Origin: Prevotella sp.
GTDB taxonomy: Bacteria > Bacteroidota > Bacteroidia > Bacteroidales > Bacteroidaceae
DNA length: 55,782 nt
Direction of reading: 5' to 3'
Assembly (NCBI GenBank): GCA_017538105.1
Contig: JAFYJN010000060.1
Span: 1 to 55,782, forward strand
Below the pieces are notes generated by a model, which was given only the letters and a program-made list of their open reading frames with translations, ran no database searches and was not told the DNA's origin. The position numbers and the translations under genes are program-made. Of this stretch, positions 1-55,782 are shown in pieces; position 1 is the first letter of the stretch, and each line of letters begins with the position of its first letter.

Positions 1-4
1 CCAT

Positions 5-115
5 ACCGGGTGGTTATCGCGGCGGGGTCCCACCTCTTCCCATCCCGAACAGAGAAGTTAAGCCCGCTTGCGCCGATGGTACTGCAATGCAATGCGGGAG
101 AGTAGGTAGCCGCCC
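5..115 (+). rRNA. rrf: 5S ribosomal RNA
   Basis: The stretch contains the conserved 5S core: CCCATCCCGAACAGAGAAGT followed by TAAGCCCGC, the CGCCGATGGTACTGC segment, and the closing GGGAGAGTAGGTAGCCGCC arm that pairs with the GGTGGTTATCGCGGCGG start. This is the usual Bacteroidetes 5S. The exact ends are uncertain by a few bases. It is the last gene of an rrn operon whose 16S and 23S lie before the window, and a hairpin with a T-rich tail follows directly. Confidence 0.95.
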
Positions 116-127
116 CCTTTTGCACAC

Positions 128-165
128 AGGGCGCTCCCCGAGCGGGGGGCGCCCTTTCGTTATTT
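128..165 (+). terminator. Rho-independent terminator of the rrn operon
   Basis: A 13-bp stem (arms 128-140 and 143-155, one G-T pair, two-base loop) is followed by a T-rich run. It sits 13 bases after the 5S gene, as expected for the end of an rRNA operon. Confidence 0.85.
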
Positions 166-221
166 GTCGTTATTTGTCGTTATTTGTCGTTTTTGTCGTT
201 TTTGTCGTTTTTGTTGTTTTT
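159..221. repeat. T-rich tandem repeat (TTTGTCGT)
   Basis: Three copies of a 10-base unit TATTTGTCGT are followed by three 9-base variants TTTTGTCGT/TTTTGTTGT. The array starts inside the T-tail of the rrn terminator. It is probably a simple-sequence expansion; I see no gene in it. Confidence 0.8.
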
Positions 222-226
222 CCTGG

Positions 227-296
227 CTATGGCATCTATAGCATCTATAGTGTCTATAGCTTCTATAGCGAGTATAGTGTCTATAGCTTCTATAGC
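227..296. repeat. 9-bp tandem repeat, unit CTATAGNNN, locus 1
   Basis: About eight copies of a 9-base unit whose core CTATAG is nearly invariant and whose last three bases vary (cat, tgt, ctt, cga). The core is palindromic, so the array reads alike on both strands. The same unit forms a longer array at 12055-12222, between ligA and the B3/B4-domain gene. The array lies between the rrn terminator and the 3' end of the minus-strand gene at 353-787. Confidence 0.9.
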
Positions 297-352
297 AAAA
301 AAAGGCTAGTAGTATTCTCTGCCACTAGCCATCTATTTTTAGCTTTATGCCC

Positions 353-787
353 TTAATTCCTCCTAAAAGTTACCTCCTTTGGCAACTTTACATACTTGTT
401 GTCCACCACAATCTTCAGTACAGAACCGCTCAGACGTTTCAACGTCAACGCCCCGTCTTTATTTATCTCCAGTGAAGCCTCGAAATCTTCGCTTCCGAAA
501 TCGTTGATGAACGTGGAGTGCGCTTTCGTGGGACCGACAACATCTGCCTCGACGATCATCCATAGACGGGTGTCGCGCTTGGTACTGAAATAGCCAGGCA
601 ACGGACCCAGATATTCCTGTCCGCTGACCTCCATGTTCTTTTCATAAAAGTTTAAATGAAGATAAACCTGGTATTCCTCGTTGTAATAATCGCCTTCAAA
701 CGGACGGACAGACTCTTGGGCATGAGATAGCTCACCCATGAGTGCGAAAATAAAAAGCAAGAATAATGATAGACCTGTTCTTCGCAT
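353..787 (-). CDS. Small secreted protein of unknown function
   Basis: A 144-residue protein with a clear N-terminal signal peptide (hydrophobic residues about 7-20, likely cleavage after SHA-Q near residue 23). The mature part of about 120 residues is rich in charged and aromatic residues and looks like a compact beta domain (YYNEEYQVYLHLNFYEKN, then alternating strands ending KLPKEVTFRRN). I do not recognise a named family; similar small periplasmic proteins are common in Prevotella. It stands alone between the rrn terminator repeats and the divergent glycogen synthase gene. A -7 box TATATTTG lies on the minus strand at 836-829. Confidence 0.75.
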   Translation of the reverse strand: MRRTGLSLFLLFIFALMGELSHAQESVRPFEGDYYNEEYQVYLHLNFYEKNMEVSGQEYLGPLPGYFSTKRDTRLWMIVEADVVGPTKAHSTFINDFGSEDFEASLEINKDGALTLKRLSGSVLKIVVDNKYVKLPKEVTFRRN

Positions 788-828
788 TGCTTGTCTGGTT
801 TTTGTAACACATTGATTGGTTGGCGCTG

Positions 829-836
829 CAAATATA
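829..836 (-). promoter_or_regulatory. Bacteroidetes -7 box for the 353-787 gene
   Basis: On the minus strand the sequence reads TATATTTG, matching the TAnnTTTG -7 consensus, 42 bases before the start codon. I see no good TTTG -33 element at the ideal spacing, so the assignment rests on the -7 box alone. Confidence 0.5.
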
Positions 837-911
837 AATATTTTAAATCAAGAAATGACAGTCTTTGGAAAAAATAAAAACTTGTTATAGTTATTTTTAC
901 TATTTTTTAAG

Positions 912-919
912 TAACTTTG
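912..919 (+). promoter_or_regulatory. Bacteroidetes -7 box for the glycogen operon
   Basis: TAACTTTG matches the TAnnTTTG -7 consensus and lies 27 bases before the glycogen synthase start codon. The -33 region is AT-rich without a clear TTTG. Confidence 0.55.
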
Positions 920-946
920 CAGCGGTTATAGTAGTTACGACTTTTA

Positions 947-2614
947 ATGGCAAAAGATCTTTTATTTCCCGACTATATTTTCGAAGCTAGTTGGGAAGTC
1001 TGTAATAAGGTAGGAGGAATTTATACAGTCCTTTCAACAAGGGCCAAAACATTGCAAGATGCAATGGAAGACAGAATAGTCTTTATAGGACCAGATTGTT
1101 GGAAAGAAAAGAATAGCCCGTATTTTAAAGAGGATAAGACGCTGTTCGCTGGATGGCGTGAAAAGGCGGTCGATGAGGGACTGCGCGTAAAAGTGGGACG
1201 ATGGGATGTTCCGGGACAACCCGTGGCCATCCTTGTCGATTTCACTCCTTTCTTCGACATCAAAGATGCCATATACACCCGTCTATGGCAATGGTACCAG
1301 GTGGACAGCCTCCATGCTTACGGTGACTACGACGAAGCGTCAATGTTCGCCTATGCCGCCGCGAAAGTGGTGGAGAGCTTCTACAAGAACAATCTCGATG
1401 AAACGAAAAAGGTCGTATTCCATGGAAACGAATGGATGACGGGACTCGGATTGCTCTATATCCAGCAGGAATTGCCGCAGATAGCCACGCTGTTCACCAC
1501 CCATGCCACTAGCATCGGACGGAGCATCGCGGGAAACAACAAACCGCTCTACGACTACCTCTTCGCCTACAACGGCGACCAGATGGCCGACGAATTAAAC
1601 ATGCAGAGCAAACACTCCATAGAGAAACAGACGGCACATCATGTTGACTGCTTCACTACGGTGAGCGAGATAACGGCCAATGAATGTAAGGAACTGCTAG
1701 ACAAAGAGGTAGATGTGATTTTGCCGAATGGCTTCGAAAACAATTTCGTGCCGAAAGGGGCCTCTTTCACCAAGAAGAGAAAAGCGGCCCGCAAACGGCT
1801 CATAGATACAGCCAACGCTCTGATGGGTTTGCAACTCACCGATGATGTCATCATCGTTTCAACCAGTGGCCGTTACGAATTCCGAAACAAAGGAGTAGAT
1901 GTGTATATTGAGGCCATGAACAGGCTGCTGCGCGTCAACGAACTCGACAAGACGGTGTTGGCGTTCATCGAAGTGCCCGGATGGGTGGGAGAGCCGAGGA
2001 ATGACCTCGTCGAACGCCTCAATACGAACAAACGGTTCGATACTCCCCTTGAAGTGCCGCTGGTCACGCATTGGCTCCACAATATGAGCCACGACAATGT
2101 GCTCGGTATGCTCAAGTTCCTGAATATGTGGAACAGAAAAGAGGATAAGGTAAAACTCATATTCCTGCCTTGCTACCTTACCGGTAATGACGGAGTGCTC
2201 AACATGTCCTACTATGACTTGGTGCTCGGCAACGACCTCTGCATCTATCCTTCTTACTACGAGCCGTGGGGCTATACGCCACTAGAGGCGGTGGCTTTCA
2301 AGGTGCCGTGCATCACCACCGACTTGGCCGGTTTCGGTCTTTGGGCCCTTGGAGAGAATAAGCTTAAAAACTCCATCATCGATGGCGTGAAAGTAATACA
2401 CCGTACTGACTATAACTACTCCGAAGTGGCCGATGCCATCAAGGACACGGTTGTTGAATATTCCAAGTTCAGCGAATACCAGGTGCGTAAGGCGCGTTCT
2501 AATGCCGAGAAACTGTCTGAAAAAGCTTTGTGGAGTCATTTCATCACATATTATTATATGGCTTATGACGTGGCGTTGAGAAAGGCGCAACAAAGATTGA
2601 ACAAACAACTATAA
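947..2614 (+). CDS. Glycogen synthase, eukaryote-like GT3 family
   Basis: A 555-residue glucosyltransferase that extends alpha-1,4-glucan chains from a nucleotide-glucose donor in the cytoplasm. The N-terminal motif [13 protein letters not shown] (about residues 16-28) is the GT3 hallmark otherwise known from yeast and animal glycogen synthases. [17 protein letters not shown] (near residue 306) and [12 protein letters not shown] (near residue 437, with the conserved acidic residue) match the GT3 C-terminal Rossmann half. It is shorter than the ~700-residue eukaryotic enzymes. The next gene, glycogen phosphorylase, lies 82 bases downstream on the same strand, so synthesis and breakdown enzymes are probably co-transcribed. 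No glgB or glgC is present here. Donor choice (UDP- or ADP-glucose) cannot be told from the sequence. Confidence 0.93.
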
Positions 2615-2683
2615 CTTCCATTTTAACTTCCATTTTAACTTCCATTTTAACTTCCATTTTAACTTCCATTTTAACTTCCATTT
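2613..2683. repeat. 12-bp tandem repeat between glgA-type and glgP genes
   Basis: Nearly six copies of AACTTCCATTTT run from the stop codon of the synthase gene to 14 bases before the phosphorylase start. The copies are essentially identical, which suggests recent expansion. The unit is a multiple of three but lies outside both genes. Confidence 0.92.
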
Positions 2684-2696
2684 AAATAAAGCATAT

Positions 2697-5252
2697 ATGA
2701 AAATCAAAGCAGATTACGTAAACACTCCTCAGTGGAAGGAGGTTGCTGTAAAATCGCGTTTACCCCAGCAACTGCAGTGCCTCGACGAGATGGCACACAA
2801 TATGTGGTGGGCATGGAACTACCAGGCCAGAAATCTCTGGAAAAGCTTGGATGAAGAACTCTATGAGGAGGTGGGGCACAACCCGGTGATGCTCCTCGAA
2901 CGACTCAGTTATGATAGAAAAGAGGAACTGGTGAAAGACAAGGCCATCATGAAGAAGGTCAAGGAGGTCTATGCGCTGTTCCGTAAGTATATGGATGTCA
3001 AACCCGACGGCAAAAGACCTTCCGTGGCTTATTTCAGCATGGAATATGGTCTTAACCAAGTGCTGAAAATCTATTCCGGCGGTCTGGGAATGCTTGCCGG
3101 CGACTACCTCAAGGAGGCTTCCGACAGCAATGTCGATATGTGTGCCGTAGGTTTCCTCTACAGGTTCGGCTATTTCCGCCAGTCACTCAACATGGAGGGA
3201 CAACAGATTGCCAACTATGAGGCGCAAAACTTCAATTCACTGCCCATTGAGCGTCAGCTCGACGCCGAGGGTAATCCGCTTGTTGTTGATGTGCCTTATA
3301 TGAATTATCAGGTGCATGCCTATGTCTGGAGGGTCAACGTCGGACGTATTCCACTCTATCTTCTCGATACCGACAACGAGATGAACTCTGAGTTCGACAA
3401 ACCCATCACTCACTCACTCTACGGTGGCGACTGGGAGAACCGTCTCAAACAGGAGATACTCTTGGGTATCGGTGGTATACTCACACTGAAAAAATTGGGT
3501 ATCAAAAAGCAAATTTACCATTGCAATGAGGGACATGCAGCGCTCTGCAATCTTCAGAGACTCTGCGACTACGTACATGAAGGACTGTCGTTCAACCAGG
3601 CCATGGAGTTGGTGCGCGCTTCAGGACTTTATACCTGCCACACTCCTGTGCCTGCTGGTCATGACTATTTCGACGAGGGCTTATTCGGCAAATATATGAG
3701 CGGCTATCCCGCATTGTTGGGCATTTCTTGGGATGAGTTCATCGGAATGGGTAGGCAGAACCCCAACGATCACTCGGAGAAATTCAGCATGTCCACCTTC
3801 GCATGCAACACTTGTCAGGAAGTGAACGGCGTGAGCAAACTCCACGGATGGGTGAGCCAGAAGATGTTCGCTCCCATCTGGCAGGGCTATTATCCCGAGG
3901 AGAACCATGTGGGATATGTTACCAATGGTGTGCACTTCCCTTCATGGGCAGCCACGGAGTGGCGTAAACTCTACGCTAAGTATTTCGATGAGTCGTTCAT
4001 GGGCGACCAGTCCAACGAGGAAATCTGGCATGCCATCTATGACGTGCCCGACGAAGAGATATGGAAAACGAGGATGGCGCTCAAGGAGAAACTTGTGAAG
4101 TATATCCGCGATAAGTTCCGCGAGACATGGCTCAAGAATCAGGGCGACCCCTCACGTGTCGTTTCGCTCCTTCAGAAAATCAATTCCAATGCGCTGATGA
4201 TTGGCTTCTGCCGACGTTTCGCAACATATAAGAGGGCGCACCTGCTCTTCACTGATCTTGACCGTCTGTCAAAGATTGTCAACGACCCTGAACATCCAGT
4301 ACAGTTCATCTTCTCGGGTAAGGCACACCCCGCCGATGGTGCCGGTCAAGGTCTTATCAAAAAAATTTATGAAATCAGCCAGCGGCCTGAGTTCTTGGGT
4401 AAAATCATCTTCCTCGAGGATTATGACTTCCAACTTGCACGCCGATTGGTCTCGGGTGTCGATATTTGGATGAATACGCCTACTCGTCCTCTCGAGGCTT
4501 CGGGAACATCGGGCGAAAAGGCGGAGATGAATGGTGTGGTAAACCTTTCCGTACTCGATGGATGGTGGCTTGAGGGCTACCGCAAGGGTGCAGGATGGGC
4601 TCTCACGGAGAAACGTACCTACGAGAACCAAGCCTATCAGGATCAACTCGATGCTGCTACCATCTACGGCCTGCTTGAGAATGAGATAATCCCGCTTTAT
4701 TACGACAAGAACAAGAAGGGTTATAGCACTGGTTGGGTGAAGACCATCAAGAACTCCATCGCCACCATCGCTCCACATTACACCATGAAGCGTCAGCTCG
4801 ACGACTACTATTCCAAATTCTATAACAAACTGGCCAAACGTTCCGCCAAGTTGCAGGCCAACGGCAACATGCTTGCCAAGGAGATAGCAGCTTGGAAAGA
4901 GACGGTGGCAGAACGATGGGATGCCATCAGCGTGGTTTCCGCAGAAGCAACGACGGTGGAGACGGGATTGGAAACAGGCTTACCTTTCCACATCAAGCTC
5001 GTTATCGATGAGCAAGGACTCGACGATGCCATAGGACTCGAGTTGGTGGTGGTCAGCACCGACAAGAATGGCGTCGATCATGTGGCGAAAGTGGTACCAT
5101 TCAAATTGGTGAATAAAGAGGCCAATCTCTATACCTTCGAGATGACCGACGAGCCTGATACAGCGGGTTCCTACAAGATAGCAGTGCGTATGTTCCCCAA
5201 GAACGACAAACTGCCTCACCGTCAGGACTTCTGCTATGTCAGATGGATTTGA
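2697..5252 (+). CDS. glgP: Glycogen (alpha-glucan) phosphorylase, GT35
   Basis: An 851-residue PLP enzyme that releases glucose-1-phosphate from glycogen using phosphate. Visible landmarks: YFSMEYGLN (near residue 112), [27 protein letters not shown], and [19 protein letters not shown], in which Lys608 is the predicted PLP Schiff-base lysine. The architecture (short N-terminus, no mammalian-type regulatory region, about 100 extra C-terminal residues of beta type) fits the 'alpha-glucan family phosphorylase' subgroup of archaea and bacteria, not the E. coli MalP/GlgP subgroup. It follows the glycogen synthase gene across a 12-bp repeat array and ends at a strong terminator hairpin. Confidence 0.95.
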
Positions 5253-5270
5253 TAACGTCAGACCAAATTT

Positions 5271-5308
5271 ACCGAAAAAAGAGATGCTCATGCATCTCTT
5301 TTTTCGGT
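5271..5308 (+). terminator. Terminator after glycogen phosphorylase
   Basis: A perfect 17-bp inverted repeat (arms 5271-5287 and 5292-5308, loop TCAT) contains an internal run of six A on one arm and six T on the other. It starts 19 bases after the stop codon. The symmetry means it could act in both directions. Confidence 0.85.
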
Positions 5309-5475
5309 TAGAACAATTCCTCATGCTATATTCTTTTATTGATCGTAAATACCCATTTCCCTTCTTAAAGAATCACCTTCACACCTCTCTCATGGGTGTG
5401 GTATTCTTCTATCTTCTCATCATTCAATACAACTGAAACTTGCGGAAGTTGAATGATAAAAACTTCGGTATTTGT

Positions 5476-5506
5476 TTTGTATTTCTCTCAACATACACTA
5501 TCTTTG
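5476..5506 (+). promoter_or_regulatory. Promoter of trmD (TTTG-N19-TAnnTTTG)
   Basis: TTTG at 5476-5479 and TATCTTTG at 5499-5506 are separated by 19 bases, a near-ideal Bacteroidetes promoter. The trmD ATG is at 5514, only seven bases after the -7 box, so the predicted transcript has a leader of only a few bases. Confidence 0.7.
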
Positions 5507-5513
5507 CAATCAA

Positions 5514-6200
5514 ATGAGAATTGACATTATTACCGTATTGCCCGAGATGATTGAGGGGTTCGTTCACGAATCCATTCTTGCTCGGGCACAACAAAAAGGA
5601 TTGGCAGAGATACACTTGCACAATTTACGTGACTACACGTTGGACAAGTGGCGCCGTGTTGACGATTACCCTTATGGAGGCTTCGCCGGCATGGTGATGC
5701 AGTGTGAGCCTATCGACCGCGCCATCAGTGCGCTGAAAGCGGAGCGCGACTATGATGAAGTGATATTCACCTCGCCCGATGGTGAGCAGTTCGACCAACA
5801 TATTGCCAACGACCTGTCGTTGCTTGGCAACATCATCATCCTCTGCGGGCATTACAAAGGTATCGACCAACGTATTCGCGACCATCTGATCACCCGTGAA
5901 ATCAGCATTGGCGATTATGTGCTCACGGGGGGCGAATTGGCGGCCGCCGTGATGGCCGACGCGATTGTAAGACTTGTTCCAGGTGTGATAAGCGATGACC
6001 AGAGCGCGTTGTCGGACTGTTTCCAGGACGACCTGCTGTCTGCCCCCATCTACACCCGCCCAGCTGACTACAAGGGATGGAAAGTGCCTGAAATCCTGCT
6101 GAGTGGCAATGAACGCAAAATCAAGGATTGGGAGATGGAGCAGAGTCTGGAACGAACCAGGCGGCTGCGCCCGGACTTGTTGGAAAAGATGAAAAAGTAA
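5514..6200 (+). CDS. trmD: tRNA (guanine-37-N1) methyltransferase TrmD
   Basis: A 228-residue SPOUT (trefoil-knot) enzyme that methylates N1 of G37 next to the anticodon, using SAM, to prevent frameshifting. Landmarks: [12 protein letters not shown] at the start, [26 protein letters not shown], and the SAM-binding knot [16 protein letters not shown], with the C-terminal [10 protein letters not shown] tail. I chose ATG 5514 because the alternative upstream start at 5472 would place the promoter inside the gene and the family starts with MRIDI. Downstream it is followed after 27 bases by the ABC exporter genes. Confidence 0.96.
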
Positions 6201-6227
6201 GTAGGACTCCAATACCTCTTAACCTCC

Positions 6228-7976
6228 ATGTTTAAAACACTCTATCGACAAATAGGAGAATACAAAAAGGCGTCAATCCTCACGCCCGTCTACACCTCGC
6301 TCGAGGTGGTGATGGATGTGCTCATACCCTATGTCACGGCCATGCTCATCGACAGGGGTATCAATGCGGGCGACATGTCGAATGTATATCTCTATGGAGC
6401 CATCATGATTGGAATGGCTTTTCTCAGTCTCTTCTTCGGTATCATGGCCGGTCGATATGCTGCCTACGCCTCGTCGGGATTTGCGGCCAACCTGCGAAAA
6501 GCGATGTACCGGAACATTCAGACGTTTTCGTTTTCCGACATCGACAAATACAGCACGTCGGGCCTGGTGACGCGCATGACAACCGATGTGTCGAACCTGC
6601 AAAACGCTTACCAGCAGATACTGCGCGTCACAGTGCGCGCGCCTTACCGTCTTATCCTGAGTATCTTCATGTGTTTCCTCATCGACAGGCGACTGAGCAT
6701 CATCTTCTTCGTGGCGATGCTCATCCTCGGCGTGGTGCTCTATTTCGTCATCTCACGAGTGGCAAGACTCTTCTCGCAGGTGTTTGTGAAATACGATGAG
6801 CTGAATGCGTCGGTACAGGAGAATGTGGCGGGAATTCGCGTGGTGAAGGCGTTCGTACGCGAGGAATATGAAAACACCAAATTTGCCAAGGCTGCGGTAG
6901 GGTTATACAAACTCTATGTCAAGGCGGAGAGTCTCATGGCGGTCAACCATCCGGTGATGAACCTCGTGGTCTATGGTTGTATCATCGCTCTGTCATGGTT
7001 CGGGGCGCAATTCGTGGTGGGCGGCACGCTCACTACGGGCGAGCTGACATCGCTCTTCACCTATGTCATGAGCATCCTCATGTCGCTCATGATGCTCAGC
7101 ATGATTTTTGTTATGCTCACACAGAGTGCGGCAAGTGCTAAACGCGTGTCGGAAGTGATTGACGAGGAAGCAGACATCGCCAACCCGGAAAATCCCATCA
7201 CCGAGGTGCCCGATGGGCGCGTCGACTTCAACGAGGTGTCCTTCGCCTATAAATCGGGTAGTGGCGAATATGCACTAAGCCGTATCAACCTGCACATACG
7301 CTCGGGCGAGACAGTGGGTGTCATTGGTGGTACGGGTAGTGGTAAATCGTCGGTGGTGACGCTCATCAGCCGGCTCTACGACGTGTCGCGCGGAAGCCTT
7401 TGCGTCGGAGGTAAGGACGTGCGGCGTTACGACCTTACGGCCCTCCGCGATGCGGTGGCGGTGGTGCTGCAGAAGAATGAACTCTTCTCGGGAACTGTAC
7501 TTGATAACCTGCGCTGGGGAAACCCAGAGGCGACGCTTGAGGAATGCCGTGAGGCATGCCGACTGGCACAGGCCGATGAGTTCGTCAGCCAGATGCCCAA
7601 CGGTTACGACACAGTAATCGAACAGGGTGGCGTCAATGTGTCGGGCGGACAGAAACAGCGCCTGTGCATCGCACGGGCACTGCTCAAGAAACCAAAGGTG
7701 CTGGTGCTCGATGACTCTACAAGCGCATGCGACACGGCTACCGACGCGTTGATACGGAAAGCGTTCCGCGAGGATATTCCCGATGTCACGAAAATCATCA
7801 TCGCCCAACGCATTGCAAGCGTGAAAGACTGCGACCGCATCGTGGTGATGGATAATGGTCGGGTGTGTGGGTTTAACACGCACGAAAAACTGCTCCAGGA
7901 GAATAAGATTTACCAGGAGATTTGCCAGATTCAGGAAGAGGAAGGAGGCGACTTCGATGAAAAACGTAAAAAGTAA
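6228..7976 (+). CDS. ABC exporter half-transporter, degenerate-site subunit
   Basis: A 582-residue half-transporter: type-IV exporter membrane domain with six predicted helices (about 15-310) fused to an ATPase domain (about 335-575). Walker A GGTGSGKSS is near residue 366 and signature VSGGQKQRL near 470. The Walker B region reads VLVLDDSTS, so the catalytic glutamate is replaced by Asp, and the switch histidine is Gln (IIIAQRIAS). Both changes are the known mark of the non-hydrolytic site in heterodimeric exporters such as TM287/288. The partner follows after five bases and keeps the canonical residues. Substrate unknown; lipids, drugs or peptides are all possible. Confidence 0.9.
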   Translation: MFKTLYRQIGEYKKASILTPVYTSLEVVMDVLIPYVTAMLIDRGINAGDMSNVYLYGAIMIGMAFLSLFFGIMAGRYAAYASSGFAANLRKAMYRNIQTFSFSDIDKYSTSGLVTRMTTDVSNLQNAYQQILRVTVRAPYRLILSIFMCFLIDRRLSIIFFVAMLILGVVLYFVISRVARLFSQVFVKYDELNASVQENVAGIRVVKAFVREEYENTKFAKAAVGLYKLYVKAESLMAVNHPVMNLVVYGCIIALSWFGAQFVVGGTLTTGELTSLFTYVMSILMSLMMLSMIFVMLTQSAASAKRVSEVIDEEADIANPENPITEVPDGRVDFNEVSFAYKSGSGEYALSRINLHIRSGETVGVIGGTGSGKSSVVTLISRLYDVSRGSLCVGGKDVRRYDLTALRDAVAVVLQKNELFSGTVLDNLRWGNPEATLEECREACRLAQADEFVSQMPNGYDTVIEQGGVNVSGGQKQRLCIARALLKKPKVLVLDDSTSACDTATDALIRKAFREDIPDVTKIIIAQRIASVKDCDRIVVMDNGRVCGFNTHEKLLQENKIYQEICQIQEEEGGDFDEKRKK

Positions 7977-7981
7977 CGGCC

Positions 7982-12222
<4,241 letters not shown>

Positions 12223-12235
12223 AAAATTACCTTCA

Positions 12236-12913
12236 ATGTTCCACATCATCGTTTCCAAAGAAATAGAAACTGTCTGCCCCAATTTCGTGGGAGCTGCTGT
12301 AGAAGCCTTTGTTGAGAACACGCCCTATAGCGAACCGCTATGGCAGGAAATCAACGCCATGGGTGAGAAGTTTCGCGCCACACTGACTACAGAATCCTTG
12401 AAACAACTGTCGGGCATCGAGGCCACACGACGTGTCTATCGGGCCTGTGGCAAAGATCCATCACGTTACCGTCCTGCGTCAGAAGCGCTCATTCGGCGTA
12501 TGCTTCAAGGCAAACCGCTTTATCAGAGAGATACGCTGGTTGATCTTGTCAATCTGGCAAGCATCGCTTATGGATACAGCATAGGAGGCTTTGATGCCGA
12601 CAAAATTGTTGGCGACACGCTATCATTGGGCATCGGGCGCGAGGGGGAACCCTATGAAGGTATCGGGCGAGGTATGTTGAACATAGCGGGACTGCCTGTC
12701 TACCGTGATGCCGTTGGTGGAGTGGGAACGCCCACCAGCGACAATGAACGTACGAAAATCGACACCAATACCAATCACCTCCTCGTCCTCATCAATGGCT
12801 ATGACGGCCATGAAGAACAGGTACGTGCTAACGCCGAATACATTGTTGAACTCGTAGAAAAATACTGTAAGGGCCGCGATGCCCATTTCCACATTTACGG
12901 AAAAAAGGAATGA
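12236..12913 (+). CDS. B3/B4 tRNA-binding domain protein
   Basis: A 225-residue protein resembling the B3/B4 editing-type domain of phenylalanyl-tRNA synthetase beta chain, found as a free-standing protein in many bacteria (COG3382 type). Supporting parts are the N-terminal beta/alpha region, RRVYRACGKDPSRYRPASEAL near residue 62 (a hallmark of the family), the DTLVDLVNLASIAYGYSIGGFDAD segment and a C-terminal TNHLLVLINGYDGH segment. Function is unproven; a role in clearing mischarged tRNA or sensing amino acids is possible. ATG 12236 is chosen because the family begins here; the in-frame ATG at 12050 would add 62 residues from the CTATAG repeat. A terminator overlaps the stop codon. Confidence 0.85.
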   Translation: MFHIIVSKEIETVCPNFVGAAVEAFVENTPYSEPLWQEINAMGEKFRATLTTESLKQLSGIEATRRVYRACGKDPSRYRPASEALIRRMLQGKPLYQRDTLVDLVNLASIAYGYSIGGFDADKIVGDTLSLGIGREGEPYEGIGRGMLNIAGLPVYRDAVGGVGTPTSDNERTKIDTNTNHLLVLINGYDGHEEQVRANAEYIVELVEKYCKGRDAHFHIYGKKE

Positions 12914-12936
12914 TGAGTTCATCATTCCTTTTTTCA
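12901..12936 (+). terminator. Terminator overlapping the B3/B4 gene stop
   Basis: An inverted repeat with arms AAAAAAGGAATGAT and ATCATTCCTTTTTT around a short loop contains the TGA stop (12911-12913) in its left arm and ends in six T. Confidence 0.8.
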
Positions 12937-12953
12937 TCCTTTCCCTTTTCACT

Positions 12954-12982
12954 CCCCTCCCTTGGGGAGGGCCGGGGTGGGT
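12954..12982. repeat. Dispersed G/C-rich palindromic element
   Basis: CCCCTCCCTTGGGGAGGG followed by CCGGGGTGGG. Variants of this element recur at 13774, around 30398, in both 189-bp copies at 30.4-30.9 kb and as four tandem units at 32576-32722. It lies between the ends of two convergent genes. Confidence 0.75.
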
Positions 12983-13003
12983 ATTCTTTACTTTTTTACC
13001 TTT

Positions 13004-13714
13004 TTACCTTTTTACCTTTCCCCCCCCCCTTACCTTTTCCAAGTATTTCTTATACAACCACTCGTTTTGTTCGGGAATGGTCATCTCGCTGTTGTCAAGA
13101 ATCAGGGCATCGTCAGCAGGGCGCAATGGTGCCACCTCGCGGTGTGAGTCGATGTAATCGCGCTCCTGCACATTCTTCAGAATCTCGTCGTAATCGGCTT
13201 CCTCGCCCTTGCCCAACAGCTCTTTGTAACGACGCTCGGCACGTACCTCGGCACGGGCGGTGACGAATACTTTCAACTCGGCGTCGGGGAAGACCACTGT
13301 ACCGATGTCACGACCGTCCATCACCAGACCTTTGTCCTTGCCCATGGCTTGCTGCTGGCGTACCATGTCTTCACGCACGAAGGGGATGGCGGCGATGGCG
13401 CTCACATGCGACGACACTTCCATGCCACGAATCTCATCTTCCACACGCTTACCATTGAGATAGGTGTCGGGCTTGCCAGTCTCGGCATTCAGTTGGAACG
13501 TGATATGAATGTCTTCCAGCGATTTCTGCAAACCGTCGTTGTCGATGGCACCGTCTTCGGCGATGATACCCTGTCGAAGGGCGTAAAGGGTAACGGCACG
13601 GTACATGGCACCGGTATCCACATAGATATAACTGATCTTGCGGGCCAAATCCTTGGCCATCGTGCTCTTGCCACATGATGAGTGGCCGTCAATAGCTACT
13701 GTTATCTTTTTCAT
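13004..13714 (-). CDS. cmk: Cytidylate kinase
   Basis: A 236-residue nucleoside monophosphate kinase that phosphorylates CMP and dCMP with ATP. The P-loop is GHSSCGKST (residues 10-18), followed by [19 protein letters not shown] and the CMP-binding insert with [41 protein letters not shown] and a lid segment with RAERRYKEL complete the fold. Length and motifs are normal for bacterial Cmk. It follows porQ on the minus strand with a 91-base spacer that contains one palindromic GC-rich element, and the two are probably one transcript. Confidence 0.96.
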
Positions 13715-13773
13715 AATATCATGGTTTTATTCTTTTACTCTTTTACTTTTTTACCCTTCCCTGCTATTCATTT

Positions 13774-13803
13774 CCCCTCCCTTGGGGAGGGGTCAGGGGT
13801 GGG
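13774..13803. repeat. Dispersed G/C-rich palindromic element
   Basis: CCCCTCCCTTGGGGAGGGG followed by TCAGGGGTGGG, the same type as at 12954-12982. It sits directly after the porQ stop codon, in the porQ-cmk spacer. Confidence 0.75.
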
Positions 13804-13805
13804 TA

Positions 13806-14750
13806 TTACAGCGAGAACGCCGCGTTCACCAATATCGACGAAGACGACACATGATATTTGCCATAGGCAATGTTCAGTTTGAATCGCTCCAACTCAATAC
13901 CGCCACCAAGAGAGAAACCAGCTCCGTGACTGCTCACGTTCTCGCCATCACTCACTCCCATCTCGTCAGCACGGCGGAAATTGTAACCCGCACCCAACCA
14001 GATGTTCGACGACAGCAACACATCTACACCAGCCGACAAGTGGTTCACAAAACGGTAGTCCCAATGCGTCAGGTCACTCAGCGTGGCGTTCAGACGGAAG
14101 GGGGCACCTGTCAGCTTCTTGCTCACACCCAACATCAAGTCGAAAGGCAAATGGTCGTATTCGTTGTCGTAAGCTTTCAACTGGCCACCAAGGTTCTTCG
14201 CCACGGCAGATAATGACCATTCGCGTTCGGGGTCGTAATAGTTCAAACCCAGGTCCACGCACATGGCCAATGAGTTATAGTCGCCAAGATAGCTGGTGAT
14301 GAATTTGGCGCTGATACCGCCGGCAAGACGTTCCGACAGGTCGTAGGCGATATAGGCGGCGATGGAGATGTCTTTGGCGCTGAACTCTCCGGTGATGGTG
14401 CCGTCGGCGGTGGTCTCCTTCATCTTGCCGTAATCAAGAAACTGACCGCTAACGCCTACCGAAACTTTTTTGATGTCCCAGTTGTAGGTGGCGCTGCCGG
14501 TATTGGCTCCTTTCATGTAGTTCATGTAGTTCAAACCGATGGTCTTGCTGCTCACCGAACGTAACAGTGCAGGGTTGGAGAAGATGAGCGAGGCATCATC
14601 TTCCACCAACGTGATGTTGTCGCCTCCCAGTGCGGCGCCATGGGCGCTCACGGGCAGACGGAGAAAGTTATAGGCTGTACGGCTCTCCTGGGCGCTTAAC
14701 AACAAAGCGGCCGACAGAAATAACAGCAATATCGTGGCTTTTTTCGTCAT
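13806..14750 (-). CDS. porQ: Type IX secretion system protein PorQ
   Basis: A 314-residue outer-membrane beta-barrel protein with a signal peptide (hydrophobic residues 6-19, cleavage near LLSAQ-E). The start of the mature protein, TAYNFLRLPVSAHGAALGGDN followed by VEDDASLIFSNPALL, is characteristic of PorQ, the FadL/UPF0164-like outer-membrane component that works with PorU/PorV in handling C-terminal-domain cargo of the type IX secretion system. Alternating hydrophobic strands run to a C-terminal aromatic residue (VNAAFSL). Neighbour cmk lies downstream on the same strand. No other T9SS gene is in the window, as these genes are usually scattered. The -7 box TAACTTTG is on the minus strand at 14776-14769. 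Confidence 0.88.
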   Translation of the reverse strand: MTKKATILLLFLSAALLLSAQESRTAYNFLRLPVSAHGAALGGDNITLVEDDASLIFSNPALLRSVSSKTIGLNYMNYMKGANTGSATYNWDIKKVSVGVSGQFLDYGKMKETTADGTITGEFSAKDISIAAYIAYDLSERLAGGISAKFITSYLGDYNSLAMCVDLGLNYYDPEREWSLSAVAKNLGGQLKAYDNEYDHLPFDLMLGVSKKLTGAPFRLNATLSDLTHWDYRFVNHLSAGVDVLLSSNIWLGAGYNFRRADEMGVSDGENVSSHGAGFSLGGGIELERFKLNIAYGKYHVSSSSILVNAAFSL

Positions 14751-14768
14751 GACGGCTTAATTTCTCGG

Positions 14769-14776
14769 CAAAGTTA
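14769..14776 (-). promoter_or_regulatory. Bacteroidetes -7 box for porQ
   Basis: TAACTTTG on the minus strand, 18 bases before the porQ start codon. The upstream -33 region lacks a clear TTTG. Confidence 0.5.
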
Positions 14777-14976
14777 CACCTTTTTTCAAATACTTGATTT
14801 ATTTTTGCAGGTGATTTAGATGATTATATAACGAAAAGGAGGCGTGTTTATTGGATGACGCTCCGATTTTAAATGAAATTTAGGATGATGAGAAGATTTA
14901 GGTAGTGAATGGAGATAGTCGCAGTGTTATTCTTCGGTCTTCCTTTATCTTCTTTTATCTCCATAAATTATTCAAT

Positions 14977-15690
14977 ATGGAAGTGAAAAAATCGATGGAG
15001 GCTTCGCTCGAACACCAACGCCCAACGGCATTCCTCATGGGACTGGTGCTCGCTTTGGCGTTGTTCGTGGCGGCCATCGAGTTTCACTCTTCAGATGGGG
15101 ATGTCGCTGTCGGTGACGATGCTTTCGACGAGATGGCGTCGGACATGGAGATGGTGCCGGCCATCGATCCGCGCGATATGCTGGTGGCAATGGCTCAACC
15201 GGAAACACCGGCGGTGCGCATCAACCCTGTGGAAACGGCAGTGGTTGAGGAGAACCCGATAGAGGAGGCGCTGTCGAATGCGGGTGAGGATGAGATACCT
15301 GCCGTGGAAACGGAACAGGCGCAGCCCACTACCGCTACGGATGCCCAACCGCTCATGGTCGACGCCGACAACAACGAGGTCGTGCTGCGCATCGTTCAAC
15401 AATATCCGGAATTTCCAGGGGGCATGGTACAGTTCATCAAATGGCTCACCGACAACTTACAATACCCTCTGCCGGCACGACAGCGAAACTTGCAGGGTAC
15501 GGTGGTCACCACGTTCGTGGTCAATAAAGATGGAACCATCGCCGACGCGAAGGTGCTCCATGGCGTCGACCCTCTGCTCGACAGGGAGGCGCTACGGGTG
15601 CTCAACATGATGCCACCATGGTCACCAGGACAAAATGAGGGAAAGCCTTGTCGCACCCTTGTTCGTCTCCCCATCGTCTTCAAAATATAA
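14977..15690 (+). CDS. TonB-like energy transducer
   Basis: A 237-residue inner-membrane protein that would transmit proton-motive force to outer-membrane TonB-dependent receptors. It has a short cytoplasmic N-terminus, one membrane helix (about residues 18-36), an acidic Glu/Ala/Pro-rich periplasmic linker (about 40-150) and a C-terminal TonB domain (about 155-237). The last contains PEFPGGMVQFIKWL, NLQGTVVTTFVVNKDG and MPPWSPGQNEGKPC, which are hallmarks of Bacteroidetes TonB C-terminal domains. The ATG at 14977 fits the usual start; an upstream in-frame ATG at 14905 would add 24 residues of no family character. ExbB/ExbD are not in the window. The two receptors at 24-30 kb are possible partners. 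Confidence 0.9.
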   Translation: MEVKKSMEASLEHQRPTAFLMGLVLALALFVAAIEFHSSDGDVAVGDDAFDEMASDMEMVPAIDPRDMLVAMAQPETPAVRINPVETAVVEENPIEEALSNAGEDEIPAVETEQAQPTTATDAQPLMVDADNNEVVLRIVQQYPEFPGGMVQFIKWLTDNLQYPLPARQRNLQGTVVTTFVVNKDGTIADAKVLHGVDPLLDREALRVLNMMPPWSPGQNEGKPCRTLVRLPIVFKI

Positions 15691-15717
15691 TTCATCCTTC
15701 ATTCCACATCCCACATC

Positions 15718-15777
15718 CGTCACTCATAACTCGTCACTCATAACTCGTCACTCATAACTCATAACTCGTCACTCACT
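15718..15777. repeat. 14-bp tandem repeat before the polyprenyl synthase gene
   Basis: Three copies of CGTCACTCATAACT, then a partial CATAACT and a partial CGTCACTCACT, ending two bases before the start codon at 15780. A short related run (AACTCGTC twice) precedes cydB near 51777-51794. Confidence 0.88.
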
Positions 15778-15779
15778 CC

Positions 15780-16751
15780 ATGACTCCACAAGAAATTCTT
15801 CAACTCGTCAACGACCACCTGCGTACAGTAGGAAAAGACCACGAACCGGCTACGCTCTACGAACCCATACAATATGTGCTCACATTGGGAGGCAAGCGAA
15901 TCCGACCCATGCTCATGATGCTCTCCTACAACCTCTTCCGCGAGCATCCGGAAAAAATATTATCTGCGGCAACGGCGCTGGAGACATACCATAACTTTAC
16001 GCTTCTGCACGACGACCTCATGGACAATGCCGACATGCGCCGAGGCCAACCTACCGTACATAAACGCTGGGATGCCAACACAGCCATCCTCTCGGGCGAT
16101 GCGATGATTATCCTTGCCTACAAGGGAATGTGCGAATGTGAGCCGGACAAACAGAAAGACGTGCTTGACCTGTTCAACCAGACATCGCTCGAAATCATGA
16201 TTGGACAACAATACGACATGGACTTCGAACGGCGAATGGACGTGGCGGAAGAGGAATATATCGAGATGATACGCCTTAAGACAAGCGTGCTACTGGCTTG
16301 CGCCATGAAGATGGGGGCGATTCTTGCCGATGCTCCCGAAGAAGACCAACAGCGACTCTACAAGTGTGGCGAACGACTTGGCCTGGCGTTCCAGTTGCAA
16401 GACGATTTTCTCGATGTGTATGGTGACCCGAAGGTCTTCGGGAAAAATATCGGCGGCGATATCCTCTCCAACAAAAAGACGTATATGCTCATCAATGCCT
16501 TCAACCTGGCCGACGAACGTCAACGCGAGGAACTGACACGATGGGTGGAATGTACCGATTTCAACCCGCAAGAGAAAATAGCGGCGGTGACGCGTCTGTA
16601 TGACGAAATCGGGGTGGCAGAGATGGCACAGAAACGTATCAGGGCGTATTTCACAGAGTGTAGGCGATACCTCGACGAGGTGCAACTGCCTGACGAGAAA
16701 AAACAACCGCTTATTGACTATATCAACGGGATGATGGAAAGGGAATACTGA
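15780..16751 (+). CDS. Polyprenyl diphosphate synthase
   Basis: A 323-residue all-alpha trans-prenyltransferase that condenses isopentenyl diphosphate with allylic diphosphates. The two aspartate-rich Mg-binding motifs are visible: LHDDLMDNADMRRGQ (near residue 77) and LQDDFLDVYGD (near residue 206), together with GGKRIRPML near residue 39. The chain length of the product cannot be read with confidence; it could supply octaprenyl side chains for menaquinone or shorter C15/C20 products. The stop codon overlaps the TatD start (TGATG), so the two are translationally coupled. Confidence 0.92.
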   Translation: MTPQEILQLVNDHLRTVGKDHEPATLYEPIQYVLTLGGKRIRPMLMMLSYNLFREHPEKILSAATALETYHNFTLLHDDLMDNADMRRGQPTVHKRWDANTAILSGDAMIILAYKGMCECEPDKQKDVLDLFNQTSLEIMIGQQYDMDFERRMDVAEEEYIEMIRLKTSVLLACAMKMGAILADAPEEDQQRLYKCGERLGLAFQLQDDFLDVYGDPKVFGKNIGGDILSNKKTYMLINAFNLADERQREELTRWVECTDFNPQEKIAAVTRLYDEIGVAEMAQKRIRAYFTECRRYLDEVQLPDEKKQPLIDYINGMMEREY

Positions 16752-17545
16752 TGCTGTTCATCGATACACATGCGCATCTCGACGGTGCCGAATATGACGA
16801 CGACCGTGAGCAAGTGATGGCTCGGGCGAAAGAGGCGGGAGCCACCAAGGTGCTTATCCCGGCCATCGATGTGCCCTCATGCCATACGGTGCTCGACACA
16901 TGCCGACAGTTTCCCGGCTTTGCCTTTCCCATGCTCGGCTTGCATCCCGAAGAGGTGAAAGACGACTGGCCGTCGCAGCTTGACGCCATCTGGCAAATGA
17001 TTACTCAACCCGATGTACTGCCTTCCGTGGTGGCCGTCGGCGAGGTGGGCATCGACTACTACTGGAGCCGTGAGTACGAACAGCAACAGGTGGAGGCGTT
17101 TGAACGACAGGTGCAGTGGGCGGTGGAACTGCAACTGCCACTCATGATACATGGTCGCAAGGGACAACAGCAAATAGTGAGCGTCCTCAAGAAATACAAG
17201 GACCGTCTCCCCGGCGGCGTGTTCCACTGCTTCACGGGCAATGCCATCGAGGCGGCAGAACTGCTGCAGTTCGACAATTTCGTCCTGGGTATAGGAGGGG
17301 TGCTGACGTTTAAGAAAAGCCACCTCCCCGAGGTGCTGGCCTCAACGGTGCCGCTCGACAGGGTGGTGCTTGAAACGGATGCGCCTTACATGGCTCCCGT
17401 GCCGATGCGCGGCAAACGCAACGAGAGTGCCTTTATCACGCATGTCATTACCAAGATGGCGGAATCCTACAACTTCCCCGAAGAGGAAATAGCCACCCAA
17501 ACTACTCTTAACGCTTATCGCATCTTCCCCAAACTGCCACACTAA
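16751..17545 (+). CDS. TatD-family metal-dependent hydrolase
   Basis: A 264-residue TIM-barrel metalloenzyme of the TatD family, which act as Mg-dependent DNases or D-aminoacyl-tRNA deacylases. Metal ligands are visible in FIDTHAHLD (residues 3-11), GEVGIDYYW (Glu near 97), MIHGRKG, FHCFTGN (near residue 157) and ETDAPYMAPVPMRGKRNE (near residue 211). Length is typical. It overlaps the polyprenyl synthase stop codon by one base and is followed after 15 bases by a lipid A deacylase-like gene. The exact substrate is not evident. Confidence 0.92.
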   Translation: MLFIDTHAHLDGAEYDDDREQVMARAKEAGATKVLIPAIDVPSCHTVLDTCRQFPGFAFPMLGLHPEEVKDDWPSQLDAIWQMITQPDVLPSVVAVGEVGIDYYWSREYEQQQVEAFERQVQWAVELQLPLMIHGRKGQQQIVSVLKKYKDRLPGGVFHCFTGNAIEAAELLQFDNFVLGIGGVLTFKKSHLPEVLASTVPLDRVVLETDAPYMAPVPMRGKRNESAFITHVITKMAESYNFPEEEIATQTTLNAYRIFPKLPH

Positions 17546-17560
17546 CAGGTGACTTAACCA

Positions 17561-18853
17561 TTGATGATGTTCAGTCCTCGTCATATCATGCTTCTTATTT
17601 GTGTGGCAGCTTTACCAGTGCTCGCCACATCTCCCTCGTCACCTGATTCGCTCATCGTTCATCGCTCAGCTCCCGGCCCTCATTGGGGCTTCTCCCTATC
17701 CGGCAGTCCCTCTCGGGCCTTGGTCATGGACGAATACCAACGTAAATGGCAAAAAGGAAAGAGCAACGCCTCGGTGGCCTTCGAACTGTCGTACAGCTCC
17801 CTGCCCACAGACAGCAACCAGTATGCGGCAGACTTCGGCTATCCCACCTTAAGCCTCGGCATTAAGTACGCTTGGAACCATGGGGTGACGATGCGGCGCA
17901 CCGACGACCCTGCATGGGGCATGGCGGAGATGGTCGACTACGACTCACGCATGGGCAATGCGCTGATGATTTATGGCCGTTTCGCCCGACCTCTTTACCG
18001 AGGGGAGAAGTGGGAGATAGACTATTCCTTTGATTTCGGTACGGGCTATTGCCATTCCATCTACAATCCTGAGAATAATATCGACAACGAGCTGATAGGG
18101 TCGCATTGGAATATCTATTTCGGTGCCGGACTGCATGCTGCCTACCGTGTGGCGCGACAATGGGGTGTGCGCATGGGCATCGACTATTGGCACCTGAGTA
18201 ATGGAGCACTCTATCGACCGAACAAGGGGGCTAACTTCGTGGGACCGTCAGTGGGTGTCGTCTATTATCCTTATTACGAACAGGTGCTCCATCCCGACCC
18301 GATGCTGCGTTCTCACCATTTCAAAGGCTATTGGTACGCGCGGGCGGCATTGTCGCTCGGGGCGAAGACGCTCAACGAAGACTGGCAGCGCACGCAGTTC
18401 CAGACACCCAAGGGTGACCCCGACTACCGCACTTCACATTTCAAACTCTATCCAGCCTATGCCCTCCAGCTCGATGTCATGCGACGCTATGCCTTGCGGT
18501 GGGCGAGTGGGGTGGGGCTCGACCTCTTCTACGGCTCTTACAGCAACCATGTCAAGGAACTCGATGAGGCGGCGGGAAGCACCGTCTCCCACAGTCCGTG
18601 GTCGGTGGGCCTCGCGGCCAAACATGAGGTGTTTTACGGACGGGTACGGCTGCACATGTCGCTGGGTTTCTATCTCTACCGTAAGATGGGTGTCAATGCC
18701 AAGGAGATAGAACAGCCTTATTACGAACGTATAGGTCTCCACTACGAAATACCCCATCTTGGCGGCCTTTCCATCGGTGCCAACGTACAGGCGCACCGCA
18801 CCAAGGCCGACCTCACCGAGATAGTCCTTACCTATCCCTTCCTTAAATGGTAA
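17561..18853 (+). CDS. PagL-like acyloxyacyl hydrolase (lipid A 3-O-deacylase family)
   Basis: A 430-residue predicted outer-membrane beta-barrel with signal peptide (hydrophobic residues 9-22). The segment WHLSNGALYRPNKGANFVG places His211, Ser213 and Asn214 in the HxSN...NxG pattern that carries the catalytic His-Ser of PagL, the outer-membrane enzyme that removes the 3-O acyl chain from lipid A. Several other strands (FGTGYCHSIYNPEN, WNIYFGAGLHAAYRVA) look like PagL barrel strands. It is more than twice the length of Pseudomonas PagL, with a long C-terminal extension that continues in barrel-like alternating strands. Bacteroidetes have such long forms. Could be co-transcribed with tatD. 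Substrate is inferred, not shown. Confidence 0.72.
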   Translation: MMMFSPRHIMLLICVAALPVLATSPSSPDSLIVHRSAPGPHWGFSLSGSPSRALVMDEYQRKWQKGKSNASVAFELSYSSLPTDSNQYAADFGYPTLSLGIKYAWNHGVTMRRTDDPAWGMAEMVDYDSRMGNALMIYGRFARPLYRGEKWEIDYSFDFGTGYCHSIYNPENNIDNELIGSHWNIYFGAGLHAAYRVARQWGVRMGIDYWHLSNGALYRPNKGANFVGPSVGVVYYPYYEQVLHPDPMLRSHHFKGYWYARAALSLGAKTLNEDWQRTQFQTPKGDPDYRTSHFKLYPAYALQLDVMRRYALRWASGVGLDLFYGSYSNHVKELDEAAGSTVSHSPWSVGLAAKHEVFYGRVRLHMSLGFYLYRKMGVNAKEIEQPYYERIGLHYEIPHLGGLSIGANVQAHRTKADLTEIVLTYPFLKW

Positions 18854-18934
18854 ACAACCTCATGGCATCGGCCTTTTAAGGTATGTGGAGGGTACGGAGT
18901 GTTAATGTTCCCTAACAAATGTGGTTTTATGTTT

Positions 18935-18942
18935 TACTTTTG
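18935..18942 (+). promoter_or_regulatory. Bacteroidetes -7 box for the esterase gene
   Basis: TACTTTTG matches TAnnTTTG, 59 bases before the start codon, leaving a leader of about 55 bases. A convincing -33 TTTG is not seen. Confidence 0.5.
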
Positions 18943-19001
18943 CCAGTAAGTGGCGTCAAATGATAAATGCATTTAAACCCACAAACAATTAGTTATTCCA
19001 C

Positions 19002-20294
19002 ATGAAAAAAATGATTCTTTCATTGTTGGCACTCTCAAGTTTGACGGTGTCAGCGCAGTTTGGCATGCCAAGGCAAAACCCCACAGTTCCTTCGGTGGTT
19101 GCCGACGTTGAAGACTTTAAGCCTGCTTCGACCAATCAGGACAACAAACAGTACCCGATGGTGAACTCACAGCGGATGGTCCGTGCACAGATTACGGCTC
19201 CTCAGGCCTCTTTCGTAGGACTTGACATCGATGGCAAAATCTATCAGATGACCAAGGACGAGAACGGTGTGTGGACTGGCACATCTGCCCCTCAGGACGA
19301 GGGCTTCCACTACTATCAGCTCAATATCGACGGTGCCTCGGTGCCCGATCCAGGCAGCAAGTATTTCTATGGTGCCAGTCGTTGGGGCAGTGGTATTGAT
19401 GTTCCCGCAGCCGACGAGGAGTTCTACACCGTGAAGAATGTCCCGCAGGGGTCCATCAATGAGGTGTACTATTGGTCTTCGGTTACAGAGAAGATGCGTC
19501 ACGGATACATCTATCTGCCCAATGAGTATTACACGAACCCCACGAAGAAGTTCCCCGTGCTCTATCTGCAGCATGGCATGGGTGAGAACGAGACGGGATG
19601 GAGTGCCCAGGGCAAGACGGGTATCATCATGGATAACCTCATCGCCGCCGGCAAGGCAGTGCCGTTCATCATCTATATGGACAATGGTCTCGATGTGCGT
19701 CGCCCGGGTGAAGAGCCTCCTATGGGTCCGCGTCCAAGCATGGGTCCACGTCCCCAAGGTCAAGGCGCTCCTCAGGGACAGCGTCCGCAAGGAATGGGCC
19801 AGGGTGCTCCTCAAGGTGCTCCTCAAGGTGGACCGCGTCCCGGTGGCTTCGGTCGTGGCTTCGGTGGCTTCAATGCCTTCCAGGAAGTGTTGCTGAAGGA
19901 CATCATCCCGATGGTCGAGAAGAACTATCGTGTGATAGCCGATGCAGAGCATCGTGGCATGGCTGGCCTGTCCATGGGTGGCATGCAGACACACGCCATC
20001 ACGCTGGCCAACCCCACCACGTTTGCCTATGTGGGAATGTTCAGCGGTGGCGCTTTCAATACCGAAGAGGTGAGCGACAATCCCGACTTCAAAAAGACCA
20101 ACAAAGTGCTCTTTATGAGTGCTGGTGGCCGGGAAACGAGGATGGCAGAAGGTGATGGCAGTGTTGTCAAGGCTGCCGAGAATCTGAAGGCCATCGGCAT
20201 CAACGCCTATAGCTACGTGTCGCCCGAGACGGCCCACGAGTGGCAGACTTGGCGCCGCAGCCTCTATCAGTTTGCCCAATTACTTTTCAAATAA
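19002..20294 (+). CDS. Secreted esterase, alpha/beta hydrolase (CE1/esterase D-like)
   Basis: A 430-residue exported enzyme: signal peptide (residues 1-18, cleavage near VSAQ-F), an N-terminal immunoglobulin-like domain (about 45-140, resembling the E-set domain found before CE1 esterases) and an alpha/beta-hydrolase domain. The nucleophile is Ser324 in GLSMGG, and His412 in ETAHEWQTW is the likely catalytic His; YLQHGMGENETGW forms the oxyanion region. Relatives act as feruloyl or acetyl-xylan esterases on plant polysaccharides. Unusual is a Pro/Gly/Gln-rich insert of about 55 residues (about 234-288, GPRPQGQGAPQGQ type) inside the catalytic domain before the nucleophile. It is followed by a strong terminator. 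Confidence 0.85.
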   Translation: MKKMILSLLALSSLTVSAQFGMPRQNPTVPSVVADVEDFKPASTNQDNKQYPMVNSQRMVRAQITAPQASFVGLDIDGKIYQMTKDENGVWTGTSAPQDEGFHYYQLNIDGASVPDPGSKYFYGASRWGSGIDVPAADEEFYTVKNVPQGSINEVYYWSSVTEKMRHGYIYLPNEYYTNPTKKFPVLYLQHGMGENETGWSAQGKTGIIMDNLIAAGKAVPFIIYMDNGLDVRRPGEEPPMGPRPSMGPRPQGQGAPQGQRPQGMGQGAPQGAPQGGPRPGGFGRGFGGFNAFQEVLLKDIIPMVEKNYRVIADAEHRGMAGLSMGGMQTHAITLANPTTFAYVGMFSGGAFNTEEVSDNPDFKKTNKVLFMSAGGRETRMAEGDGSVVKAAENLKAIGINAYSYVSPETAHEWQTWRRSLYQFAQLLFK

Positions 20295-20315
20295 GATAAA
20301 GGAATTTGTCAGTAC

Positions 20316-20352
20316 AATAAGCCCCACCTTAGCGGCTAAGGTGGGGCTTATT
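20316..20352. terminator. Bidirectional terminator between convergent genes
   Basis: A perfect 17-bp inverted repeat (arms 20316-20332 and 20336-20352, three-base loop) with GC-rich core and A/T ends. It lies between the convergent esterase and DUF389 genes and can serve both. Confidence 0.85.
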
Positions 20353-20367
20353 ATTGTCTCCTAGGAC

Positions 20368-21714
20368 CTAATTCTCAGATTCAACTAAGACCAGACTGTC
20401 GGTTCTTATTCTGGTTTGAAGCCATTCGCGCATTTTATATGCTTCGGCCTTGGAGAACTGTTTGGCATTTGACATTCCTACGATGGCAACTACATGATAA
20501 CTGACTGTTGATGTGTCGCTGTGAATCTCGGCGACACGAGAGATACTTAGACTGTTCACCTGTGGAAAGAGAGATGACATCTCAGCACGGACCTCTTTTG
20601 AAAGTGATTCGTAGCGGGTATATTCGGCAAGTTGATCGTTTAGCTCACTTACCTGTGCTGAAAGATTGATCAATTGCTGGTGGGCATTCTCACGACTGGT
20701 GGTCATGGGTGAATTTTCGCTGTTCCCCGATATCAGACTATCTGGATATGAGCCTTGTATCACACTTAATTGATAACCATCCAACCCATAGAACTGCATC
20801 CTGCTTTTGGCCCTAAGTTGATGAGCTTCAGTTATTTCTTTCCCTACGGCCACAACGCGAAGTCTGAGGCTGTCCTTGTCGACGTTGTTCGAAATAATCT
20901 GCGTGCCGAATTGTTGTAGTTCAGACTTAATGAAACTGTTCACATTGTTGTCGAGCACACTTTGGTGAACAATCTTGACGGTCAGAAATATGGCGGGAAT
21001 CATCGCCAGCACCACGAGAGCTGTCATGATGCGACGGGCTTTAGTGTCTTTTTCGGAAGTCTGTTTGAACTGCAACAATCTGACACCGCCGTAAGTGGCA
21101 AGTGCTATGAAGACAGTATTGATGAAAAACAGATAGAAGGCTCCAAGGAAATAGCCCCAATGACCTGTGGCCAGGCCGAAACCGGCGGTACAGAGGGGTG
21201 GCATCAACGCTGTGGCGATAGCCACACCGGGGATGATGTTTCCCTTGCCTCCCGTAGAAAGGGCGATAATGCCAGCAGCACCGCCACAGAATGCAATGAG
21301 CACGTCGTAGAGTGTGGGTGATGTTCGGGCCAGTAGCTCAGACTGCACTTCGCTGAGAGGAGTAATAAGAAAATAGATGGTTGCCGTGAGAACACTGATG
21401 AGCGTTGCGACTCCATAGTTCTTTGCTGAGCGTTTCAGCAAATTGAGGTCATTGATACCCACCGCCAGACCCATCCCAATGATAGGACCCATCAGCGGAG
21501 ATATGAGCATAGCGCCGATGATGACTGCCGTTGAATTGATGTTCAACCCCAGCGAGGCGATGAAAATAGCGAAAATCAACACCCATAGATTGGCTCCCCT
21601 GAAGGAAACACCATTGCTGATCTGTGCGGTGATTTCCTGCTCGTCATCTTTGTCAGGAAGCACATTGAAATACTTGTTTACCTTTTCTGGAATGTTCCCT
21701 ATTTTCATACTCAT
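20368..21714 (-). CDS. DUF389-family membrane protein
   Basis: A 448-residue integral membrane protein. Residues about 40-240 form at least five hydrophobic helices with small-residue-rich stretches such as NINSTAVIIGAMLISPLMGP, ALSTGGKGNIIPGVAIATALMPPLC and YLFFINTVFIALATYGGV, the typical core of DUF389 proteins. A further helix (about 252-268) is followed by a soluble C-terminal region with a coiled-coil-like stretch (NLSAQVSELNDQLAEYTRYE). Function of the family is unknown. It stands alone, convergent with the esterase gene across a shared terminator, with a -7 box TATATTTG on the minus strand at 21748-21741. Confidence 0.9.
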   Translation of the reverse strand: MSMKIGNIPEKVNKYFNVLPDKDDEQEITAQISNGVSFRGANLWVLIFAIFIASLGLNINSTAVIIGAMLISPLMGPIIGMGLAVGINDLNLLKRSAKNYGVATLISVLTATIYFLITPLSEVQSELLARTSPTLYDVLIAFCGGAAGIIALSTGGKGNIIPGVAIATALMPPLCTAGFGLATGHWGYFLGAFYLFFINTVFIALATYGGVRLLQFKQTSEKDTKARRIMTALVVLAMIPAIFLTVKIVHQSVLDNNVNSFIKSELQQFGTQIISNNVDKDSLRLRVVAVGKEITEAHQLRAKSRMQFYGLDGYQLSVIQGSYPDSLISGNSENSPMTTSRENAHQQLINLSAQVSELNDQLAEYTRYESLSKEVRAEMSSLFPQVNSLSISRVAEIHSDTSTVSYHVVAIVGMSNAKQFSKAEAYKMREWLQTRIRTDSLVLVESEN

Positions 21715-21740
21715 CTCATTAATATCCTTATTTCATGCCG

Positions 21741-21748
21741 CAAATATA
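21741..21748 (-). promoter_or_regulatory. Bacteroidetes -7 box for the DUF389 gene
   Basis: TATATTTG on the minus strand, 26 bases before the start codon. No clear -33 TTTG. Confidence 0.5.
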
Positions 21749-21830
21749 CAAGGATTTAATGAATTTTGGCTATTTTCGCATTCTTTTTTGTGGTCGTAGT
21801 TGAAGAAGAGTATTGTGAGTTGTTGAGGGG

Positions 21831-23114
21831 TTAGGGAAATTCATACACCAGATACTGTGCGTTGGGCTCGATGGGATAATTGGTGAGTCGCCCCGAGCGT
21901 GTTACAAACGACAGTATGCCATTGTATATGCCATTGCCAAATGTGAATTGGTCAGCGTAGATGTTGATATAGTGAATACGCCGGGCATCGTAGTTCAGAA
22001 GTCGCTCTGTATCGTTGACGGGCATGCCGTCAATCAGTACCAGTGTTTGCAAAGAGCTATTGTAAACTTCCTGTTCTCTACGGACAATCAGCCGGGGAAC
22101 ACCATTGATTCTTGTGTTCTTGACGCAGCTCACATATTCAATCAGCACCTCTCTGATAGTGAGAAACTGTCGGTACTCGTCAAGATTGTAAGTCAAATCA
22201 GGTCGGGTGCCTGACACTGTCTCGTCATAGTCTAACGGTACTACTTCTTCTGCCGTGTCATCGGCATAATCGCCCAACTGCAGTTCTCGCTTGGCTGGCG
22301 CAATGGCCATCTGATGCCGCTGCATGTCAAGGGAACGGGCTTCCACCTCACTCCGCTTGTAATGGAATAGGAGATGCGGGAGCCGCTTCGGGAGCAGGGT
22401 GGCAAACGGACTTATCATCTCGATGGGCAGACTCGCGCCTGTGGACGACAGGGCGGAGAGAACCAATGGCTGCTTGCCATGGATGCCGTAGGTGTAGAAG
22501 ACAGCCATGGAGTCATTGACCATCTTCCCCTCGAAATAATGTATCTGCTTACCTATGATGCTCAAGGAAGGACAAATCTGGCTGACACTGATAGCGTTGC
22601 CATCAGAGCCGTTCTTAATACGTGCTTTGATGATTTGGCCTTCCGTCTCACGTACATCGACATCCTTCTTGCTTATCAAATCGGCAGTGGAGAAACGGCC
22701 TCCCTCACCCATTGACGGATAACTCGACCCGTCGGGAGCCGTGAGTTTTACCCATTCGATGTCATCGTCCACGCTCTTGTGAAGTGGGTTGACAATAGCC
22801 ACAAGCTGGTGAGACACATTGGCGTCGTGGCGGGTATAGACAGATAACACATAGTACCCACTATGGAGGCTGGAAGGCAGTTCGATGATGCCTGTTCCCA
22901 CTCCCTCCTTGAGACTTACAACGACACCGGCTGCCAAACCGTACGTGTCACACAGTTCAGCATAGGCTATCATGGCGTCGTCGGCTGTCACGCTGACTTT
23001 CATCGCCTCACCAGCCAGATACCATGTGCGGTCAGTCTCAATATTCGCAGCATAGGTACTTAGGGAAAGCACCATCGCAGCTGTCAGTGATAATATTTTG
23101 TTGTTCATCTTCAA
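21831..23114 (-). CDS. Exported macroglobulin-like protein with TonB plug-like C-terminus
   Basis: A 427-residue protein with signal peptide (cleavage near STYA-A, residue 22). The N-terminal part (ETDRTWYLAGEAMKVSV, then SGYYVLSVYTRHD) resembles the MG-type beta-sandwich domains of alpha-2-macroglobulin-like proteins. The C-terminal part (about 320-420) resembles a TonB-receptor plug: TIREVLIEYV, QTLVLIDGMPVNDTERL, ARRIHYINIYADQFTFG and NGILSFVTRSG follow the order of plug motifs. No beta-barrel follows; the protein ends 13 residues later. It is last in an operon with a TonB-dependent receptor and a DUF4249 lipoprotein, overlapping the latter by four bases. A periplasmic or surface partner of that receptor is a reasonable guess. 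The domain calls are by eye. Confidence 0.65.
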   Translation of the reverse strand: MKMNNKILSLTAAMVLSLSTYAANIETDRTWYLAGEAMKVSVTADDAMIAYAELCDTYGLAAGVVVSLKEGVGTGIIELPSSLHSGYYVLSVYTRHDANVSHQLVAIVNPLHKSVDDDIEWVKLTAPDGSSYPSMGEGGRFSTADLISKKDVDVRETEGQIIKARIKNGSDGNAISVSQICPSLSIIGKQIHYFEGKMVNDSMAVFYTYGIHGKQPLVLSALSSTGASLPIEMISPFATLLPKRLPHLLFHYKRSEVEARSLDMQRHQMAIAPAKRELQLGDYADDTAEEVVPLDYDETVSGTRPDLTYNLDEYRQFLTIREVLIEYVSCVKNTRINGVPRLIVRREQEVYNSSLQTLVLIDGMPVNDTERLLNYDARRIHYINIYADQFTFGNGIYNGILSFVTRSGRLTNYPIEPNAQYLVYEFP

Positions 23115-24301
23115 TAACTAATGTCTTCTTCCATTGACCAAAAATCAGGCTCTTCTGCAGACGCGCCTTTCAATCTGACATCAAGTTGATAGTCGTATGC
23201 CCATGCCGTTCGCAACTTGCCTTGAGGCCTGTCTCTCTCGTCTTCCCATTTGCACAGAAACATCTTTTCTTCTTTCACCATTCGCAAGCAATCCATTTCA
23301 TCGCAGTCATTGAGCCATCTGCGCATGTCTTTGGGGAAAGGAAAGTCGATAGAGTAATCCATAGCTATGATGAAGAACCTATAGGCACTTGTATTCAAGG
23401 AGCAGCCCACAAACCCAATCACGTGCTTTTGTGACGTGAGACAACGGATATTGGTAGGTAGGGCGGATGGTAGCGGAGTGAACAAGCCTCCCATCTCGGA
23501 ACTTGCTTGGCGACGAGCAAGATCATACTCATACTCAGCCTTTGAAATGGCACGTTGATGTACCAGTCCGCTATATTTGTAATATACACGCTCGTCGCCA
23601 CGGTCAATGTCGAACATCTTGAATCTTTGGATGTGCTGCCCCTCGTAATTCAGGCTGGTCCCAACCAGGATGACCGAGCTTGTGGCGTTCTTCCATCCAC
23701 GCGAAGGAAACTGGTTGGGGTCATAGACGGGTATCAATTTTGTCGTGTCGAAATAGATGTCGGTCTTGTAGTCGGGATGAACTTCCCACGTCTCGTCGTA
23801 TGTCCACGAATAGTAATTCACCTTGTCAGCGTCAAAGGGTGCTTCAGGGGTGACGAAAATATCGATATTGCTTTCCGGAGTGTCCTGCTCCACTCTTACC
23901 TCTGCGATCTTCTCGGTACGAAGAGGTGTCTGGGGCTCAGATTCATAGACTTCTCCGTTGGTCTCGATATGCAGATAATAGGCTACGTCGGGATCAAGGT
24001 CTCCAACCTGGCAGGCGTAATAGCCGTTGGTTTCCTGTGCCGTATATTCTGAGCCGTCAGTTCCGCGTACTGATACTTTTGCTCCCGTAACCATCTTGGG
24101 CGTATTGGAAGAGTTGACAGGCTGCGTGCGCGACAGGATGAACTTATTCAATTGGGATGAACAGATGGCGCCCTCAACAACGAGCAAGTCGGAATCGTCT
24201 GACGGGATGTCTGCTTCGTATTCTTCTATACAGCCCGACAGCGTACATACGCTTACCAGTAGGCATAGCACCAAATATAGCGATTGTCTCAGTTTCATCA
24301 T
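23111..24301 (-). CDS. DUF4249-family lipoprotein
   Basis: A 396-residue lipoprotein: signal peptide with lipobox TLSGC, lipidated Cys24, followed by an acidic IEEYEAD stretch of the kind linked with surface export of Bacteroidetes lipoproteins. The mature part starts with an Ig-like domain (LLVVEGAICSSQLNKFILSRT and VTGAKVSVRGTDGSEYTA), typical of DUF4249 proteins, which accompany TonB-dependent receptors. It lies three bases after the receptor gene and overlaps the next gene (ATGA), so the three are one operon. A ligand-capturing role for the receptor, in the way of SusD, is an inference from context only. Confidence 0.85.
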   Translation of the reverse strand: MMKLRQSLYLVLCLLVSVCTLSGCIEEYEADIPSDDSDLLVVEGAICSSQLNKFILSRTQPVNSSNTPKMVTGAKVSVRGTDGSEYTAQETNGYYACQVGDLDPDVAYYLHIETNGEVYESEPQTPLRTEKIAEVRVEQDTPESNIDIFVTPEAPFDADKVNYYSWTYDETWEVHPDYKTDIYFDTTKLIPVYDPNQFPSRGWKNATSSVILVGTSLNYEGQHIQRFKMFDIDRGDERVYYKYSGLVHQRAISKAEYEYDLARRQASSEMGGLFTPLPSALPTNIRCLTSQKHVIGFVGCSLNTSAYRFFIIAMDYSIDFPFPKDMRRWLNDCDEMDCLRMVKEEKMFLCKWEDERDRPQGKLRTAWAYDYQLDVRLKGASAEEPDFWSMEEDISY

Positions 24302-24304
24302 ATC

Positions 24305-27301
24305 TTAGTGGAATCGTATATTAATGGAAACAAAAGGAATGGCAGTGCCAAAAACAGATAACTTATACCCCGTTATTTTCTCCCCTTCAGTGACATAATA
24401 GATGGAGTAAGCATTTTTGCGCGCAAGGGCATTATACACACCTATGGAAAACGACGTGTGAAGAAAACTGGTCAGCTTATGCGTCGGCTCTATATTAAAC
24501 GCAAGGTCCAGACGCATATAGTCTGGGATGCGGTAGGTGTTGCGGTCGGTATAGTATGGCATGTATTTCTGATTGTGCGAGTCGTAATATTGGCCGGCTG
24601 GCAACGTCGTCGGACGACCTGTGGCATAGTTGAAGTTGCTTGAAAAACTATACCTCTCGGTAAACTTGTAATTGAGCACCGCTTTTACCTCGTGGGGCCT
24701 GTCATATTCCGTAGGGTACCACTCTCCATTGTTCAGTGGCATTGTCACCCTCTTGTCGTCCTGACGGGTAAAAGAGCGGGAGAATGTATAGTTTACCCAT
24801 CCGTTGATTTTTCCCGTGGGTTTCTTCGCCTGGAGTTCCAGACCATAGGCTTGTCCCTTGGTGGAGATGACGTCGGTTTCAAGGTGGTGGTTCATCAGCA
24901 GGACGGCAGAACTGCGATAGTTGAGATAATCGCTAATATGCTTGTAGTAAACCTCTGCGGAGAACTCGTATTTTTTGTCGGCTGTCTCATGATAGATACC
25001 GGCGGCCACCTGCCAGCCGTTCTGCGGCTTGATGTTAAGGTCGGAGAGCTTCCAAATATCAGTAGGCGACATGATGGAAGTGTTCGACACTTTATGGATA
25101 TATTGGTGCATCGTGTTGAAACCTGCCTTCAACGAAAGGTTTTCCTGTAGTGCATAGCGGGCCGATAGACGTAACTCGGGAGCATGATAGGTCTTGATGA
25201 CACCTGTTTCGTGACGGGACTCCAGCAATGTCCTTTCTGAAGGAAGTTCCCCTTCGTAATAATAATTCACGTCGCGAGGACCAAATACATTGAACATGGT
25301 ATAACGCAAACCGGCAGAAACAGACAGCTTCTCCGTGAGCGAACGCTCATAGTCGAAATATACCGCGCTCTCCAATGCCTTTTCTCTCTCCAACTGGTCT
25401 GTCGTGATGAATGACTTCTCACCCACAGGCTCATACTTGCCTGCCTGCACATTGTAATGCTGCACGGAGAGCCCATATGAGAAGGATTGCTTTTCCGAAA
25501 GACGCTGACGAATATGCAGCTTGCCCCATAGCTGGTCTATGCCGAAACTCAATCGGGCAGCCCTGGTGGGGGTGTTCCAATCTTCATTGAAATAGTCGTA
25601 GTGGTCAAGTCCGGCGGAAAACGTAGCGGTCACTTTCTCATTCAGGATAGAGCGCCACTCGGCGGAGAAGTTACGGTTCTGGTAACCATAATTATCCTTT
25701 GAACTGAACGAGAACTTGTCGTTGCTCCAATATCCATACACCCTGAGGCGATGCATATTGTTGGGCTTCCATGTCAGTACGCCACCTAAATCAAAGAAGT
25801 TGGCGGTGCCGTTCTTGTAGCCGCTCTTCTCCGGTAGCTTCTTGAGAATCCAGTCACTATAGGTGGTTCGACCATTCAACAGCAGTGACAAATGATCCTT
25901 GACGATAGGTATCTCAATATTCGCCTTGCTGGTAAGCGCGCCGATACTTGCAGAACCGGTAAGCTTCTGCATATTGGCCTCCTTCGAGGTCACTCTTAAT
26001 ACACTGCTTATCCTGCCTCCGTATTCTACGGGAATACTTGACTTGAACAGCTCCACATCCTCGACGGCATCTGAATTGAACGAGGTGAACAAACCGAATA
26101 GATGAGAGGGATTAAAAACAGTACCTCCATTGAAAAGAATGAGGTTCTGGTCTGTCGCGCCTCCTCGCACATTATATCCGCTTGAAGCCTCTCCAACGGT
26201 AGTGACACCTGGCAGCGTGAGAACTATCTTCATGATGTCCGACTCGCCAAAGGCTGATGGGATATTCTTCAGTATCTGGGGCTTGAACTTCTCAGAGCCC
26301 ATCATGATGCTCTCCACAGCTGACTGACGACCACCAACAACGACTATCTCGGCAAGTTCCTGGTCATCGGCAATACTCGCCTTTGCTTTCTTCACGCCCG
26401 GCACGATATATATCTTTGTCTTTGTCGAAGCGACTGCTCTGGCGACAGAATCATTGTCAAGAACAGGAATGCCGGAGATAAGAGGCGTCTCCTCCAAACC
26501 TCCCGTTGCCGGAGAGGCTTCCTGTGTGGCAACAACTGTTTCTGGAGTAGCTGCTTTCGCAATAGGGGATGATTCCTGGTCTACATGGTAGAAGGTTGGG
26601 GGGAGGTTCTCCACAACTTTCACAAGACTTTTCTCACGCTCACTCTTTGAAAAGGAAAGATGATTCCTCTTGACAAATTGCTTGATTTGCTTTTTCTGCA
26701 AAGGAAAGACCTTTGCCACGTCCGAGGCACGTTTCACATGATGCTTTACTCCGTCCGCAGAAATGAGCGTATAATACTCGTTGGTATGAAGAGCCTTTAG
26801 GTATTTTTTTTCTTCGGATATCTTATCACGGTCATAAGTCTTCCAAACACAATGGTAAAGACGAATACCATTGGATTCTCCATCACAAAGCAGAGATGCA
26901 TATCGTGAACTGTCCTCAGGATCATGCACATACCTGTGTCCATCCATCTCAAACCAGTCAATGAATTCTTGGTCAGGCAGACAAAACGCCCTTTTCCCAG
27001 GAGGAAAAACAACAACACATTGCTTCAATTGGTCGAAACGCAGCTGCACATCGTCATATACCACACCATGATAGCTGACACGGCCTTTATACAGGTCAGT
27101 GTTGCCCTTATAATAGGGCATGTCGTGCCACAACATTTTTGAGTACTGAGGTTCAATAGCCCCCACGTAAAGGCGGGCATAATCAGAAGCGGAGGAAAAA
27201 TACTCCTGAGCTCCAACATACTGTACGACGACTATCATACAGAATAATGCCAACAAATACTTTTTTATGTTCTCCCTATGGTCACTTGCTTTTTTTGTCA
27301 T
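24305..27301 (-). CDS. TonB-dependent receptor with long N-terminal extension
   Basis: A 998-residue outer-membrane receptor. After a signal sequence (hydrophobic 15-30) come about 300 residues that are not the usual carboxypeptidase-like domain: a domain of about 200 residues (LYKGRVSYHGVVYDDVQLRFDQ, KYLKALHTNEYYTLISADGVK) and a low-complexity linker. The plug starts near 325 (ELAEIVVVGGRQSAVESI, LPGVTTVGEASSGYNVRGG, ATDQNLILFNGGTVFNPSH, SSIPVEYGGRISSVL) and the barrel runs to the C-terminus (AIPFVSINIRFH). It heads an operon with the DUF4249 lipoprotein and the plug-like protein. Substrate unknown. A -7 box TATATTTG lies at 27390-27383. Confidence 0.92.
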   Translation of the reverse strand: MTKKASDHRENIKKYLLALFCMIVVVQYVGAQEYFSSASDYARLYVGAIEPQYSKMLWHDMPYYKGNTDLYKGRVSYHGVVYDDVQLRFDQLKQCVVVFPPGKRAFCLPDQEFIDWFEMDGHRYVHDPEDSSRYASLLCDGESNGIRLYHCVWKTYDRDKISEEKKYLKALHTNEYYTLISADGVKHHVKRASDVAKVFPLQKKQIKQFVKRNHLSFSKSEREKSLVKVVENLPPTFYHVDQESSPIAKAATPETVVATQEASPATGGLEETPLISGIPVLDNDSVARAVASTKTKIYIVPGVKKAKASIADDQELAEIVVVGGRQSAVESIMMGSEKFKPQILKNIPSAFGESDIMKIVLTLPGVTTVGEASSGYNVRGGATDQNLILFNGGTVFNPSHLFGLFTSFNSDAVEDVELFKSSIPVEYGGRISSVLRVTSKEANMQKLTGSASIGALTSKANIEIPIVKDHLSLLLNGRTTYSDWILKKLPEKSGYKNGTANFFDLGGVLTWKPNNMHRLRVYGYWSNDKFSFSSKDNYGYQNRNFSAEWRSILNEKVTATFSAGLDHYDYFNEDWNTPTRAARLSFGIDQLWGKLHIRQRLSEKQSFSYGLSVQHYNVQAGKYEPVGEKSFITTDQLEREKALESAVYFDYERSLTEKLSVSAGLRYTMFNVFGPRDVNYYYEGELPSERTLLESRHETGVIKTYHAPELRLSARYALQENLSLKAGFNTMHQYIHKVSNTSIMSPTDIWKLSDLNIKPQNGWQVAAGIYHETADKKYEFSAEVYYKHISDYLNYRSSAVLLMNHHLETDVISTKGQAYGLELQAKKPTGKINGWVNYTFSRSFTRQDDKRVTMPLNNGEWYPTEYDRPHEVKAVLNYKFTERYSFSSNFNYATGRPTTLPAGQYYDSHNQKYMPYYTDRNTYRIPDYMRLDLAFNIEPTHKLTSFLHTSFSIGVYNALARKNAYSIYYVTEGEKITGYKLSVFGTAIPFVSINIRFH

Positions 27302-27382
27302 AAGTATTGTCTATGTCTGTCACTGGCACTAATGATAAAGTACGGCAAACCAAGCTGTATCCTAAAAAATGATTTTTGTTTA

Positions 27383-27390
27383 CAAATATA
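27383..27390 (-). promoter_or_regulatory. Bacteroidetes -7 box for the receptor/DUF4249 operon
   Basis: TATATTTG on the minus strand, 81 bases before the receptor start codon. No clear TTTG at the -33 distance. Confidence 0.45.
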
Positions 27391-27475
27391 CAAACATTTT
27401 TTAGAACCCACAATTTTTTAGCATTTTTCTTGCATCGATGTCGCCTACGGGTGCCAATAACCGATTCAGGCTTTT

Positions 27476-29857
27476 TCAAAACTCCACCCGATATGCGATG
27501 TTGGGGAAGGTGAGTGAGGTGAACTTGTCGACAATCTCATGAGTTTCCAAATTGAAGGTCTGGCCTTGGAAAGTGCGCATTTGAAGGTACTCCAGGATGA
27601 AGTGGTGTGAGGTGTGTTTCTTGTTGATGGTGTATTTTATAGAGAACGCATAGCCCACATTGAGTCCTTTCTGTTTGCAAAACGGGTCAATGCCATCGTC
27701 CATCGGAATCGATTTGTCGGGCCGTAGCATGATGTCCTCAAAGGTAGTGCCCTCGGGGATGGGCGTATAGCGGTCACCACCCATCAATGTAAGACGGCCG
27801 TTGCACCCAAAGACGTTCTTCTTGGCGTGTCCAATCATCCATTCCTTGCCACCTAAGATGTTCGTGATGAAGCCGCGGTCGTGGCGTGAGTGATGCCACT
27901 CGCCTTGGGCGTCACGATATTCCGACTTGAAGAGTGTAGCGGTCAGCATGCCATAGAAACCGTCCTTCAGATAACGCTCCAGAGTAAGGTCGATGCCGTA
28001 GTTGCGGCCCACACCATCGTTTACCAAAGCGCGGTCTTGGAAGAACATGTTGTGATTGAGAATGGAATAGGTCGTCCCCTGTTCCACGGGTACATCGAAG
28101 AGCCATTGCCAATAAGGCTCGATTTTCAACATAGCGTTCTCGTTGAAGCGCTGGGCGAAAGAGACGGAGATGTGGTGTGAGCGGGTGAGGCCAAGGTCTT
28201 TGTTCGGATTGCCGCCTGCCATCGTAACGAAATAGGTGTCAGTGGCTTCCTTGCGACTGTTGAGGGCATAAGCCAAAGATATTGTACTCGATGGTGTGGT
28301 CTTGTATTGTATGCTGATGCGGGGCTCTACGAGCCATTGGTTATTGAGGTTGAACCACATCACGTTGATGCCCGCCACGGTGGAGAAACGGCGGCTGAGT
28401 GCCAGTTTGTGACTGCTGAAGAAACGGGTCAGACCCGTGTTGCCCTTAGAGTCATAGACGCGATACAACGGACCGCCTGTCTCATGAATCCAATCGAGCC
28501 ACGTGTTGAAATTGAGGTACTGATGCTCAATGCCGTTAAGCATCGTATAGCGCGAAGAGAACTTATGCTGATGTTGTGTGCTGAAGATGAGGCTCCACTG
28601 GGCGTTGCGGCCTGCCATGCCAGGGGTCTGCGCCATTTGCTCATCGTAGTTGTTCATGCCAAGTTTGCGATAGTTGCCAGTAAAGGCCGCGTTGGAACGG
28701 AGCGTGCCTCTATTTCCGAAACGATAGGTATGAGTCAGACCACCGGCACAACTGCGCTGACGCGACCACGTGTCGTTCATGTCCCACAGTGTCTCCCATT
28801 CCGACACGTCGGGCACCTTGTTCTCGTAGTTGTCCACGAGACCAGTAAACCATACAGCGAAGGTGCCGGCCTTCTGGGTGGGCATATTCAACTTAAAACT
28901 TAGGTCTTGATAGTCGAGCGTCTCGTTCTCCATGTTGATGGCATGCAGTTTCTTGGCTATCTCGAGGAAGCTGTAGCGATAGTTCACTAAATATGATCCT
29001 TTCGAACCCTTGCCCAACGGTCCCTCAGAGGCGAAGTCGACGCCTAATGTTCCTATCTGAACCGCATGCTCGTATTTTGAGTTGTTGCCCGCACGCATCT
29101 TCATGTCGAAAGCACCAGAGAGGGCATTGCCAAATTCAGCAGGCATGGCACCGGTAAGAAAATCGCTGTTGGCCAATACCGTACCATTAAGCGACGTGAA
29201 GATGCCGCCGCCAGCCTCTGTGATCTCTGCAAAGTGATTGGGGTTATTCACCTCCACGCCCTCCACACGCCATTGCAGCATTTGGGGCGAATTGCCGTGG
29301 ATGCTGATGCCATTGGTTACACCGCCCGCTGCTACTCCTGCAAACATCGAGGCCGTTCGAGCAGGGTCGGCCATACCTCCAGCATAGCGTGTCGCTTCCT
29401 CCACGCTGAACATGCGGGCACCTACCTGGGCCATTTCGTTGAGTGGCATCTGCTTGTTGACTCGGGGCTTGACGACAACCTCGTCCAACTCTGAAATATT
29501 CTCACGCATCCGCAGATTCAATACCAATTCCTTGCCTGAAGAAAGCAGCTGCTCTTTGAGCACTACAGGTTCATAGCCGATATATGTAGCCCTTACGGAA
29601 TGTCGTCCTACGGGTACGTTTTTTATCTCAAAATTACCGCCGATATCCGATAAGGTGGCCAGGGAAATCCCGTTTTCCACGGTTATTGTCACACCAATCA
29701 TAGGCTCTCCAGAAGCAATATCGCATACTTGTCCGCGAATGGTCTGTGTGGCCTGCTCTTTTTGTTTTGTCTGTTCATCAGATGTGGTTTGTGCCCCCGC
29801 CGCTGAGGGGAATAGCAACATTATTGTTAATGCTGCCCCATAAAACAATCTTTTCAT
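27476..29857 (-). CDS. TonB-dependent receptor with carboxypeptidase-like domain
   Basis: A 793-residue outer-membrane receptor: signal peptide (cleavage near AGAQ-T, residue 23), a carboxypeptidase-regulatory-like domain (about 38-120: TIRGQVCDIASGEPMIGVTI, ATYIGYEPVVL), then the plug (LDEVVVKPRVNKQMPLNEMA, NGISIHGNSPQMLQWRVEGVEVNNP, MPAEFGNALSGAFDMKMR), and a beta-barrel ending in Phe (IAYRVEF). This form lacks SusC-type signatures and no SusD is adjacent, so it probably takes up a ligand other than a Sus-type glycan, but the substrate is unknown. Its own -7 box TACCTTTG lies at 29928-29921. Confidence 0.93.
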   Translation of the reverse strand: MKRLFYGAALTIMLLFPSAAGAQTTSDEQTKQKEQATQTIRGQVCDIASGEPMIGVTITVENGISLATLSDIGGNFEIKNVPVGRHSVRATYIGYEPVVLKEQLLSSGKELVLNLRMRENISELDEVVVKPRVNKQMPLNEMAQVGARMFSVEEATRYAGGMADPARTASMFAGVAAGGVTNGISIHGNSPQMLQWRVEGVEVNNPNHFAEITEAGGGIFTSLNGTVLANSDFLTGAMPAEFGNALSGAFDMKMRAGNNSKYEHAVQIGTLGVDFASEGPLGKGSKGSYLVNYRYSFLEIAKKLHAINMENETLDYQDLSFKLNMPTQKAGTFAVWFTGLVDNYENKVPDVSEWETLWDMNDTWSRQRSCAGGLTHTYRFGNRGTLRSNAAFTGNYRKLGMNNYDEQMAQTPGMAGRNAQWSLIFSTQHQHKFSSRYTMLNGIEHQYLNFNTWLDWIHETGGPLYRVYDSKGNTGLTRFFSSHKLALSRRFSTVAGINVMWFNLNNQWLVEPRISIQYKTTPSSTISLAYALNSRKEATDTYFVTMAGGNPNKDLGLTRSHHISVSFAQRFNENAMLKIEPYWQWLFDVPVEQGTTYSILNHNMFFQDRALVNDGVGRNYGIDLTLERYLKDGFYGMLTATLFKSEYRDAQGEWHHSRHDRGFITNILGGKEWMIGHAKKNVFGCNGRLTLMGGDRYTPIPEGTTFEDIMLRPDKSIPMDDGIDPFCKQKGLNVGYAFSIKYTINKKHTSHHFILEYLQMRTFQGQTFNLETHEIVDKFTSLTFPNIAYRVEF

Positions 29858-29920
29858 TGAATAATTGAATAGTTGATAATAAACTTAAATCAGATTTTCT
29901 GTTTTTTCTGAAAAATCATG

Positions 29921-29928
29921 CAAAGGTA
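29921..29928 (-). promoter_or_regulatory. Bacteroidetes -7 box for the second TonB receptor
   Basis: TACCTTTG on the minus strand, 63 bases before the start codon. A TTG lies 16 bases further upstream, shorter than the ideal 19-21. Confidence 0.5.
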
Positions 29929-30007
29929 ATAAATAAAATACGAACAATCGAGCATTGAACCTATGATTTTGTTACATCTTGGTCTGTTTCTTGCCTGCAC
30001 TGGAGCC

Positions 30008-30085
30008 TCAGTACTTCAAACGGGCCTCATTAAACTTCCAGGTTAGGTCAAGCATAATGTTGGTCCCTATATGTTGATTGTCAAC
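30008..30085 (-). pseudogene. Possible C-terminal relic of an outer-membrane barrel protein
   Basis: On the minus strand 25 codons read VDNQHIGTNIMLDLTWKF then NEARLKY and a TGA stop at 30010-30008. Alternating residues (NIMLDLTWKFN) and a closing aromatic are what the last strand of Bacteroidetes outer-membrane beta-barrels looks like, and FN..(K)xKY endings are common in that group. Nothing upstream continues it: the tRNA-Ser terminator and tRNA lie there. It may be the remnant left by a deletion or an integration event next to the tRNA. Short length makes chance possible. Confidence 0.3.
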
Positions 30086-30087
30086 CA

Positions 30088-30129
30088 AAAAGAAGAAGAG
30101 GATGTCGCGATGACATTCTCTTCTTCTTC
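30088..30129 (-). terminator. Terminator of the tRNA-Ser gene
   Basis: Arms GAAGAAGAGGATGTC and GACATTCTCTTCTTC (plus-strand view) pair around a five-base loop; read on the minus strand the hairpin is followed by TTTTT. It begins three bases after the tRNA 3' end. Confidence 0.75.
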
Positions 30130-30131
30130 AG

Positions 30132-30219
30132 CGGAAAGGATAGGATTCGAACCTACGAACCGGTTTCGCCGGTTACACGCTTTCCAGGCGTGCCTCTTCA
30201 GCCACTCGAGCACCTTTCC
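30132..30219 (-). tRNA. tRNA-Ser (anticodon GGA)
   Basis: An 88-base class II tRNA on the minus strand. Acceptor arms GGAAAGG and CCTTTCC pair with discriminator G; the D arm reads CTCGAGTGGCTGAAGAG. The anticodon stem-loop is CACGC-CTGGAAA-GCGTG, giving anticodon GGA. The long variable arm is AACCGGCGAAACCGGTT and the T arm GTAGGTTCGAATCCTAT. The 3' CCA is not encoded. A -7 box (TACCTTTG) lies upstream and a hairpin terminator downstream. Confidence 0.96.
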
Positions 30220-30234
30220 TTGCAAATGCGGATG

Positions 30235-30242
30235 CAAAGGTA
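30235..30242 (-). promoter_or_regulatory. Bacteroidetes -7 box for tRNA-Ser
   Basis: TACCTTTG on the minus strand, 15 bases before the tRNA 5' end. Confidence 0.55.
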
Positions 30243-30418
30243 TGATTATTTTGGCTATTAGAAGAATTTTCCACCAAGTTTTTTCAAAAAAGTTGTTTTT
30301 TATTATGATTGCGAAATCTACGAAGGAGCGAAATAATCGATAATTGCTCTCTTATCCCCTCCTTTTCCAAAGCATTCTCCTCTTTCCCCTCCTTTTCCAA
30401 AGGAAGGGTAGGGGTGGT

Positions 30419-30607
30419 TTGTCAGACAATCGCAACTATGTTGCGTAAAATATTACTGCGACCGGCAGAAAAAGGGAGCAGTACCTTAATGACTGAGCGA
30501 CGAGTAGGAGCGGTTACATCCCCTCCCGATGTCGGGAGGGGATTGGGGAGGGTAGGTACCCTCCTTAGGCAAGGAGGGGCGGGTGGTTGTGAAAGTAAAC
30601 TTCCTCC
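30419..30607. repeat. 189-bp direct repeat, copy 1
   Basis: This segment matches 30698-30886 over 189 bases without any insertion or deletion and with about 16 substitutions by my count. It carries the inverted repeat GCAAC...GTTGC near its start, the palindrome CCCCTCCCGATGTCGGGAGG, and a second hairpin CCCTCCTTAGGCAAGGAGGG. An open frame runs through both copies but has no start, spacing or composition that suggests a gene. The 740-base stretch between tRNA-Ser and the DUF1846 gene holds only these two repeats and promoter boxes. Confidence 0.85.
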
Positions 30608-30697
30608 TTAAGCGGACAAAATCTTCAAGCAGGGGGGCAAAAAAGTCCTAACCTAATTTTCTCACAGATATCACGGAAATACACAGAAAAGGATGGC

Positions 30698-30886
30698 TTG
30701 TCAAGAAATCGCAACTTTGTTGCGTCAAACAATATTGCGACCGGCAGAAAAAGGGAGCAGTACCTTAGTGAATGAGCGACGAGTAGGAGCGGTTACATCC
30801 CCTCCCGATGTTGGGAGGGGCTTGGGGTGGGTAGGTGCCCTCCTTAGGCAAGGAGGGGCGGGTGGTTGTGAAAGCAAACTTTCTCC
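30698..30886. repeat. 189-bp direct repeat, copy 2
   Basis: Second copy of the 189-base element, about 91 bases after copy 1. Here the leading inverted repeat is better preserved (CGCAAC-TTT-GTTGCG). The shared middle block from GCGACCGGCAG to GAGCGGTTACATCCCC is almost unchanged, while the ends have drifted. It ends about 50 bases before the -7 box of the DUF1846 gene. Confidence 0.85.
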
Positions 30887-30936
30887 ATAGGACAACATTT
30901 TCCAAAAAGAAATGCTTTCCTTACGCGTTTTTTTCT

Positions 30937-30944
30937 TAAATTTG
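30937..30944 (+). promoter_or_regulatory. Bacteroidetes -7 box for the DUF1846 gene
   Basis: TAAATTTG fits TAnnTTTG and lies 14 bases before the first ATG (30959) and 26 before the next in-frame ATG (30971). Confidence 0.55.
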
Positions 30945-30958
30945 CACCCATATTCAAA

Positions 30959-32449
30959 ATGGATGACATCATGAAAATCGGTTTCGACAATGACAAGTAT
31001 GTAAAGATACAGTCTGAGCATATCCGTGAGCGTATTTCTGAATTTGGTGGAAAACTATACCTCGAACTGGGTGGAAAACTGTTTGACGACCATCACGCCT
31101 CACGAGTCCTCCCAGGCTTTAAACCCGACAGCAAACTGTCGATGCTCCAACAACTGTCGGAGAGCATCGAAATTGTCATCGTCATCAGTGCTGAAGACAT
31201 AGAGGCGAATAAAACTCGCGCTGATCTCGGCATCACCTACGACGAGGATGTGCTGAGGCTGCGGCAAGCATTCCTCGAAAGGGGATTCATGGTAGGCTCT
31301 GTGGTTATCACGCATTACTCCGGACAACGCTCAGCCGACAACTTCCGTCAACGACTCCAGCGTATGGGCATCATGACCTATATGCATTACCTCATAGAGG
31401 GATATCCTCACAACGTGGCACTCATTGCCTCCGACGAAGGGTTCGGAAAGAATGAATTTGTGGAAACGGAACGACCGCTGGTTATCGTCACGGCTCCGGG
31501 ACCGGGAAGTGGAAAGATGGCGGTGTGTCTCAGCCAACTTTATGGCGAGAACAAGAGGGGTGTACACGCAGGGTATGCCAAGTTCGAGACCTTTCCCGTA
31601 TGGAGCCTGCCCCTCAAACATCCCGTCAACGTGGCATACGAGGCGGCAACGGCCGACCTCAATGATGTCAATATGATCGACCCCTTCCATCTCGATGCCT
31701 ATGGAAAGGTGGCGGTGAACTATAACCGCGACATCGAGATATTTCCTGTACTCAACGCGCTCTTCGAAGGTATATATGGAGCCAACCCCTACAAGTCACC
31801 CACGGATATGGGCGTCAACATGGTGGGGTTCTGCATCTCCGACGATGAGGTGTGTTGCCGGGCATCCAAGGATGAAATCATTAGGCGCTATTATACGGCA
31901 ACGAACAAACTGGCCGACGGGGCATGCAACGACAGCGAGGTGCATAAGATTCAGATGCTCTTCAACCAACTGAAGATTACTACCGATGACCGCCGCACGA
32001 CGGTGGCGGCAAAAGAACGCAAGCAACAGAGCGGCCATACCTCCGCGGCCATCGAACTGGAGGATGGAACGATTATCACCTCCAAGTCGAGCCCGCTGCT
32101 GGGTTGTTGTGCGGCATTGTTACTCAACGTAACCAAACATCTTGCGGGCATTGACCATGAGGTGAAACTTATCCCGCAGAGCATGATTGAACCGATACAG
32201 AAGACGAAAATCGAATATCTCGGGGCACGCAACCCACGGCTCCATACAGATGAGGTGCTTGTGGCACTCTCCGTCCTCTCGCCACACAACGACAACTGCC
32301 GCCGAGCCCTTGAATGCCTGCCAAAACTACGCGGCTGCCAGATTCACTGCACCGTCATGCTCTCGGAGATTGACCGCAAAATCCTAAAAAAATTGGGCTG
32401 TGACCTCACCTGCGAACCTCTCCGCAAAGTTCCCTCCGACAAAGACTGA
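30959..32449 (+). CDS. DUF1846-family protein
   Basis: A 496-residue cytosolic protein with the features of DUF1846: KIGFDNDKYVKIQSEHIRERI at the start, FGGKLYLELGGKLFDDHHASRVLPGF, a mid region VTAPGPGSGKMAVCLSQLY that looks like a nucleotide-binding loop, and DPFHLDAYGKVAVNYNRDIE. The length is typical of the family, whose role is not established. The start could be 30959 or 30971; the family usually begins at the MKIGFDN methionine (30971). It stands alone, with a 189-bp repeat upstream and a hairpin terminator plus four palindromic units downstream. Confidence 0.9.
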   Translation: MDDIMKIGFDNDKYVKIQSEHIRERISEFGGKLYLELGGKLFDDHHASRVLPGFKPDSKLSMLQQLSESIEIVIVISAEDIEANKTRADLGITYDEDVLRLRQAFLERGFMVGSVVITHYSGQRSADNFRQRLQRMGIMTYMHYLIEGYPHNVALIASDEGFGKNEFVETERPLVIVTAPGPGSGKMAVCLSQLYGENKRGVHAGYAKFETFPVWSLPLKHPVNVAYEAATADLNDVNMIDPFHLDAYGKVAVNYNRDIEIFPVLNALFEGIYGANPYKSPTDMGVNMVGFCISDDEVCCRASKDEIIRRYYTATNKLADGACNDSEVHKIQMLFNQLKITTDDRRTTVAAKERKQQSGHTSAAIELEDGTIITSKSSPLLGCCAALLLNVTKHLAGIDHEVKLIPQSMIEPIQKTKIEYLGARNPRLHTDEVLVALSVLSPHNDNCRRALECLPKLRGCQIHCTVMLSEIDRKILKKLGCDLTCEPLRKVPSDKD

Positions 32450-32482
32450 TAATTGTCTCTCTACCCAACCATTCAAAAATAC

Positions 32483-32511
32483 GAAGTCCGCCGTCATTGA
32501 CAGCGGACTTC
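32483..32511 (+). terminator. Terminator after the DUF1846 gene
   Basis: Arms GAAGTCCGCCGTCA and TGACAGCGGACTTC pair with one mismatch, followed by a moderately T-rich tail. 34 bases after the stop codon. Confidence 0.65.
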
Positions 32512-32575
32512 ATCATTTCTCATCCATTTCATCCCCACCCAAAGTGGGTCTCAAGCCAAGTCTCCATCCCCAGCG

Positions 32576-32722
32576 TCTCCATCCCCTCCCTTCGGGAGGG
32601 CTAGGGTGGGTGTCTCCATCCCCTCCCTTTGGGAGGGCGAGGGTAGGTATCCTATCCCCTCCCTTCGGGAGGGTCAGGGTGGGTATCTCCATCCCCTCCC
32701 TTCGGGAGGGCTAGGGTGGGTT
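32576..32722. repeat. Four tandem ~37-bp palindromic units
   Basis: Each unit reads TCTCCATCCCCTCCCTTCGG GAGGGCTAGGGTGGGT with small changes; the CCCTCCCTTCGGGAGGG core folds into a hairpin. Unit starts are near 32576, 32613, 32650 and 32686, so the period is 36-37. A degenerate partial unit follows to about 32746. The array fills the gap between the convergent DUF1846 and clpB genes. It is the densest group of the dispersed element found at 12954 and 13774. Confidence 0.85.
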
Positions 32723-32750
32723 TCCGGCTGGGTCTCAGGGTGGGTGTTTT

Positions 32751-35342
32751 TTAATTCCTAAACACCAGCCCCTCACCGAAGTGGTCGATGATGATGGGCT
32801 TGGCTGGATTCACCTCACCGGCCAGCAGTTTCTTTGACAGTTCGTTGAGCAGCTCCTTCTGGATGGCACGTTTCACGGGACGGGCACCGAATTCGGGGTC
32901 ATAACCCACGTCGGCCAGATAGTCGATGGCTTGTGGTGTGGCTTCCAGCGTGAACCCTTGAGGAGCAAGCATCCCCTTCACTATATTCAGTTGCAGACGC
33001 ACCACGTCGGCTATCTGCTCCTTCGTCAGCGGTAGGAACATGATGGTCTCGTCGATACGGTTCAGGAACTCGGGACGGATAGTCTGTTTCAACAGGCTCA
33101 TCAGCTGGTTGTTCAGCGTCGCCGTCTCATTGGCGGTCAGCGTGCCGTTATGCTGCTCGAGGTACTCACGTATCACTTGACTGCCCAGGTTAGACGTCAT
33201 GATGATGATGGTGTTCTTGAAATTGGCGGTACGTCCTTTGTTGTCGGTCAGACGACCGTCGTCAAGCACCTGCAGGAGGATGTTGAACACGTCGGGATGG
33301 GCCTTCTCTATCTCATCGAAGAGCACCACGGAGTAAGGCTTCCTGCGAACGGCCTCAGTCAGTTGGCCACCCTCGTCATAGCCCACATATCCCGGAGGAG
33401 CACCTATCAGACGACTCACGGTATGTTTCTCCTGATACTCGCTCATGTCGATACGCGTCATCATGCTCTCGTCGTTGAACAGGTAGTCAGCCAAGGCCTT
33501 CGCCAGCTCGGTCTTGCCCACACCAGTGGTGCCGAGGAAGATGAATGAGGCGATGGGGCGCTTGGGGTCTTGGAGTCCGGCACGGCTGCGGCGTACGGCA
33601 TCGGCAACGGCCTCGATGGCCTCGTCCTGACCCACCACACGTTTGTGCAGCTCTTCCTCCAAGTGGAGCAACTTCTCTTTCTCGCTTTGCATCATGCGTG
33701 TCACGGGGATGCCTGTCCAACGGCTCACCACCTCGGCGATGTCTTCGGCGGTCACCTCTTCGCGTACCATGGCATCGGCACCCTGCGCGTCGTGTAACTG
33801 CTGTTGCAGACGTTCTATCTCTTCGGTTAACGAACGCAGCTTGCCATACCTGATTTCGGCCACACGCTCGTAGTTGCCTTCGCGCTCGGCACGGTCGGCC
33901 TCGAAACGGAGGTTTTCCATCTCCTGCTTGTTTTGCTGGATATGTTCGATGATGCCGCGTTCTCCTTCCCAACGGGCACGGAACGACTGTTCTTGGTCGC
34001 GCAATTCAGCAATCTCCTTGTCCAACTGGGCGAGTTTGGCATCTTGGTCACTCTCGCGCTTGATGGCCTCGCGCTCAATCTCCAACTGGGCACGACGACG
34101 GGTTATCTCGTCCAGTTCTTCGGGCACGCTGTCGTGCTCCATACGCAATTTTGCAGCGGCTTCGTCCATCAGGTCGATGGCTTTGTCGGGCAGGAAACGG
34201 TCGCTGATATACCGTTCGCTCAGCTTCACGGCGGCGATACAGGCATCGTCCTGGATACGCACCTTGTGGTGGTTCTCATAACGCTCCTTCAGGCCACGGA
34301 GGATGGAGATGGCGCTCATCTCGTCGGGCTCATCCACCATCACGGTCTGGAACCTGCGCTCCAACGCCTTGTCCTTCTCGAAGTATTTCTGGTATTCGTT
34401 GAGCGTCGTGGCACCGATGGCACGCAACTCTCCTCGTGCCAAGGCGGGCTTCAGGATATTGGCGGCGTCCATGGCTCCCTCACCACCACCGGCTCCCACC
34501 AACGTATGTATCTCATCGATGAACAGAATGATGCCGCCTTCGCTCTTCGTCACTTCTTTGATGACGCTCTTCAAACGTTCCTCAAACTCACCCTTGTACT
34601 TAGCGCCGGCTATCAGCAGACCCATGTCGAGGGTGTACAGCTGCTTGTCTTTCAGGTTCTCGGGAACGTCACCACGCACAATCCTTTGGGCCAGACCTTC
34701 CACGATGGCGGTCTTGCCGGTACCCGGCTCACCAATCAGGATGGGGTTGTTCTTCGTACGACGCGAGAGAATCTGCAACAGACGACGTATCTCGTCGTCA
34801 CGGCCTATCACAGGGTCGAGCTTGCCGGCACGGGCATCGGCCACCAGATTCTTGGCGTATTTCTCCAATGCTTGGTAGTTCTCGTCGCCCGACGCCGTGT
34901 TCACCTTGTTGCCTTGGCGCAACTCATTGATGGCTTTCTGGGCATCGTCCTTGGTCAGTCCGGCATCTTTCAGGATGCGGCTGGCGGTGCTGTTCACTTC
35001 TAACAATGCAAGAAGCAAAGGCTCGATGCTCACATATTCATCGCCCATCTTCTGCGAGATGTCGAGGGTGCGCTGTAGCACTTGGTTGGCGGCACTTGAG
35101 AAATAGGGTTGACCGCCCTGGACACGTGCCAAATGGGCGATGGCTTGGTCAGTCACGGATTCTACCTGCTGAAGGTTCAGTCCGGTTTTCTGGAACACGA
35201 AGGTCACCACATCGCGTCCCTTCTGCAGGACACCTTTCAGCAGATGCTCAGGCTCAATGGCTTGTTGGCCATTGCGCTCGGCACATTGCAGCGCTTCCTG
35301 CACCGCCTCTTGTGCCTTAATCGTAAATTTGTCGAAATTCAT
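32751..35342 (-). CDS. clpB: ATP-dependent disaggregase ClpB
   Basis: An 863-residue Hsp100 chaperone that with DnaK extracts proteins from aggregates. In order: Clp N-domain (about 1-145, [18 protein letters not shown]), first AAA+ module with Walker [10 protein letters not shown] (near 205) and Walker [15 protein letters not shown], the coiled-coil middle domain (about 400-530), second AAA+ module with Walker [10 protein letters not shown] (near 605) and [14 protein letters not shown], and the C-terminal D2 small domain. Length and all motifs are those of normal ClpB. No CIRCE-like element or clear -7 box is seen in the 35343-35425 spacer, so its control is not visible. Confidence 0.97.
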
Positions 35343-35425
35343 ATCTTATCTCCTTTCTTTTTATTTCTTTTTCCGCTAATTCTTTTTCCACTCGTTAACC
35401 CTCAAACCTCATGCCTGATGAAAAA

Positions 35426-35463
35426 ACTGCCAATCTGTCGTTGCTAATCGACAAATTGGCAGT
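35426..35463 (-). terminator. Terminator of the A2M-like locus
   Basis: Arms ACTGCCAATCTGTCG and CGACAAATTGGCAGT (plus-strand view) pair over 15 bp with one G-T around an eight-base loop; on the minus strand a run of six T follows. Confidence 0.85.
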
Positions 35464-35493
35464 ATCTTGAATCGTTGAAAGCAGTCTAAACCA

Positions 35494-37596
35494 TCATTTT
35501 TCAACTGTTAATGTTATTACAGGTGCGGTGGCGCAGAACTCCGGTGCGTAGGCGCATTGTGCGGTAATGCTACCACTGGTATACACGCCAGCGCGGTCCA
35601 CATAAAATTCTTTTTCGATGACGTGGGTGCCCTTGCTCAGCATCGAAATGAAATATTGGGTGGTGCAGTCACGGTTCTGCACATAATAGCCGTTACGATA
35701 ACCACTCATCGGGTCGACAGCCTCCAGACAGGCGGCACGACGGTCGTTCACCTGAACAAAGTCAAGATCACGCTTGGCGGTGAGGGTGATGCGTACCCGT
35801 ACCTTGTCGCCCACATGTAGTGCTCCGCCATGGGGCGCAATGACCTCACGGTGAACTTGTAGGTCGTTGCCCGAGGCTTCTATATCTTCGCCGCGCTGCA
35901 TATATTGGGCATAGACGGCACCCCATGAGGTGTGACGCTCGCGCTTGTCGATGGTGATGGTGTTGGTTTCAGTTGCTGGTCGCGTTGTCTTCACATATCC
36001 CAACGTGCTGGTGGCTGACGCGTCGTCCACGTTCTGTCCATCAATGCTGATGGTGGGCATGGGATAGGATGAAAGACTCTCCATATTACCGCGTAGGAAG
36101 GCATAGATGGCGTTGGCCGACTGGATGGGAGTGACCCAATATTGGCTTCGTTTCTCCTGCAACAGCCATTGACGCATCTCATCAATCGTCGTTTGGTCGT
36201 TGGGTCGGATGCGCTCCAAGGCCTCGATGACCATCACCTGGGTGGGTATCTTATAGTCCAGCCATGAATAGGGGGCGAGATAAGAATCGAAATAACGGCC
36301 GAGTGTGCGGTCGGTAACGGTCAGACTCATAATCTGGTCGAGCAGGTCGGCGGCTCCCTTCTCCCTGAAAGCGTCCAGCACGATGGCTTTCACGGCGGCG
36401 GTATAGATGTCGCTGATGTTGTTGCTCTTAGCATCACGACGCAAGGCTTTCAATTCCTTGCGAACCTCGCGCCGCAGTGAGTCGGAGGGATGCCTGTGGT
36501 CCAAGGCGCACAGGTACAGGTAGTGCAGGTCGGCTCCCTTGGTGGCCATGTAATGGAAAGCCTCATCCAACATGGGCTGGGTCTCAGGATGACGGCCGCA
36601 GAGGGCATTGCTACGTACCAACAGTTCGGCTACGACATGGGTGATGTAAGGACTGCCCGCCATGCCGGGGAACCAACTCCATGAACCATCGCCGTTTTGC
36701 AGCATGCGAAGGGCGTTCAATGCCTTGTCGTGCTGTTTCTTCTGGTTGTCACGATTAAATAACGATATCAGCTGTTTTTTCTGTTCGCGCTCGCTCTTGG
36801 CGGCCATCAGCCACGGTGTCTCGGCATGGAGGATATTCTTCACATCGTCGTTGCGCTCAAGCGGTGAGAGCATGGTGACATTGTCTTGCTCTTCGTTCCA
36901 ACGCTGGATAGCGGCATTTATCTCGTCATGGCTGCCCAACGAGGCGGCGATGTCTTGCGAGAAGAGGGACATGGCTTGACAGATGGCGCAGTCGTCGTAG
37001 GGATGGGCATATTCATGCAGGGCTTCCACCATCAGCCAGGCAGGGTTGTTGGTATATTCAAAGGTGAAACGTCGGTCTGTGCTACCCTTGGGGAAGAGTT
37101 GAGATACGTTAATCTGTGTGTTGGTGCCGGTGGGTAGCGTGAAAGAGAACGTCTTTACCTGTGGCTCGGTGCTCGGCAATACGGGCAGGTAATGCTGTTC
37201 GCCGTCGCTCATGCCGTCGGCAGTAACGCCTATCTTGCAGGTGAGCAGGGTAGGTGTCTGTTCTCCTGGGGTGTAAGAGAACGACAAGGTAGCCACACTG
37301 TCGGCCATGACCTGGAAGGGTTGGCGGCTGGTATAGACGACGCGCTCGTCTTTGGGGTCGATGAGTTGCATGATGCCGGTGCCCTTAAGGGTCTTGTCGG
37401 AGGTATTGCTCACACGGGCGGTGAGGGTCCCTTTGTCACCGCAGCGGAGGAAACGGGGCATGTTGGGCTGCACCATCAGGTCTTGGTGGGCAGTGGTCGT
37501 CGCTTCCACAATGGTGTGGTCCATGTCGCGGGTATGGGCGGAACCCAAGAACTGCCACGTGGTAATGCTTTCGGGCAAGGTGAAGGCAATGCTCAC
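35494..37596 (-). CDS. C-terminal part of the A2M-like protein
   Basis: About 700 residues from a possible GTG at 37596. It starts with the A2M domain (SIAFTLPESITTWQFLGSAH), followed by the alpha-helical toroid that in the family carries the CxEQ thioester: here NPAWLMVEALHEYAHPYDDCAICQ, where the acidic residue is gone, so no thioester is expected. Helical-repeat residues (NGDGSWSWFPGMAGSPYITHVV) and the receptor-binding-like C-terminal beta domain (ALHVGDKVRVRITLTAKRDLDFVQVNDRRA) follow. Whether it is translated alone is doubtful; no start signals are visible and it lacks a signal peptide. Confidence 0.75.
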   Translation of the reverse strand: MSIAFTLPESITTWQFLGSAHTRDMDHTIVEATTTAHQDLMVQPNMPRFLRCGDKGTLTARVSNTSDKTLKGTGIMQLIDPKDERVVYTSRQPFQVMADSVATLSFSYTPGEQTPTLLTCKIGVTADGMSDGEQHYLPVLPSTEPQVKTFSFTLPTGTNTQINVSQLFPKGSTDRRFTFEYTNNPAWLMVEALHEYAHPYDDCAICQAMSLFSQDIAASLGSHDEINAAIQRWNEEQDNVTMLSPLERNDDVKNILHAETPWLMAAKSEREQKKQLISLFNRDNQKKQHDKALNALRMLQNGDGSWSWFPGMAGSPYITHVVAELLVRSNALCGRHPETQPMLDEAFHYMATKGADLHYLYLCALDHRHPSDSLRREVRKELKALRRDAKSNNISDIYTAAVKAIVLDAFREKGAADLLDQIMSLTVTDRTLGRYFDSYLAPYSWLDYKIPTQVMVIEALERIRPNDQTTIDEMRQWLLQEKRSQYWVTPIQSANAIYAFLRGNMESLSSYPMPTISIDGQNVDDASATSTLGYVKTTRPATETNTITIDKRERHTSWGAVYAQYMQRGEDIEASGNDLQVHREVIAPHGGALHVGDKVRVRITLTAKRDLDFVQVNDRRAACLEAVDPMSGYRNGYYVQNRDCTTQYFISMLSKGTHVIEKEFYVDRAGVYTSGSITAQCAYAPEFCATAPVITLTVEK

Positions 37597-40500
37597 CTCG
37601 CCGTTGCTGTCGGTGCGAAGGGTGGGTAGAAGAAGGCTGTTTCCGACAGGTTCTCACGCATGGCGATATTCATGGGCACACTCGGCGAAGTGGCTTGCTT
37701 CCCTTGATTAGTGGTGATGATGACGACTCCCCCTGCCGCCTGTGCTCCATAGATACTGGTAGCATCACTGCCACTGAGGGTGGTCATCTCGATGATGGCA
37801 TCGGAGGGGATACTGCTGATGTCATTAACAATCTCGCCGTTGACGACATAAAGAGGCGGAATATCATCTTGTAACTTACTATCGCGTTTGATAACAGGCT
37901 CTGAAATTTTAACTCCACTTACGCTTCCCGTCAGCGAACTTTTCTTTTGGACACCATAGCCCACAACGACCACTTCATTCAATGCGTTTTCGTCTTCTTC
38001 CAACACCACATTGATGGTGTGCGATATCACATGCAGGGTCTTCGTCTTGTAGCCGACATAGGCGAAGGAGAGACGGCTGCCGGCAGGGGCGGTCATCGTG
38101 TAATTGCCGTCGATGTCGGTCACGGTACCTATCCGGGTGCCAGTCACCATGACCGATGCTCCGATGAGAGGTTCACCATCGGCATCTGTCACACAACCGC
38201 TCACAGGTACTCCTTGCCCATAATTGCCGATGCCGAAATTGAGCCAACTCATGATGAGTTCTTCTTCCTTGGCGTGCTTGGAATGGACATAATCATAGGC
38301 ATTCATTCGATATGACTCTGGGTAATAGGCCACATCTCCCAGACGGCGTATTAGACGGGTGTCCCACGACCAACGGTGGCGACTCAACTCATCGAGCGAC
38401 TTATCGTACAGGGTGGCTATCAAACGGGCATCGGCGGGACGGCCGTCCTGATGAGTCAGTTTCAAACGCCACTCTTCTTTTTGACCGGGCATCAACTTGT
38501 CGCGGAAGGTGGACCACTGGGCGGTAAGATGTTTGTTGGGTTTCGGCTTCTCAAAACTGGCGTGCTCCTGGTGGAATTCTCCGTTGCTGTACCAACTGTA
38601 CACCACAGTGATGCCGTCACCGTATTCATCGCGGTAGGGGTAATCCTGCCTGATGATGCTGTCGCTCAGATGTAACAACCCCTGGTTCAACAGACTGTCG
38701 GCGGTGAAGACAGAATAGTGGATAGTGACATCGCGCTCTGAAGTACCTATCCATACACTGCACGGCTCTTTGCCTTCTTCGTCAAAGGTGGAACCGGATA
38801 CATCAAACCAGTCAGAGGTGGATACACACGGACGGGTGGCGTCTCGGTCATAGACGATGAATACCTGGCGCAGGGTGTCGCCTTCATGGGTGACGACAAG
38901 GGTATGGGGGCCTGTGCCTAATTGCGGAGCGGTAAATGAGTTGCCCTGTCCTGATTGGCCGTCCAACGAGTAATGAAGGGGAATGTCAATGACATTGCCG
39001 CAAAAATTGGTGGCTTTGAGGGTAATCGTGTAGTTCTCCAAATCGCGCCGTTCAATGAGCTTGCCTTGCACATTGCTACTCAACGCAATTCCGCGTTTTG
39101 TGAATTGGAAGTTCTCAGTCACGTCGTGGGTCTCACCGGCGGCGTCTGTCACATAAGCGTGTATCTCCGTGCGGTAGATGTCATCATCGATAGGGTAACG
39201 TTCTTGACTGATAATGGGGAGGGTGATGACAAACCGTCCTTCATGGTCAGTCATGAGAGTGTCGCATTCGTCGCGCAACATTTTGGAATTTTGTCTGAAA
39301 CTACGTATGAAGGCGCTCCATGTCACGGTGGCTCCTCGTAACGGTTCACCGGTGATGGTCTGGGCATGGCCACTCAAGCGCAGTGTGTCACCGATGCGCA
39401 CTACATCGTTGCTCTTGTCAAGGCTGACTTTGAAGGTGGGTCGTTTGTATTCCTCTACACGGATAGTCTGACTGGAGGAACCGTGTAAGCGTTGCTTGAT
39501 GTCCGAACGTTTTTTGTCGATGCTAAGGGTGTAGTTGCCCAAGGGTAGATGGGCAGGCAGCCGATACTCGAGATGTGCGGTGCCATAGGTGTCGGTGGTC
39601 AACGACAAACTGTCAATCTCTTTCCATTGCGGATTCTTCACGGTTACGATGAACGACTGGTTGGGTAGTACTCGCGTGGTGCAACGCTCCTGGCTGTAGG
39701 CGACCAAGGCCAAATGGACGGTCTGGCCGGGACGGTAAACGCTGCGGTCGGTCATAAGCTCACCTACCACTTGTTCTTCATCCTCTTCTTTCATGTCATC
39801 GAAGAAACTATGGTCGTCGGGGTTGAACGTGGGTAGCGCATGGTCGTCTTTGGTAAATAGAACGCAGTCTATATAGTCGTCATCAAGATACACTTGTCCG
39901 TGCTGATTTGCGGATATGGTTGTCGTTTCTTCTTCTTCGTCATCATAATACTGAAGGGTGGCTGTCGACAAGGGTTGTCCCGTCAAGGCATCGACGGCGG
40001 TAATCAGACAACTGTCATTAGACAGGGGCGTGATGAGCGGACGGATGTCACTCACAAACAATAGGTGGCGCAGCGGTTCCATCTTCGGTTTCGATGACGA
40101 GTTTATTTCTACAATATAGATTCCCACGGGAAGGGGAGCCACTCGCAACGTATCGTTCTGGATGTTTCTAAGGGTTTCTTCTCTGAAGACCATTTCTTGA
40201 CGGAGGGCCGATAACTCTTTACACTTATGCGTTTTGCGGAATTCCCTGAAACCATCCTTGTCTAACTCTGTATCATCTGCTTCGAAATCTGGTTCGTCGT
40301 TGTGCATGTCGGTACGGTAGATGCGCAGGGTGGCGTTGCTGACGTTCCTATGCGTAAACTCAAGTCGCAGACTGTCGCGCGAGGTGAGGAGATAGGAGAA
40401 ACTCTCCATCCGGGACATGGGGTCGGTCATCGCGTTGTAAGCATTGCGGAGGATGTTGATGCGTTCGTATTTATTGTAACGGTTGAGAATCTTCTCCAAA

Positions 40501-41129
40501 TACGACACCTTGTCGGCCTGTGTCACGTCACTTGCCATATCCATGAAGGCATAACGCTCGATGGCAAGCTCGCCAGAGAGGTCGAGGTCACCATAAACAG
40601 TCATCAACGAGTCGAGGGAGCCTACATAGGTGGAACCTTCCATTTTTCTTGTTCCACCGTCGCCACGCTGACGCAACGACTCTAAGGCACACAGCAGGGC
40701 GGCCTCCCTGCGACCATGATTCTCGTAGTAGTCGTGCAACAGGTCGTATTCGCCTAACTCATAGCCAATCACACTCAACATATCGTCGTTGAAATATTTT
40801 CCCATCGACATGCGGTGTACCAATTTGGGATAGTCCTTCGCTCGGGCTAGCGCCAGAGCGTCGAGGTCGCTCAATGCCAGCCGGCGGTATTCACGGGCGA
40901 CGCTGTCGGTGGTCTGCATCGACAACAATGTCTCCAGCACGGCGGCTTCCACACGGTTGGTATGGCGTAACGACAGCTCACGCTCCACAATCTCTTGGAG
41001 CACGGCAGGAATACTGTCTGCCGATATTTTGGCTTGCTGGCCCAAACGGGTGTAATCGGAATCGCTCCCTTGTGCCATGACATACATGGCGGAAAAAGCA
41101 AAAAGTATGGTGAATATCTTTCTCATCAT
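37593..41129 (-). CDS. N-terminal part of the A2M-like protein with embedded plug module
   Basis: About 1178 residues from ATG 41129. Signal peptide (KIFTILFAFSAMYVMAQ), several macroglobulin beta-sandwich domains (TDRSVYRPGQTVHLALVAYS is the MG2 motif near 470; DLSL and VEEYKRPTFKVSL follow in MG3). From about residue 980 to 1150 there is a carboxypeptidase-like domain (GCVTDADGEPLIGASVMV, FAYVGYKTKTL) and a TonB plug-like region with SusC-type signatures (NEVVVVGYGVQKKSSLTGSV, PPLYVVNGEI, SGSDATSIYGAQAAGGVVII). No barrel follows; instead the A2M domain begins and the frame breaks. Likely a periplasmic or outer-membrane anchored protein. Confidence 0.85.
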   Translation of the reverse strand: MMRKIFTILFAFSAMYVMAQGSDSDYTRLGQQAKISADSIPAVLQEIVERELSLRHTNRVEAAVLETLLSMQTTDSVAREYRRLALSDLDALALARAKDYPKLVHRMSMGKYFNDDMLSVIGYELGEYDLLHDYYENHGRREAALLCALESLRQRGDGGTRKMEGSTYVGSLDSLMTVYGDLDLSGELAIERYAFMDMASDVTQADKVSYLEKILNRYNKYERINILRNAYNAMTDPMSRMESFSYLLTSRDSLRLEFTHRNVSNATLRIYRTDMHNDEPDFEADDTELDKDGFREFRKTHKCKELSALRQEMVFREETLRNIQNDTLRVAPLPVGIYIVEINSSSKPKMEPLRHLLFVSDIRPLITPLSNDSCLITAVDALTGQPLSTATLQYYDDEEEETTTISANQHGQVYLDDDYIDCVLFTKDDHALPTFNPDDHSFFDDMKEEDEEQVVGELMTDRSVYRPGQTVHLALVAYSQERCTTRVLPNQSFIVTVKNPQWKEIDSLSLTTDTYGTAHLEYRLPAHLPLGNYTLSIDKKRSDIKQRLHGSSSQTIRVEEYKRPTFKVSLDKSNDVVRIGDTLRLSGHAQTITGEPLRGATVTWSAFIRSFRQNSKMLRDECDTLMTDHEGRFVITLPIISQERYPIDDDIYRTEIHAYVTDAAGETHDVTENFQFTKRGIALSSNVQGKLIERRDLENYTITLKATNFCGNVIDIPLHYSLDGQSGQGNSFTAPQLGTGPHTLVVTHEGDTLRQVFIVYDRDATRPCVSTSDWFDVSGSTFDEEGKEPCSVWIGTSERDVTIHYSVFTADSLLNQGLLHLSDSIIRQDYPYRDEYGDGITVVYSWYSNGEFHQEHASFEKPKPNKHLTAQWSTFRDKLMPGQKEEWRLKLTHQDGRPADARLIATLYDKSLDELSRHRWSWDTRLIRRLGDVAYYPESYRMNAYDYVHSKHAKEEELIMSWLNFGIGNYGQGVPVSGCVTDADGEPLIGASVMVTGTRIGTVTDIDGNYTMTAPAGSRLSFAYVGYKTKTLHVISHTINVVLEEDENALNEVVVVGYGVQKKSSLTGSVSGVKISEPVIKRDSKLQDDIPPLYVVNGEIVNDISSIPSDAIIEMTTLSGSDATSIYGAQAAGGVVIITTNQGKQATSPSVPMNIAMRENLSETAFFYPPFAPTATAR

Positions 41130-41148
41130 TGTTGTAGGTTTAACAACG

Positions 41149-41179
41149 CAAAAGTACTCCATATTTTTGATTATTCCAA
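41149..41179 (-). promoter_or_regulatory. Promoter of the A2M-like locus
   Basis: On the minus strand TTG (41179-41177) is followed after 20 bases by TACTTTTG (41156-41149), close to the Bacteroidetes consensus. It lies 19 bases before ATG 41129. Confidence 0.65.
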
Positions 41180-41342
41180 TATTTTCAAAGCATTTTCTCC
41201 AATTTAGATGCCAATTAGTAATATGCGTTCACCTTTCCTAATCAACTGCTCCATTCCTCTCCCTTTCTGCGGAGGAATGTAGGGGGGGTCCTTTTTCCCT
41301 CTACACTTTAGGGAAAATCCTACACCGCTTTAGGATTTATCC

Positions 41343-41374
41343 TTTGCGACGGATTGTTTTTTCCCTTACTTTTG
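41343..41374 (+). promoter_or_regulatory. Promoter TTTG-N20-TACTTTTG
   Basis: TTTG at 41343-41346 and TACTTTTG at 41367-41374 are spaced by exactly 20 bases, a full Bacteroidetes consensus promoter, 53 bases before the start codon at 41428. Confidence 0.8.
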
Positions 41375-41427
41375 CCGATGAAAACAAGAAGATAACCAAT
41401 TCGTCTAACCATTTAAAAAGTACCATT

Positions 41428-42132
41428 ATGAAAAAGATGATGACTTTGGCAGTGATGATGACGATAGCCATCTCCGCCACCGCAATGACATACACACAGG
41501 CTCGTAACGAAGCTCTGTTCCTCAGCGATAAGATGGCCTATGAACTGGGTCTTGACGCAGAGCAGTATGCAGCAGTATTTGAAATCAATTTTGACTACTT
41601 CTATAGCGTGGGAACTTTTGCCGACCTGAACGGTGTCTACTGGACTCGTCGCAACATGGATCTCCGTTATGTGCTCTCTCCCTGGCAGTACGACATCTAT
41701 ATGATGGCCAGCTACTTCTATCGCCCGATAGGGTGGAGCGGAAACCACTTCACGTTCTACATCTATTCGCGCTATACTGACAGGCACCACTTCTACATGG
41801 ATCGCCCGCACACCTACGCCCACTATCGCGGCGGAAACAACAGGCATGAGCGCAGCGTCTATGCTGGAAGGACTTTCAACCACACTGCGTCGCCCCACAA
41901 AACGACGACACAGCATACTTACAACCATGGCACTCCGCCGCGGACAGGTTCTACCGCGAATCCTTCGCACATTGGTTCCACCTCGTTCAACCACGGTAGT
42001 GCAACACAAAACCACGGCAGCACGACGTTCGGCTCACACCGCACGACAACGACTCCGAGGACCTCTCAACCAACAGCCAGGACTTCCGGCGCTCGCACCT
42101 CCGGTGCACGCACGGCAGGCCCACATAAGTAA
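41428..42132 (+). CDS. Secreted His/Thr/Ser-rich protein of unknown function
   Basis: A 234-residue exported protein. Signal peptide MKKMMTLAVMMTIAISATA; a folded part (about 22-115) beginning TYTQARNEALFLSDKMAYEL with many Tyr/Phe residues (FEINFDYFYSVGTFADLNGV, YDIYMMASYFYRP); then a low-complexity tail (about 130-234) rich in His, Thr, Ser, Gly and Arg with repeated GS.T/HG and TSGAR units (TSGARTSGART). ATG 41428 was chosen because it starts the signal peptide; an in-frame ATG at 41344 lies inside the promoter. I know no named family. The many His residues could bind metal, but this is a guess. A strong consensus promoter suggests good expression. Confidence 0.75.
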   Translation: MKKMMTLAVMMTIAISATAMTYTQARNEALFLSDKMAYELGLDAEQYAAVFEINFDYFYSVGTFADLNGVYWTRRNMDLRYVLSPWQYDIYMMASYFYRPIGWSGNHFTFYIYSRYTDRHHFYMDRPHTYAHYRGGNNRHERSVYAGRTFNHTASPHKTTTQHTYNHGTPPRTGSTANPSHIGSTSFNHGSATQNHGSTTFGSHRTTTTPRTSQPTARTSGARTSGARTAGPHK

Positions 42133-42241
42133 ACAAAACAACTAAACATAGACAAAAAAGTAATCACATGACATAAGCAACCTCTAATACCACACAAAAA
42201 CTAGATTGTTACATATAAGGGTTTAAAGATTTGTTTTTCCG

Positions 42242-42278
42242 CCGTGCTCCGAAGTGATTCGGGGCACGGTCTTTTTTG
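42242..42278 (+). terminator. Rho-independent terminator
   Basis: Arms CCGTGCTCCGAA and TTCGGGGCACGG pair (one G-T) around a short loop and are followed by a T-rich run (TCTTTTTT). It follows the His/Thr-rich gene by about 110 bases. The rest of the 42133-42477 gap holds CT-rich short repeats and the mrp promoter. Confidence 0.85.
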
Positions 42279-42406
42279 GCGTCACTCACCCCTCACCTTC
42301 TCCGTAAGCGGAGGTTCTGCCGCCGCCCTCTTACCCCTCACCTCTCAAAAATACCATCTTCAATCTCATTTGTTAGAAAAATGAATAGTTTCTCCAAGAT
42401 TATTTG

Positions 42407-42414
42407 TAATTTTG
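42407..42414 (+). promoter_or_regulatory. Bacteroidetes -7 box for mrp
   Basis: TAATTTTG matches TAnnTTTG, 63 bases before the start codon. The spacer contains a CT-rich run of CCTCTCAC-type repeats (42441-42467). Confidence 0.5.
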
Positions 42415-42477
42415 CCAGCAAATAACGTTATTAAACATTCCTCTCACCCCTCACCTCTCACCTCTTATTATAAAACC

Positions 42478-43587
42478 ATGACCCTTTACCCAAAACTTAT
42501 CCTCGACGCACTGGCAACAGTAACCTATGCCGGCACGAAGAAGAATCTCGTTGAAAGCGAGATGGTGGCCGACAATTTGCACATCGACGGTATGAAGGTG
42601 GCCTTCTCGCTCATCTTCCCACGTGATACCGATCCTTTCCTCAAATCGACACTCAAGGCTGCGGAGGCGGCTATTCATTACCACGTGAGTCCTGAGGTGG
42701 AAGTGACCATCACTCCGGAATTTAAGTCAGCGGCCAGACCGGAACCTGACAAACTGTTGCCGCAAGTGAAGAACATCGTGGCGGTGAGCAGTGGCAAGGG
42801 CGGCGTGGGCAAAAGCACCGTGGCGGCCAATCTGGCCATCTCTTTGGCTCGGCTGGGTTATCAGGTGGGACTGCTCGACGCGGATATCTTCGGGCCGTCG
42901 ATGCCGAAAATGTTCCAGGTGGAGGATGCACGGCCGTATGCGGTGCGTGTGGACGAACGTGACCTCATTGAACCCATCACGCAATATGGGGTGAAACTGC
43001 TGAGCATCGGGTTCTTCGTGAAACCGGAAACGGCGACGCTCTGGCGTGGCGGAATGGCGTCGAACGCGCTCAAACAACTCATCGGCGATGCCGATTGGGG
43101 CGAACTTGACTATCTGATTCTTGACACACCACCGGGAACGAGTGACATTCATCTCACACTTTTACAGACACTGGCCATTACGGGAGCGGTCATCGTGACC
43201 ACGCCGCAAGAGGTGGCATTGGCAGATGCCAGGAAAGGCATCGATATGTACCAAAATGATAAAGTGAACGTTCCTATTCTCGGACTGGTGGAAAACATGG
43301 CGTGGTTCACACCGGCGGAACTGCCACAAAACCGCTATTATATCTTCGGGAAAGAAGGAGGAAAGAAATTGGCCGAGGAGGCGAAAGTGCCGCTGCTGGC
43401 GCAGATACCACTGGTACAGTCAATATGTGAGAGTGGCGACATGGGAAAACCGGCAGCCCTCAACATTGACACTATTTCAGGACAGGCGTTCATCAATCTG
43501 GCTCAGGCTGTGGTCACCACCGTCAACCGCCGAAACCGTGAACAACCGCCCACAAAAAGGGTAGGGGTGACAACTCATCATTCCTGA
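42478..43587 (+). CDS. mrp: Mrp/NBP35-type iron-sulfur carrier ATPase
   Basis: A 369-residue P-loop ATPase thought to carry and transfer Fe-S clusters in the cytoplasm. An N-terminal MIP18/DUF59-like domain (about 1-85) precedes the ATPase domain with deviant Walker A GKGGVGKST (near residue 107) and switch motifs DADIFGPSMPKMF and DYLILDTPPGTSD. It lacks a CxxC pair at the C-terminus that many Mrp proteins have; the region shows NMAWFTPAELPQNRYYIFG in its place. ATG 42478 matches the family start; an in-frame ATG at 42412 lies in the -7 box. Followed tail to tail by the minus-strand protease gene. Confidence 0.92.
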   Translation: MTLYPKLILDALATVTYAGTKKNLVESEMVADNLHIDGMKVAFSLIFPRDTDPFLKSTLKAAEAAIHYHVSPEVEVTITPEFKSAARPEPDKLLPQVKNIVAVSSGKGGVGKSTVAANLAISLARLGYQVGLLDADIFGPSMPKMFQVEDARPYAVRVDERDLIEPITQYGVKLLSIGFFVKPETATLWRGGMASNALKQLIGDADWGELDYLILDTPPGTSDIHLTLLQTLAITGAVIVTTPQEVALADARKGIDMYQNDKVNVPILGLVENMAWFTPAELPQNRYYIFGKEGGKKLAEEAKVPLLAQIPLVQSICESGDMGKPAALNIDTISGQAFINLAQAVVTTVNRRNREQPPTKRVGVTTHHS

Positions 43588-43588
43588 T

Positions 43589-44716
43589 TCAAAATTCGTA
43601 ATTCACGATAGCACCGTCTTCAGACTTCAGGGTGAGGACGTGTTTTTTCGTGGTGTCAAGATTGAAGTATGCGCAGGGGTTGTCTTCAATGTTGATGCCG
43701 TCGATATGCGTCAGGCGGTCACCTACACGAACCCCGTTCCGCCATGCCTCACTGTCTTCCCATACCAAGGTCACTTTGTAATGCTTGCCGTCGTACATCA
43801 GTACCACATGGTGGTACTGGTTGCCGATGGTGATGCCACCATCGTATTCATAGGGCTGGTAAATCATCTCTCGATGACCGTAGTCAATGACCAAAGTGCC
43901 ATATTTCAGAAACAGACTGCCTATACTTGACGTGTTGGAACGTTGTACATTGGTGGTGATGTCGCGGAAGACGCAACCGCCAATGCTGATGCTGTCCAAC
44001 AAGACCTTGGCGATTTGTTGGTCCTGGCTCTTACCATAAATACCGGCATTGGTGGACCCTGTGGCTGTGGACAAGGTGTCGATATGTTCAAGGTCTTTCT
44101 TCCTGACGGTGATATATCCGGGAAAACCTGTGTCGAACATGTACCTACGTTCCAGGTCGGAATGCGTCTTCACCATGACGTAGGGCACGTGCATGTCGGT
44201 CTCGAATGGGATGCGGAAACCAGACTCGTTGGAAAATAGACGTGCATCGTCGCTGACAATCATTTCGCCATGACGCACATCAATCTTAACGGATTTTTTC
44301 TTAAATAGGTCGCTGCCGATACACCCAACGATGTCTTGACAGTCGTATTCCTGACGCATCATGCTACTGGGAGGACTGACGATGACACGATATTTCTTGA
44401 CATCCATATTGCCTATACGCATCATGGGAATACTACGTTTCTTTGTCAACTTGACGTGTCCAGCAGCATCGCTTACGAAGGTGAATGAAAACAGTCCGCC
44501 TTTTTTCAAGGATATAGCTTCATCGGTGAACAACAAGCCGCAACTGCAACCCGTGTCAAAAACAAAAAGATGTGACTGACCGCCTATCTCAACGGGCAAC
44601 ATAATCCGCCCGTGACTGAAGGTGATGGGGATGGTGTCTACTTGGGTAGCGACAACTGATAGCGAGGCGAATAACAGTATCGCTGTCAACAACTGTCTAA
44701 ATGAACAGTTGTTCAT
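43589..44716 (-). CDS. Exported retropepsin-like aspartic protease with PDZ domain
   Basis: A 375-residue protein with signal peptide (hydrophobic 8-23). Two aspartyl-protease half-sites are visible: FVFDTGCSCG (Asp54) and YMFDTGFPGY (Asp195), each in a pepsin-like beta-sheet, so the active site is probably built within one chain. A PDZ-like domain follows (about 290-375: VWEDSEAWRNGVRVGDRLTHIDG). Such proteases are known from Bacteroidetes. The gene overlaps the upstream permease gene by four bases (ATGA) and so belongs to the tolC-hlyD-permease operon. A role in processing the exported substrate or quality control is possible but unproven. Confidence 0.85.
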   Translation of the reverse strand: MNNCSFRQLLTAILLFASLSVVATQVDTIPITFSHGRIMLPVEIGGQSHLFVFDTGCSCGLLFTDEAISLKKGGLFSFTFVSDAAGHVKLTKKRSIPMMRIGNMDVKKYRVIVSPPSSMMRQEYDCQDIVGCIGSDLFKKKSVKIDVRHGEMIVSDDARLFSNESGFRIPFETDMHVPYVMVKTHSDLERRYMFDTGFPGYITVRKKDLEHIDTLSTATGSTNAGIYGKSQDQQIAKVLLDSISIGGCVFRDITTNVQRSNTSSIGSLFLKYGTLVIDYGHREMIYQPYEYDGGITIGNQYHHVVLMYDGKHYKVTLVWEDSEAWRNGVRVGDRLTHIDGINIEDNPCAYFNLDTTKKHVLTLKSEDGAIVNYEF

Positions 44717-45987
44717 GATACGGCCCCTTCCTTGGCTTCATGGGCTTGACGGGTCTTCTCACGCAACCGCTGCATGCGTTCAACGGCATGACGACGGGCA
44801 TGAAGAATCTGATAACGATATACGAGACATGTAGTTAAGAAATAAACGACAACCTGAATCCATAACATATGATATTCATGCCGGATGTCAGCCAAGTTTG
44901 CTCCCATGCTATTGATGCGGACGAAACCTCGTACACCAAAGGTGGAGGGGAAAAGATGGGCTACACCTTTCCAATAGCCGGGGATAGAGGATTCGGGCCA
45001 CGACACACCGCTCATGAACATCAGGGGGATGGAGGTGAAAACGACAATCAATATCACATTCTCGCGGTAACGGATAAAGCAACTCATCGTCATGCCGAAA
45101 AAGATACAGGCTAAGATATATGGGGTGAGCAACCCTAACAGTGCCAAACGGTCAGAGAAGTTGACGAAACTGAAGATGCGGGGAACAACCATTGTCAAGT
45201 AGGCACCCAGCACGGCATAAATCATGAAGTAGCACAGTCCCTTGCCCAAAACGATACGGAAAATACCATTGTAATGCTTACTCACGGGCACAAGGTCGCG
45301 ATAGCGGTTGTTCTCGCGGGCGGTACCGGCCGACATGCCGATGCCTAACAATAGGGTCTGCTGGATAATCAATATCAAAACGGCGGGGATAACGGCATGG
45401 CCGTAGCCGCCAACAGGGTTGAATATAGGTACCTCGGTGTAGCCCAACGGCTGACTGGCCACTTCTTCTTCATGGGCGGTGTACTGTCCGTTTAACTTCA
45501 CCTGAATACTCTTGTTCATATCCATCGACACGGCGGTGGCGGTGGAATAGATGGCGCTATAGGCCAGCATGAGGCTCATATCGCAATAAACACTTACATG
45601 CGATTGCTCCAGCCGGTTCAGATTGGTGCCGAAATCGGGCGGAAAGTATATCACCCCTCGAACTTGCTGAGAACCTACTAAATGCTGCGCTTCTTGTAAG
45701 TTGTTGCAGTGCTGGGCCACACGAACATGTGACGACGCGTCGTACTTGCGGATAAACTCACGGCTCTCCTCGCTGTGTGACATGTCAACAACGGCTACAG
45801 GTACTTCTTCCACAACTTCATTGTTGTAGCACCAGGAATAAAGCAATGGGTACAACAGGGGGACGATGACGCAGAAGATGAACACGCCCTCGTCCTTGAT
45901 AATCGAGACCATCTCCTTCTTCCAAATGTAGCACATGTCATGGATGCCTTCATTCAGCTTGTGCCATATACTCTCGTGTTGTTCCAT
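44713..45987 (-). CDS. ABC-2 type transporter permease (second)
   Basis: A 424-residue inner-membrane protein: one helix near residue 30-50, a large periplasmic domain (about 55-185, VPVAVVDMSHSEESREFIRKY), then five to six helices (about 205-400) with RENNRYRDLVPVS between them, as in ABC-2 permeases of the YbhS/YhhJ type. It follows the first permease by nine bases and overlaps the protease gene. No ATPase gene is present in this operon. Together the two permeases with HlyD- and TolC-like proteins would form a tripartite exporter. Confidence 0.88.
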   Translation of the reverse strand: MEQHESIWHKLNEGIHDMCYIWKKEMVSIIKDEGVFIFCVIVPLLYPLLYSWCYNNEVVEEVPVAVVDMSHSEESREFIRKYDASSHVRVAQHCNNLQEAQHLVGSQQVRGVIYFPPDFGTNLNRLEQSHVSVYCDMSLMLAYSAIYSTATAVSMDMNKSIQVKLNGQYTAHEEEVASQPLGYTEVPIFNPVGGYGHAVIPAVLILIIQQTLLLGIGMSAGTARENNRYRDLVPVSKHYNGIFRIVLGKGLCYFMIYAVLGAYLTMVVPRIFSFVNFSDRLALLGLLTPYILACIFFGMTMSCFIRYRENVILIVVFTSIPLMFMSGVSWPESSIPGYWKGVAHLFPSTFGVRGFVRINSMGANLADIRHEYHMLWIQVVVYFLTTCLVYRYQILHARRHAVERMQRLREKTRQAHEAKEGAVS

Positions 45988-45996
45988 CTCGATGGG

Positions 45997-47187
45997 TTAT
46001 GGGATATATTCATATTCTAACATGGCCTTGCGCGTTCGACGTAAGACAAACAAGGGCAGGGCGGCAAAACAGACCATGAAAAGGATGTTCACAAAGCAGT
46101 TAATCAGCGGATAACCGCCAAGGATACCTATCTGATAGACCATGAAGTAATGACGCATGGGGAAAAGATACGACAGAGCTTCAATGGGAGGATCCATGGC
46201 GTAAACGGGGAAGGCACCTCCACATACAGTGAAACTGAGGACACCCCACAATGAACAGACACTCATCGACATGCGGAGCGAGGGCATCAGACCAAAGATG
46301 AAGATGCCGAAACCTTGCGAGGCCCAGATTGATAATATGGCCAGCAACAGTATGACTCCCCATCCACCAGGGTGGGGGAAGTTCAACACACCGAACACAT
46401 ACCACATGTAACCGAGCATCACCAACAGATAGATAATGTGGTGGGGAAGGAATTTGCCCACCAAGGCTACCCACGAACGGTTATTGGCCATGGCCATCCA
46501 TTCCTTGGAACGGTTGAATTTCAACTCGGTGCCTATGCTGTATGGGGTGACAAGGAAGATGAACAGAAGGATACACGCGGGGATGAACACATTACTCAGA
46601 TAGACATTGTAATTGGTCCAGGGGTTGCTAATCTGGTGAAGGTCAATGGCGATGGGTTGTAAAAATGCCTTAATCTGCTCGCTACTGAATCCTTTCGCCT
46701 GCATAGTGGCCATGCCGACACCGGCACTGCCCAGTGTGCAGACGGTCTTCATGTCACGGAATACCATGCTGCCGGCAGCCAACACGGCATTGCTGTAATA
46801 GAACGAGATATTGGGTTGGCGTGATGACAGCAAATCGTCGGTGGTGTGTTCGGGGAAATACAGAAAACCGTATATCTCGTTGCGCTGGATGGCCTGACGG
46901 GCACTGTTGATGTTGGGGTAGTGGCTCACCACATGTGAGGTTTGGAGAGCGTCCAATTTACGTGTCAAAGTACGCGTGGTGGCACTGTTGTCCTCATCAA
47001 CAACACCAATGGGTAACTCTGTGGGTACACCTTCCTGCAACATCGAGGTAAAGAAAAAAATGATAAACACAGGAAACAGCACCATGCAGAACCAATATAT
47101 CGGATTCCGCATAATGATGCTTACCTCTCTACGCGCTATGCGTAATATCTGTCCCAGTACTTTCACTTTGTTCCTTTTTCTCCTCAT
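45997..47187 (-). CDS. ABC-2 type transporter permease (first)
   Basis: A 396-residue permease with the same plan as its neighbour: N-terminal helix (about 25-50), periplasmic domain (ELPIGVVDEDNSATTRTLTRK, FLYFPEHTTDDLL), and a C-terminal group of helices (about 200-385; SMSVCSLWGVLSFTVCGGAFP, MRHYFMVYQIGILGGYPLI). The VVDEDNS motif is shared by YbhS/YbhR-type proteins. It lies 30 bases after the membrane-fusion gene. The pair is probably a heterodimer. Confidence 0.88.
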   Translation of the reverse strand: MRRKRNKVKVLGQILRIARREVSIIMRNPIYWFCMVLFPVFIIFFFTSMLQEGVPTELPIGVVDEDNSATTRTLTRKLDALQTSHVVSHYPNINSARQAIQRNEIYGFLYFPEHTTDDLLSSRQPNISFYYSNAVLAAGSMVFRDMKTVCTLGSAGVGMATMQAKGFSSEQIKAFLQPIAIDLHQISNPWTNYNVYLSNVFIPACILLFIFLVTPYSIGTELKFNRSKEWMAMANNRSWVALVGKFLPHHIIYLLVMLGYMWYVFGVLNFPHPGGWGVILLLAILSIWASQGFGIFIFGLMPSLRMSMSVCSLWGVLSFTVCGGAFPVYAMDPPIEALSYLFPMRHYFMVYQIGILGGYPLINCFVNILFMVCFAALPLFVLRRTRKAMLEYEYIP

Positions 47188-47217
47188 CTAACCCCTTCTT
47201 GGAAGAGGGCAGGGGCG

Positions 47218-48222
47218 TCACTTTTCACTTTTTACTTTTCCCTTGATGATCAGCGACATGCCGGGACGCATTCCTTCCATCTTGTCCAATGGACGGGCAC
47301 GGACTTCAAAGGTCTTCAGGTCATACTGTCCGTTGGTCTTCGTGGCTTTCCATACGGCATAGCTGCCTTCGTCCTTGATGAAGAACACTTTCATCTTGAT
47401 GTCCTTGTCAAAAGCGGGAGAGTAGGCGGTGAAGGTGTCGCCAACCTTAAGACCGTTCAACTGGTCTTCACGAACATTGAAGACACCCCACATGTCGCTC
47501 AACTCGGCAATACTCATGATAGGGGAACCGGTACCCACCAATTCGCCAACCTTCGGGTAAATATTGCTTACCTCACCATCAGCAGGGGCTATCTGGATGG
47601 TCTCACGGATGTAGGAACTGACTTCTTGGATAGCTCCTTGGGCTTGGCGTACCTTGGCGGCGGCGGCTTGGCGCTCCTCGGAACGGGCTCCGTTCGTGGC
47701 CATGTCGTATTGACTCTTCGCGGCGCGCTCCTGAGCCTCTGAGGCCTTGTACATGGCATAGGCCTCATCGCGTTTCTGCGCGGTCATCACCCCTTCGTCA
47801 AACAAACGCTGCACACGTTCGTACGATTTCTTGGCAATGTCCAGACCTGCTTTGGCTTGTTGCCATAACTCGTAGGCTCCGGTAATTTGCTCCTTACGGG
47901 CCCCATTGTCGGCCATCTCGCTCATGGCGGCGGCGGCTTGCTCCACACTGCGGGCCTGGGCATCTTTGGCGCGCACTTCGGGGGCATCCAAGATGGCCAA
48001 CGTATCGCCCTTATGAACAAAGTCACCTTCTTTTACTAAAATCTCGAGAATGCGACCAGGTACCTTGCTGGATACTCGGTATTCACTCACGTCCACTTCG
48101 CCTTGGATGATTTCCTTGCTGCGGTCGAGGGTGAAAAAACCAATCAAGGCAACGATTCCCACTACCAAGACAAAACCGACAACGGCTAAAAGAATGTTGT
48201 TGTGCTGTGATTTTTTCGACAT
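47218..48222 (-). CDS. HlyD-family membrane fusion protein
   Basis: A 334-residue periplasmic adaptor. One N-terminal membrane helix (about 11-31), a biotinyl-lipoyl-like half (VSSKVPGRILEILVKEGDFVHKGDTLAIL), a long coiled-coil hairpin (about 80-200: AKDAQARSVEQAAAAMSEMAD to KVRQAQGAIQEVSSYI), a second lipoyl half (IQIAPADGEVSNIYPKVGELV) and a beta-barrel domain. It bridges the two permeases and the TolC-like protein encoded just upstream. Confidence 0.93.
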   Translation of the reverse strand: MSKKSQHNNILLAVVGFVLVVGIVALIGFFTLDRSKEIIQGEVDVSEYRVSSKVPGRILEILVKEGDFVHKGDTLAILDAPEVRAKDAQARSVEQAAAAMSEMADNGARKEQITGAYELWQQAKAGLDIAKKSYERVQRLFDEGVMTAQKRDEAYAMYKASEAQERAAKSQYDMATNGARSEERQAAAAKVRQAQGAIQEVSSYIRETIQIAPADGEVSNIYPKVGELVGTGSPIMSIAELSDMWGVFNVREDQLNGLKVGDTFTAYSPAFDKDIKMKVFFIKDEGSYAVWKATKTNGQYDLKTFEVRARPLDKMEGMRPGMSLIIKGKVKSEK

Positions 48223-48262
48223 ATCTTAATTCTTTCTTATTATTTTATTCAATGTTCAACGT

Positions 48263-49744
48263 TCAAAGTTCCCCAAGTGCCTTGCGAAGAGCCGTTTTCG
48301 ACAACTGAACGTCGGTCTCGGCATCTATCAGCTGGGAATGGGCCTGCTGCCAGGCAGTCTGAGCGCCCAACACGTCAGTGGAACTAATCACCCCTTCGTG
48401 GAAACCGACTGTTGCGCAGCGGAGGTTCTCTTCGGCACTGGCAATGTTCTTCTGTGCCATCGCCAGACGTTTTTGCGCCTCGGTCAACTTGTATCGACAC
48501 TGGGAAATCTGCAAACTGATTTTCTCACTTGTCTCTTCATATTCCAACTCGGCAATCGTGGTCAAGGCACGGGCGGCACTAGCTTTGTAATGGCCTTCAC
48601 GCCAACTCCACAAGGGTATGCGGGCAACGACTCCTACATTAAACACTCCCTTGAACTTGTTCTCAAAACTATTGTACACGCTCGGGTTGGTAATCAAATA
48701 TCCGGCAGTCAAGAGTATTTGCGGACGGTACAGGGCACGAGCCAAGGTCTCGCCCTCACGGCTGATGTCGATACCGGTCTGCAACATACGCAATTCAGGG
48801 CGCTCCCAACCTTCGGTATAGGTGCTGTCCGACGAACTCACACTGCCAACGATATGGTCAGTTTCTTCGTCGGAGAGGGTGATGTCACTGTCTAATGGCA
48901 AACCGCACAACTGACAGAGCAACATCTTGGCCAGACTCACACCGTCGTTGGCTTGGGTAATGGTCATGTCGGCTTCATTCAATTTCACATCGACCTTAAG
49001 ACCGTCGGCTCGCGTGGCCACGCCTTCATCTATCATTTTGTGGACATCGTCGTTCAACTGTTTCACCAACGCATAGAAACTGCGGGCCAACCGTTGTTTA
49101 TGGCGCAGGGAGACAACCAACCAGTAGGCTTCCTCTATGCCGTAAAGAGTTGACTGACGGCGAAGGTCCAAATCCGTCGAGGCGATTTCCTCACCTAAAT
49201 CGGCAATGTTGTTCAGGGCTGTGATGGCACCGCCCATGTAGATGGGTTGGCGAATCATCACCGAACCGGCAAAAAGATTATGGGTATTGGTGCGGAAAGC
49301 ATCGCGGATATCCTGACCAATGGCATTGCCTTTCTCGGCCACACCGTTCACCACGGGGTTCACACGCTCCTGAATGGCTTGGACATCTTCAGGGCGGAGA
49401 ATGCCTTCTTGAACCATCTGGGTCATGACGGCAGAAAGGGGCTCGGTAATCTTGCCTACGGCACTGGTGCCTAAGTTGCTAAGAAAATCCTTTTGGGAAT
49501 TGGACAACAAGGATATTTCACGACTGGTGTATTCGTAACCAGCCAACGCATCCACCTTGGGCAGATATTTAGTGCGGGCAGCCTTGCGCAAGTCGCTGGC
49601 CATGCTTTGCTTGGCCCGGCTCACGGCCAACTGTTTGTTGTTGGATAACGCCAACTGGCGACAGTCGTCTAAAGTCAGTCGCTGCTGGGAAAAAACAGGC
49701 AGCGCCGACAATGACAATAGTAGGATGGTTTGCAAAAGTCTCAT
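48263..49744 (-). CDS. TolC-family outer membrane efflux protein
   Basis: A 493-residue outer-membrane channel: signal peptide (MRLLQTILLLSLSALPVFS-Q), then two OEP repeats with long amphipathic coiled coils (LTLDDCRQLALSNNKQLAVS; SATRADGLKVDVKLNEADM; LTEAQKRLAMAQKNIASAEEN) and short barrel strands. It is the first gene of the export operon (tolC, hlyD, permease, permease, protease) and has its own consensus promoter. Confidence 0.93.
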   Translation of the reverse strand: MRLLQTILLLSLSALPVFSQQRLTLDDCRQLALSNNKQLAVSRAKQSMASDLRKAARTKYLPKVDALAGYEYTSREISLLSNSQKDFLSNLGTSAVGKITEPLSAVMTQMVQEGILRPEDVQAIQERVNPVVNGVAEKGNAIGQDIRDAFRTNTHNLFAGSVMIRQPIYMGGAITALNNIADLGEEIASTDLDLRRQSTLYGIEEAYWLVVSLRHKQRLARSFYALVKQLNDDVHKMIDEGVATRADGLKVDVKLNEADMTITQANDGVSLAKMLLCQLCGLPLDSDITLSDEETDHIVGSVSSSDSTYTEGWERPELRMLQTGIDISREGETLARALYRPQILLTAGYLITNPSVYNSFENKFKGVFNVGVVARIPLWSWREGHYKASAARALTTIAELEYEETSEKISLQISQCRYKLTEAQKRLAMAQKNIASAEENLRCATVGFHEGVISSTDVLGAQTAWQQAHSQLIDAETDVQLSKTALRKALGEL

Positions 49745-49777
49745 ACCTATGGTGTTTTAGGCTCCTTAATTGTTCTG

Positions 49778-49809
49778 CAAAAGTAGCACAATTTCTTATT
49801 TTATACAAA
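49778..49809 (-). promoter_or_regulatory. Promoter of the export operon, TTTG-N20-TACTTTTG
   Basis: On the minus strand TTTG (49809-49806) and TACTTTTG (49785-49778) are separated by exactly 20 bases, 33 bases before the tolC-type start codon. Full Bacteroidetes consensus. Confidence 0.82.
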
Positions 49810-49889
49810 TCAACAACTGAAACGATTGCAATTATATTCTTTTTTTTATGATTTTTAGGAAAAAAAAGAACAATCTAAAAAACAATTAG

Positions 49890-49897
49890 TATATTTG
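49890..49897 (+). promoter_or_regulatory. Bacteroidetes -7 box for the cyd operon
   Basis: TATATTTG matches the -7 consensus, 33 bases before the DUF4492 start codon. It is in the 186-base divergent spacer shared with the export operon. The -33 region is A-rich, without TTTG. Confidence 0.6.
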
Positions 49898-49930
49898 CAA
49901 AATAAAAACTGATACGTAAACCACCACGCC

Positions 49931-50152
49931 ATGAAAAAGTCGAACTTCTTCTTTAGGGCTTTTGACCTTTATTATGAGGGGTTCAAAAACATGACGTTGG
50001 GAAAAACACTCTGGGCCGTAATAATCATAAAGCTATTCATTATATTCGTGGTCTTGAAATTGTTCTTTTTCCCAAACTTCATCAACGAAAAAGCCGAGAA
50101 AGGACAAGAAGCGCAGTTTGTTGGAAAACAACTCGTCGACAGGGCCGAATAA
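49931..50152 (+). CDS. DUF4492 small membrane protein, cytochrome bd-associated
   Basis: A 73-residue protein with one membrane helix (about 27-47, TLWAVIIIKLFIIFVVLKLFFF) preceded by FDLYYEGFKNMTLGKTLW. DUF4492 proteins typically sit just before cydAB in Bacteroidetes and epsilon-proteobacteria. Its size and position suggest a small auxiliary subunit of the bd oxidase, in the manner of CydX, but that is inference. cydA starts 20 bases later. Confidence 0.85.
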   Translation: MKKSNFFFRAFDLYYEGFKNMTLGKTLWAVIIIKLFIIFVVLKLFFFPNFINEKAEKGQEAQFVGKQLVDRAE

Positions 50153-50172
50153 CTATTAATCCCTAACCTATC

Positions 50173-51777
50173 ATGCATCATCTCTTTCTTGACATCGATG
50201 CCGGGACTATTGACTGGTCGAGGGCGCAGTTCGCTCTTACCGCCATATATCACTGGCTCTTCGTTCCGCTAACGCTGGGACTTGCCCTCATCATGGGCAT
50301 CATGGAAACGTGCTACTATCGCACGAAAAACGAATTCTGGAAGGACATGGCCAAATTCTGGCAAAAACTCTTTGGCATCAACTTTGCCATGGGCGTGGCC
50401 ACGGGCATCATTCTTGAATTCGAATTTGGCACGAACTGGAGCAATTACTCCTGGTTCGTGGGTGACATCTTCGGAGCACCACTGGCCATCGAGGGCATCG
50501 TGGCTTTCTTCATGGAATCGACCTTCGTGGCGGTCATGTTCTTCGGATGGAAAAAAGTGTCGGCGGGATTCCACCTCGCGGCGACATGGCTCACCGGTCT
50601 GGGTGCCACCATATCGGCGTGGTGGATTCTTGTGGCCAACGCATGGATGCAGAATCCTGTGGGGTGCGAATTCAACCCCGAAACAATGAGAAACGAAATG
50701 GTGTCGTTCTTCGATGTGGCGTTCTCATCGTTTGCTGTCGACAAATTCTGCCATACAGTGACCTCGGCATGGGTTGTGGGCGGCGTGTTCTGCGTGGCCG
50801 TGAGCGCATGGTACATCCTCAAGAAGAGAGAGAAAAAACTGGCGCTGGAAAGTATGAAGATAGGGGCGGCCGTAGGACTCGTTGCCTCCTTGCTGGCATT
50901 CTTCACAGGCGATATCTCGGCGCATAAGGTGGCACAGAAACAGCCAATGAAACTGGCGGCGATGGAGGCCTTGTATGACGGTGGAACGGATCAGAGTCTG
51001 ACGGCTGTGGCATGGGTCAACCCTTTCAAACAGGCTGATTATGCGAAGGGAGAGGAACCGCCAATGAGAATAGGCATACCCTATGCTCTTTCGTTCCTGG
51101 CCACACATGATTTCCATGGGTTTGTGCCTGGCATCAATGACATCATTCGTGGCGGATACACCAATGCCGACGGTGAGGTGGAACCGTCGCTCGAAGAGAA
51201 AATACACCGGGGACAGGAGGCCATAACCACGCTCAACGCATATCGTAAACTAAAGGAGGAAACAAAAAACAATCCCTCCGAGGCGCAACAAGCACAACTT
51301 ACCGAATATGCGACTTCGCTGAAGGATAACATGAAGTATTTCGGCTACGGATACATCAAGGATGCAGATCAGGTGGTGCCTAACGTGCCGGTCAACTTCT
51401 GGTCGTTCCGTATCATGGTGGGATTCGGCACGCTATTCATCCTCTTCTTCCTCGTTGTGATGTGGATGCTGAGGAAAAAGGACATTTCCACTAAAAAATG
51501 GATGCTCAAACTGGCCATACTTCTCGTTCCTTGTGTGTATATTGCCAGTGAGGCGGGATGGCTCGTGGCGGAATTCGGACGGCAACCATGGACCATTCAG
51601 GACATGATGCCCACATGGATAGCAGTGAGCGACATCAAGGCGGGAAGTGTGATGTTCACCTTCTTCCTCTTCCTTGCTCTCTTCACCACTATGCTCGCCG
51701 TGGAAATCAGTATCCTTTGCAAGCAAATCAAGAAAGGACCGGATTATTCCACCCCAACTGCTTCATCTAACAAATAA
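50173..51777 (+). CDS. cydA: Cytochrome bd oxidase subunit I
   Basis: A 534-residue inner-membrane subunit that carries hemes b558, b595 and d and oxidises quinol to reduce oxygen. The N-terminus has RAQFALTAIYHWLFVPLTLG with the conserved His27 (heme ligand) and GINFAMGVATGIILEFEFG; EGIVAFFMESTFVAVMFFGW carries the conserved glutamates; TKKWMLKL and WLVAEFGRQPWTIQDMMPT near the C-terminus are typical. The Q-loop is of moderate length with charged residues (about 280-395). A high-affinity terminal oxidase fits an anaerobe or microaerobe. Operon with DUF4492, cydB and a cyclophilin. Confidence 0.96.
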   Translation: MHHLFLDIDAGTIDWSRAQFALTAIYHWLFVPLTLGLALIMGIMETCYYRTKNEFWKDMAKFWQKLFGINFAMGVATGIILEFEFGTNWSNYSWFVGDIFGAPLAIEGIVAFFMESTFVAVMFFGWKKVSAGFHLAATWLTGLGATISAWWILVANAWMQNPVGCEFNPETMRNEMVSFFDVAFSSFAVDKFCHTVTSAWVVGGVFCVAVSAWYILKKREKKLALESMKIGAAVGLVASLLAFFTGDISAHKVAQKQPMKLAAMEALYDGGTDQSLTAVAWVNPFKQADYAKGEEPPMRIGIPYALSFLATHDFHGFVPGINDIIRGGYTNADGEVEPSLEEKIHRGQEAITTLNAYRKLKEETKNNPSEAQQAQLTEYATSLKDNMKYFGYGYIKDADQVVPNVPVNFWSFRIMVGFGTLFILFFLVVMWMLRKKDISTKKWMLKLAILLVPCVYIASEAGWLVAEFGRQPWTIQDMMPTWIAVSDIKAGSVMFTFFLFLALFTTMLAVEISILCKQIKKGPDYSTPTASSNK

Positions 51778-51803
51778 CTCGTCAACTCGTCAAATTTATA
51801 ACT

Positions 51804-52946
51804 ATGACATACGATTTTTTGCAACATTATTGGTGGTTCCTCGTGTCGCTCCTCGGAGCACTGCTCGTATTCCTGATGTTCGTGCAAGGAGCCAATTCCA
51901 TGATATTCAGTTTGGGACGGACGGCTGAAGAACGTCGGCTTATAGTTAATTCCACAGGTAGGAAATGGGAATTCACCTTCACCACTCTCGTCACTTTCGG
52001 CGGAGCTTTCTTTGCGTCCTTCCCCTTGTTCTACAGCACAAGTTTCGGCGGTGCCTACTGGCTGTGGATGATTATACTCTTTTCCTTCGTGCTACAGGCC
52101 GTGAGCTATGAGTTCCAAAACAAACTGGGTAACATCCTCGGCACAAAAACATTCCAATGGTTCCTGATTATAAACGGCATACTTGGACCATTGCTCCTCG
52201 GTGGGGCGGTGGCGACCTTCTTCGATGGCTCCAACTTTGTGGTCGAGAAGATGAATCTCACCGATTCCGTACAACCGGTGATCAGCCATTGGGCAAATGC
52301 TTCAAACGGGTTGGATGCGCTGCTCGACCCGTGGAACTTGGTTTTCGGACTGGCTGTGTTCTTCTTGGCACGGGTGCTCGGCACATTATATATTATAAAT
52401 AATGTCAATGATGAGAACATTCGTTCCAGAGCTTCCGTTCGACTGGTGGGGGCCATTGTCCCGTTCCTGCTCCTCTTCCTCGCTTTCCTCGTACGCACGT
52501 TGCTCAAAGACGGATATGCCTATAATCCTGATTCGGGAGAGATCGTGATGGAGCCGCATAAATACCTGAATAACCTATTATCTATGTGGTATGTGCTGTT
52601 GGTGTTTCTTGCTGGAGTGGTGCTACTGCTCTACGCAGTAATCAAGACCGTTGTCAGCAAGACATACATTAAGGGAATCTGGCCCGCAGGTATTGGCGTG
52701 GTGCTCGTGGTGCTTGCTTTGCTGCTGTGTGCCGGATGGAACAATACGGCGTATTACCCGTCCAACGTCGACCTGCAAAGTTCGCTGACCATCGCGAATT
52801 CGTGTAGCAGCGAGTTTACGCTTCGAACCATGGCGTGGGTGAGCCTGCTCATACCGTTCGTGTTGGCGTATATCTTCTATGCATGGAGGAGCATTGACCG
52901 AAACAAACTGGATAAAGAGGAACTCAAGGATGGGGAAGCGTATTGA
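51804..52946 (+). CDS. cydB: Cytochrome bd oxidase subunit II
   Basis: A 380-residue membrane protein with eight to nine helices: WFLVSLLGALLVFLMFVQGANS with the conserved start of CydB, then TFVTFGGAFFASFPLFYSTSFG, VSYEFQNKLGN and LGTLYIINNVND. It pairs with CydA and lies 26 bases after it. The 3' end overlaps the next gene (52930) by 17 bases. Confidence 0.95.
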   Translation: MTYDFLQHYWWFLVSLLGALLVFLMFVQGANSMIFSLGRTAEERRLIVNSTGRKWEFTFTTLVTFGGAFFASFPLFYSTSFGGAYWLWMIILFSFVLQAVSYEFQNKLGNILGTKTFQWFLIINGILGPLLLGGAVATFFDGSNFVVEKMNLTDSVQPVISHWANASNGLDALLDPWNLVFGLAVFFLARVLGTLYIINNVNDENIRSRASVRLVGAIVPFLLLFLAFLVRTLLKDGYAYNPDSGEIVMEPHKYLNNLLSMWYVLLVFLAGVVLLLYAVIKTVVSKTYIKGIWPAGIGVVLVVLALLLCAGWNNTAYYPSNVDLQSSLTIANSCSSEFTLRTMAWVSLLIPFVLAYIFYAWRSIDRNKLDKEELKDGEAY

Positions 52947-53622
52947 ATTATGTGTGAAGGGGCTGGCCGTGGCGGTTGTCATGGCCGTCTCTTCAGCCAT
53001 GGCTTTTGCTCAGGAGGAACGGCGCGAAGTGATGTTGGAAACATCGCTGGGAAATGTGCGTATAGCACTCTATAATGAAACACCTGCGCATCGCGACAAC
53101 TTCCTTCGACTCGTGGAGAGTGGGTTTTACAATGGCATCGCTTTCCATCGGGTCATCTATGGGTTTATGATCCAAGCGGGTGACCCGGCTACACGCGACT
53201 CGACCGTAGTGGCTCCACAGGTGGAACTGAAGAAAATACCAGCGGAAATCCATTTCCCGCAACTCTTTCACAAAAGGGGTTGTCTGGCTGCAGCACGCGA
53301 GGGCGACAATGTCAATCCTGAGAGAATGTCGTCGGCATCGCAGTTCTATATCGTATATGGTAAGCGACATGATGATGCCATGCTCGACAGGGCGCAACAG
53401 CAACTTGACAAAAACACACAGTCAACGGTTGTACTCCCACCCGAAGTTCGCGAGGAATATAAAAGGATAGGGGGAACGCCTCATCTCGACGGACAATATA
53501 CGGTATTCGGAGAGGTATTGGAAGGACTCGACGTGGTGCGTGACATCGATTGGGTGCCCACAGATGACCAGGACCGACCTGTCGATGCCGTCAGGATCAT
53601 ACGTGCTTATATCCTCAAATAA
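52930..53622 (+). CDS. Periplasmic cyclophilin-type peptidyl-prolyl isomerase
   Basis: A 230-residue protein with signal peptide (hydrophobic 10-25, cleavage near AFAQ-E). The cyclophilin fold is visible: VMLETSLGNVRIALYNETPAHRDNFL, GFYNGIAFHRVIYGFMIQAGD (with the catalytic Arg in FHRV), SASQFYIVYG, and GTPHLDGQYTVFGEVLEGLDVV. The insert between these (VAPQVELKKIPAEIHFPQLFHKRGCLAAA) is the usual bacterial variant. ATG 52930 gives a proper signal peptide; it overlaps cydB by 17 bases, so translational coupling is likely. Unusual neighbour for a bd oxidase operon. Confidence 0.92.
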   Translation: MGKRIELCVKGLAVAVVMAVSSAMAFAQEERREVMLETSLGNVRIALYNETPAHRDNFLRLVESGFYNGIAFHRVIYGFMIQAGDPATRDSTVVAPQVELKKIPAEIHFPQLFHKRGCLAAAREGDNVNPERMSSASQFYIVYGKRHDDAMLDRAQQQLDKNTQSTVVLPPEVREEYKRIGGTPHLDGQYTVFGEVLEGLDVVRDIDWVPTDDQDRPVDAVRIIRAYILK

Positions 53623-53663
53623 TAACTTTTTTCCGAGTGAAAACGATCTGGAAATGAAAAAGG

Positions 53664-54800
53664 ATGTATAAGACCCGTTCTCTCCCCAACACGCGTATTC
53701 ATGTGGCCGATGCCCTGCGAGGCATCGCGGTGGCTGGTATCATTCTGTATCACTCTGTTGAGCATTTTAACATCTTCACGCAAGAGACCATCGTCCACTC
53801 GTTGCCCAGCGACCAGACGGTGGCTGATGTGTTGGCTTGGACGCTGTCAGGCAAGATGTATGGCATTTTCGCCATGCTCTTCGGACTGAGTTTCTTCATC
53901 ATGAACGACAACCAGCAGCAGAAACGGCGATGCTTCTCAGGGCGCTTCGCATGGCGCATGTGCCTGCTCTTCTTCTTCGGCGTCATCAACGTGGCTTTCT
54001 ACGATGGCGACATCCTGATGCTCTATGCGTGTTATGGTATGTTGCTCATACCCATCAGCTATCTTTCATCGAGAGCTGTATGGTGCATCATTGCCCTGCT
54101 CGCCATCCAGCCGATAGAGTTGTTCTGCATGCTGACGGGCTACACAATCGACCATACTCGTTTCTACGAAATATCTGGAATTATCAATAGCGCGCATGAG
54201 CATGGCACGTTCCTGGAGAATACCCTCACCAACCTGCGATACGGGTTTGAGGTGAATCTGCGCTTCAACGTGTTCAGTGGCCGACTGACACAGCTGCTAT
54301 GCCTCTTCATCCTCGGTATGCAGTTGGGACGCCATCGGCTGTTCTACAACGAAGGAAAGAATCTCCGTATCTGGCACATCATACTCTGTGTATCGGCTAT
54401 GCTTACCATTGGTCTGAGTCTCTCGGGGTTTGGCAAGATCGAGATGTGGCTCAAACCCATCTACAACCTCATCATTCTTTTGATGATTGTTTCGGCAGTG
54501 GTCTCGGCATGGTATGCCTTCAGTGGCATCCGCAGTGCGCTTCATCATTTGTGCATCTTCGGCCGTATGAGTCTCACTAATTATTTGTTGCAGTCCATCA
54601 TCGGTTGTTTCATCTTTTGCGGTTACGGTCTCGCCTGTTATTACAAGCTAGGCATCACATACGCCGTCTTGATAGGTTTGGCGATGGTTATCTGTCAATA
54701 TATTTTCTGTCGCTTCTGGTTTAGCAGTCATCCTCGCGGCCCGTTGGAGGGATTGTGGAGAAAACTCACTTGGATGAAATGGAACCAAACTAGTTCCTAA
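53664..54800 (+). CDS. DUF418-family membrane protein (YeiB-like)
   Basis: A 378-residue integral membrane protein with about ten helices. The start RIHVADALRGIAVAGIILYHS is the standard opening of the DUF1624/DUF418 (YeiB) group, which is related to acyltransferase-3 and heparan-alpha-glucosaminide acetyltransferase folds. GKMYGIFAMLFGLSFFIM, FFFGVINVAFYDGDILMLYACYG and FGRMSLTNYLLQSIIGCFIFCG are also family-typical. Function unknown; an acyl transfer role is speculative. It follows the cyclophilin gene by 41 bases and may be in the same transcript. No terminator hairpin is obvious before the rrn promoter. Confidence 0.88.
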   Translation: MYKTRSLPNTRIHVADALRGIAVAGIILYHSVEHFNIFTQETIVHSLPSDQTVADVLAWTLSGKMYGIFAMLFGLSFFIMNDNQQQKRRCFSGRFAWRMCLLFFFGVINVAFYDGDILMLYACYGMLLIPISYLSSRAVWCIIALLAIQPIELFCMLTGYTIDHTRFYEISGIINSAHEHGTFLENTLTNLRYGFEVNLRFNVFSGRLTQLLCLFILGMQLGRHRLFYNEGKNLRIWHIILCVSAMLTIGLSLSGFGKIEMWLKPIYNLIILLMIVSAVVSAWYAFSGIRSALHHLCIFGRMSLTNYLLQSIIGCFIFCGYGLACYYKLGITYAVLIGLAMVICQYIFCRFWFSSHPRGPLEGLWRKLTWMKWNQTSS

Positions 54801-54876
54801 TACTTCCTACTTCTTCTTGACCTATGTCAATAATTCCGAAAATTATCTTGTTTTCGGTTTTTTTTCGTTCGGAAAA

Positions 54877-54908
54877 TTTGGAAGGCATTTTCAAATGTTG
54901 TACTTTTG
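54877..54908 (+). promoter_or_regulatory. rrn operon promoter, TTTG-N20-TACTTTTG
   Basis: TTTG at 54877-54880 and TACTTTTG at 54901-54908 are exactly 20 bases apart, followed by a leader of about 240 bases to the 16S 5' end. This is a full Bacteroidetes consensus promoter, as expected for an rRNA operon. The leader contains GAGTTCTTTGAGAGATTTAC, resembling rrn leader antitermination regions. No gene is in 54801-55153. Confidence 0.85.
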
Positions 54909-55153
54909 CATCCGCTTTCGGCCAAAAATTTGGATCGGAGCGTGAAGAAAGAGTTCTTTGAGAGATTTACATGAAGACAGAGAAGTAGTACAAGAAGCCT
55001 GCCTTTCCGGCCTTTAGGTCGTTTAGGCAGAGGTAGACAGTCAACCGTCAATTTTGACAACCGACAAGCTTACGGCTCAATAACTTCGAGATGAGGCAGC
55101 CTGGGACACGGTCAACGGCACATCCCCTTTTGGGGATTACATTATTTATTTTT

Positions 55154-55782
<629 letters not shown>

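Follow-up and report, generated by a model that had tools for sequence, protein, structure and literature searches.

The window, i.e. the whole 55,782-nucleotide stretch of Prevotella sp. DNA analysed, carries on its minus strand one A2M gene that is split in two by a frameshift near 37593–37640; all features of this gene given below are on the same strand. The first reading frame (37593–41162; 1189 aa) includes a signal-peptide-like start, the MG domains and a bait segment with a SusC-type insert, and the second (35494–37596; 700 aa) includes PF00207, a thioester-domain region without CxEQ, and bMG10. The first-pass annotation had given the first frame as 37593–41129. The two frames represent one broken gene, since two relatives carry both parts in a single frame: the intact L033 (1879 aa, 95% identity to the window copy over the second half) and L034 (1894 aa, 66% identity). 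The frameshift may be a real mutation or an assembly error, and because of it this genome may carry the gene in an inactive form.

The domains characteristic of the A2M family were present in order: MG2 (39504–39758; residues 469–553; PF01835 E 5.4e-15), PF00207 (37381–37593; second-frame residues 2–72, profile 17–88; E 1.4e-15), and bMG10 (35539–35838; PF17973 E 1.2e-21). The alignment and motif count showed CAICQ (36976–36990) in place of the CxEQ thioester of other members, so that the window copy lacks the motif of type I A2Ms and shares the absence of CxEQ with type II (MagD-like) A2Ms. All 19 full-length proteins inspected by eye had a signal-peptide-like start without lipobox, and these proteins are therefore probably periplasmic, sharing the compartment of TonB.

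The insert, which has no barrel, joins a carboxypeptidase-like domain to a TonB-box motif and a SusC plug that is shortened; it corresponds to the N-terminal module of SusC/RagA transporters. The first of its four parts, the SusC N-terminal extension (CarbopepD_reg_2; 37965–38204; residues 987–1066; E 4.5e-20), is followed by the TonB-box-like motif LNEVVVVGYG with a linker (37926–37985; residues 1060–1079; 43.8 bits to the SusC model), the shortened plug middle (37860–37925; residues 1080–1101; 36% identity to L033 over 22 codons), and the C-terminal half of the plug (PLYVVNG ... SIYGAQAAGGVVIITT; 37710–37859; residues 1102–1151; 47.4 bits). The SusC models TIGR04056 (E 1.5e-51) and TIGR04057 (E 8.6e-7) matched clearly, the latter supporting the C-terminal plug half, with both scoring below their curated cut-offs for a whole SusC. 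Plug and carboxypeptidase-like modules inside an A2M-like protein, as had been proposed, were thus recovered, together with both SusC-type plug signatures noted in the window frame, VVVVGYGVQKKSSLTG and DATSIYGAQAAGGVVII. Among the Pfam domains suggested for the gene, MG2, CarbopepD_reg_2 and A2M were found, but the window copy matched Plug on its own weakly (E 0.037, profile 59–107 of 107). The characteristic succession of N-terminal extension, TonB box and plug is present in the window copy with the plug incomplete: in the phmmer comparison of L033 with the SusC 8aa4_A, residues 957–1077 aligned with 14–136 and 1072–1149 with 162–240, and as the alignment jumps from 136 to 162, about 25 plug residues are absent between the two blocks.

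No C-terminal beta-barrel follows the plug in the window gene, where the next domain is PF00207 in the second frame, and then bMG10. A barrel hidden downstream is thereby excluded, as is a SusC/RagA transporter identity of the protein, and the earlier conclusion that a plug without a barrel could not gate transport in the normal way holds. Recent copying of the insert from one of the genome's own SusC genes was also excluded, the best-scoring other DNA match being 73% over 85 bases.

The insert fills the bait region of the A2M and stops just before PF00207. The bait segment (37665–38390; residues 925–1166) extends from YDKSLD, at the end of the upstream MG strand, to RENLSETAFF at the start of PF00207; these anchors were obtained with an HMM on 166 relatives, identical words in the window, and an alignment with human A2M. 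PF00207 begins at L033 residue 1165, immediately after the end of the insert. In the human alignment, which is weak alone (i-Evalue 0.025), this start corresponds to the point just after the human bait. The PF00207 start and the human alignment thus both place the insert where the A2M family has its bait, directly before PF00207. The first-pass annotation had missed both this exact position and the identity of the carboxypeptidase-like domain, which is the SusC N-terminal extension and no unrelated domain.

SusC-like pieces were detected in 61 of 167 bait segments, with scores higher than those of any of the 3340 shuffles or of any control segment, the controls being drawn from the A2M body. 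The remaining 106 baits had no detectable piece, and the A2M family can thus do without the module. When 25 slices of SusC were scanned against 218 baits, the five slices covering the N-terminal extension through the last part of the plug gave 31–51 matches each, while the other 20 gave altogether five marginal matches, none at E<1e-3; the matches end at the border between plug and barrel. The shuffles, controls and slice scan exclude a chance resemblance of the bait pieces to SusC. Pfam searches of 150 baits found CarboxypepD in 19 and Plug in 12, and any other model in at most three members each. In a second A2M class, 15 of the 17 loci had SusC-like pieces at the bait and all 17 had CxEQ; in the first class, CxEQ was kept in 17 of 24 module-bearing members. 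CxEQ was present in 0 of 106 members in the set L002–L112, the phylum set had it in 47 of 60 members, and the genus g33 had SusC-like pieces in 17 of 30 members with CxEQ in just three of the 30. The SusC-type module at the bait therefore recurs widely in Bacteroidota A2Ms, thioester-bearing members included, in line with the earlier suggestion that related architectures exist.

Several baits contained only a single piece: 22 of the 167 had the TonB box only (12 of these 22 matches scoring below 10 bits), 11 the N-terminal plug half only, five the N-terminal extension only, and three the C-terminal plug half only. In six of seven two-piece baits, all within one genus, the order of the pieces was reversed (by eye).

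Purifying selection acts on most of the window insert. The N-terminal extension, the TonB box and the C-terminal half of the plug had dN/dS values of 0–0.28, with few changes against L033; the N-terminal extension had 0.16 in the comparison with L033 and 0.28 in that with L034, and for the TonB-box stretch dN was 0 against L033, and dN 0.15 with dN/dS 0.08 against L034. The plug middle was scrambled between the window copy and L033 (dN/dS 0.98).

The trees are compatible with one origin of the module or with several. The tree of the N-terminal extension (20 A2M and 59 SusC rows) needed nine label changes, and five when L118, L120, L121, L148 and L088 were removed (a single A2M clade was then not rejected, AU p 0.213). 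The full-module tree (25 A2M and 59 SusC rows) needed four changes, and two without L291, L306, L309 and L345; in both cases the likelihood was higher with the A2M rows held together (p 0.574 and 0.745, respectively), which disfavours our first idea of many separate captures. On the tree of the A2M body, the module state changed at least eight times, five of these forced by starred branches.

SusC genes are very common, and the bait could be a loosely constrained linker into which SusC N-termini were gained once or more, then tolerated while decaying. The repeated changes on the A2M-body tree, the scrambled plug middle and the lack of the module in most baits fit such a functionless acceptor, but an acceptor of this kind leaves unaccounted for the near lack of barrel slices, the limit of three baits in 150 for any other named domain family, the low dN/dS over most of the insert, and the identical placement in two A2M classes; we consider it unlikely.

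The explanation that we regard as best, possible rather than probable, is an A2M-type protease trap in which the periplasm-facing module of SusC/RagA (N-terminal extension, TonB box, plug) is the bait and works as a lure. A protease attacking TonB-dependent transporters on the face that they expose to the periplasm would cut the lure instead, upon which the macroglobulin ring would close and hold the protease, covalently where CxEQ is intact. The window copy and similar ones without CxEQ would hold it non-covalently, by analogy with MagD, a type II A2M described as trapping a protease without a thioester (PMC5764988). Because the module would be a lure, the trap would on our best reading sample proteases directed against SusC-type transporters at their periplasmic face, and it may guard the transporter system. 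The position of the insert directly before PF00207, the recurrence of pieces from this part of SusC and of hardly any other domain in the baits, the same bait placement in two classes, the retention of CxEQ by most first-class module bearers and the purifying selection on most of the insert support the lure, and lone pieces and reversed order are more easily reconciled with mimicry of a linear substrate than with a docking module that folds. Against it, most baits have no detectable piece, many of the TonB-box-only matches score low, the g33 pieces mostly occur without CxEQ, and the window copy is split and has no CxEQ either. Pieces that stand alone could be remnants in decay, and the LQGR set was chosen by its own motif. 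In the 25 modules of greatest completeness the TonB-box columns are also mostly retained, which docking to TonB predicts at least equally.

Binding of TonB by module-bearing A2Ms is possible from these motifs; that it is the role of the insert seems doubtful. In the 25 modules the box columns L, E, V, V and V keep a same-class residue in 84–100%, while positions in loops and elsewhere in the plug are often lost (SGxPG kept in 36–40%, E178 in 8%, D185 in 48%). The low dN of the TonB-box stretch against both relatives, the probable periplasmic location, the TonB C-terminal domain encoded in the window at 14905–15690, and the requirement of the TonB box for the function of Bt1763 (PMC7782687) point in the same direction. 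However, the glycine after the box drops from 95% in SusCs to 56% in the A2M modules, and the baits with only a plug half or the N-terminal extension have no above-threshold TonB box. In a more elaborate version, rather unlikely in our view, TonB would grip the TonB box of the bait and the energised inner membrane would set the state of the macroglobulin, with the trap either positioned at the transporters where foreign proteins enter, or mechanically primed or triggered there. If true, this would to our knowledge be the first case of TonB serving a defence protein and not a transporter.

The plug is covered completely in some modules: in L345 a Plug match over the full length (profile 2–107 of 107) lies immediately before the A2M domain, and the G268 protein of L125 matches TIGR04056 over 3–219. 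Such modules might slot into a SusC-type barrel or attach to the periplasmic face of that barrel, which would tether the A2M to transporters or seal a barrel that has had its own plug cut. The strongly conserved residues of SusC plugs are nevertheless often lost from the A2M modules, and with the window plug short by about 25 residues we find this highly improbable.

The type I bacterial A2Ms (E. coli YfhM/ECAM, Salmonella Sa-A2M) share MG2, PF00207, bMG10 and a bait before PF00207, and CxEQ is present in many Bacteroidota members as well; they differ in that here the bait holds the SusC N-terminal module and the window copy lacks CxEQ. YfhM is a lipoprotein according to its PDB title, whereas the 19 proteins inspected here by eye had no lipobox. 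MagD of Pseudomonas aeruginosa resembles the window copy in having no thioester and a retained bait region; the accessible portions of two papers describe it as periplasmic and holding protease non-covalently, and do not mention a SusC-type module (PMC5764988, PMC12663445). SusC/RagA transporters (TIGR04056; Bt1763) have a homologous N-terminal extension, TonB box and plug, in the same order in the window copy, but here the module lies inside an A2M without a beta-barrel, and the plug middle is shortened in the window copy. In Myxococcus, a TonB-dependent transporter, Oar, is likewise linked to a protease, through PopC secretion; plug domain and carboxypeptidase regulatory-like domain are terms that occur in the paper as well, which concerns a complete transporter in protease secretion, not a module in a macroglobulin (PMC6434023). 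Among the open-access literature matches listed, none connected plug domains or TonB boxes to macroglobulins.

The bait determines what a macroglobulin responds to. If Bacteroidota traps are baited with a piece of the nutrient transporters common in these bacteria, their likely target would be whatever cuts those transporters, and the purpose of bacterial macroglobulins would become testable with named parts. The module also suggests a possible non-transport role for the SusC N-terminal extension, the function of which is described as unknown in PMC7782687.

The second barrel-less plug-like protein reported earlier at 21831–23114 had no Pfam match and reached 6.6 bits to the SusC plug model, a possible but weak resemblance. 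A motif similar to FxPPVVKxDEE was present in five of the 218 baits.

The A2M gene lies on the minus strand in two frames, which were analysed separately and unjoined. The first (ORF1; 37593-41162, 1189 aa) includes MG2 and CarbopepD_reg_2, and the second (35494-37596, minus strand, 700 aa) includes bMG10 after the A2M domain PF00207, whose match starts at profile position 17. The two frames are halves of a single gene. Unbroken A2Ms were found in a water buffalo Prevotella genome (L033; 1879 aa, 95% identity over the second half) and a Prevotellaceae genome (L034; 1894 aa, 66% identity). The gene is broken by a frameshift at 37593-37640, either a true mutation or an assembly error. A second A2M copy, an open frame of 1849 aa lacking the insert, is present on contig C5 of the same genome.

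The first-pass annotation had placed carboxypeptidase-like and plug modules inside an A2M-like protein, and the domain models agreed: besides the Pfam match to CarbopepD_reg_2, ORF1 matched the NCBI SusC/RagA model (E 1.5e-51) in two stretches, the best at residues 987-1089, and the SusC signature model (E 8.6e-7) at residues 1125-1151. In the search of solved structures, L033 aligned to the SusC 8aa4_A in two blocks (957-1077 to 14-136 and 1072-1149 to 162-240). Based on the SusC models and this two-block alignment, the insert is identified at sequence level as a SusC N-terminal extension, TonB box and plug, with about 25 plug residues absent. The Pfam Plug match was weak in the window (E 0.037), and had E-values of 0.0013 in L033 and 1.4e-5 in L034.

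The PF00207 match in L033 opens at residue 1165 with profile position 1, shortly (a few residues) past the insert. A profile of 17 full-length relatives paired RENLNETAFFYP with RKYFPETWIW of human A2M (domain i-Evalue 0.025), which we take to lie just after the human bait, and L033 residues 1178-1250 paired with E. coli A2M chain 959-1030, though weakly (E 0.19). The insert thus occupies the A2M bait region. According to PMC4498604, the bait of A2M is cut by proteases, the cut springs the trap, and Arg923-Leu942 of the E. coli bait region are disordered. With a bait derived from the module that common transporters expose to the periplasm, the trap would respond to proteases attacking such transporters. 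This reading of the insert as a lure was ranked first among four and is considered quite possible, still short of probable.

Of 151 family genomes, 135 had A2M relatives, as did 95 of the 296 phylum genomes. Part of these relatives, together with 80 named loci of 555, were anchored by HMM, which delimited 166 distinct bait segments; eight loci (L096, L176-L182) yielded none. Four models built from 23 SusC N-termini were applied to these baits and the window, with 3340 shuffles and same-length A2M-body segments (those running off a fragment excluded) as controls. The best scores of both controls were exceeded by 61 of the 167 baits. At E<1e-3 the N-terminal extension was found in 20 baits, the TonB box in 20, plug-N in 10 and plug-C in 13, and none of them in either control. 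Baits with the TonB box only were the weakest class, 12 of 22 scoring below 10 bits. When the baits were raised to 218 by adding two genera and scanned with 25 SusC slices, slices 1-5 gave 31, 51, 42, 31 and 37 matches, and slices 0 and 6-24 five altogether, none of these at E<1e-3; one shuffled segment attained E<1e-3 with slice 21. The lure reading would explain this exclusive use of the N-terminal module.

Pfam, run on 150 of the 166 baits, gave CarboxypepD in 19 and Plug in 12, every other model having at most three members; several minor models are Ig- or transthyretin-like and were taken to overlap with the CarboxypepD fold. NCBIfam gave SusC in 27 of the 150, the SusC signature in 12 and one other receptor model in six. 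BamP, a barrel-assembly protein model, also matched six of the 150 (the A3 set; best E 5.3e-7), perhaps via the carboxypeptidase-like domain.

In genus g35, some genomes of which overlap with the phylum set, 25 of 28 readable baits contained pieces (N-terminal extension 20, plug-C 23). Pieces in genus g33 (17 of 30 baits) were mainly short. Seven g33 baits combined TonB box and plug-N, by eye in the reverse of the SusC order (plug-N first) in six. The reversed baits are L252-L255, L259 and L274; L269 keeps the SusC order. Single pieces and reversed order would also be explained if the insert is a lure. An FxPPVVKxDEE-like motif occurred in five of the 218 baits (L101, L121, L148, L151 and L167), and in none of 166 A2M bodies (many partial), 59 SusCs or 20 shuffle rounds.

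Residue conservation was compared between 25 A2M modules having N-terminal extension and plug-C, and 59 SusCs. The TonB-box columns L, E, V, V, V kept their residue class in 84-100% of the A2M modules (80-93% identity in the SusCs). Putative docking to TonB by this box would account for its retention as well as the lure would, and is a less likely alternative. The glycine after the box fell from 95% in SusCs to 56% in A2M modules, in which G98, the SGxPG loop, E178, D185 and G208 were also frequently lost; that the insert is a spare plug is judged very improbable. Ten of the 106 L002-L112 baits share a 13-residue piece centred on LQGRIAG. Identity was 79% in this piece vs 33% in the ten baits and 55% in the corresponding A2M bodies, the first value being inflated because the set was picked by a motif within that piece.

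Between the window and L033, dN/dS was 0.17 and 0.08 in the two A2M bodies, 0.16 in the N-terminal extension (resting on just three changes), 0 in the TonB-box stretch (no amino-acid changes), 0.24 in plug-C and 0.48 in the entire insert. Twenty-two codons of the plug middle (37860-37925) had dN/dS 0.98 and 36% identity, between flanks 86-100% identical. Against L034, with dS >1, dN/dS was 0.28 in the insert and 0.08 in the TonB-box stretch. A functionless capture of the SusC N-terminal module, the third reading, is regarded as unlikely.

Outside the first class of window-like A2Ms, the thioester motif CxEQ was present in 25 of 27 loci and the complete module in one (L345), where CarbopepD_reg_2 (residues 350-437, 8.4e-23) and Plug (445-547, profile 2-107 of 107, 6.5e-14) are immediately followed by A2M (565-647). 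The family search with L345 recovered 17 loci of its class, its own gene included, all with CxEQ. Nine contained all four parts, seven some and one (L362) none; lone weak parts weigh less here because whole frames were scanned at the bait-set thresholds. Pieces lay at the bait in 15 of the 17, since L362 has none and the sole match of L367, a weak one (12.4 bits), is far upstream. The 13 first-class loci from the same search had fragments only (three) or nothing (ten).

CxEQ was at the expected place in none of the 106 members of L002-L112 and 47 of the 60 of the phylum set, and in 17 of the 24 members bearing N-terminal extension or plug-C; by genus, 20 of 29 g35 loci and 3 of 30 g33 loci had it. 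Its retention in many carriers would be explained by the lure reading. The window A2M has CAICQ at the site. Type II A2Ms lack CxEQ, and MagD nonetheless traps protease once its bait is cut (PMC5764988); MagD is described as protecting from certain type VI secretion effectors (PMC12663445).

The A2M-body tree of 93 rows comprised the phylum set, the five module-bearing L002-L112 rows and 28 random others of L002-L112. Module state needed eight changes, at least five by starred branches. In the module trees the A2M rows fell into several groups, with nine changes in one tree and four in another. A single A2M clade was unrejected in all three tests and fitted better on the longer alignment. The modules may derive from a single old A2M-specific lineage with many losses, or from several captures.

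All parts of the architecture are already named in domain libraries. None of the open-access papers listed in the searches connected A2M baits with the N-terminal module of SusC, or described its recurrence in baits with a sharp end at the barrel border.

A second barrel-less plug-like protein had also been proposed. This protein (21834-23114, 427 aa) is encoded next to a DUF4249 gene and to a protein with a Plug domain. Its C-terminus is weakly plug-like, scoring 6.6 bits with the plug-C model of SusC, and Pfam and NCBIfam gave it no match, leaving the assignment as a possible one. It had a match in 14 of 60 genomes, with >50% identity in eight, its own included. In genome G238 (contig C5, 148691-151072), an open frame of 1895 aa, with no barrel among the matches listed, has two separate SusC N-terminal matches and is perhaps a further barrel-less plug protein.
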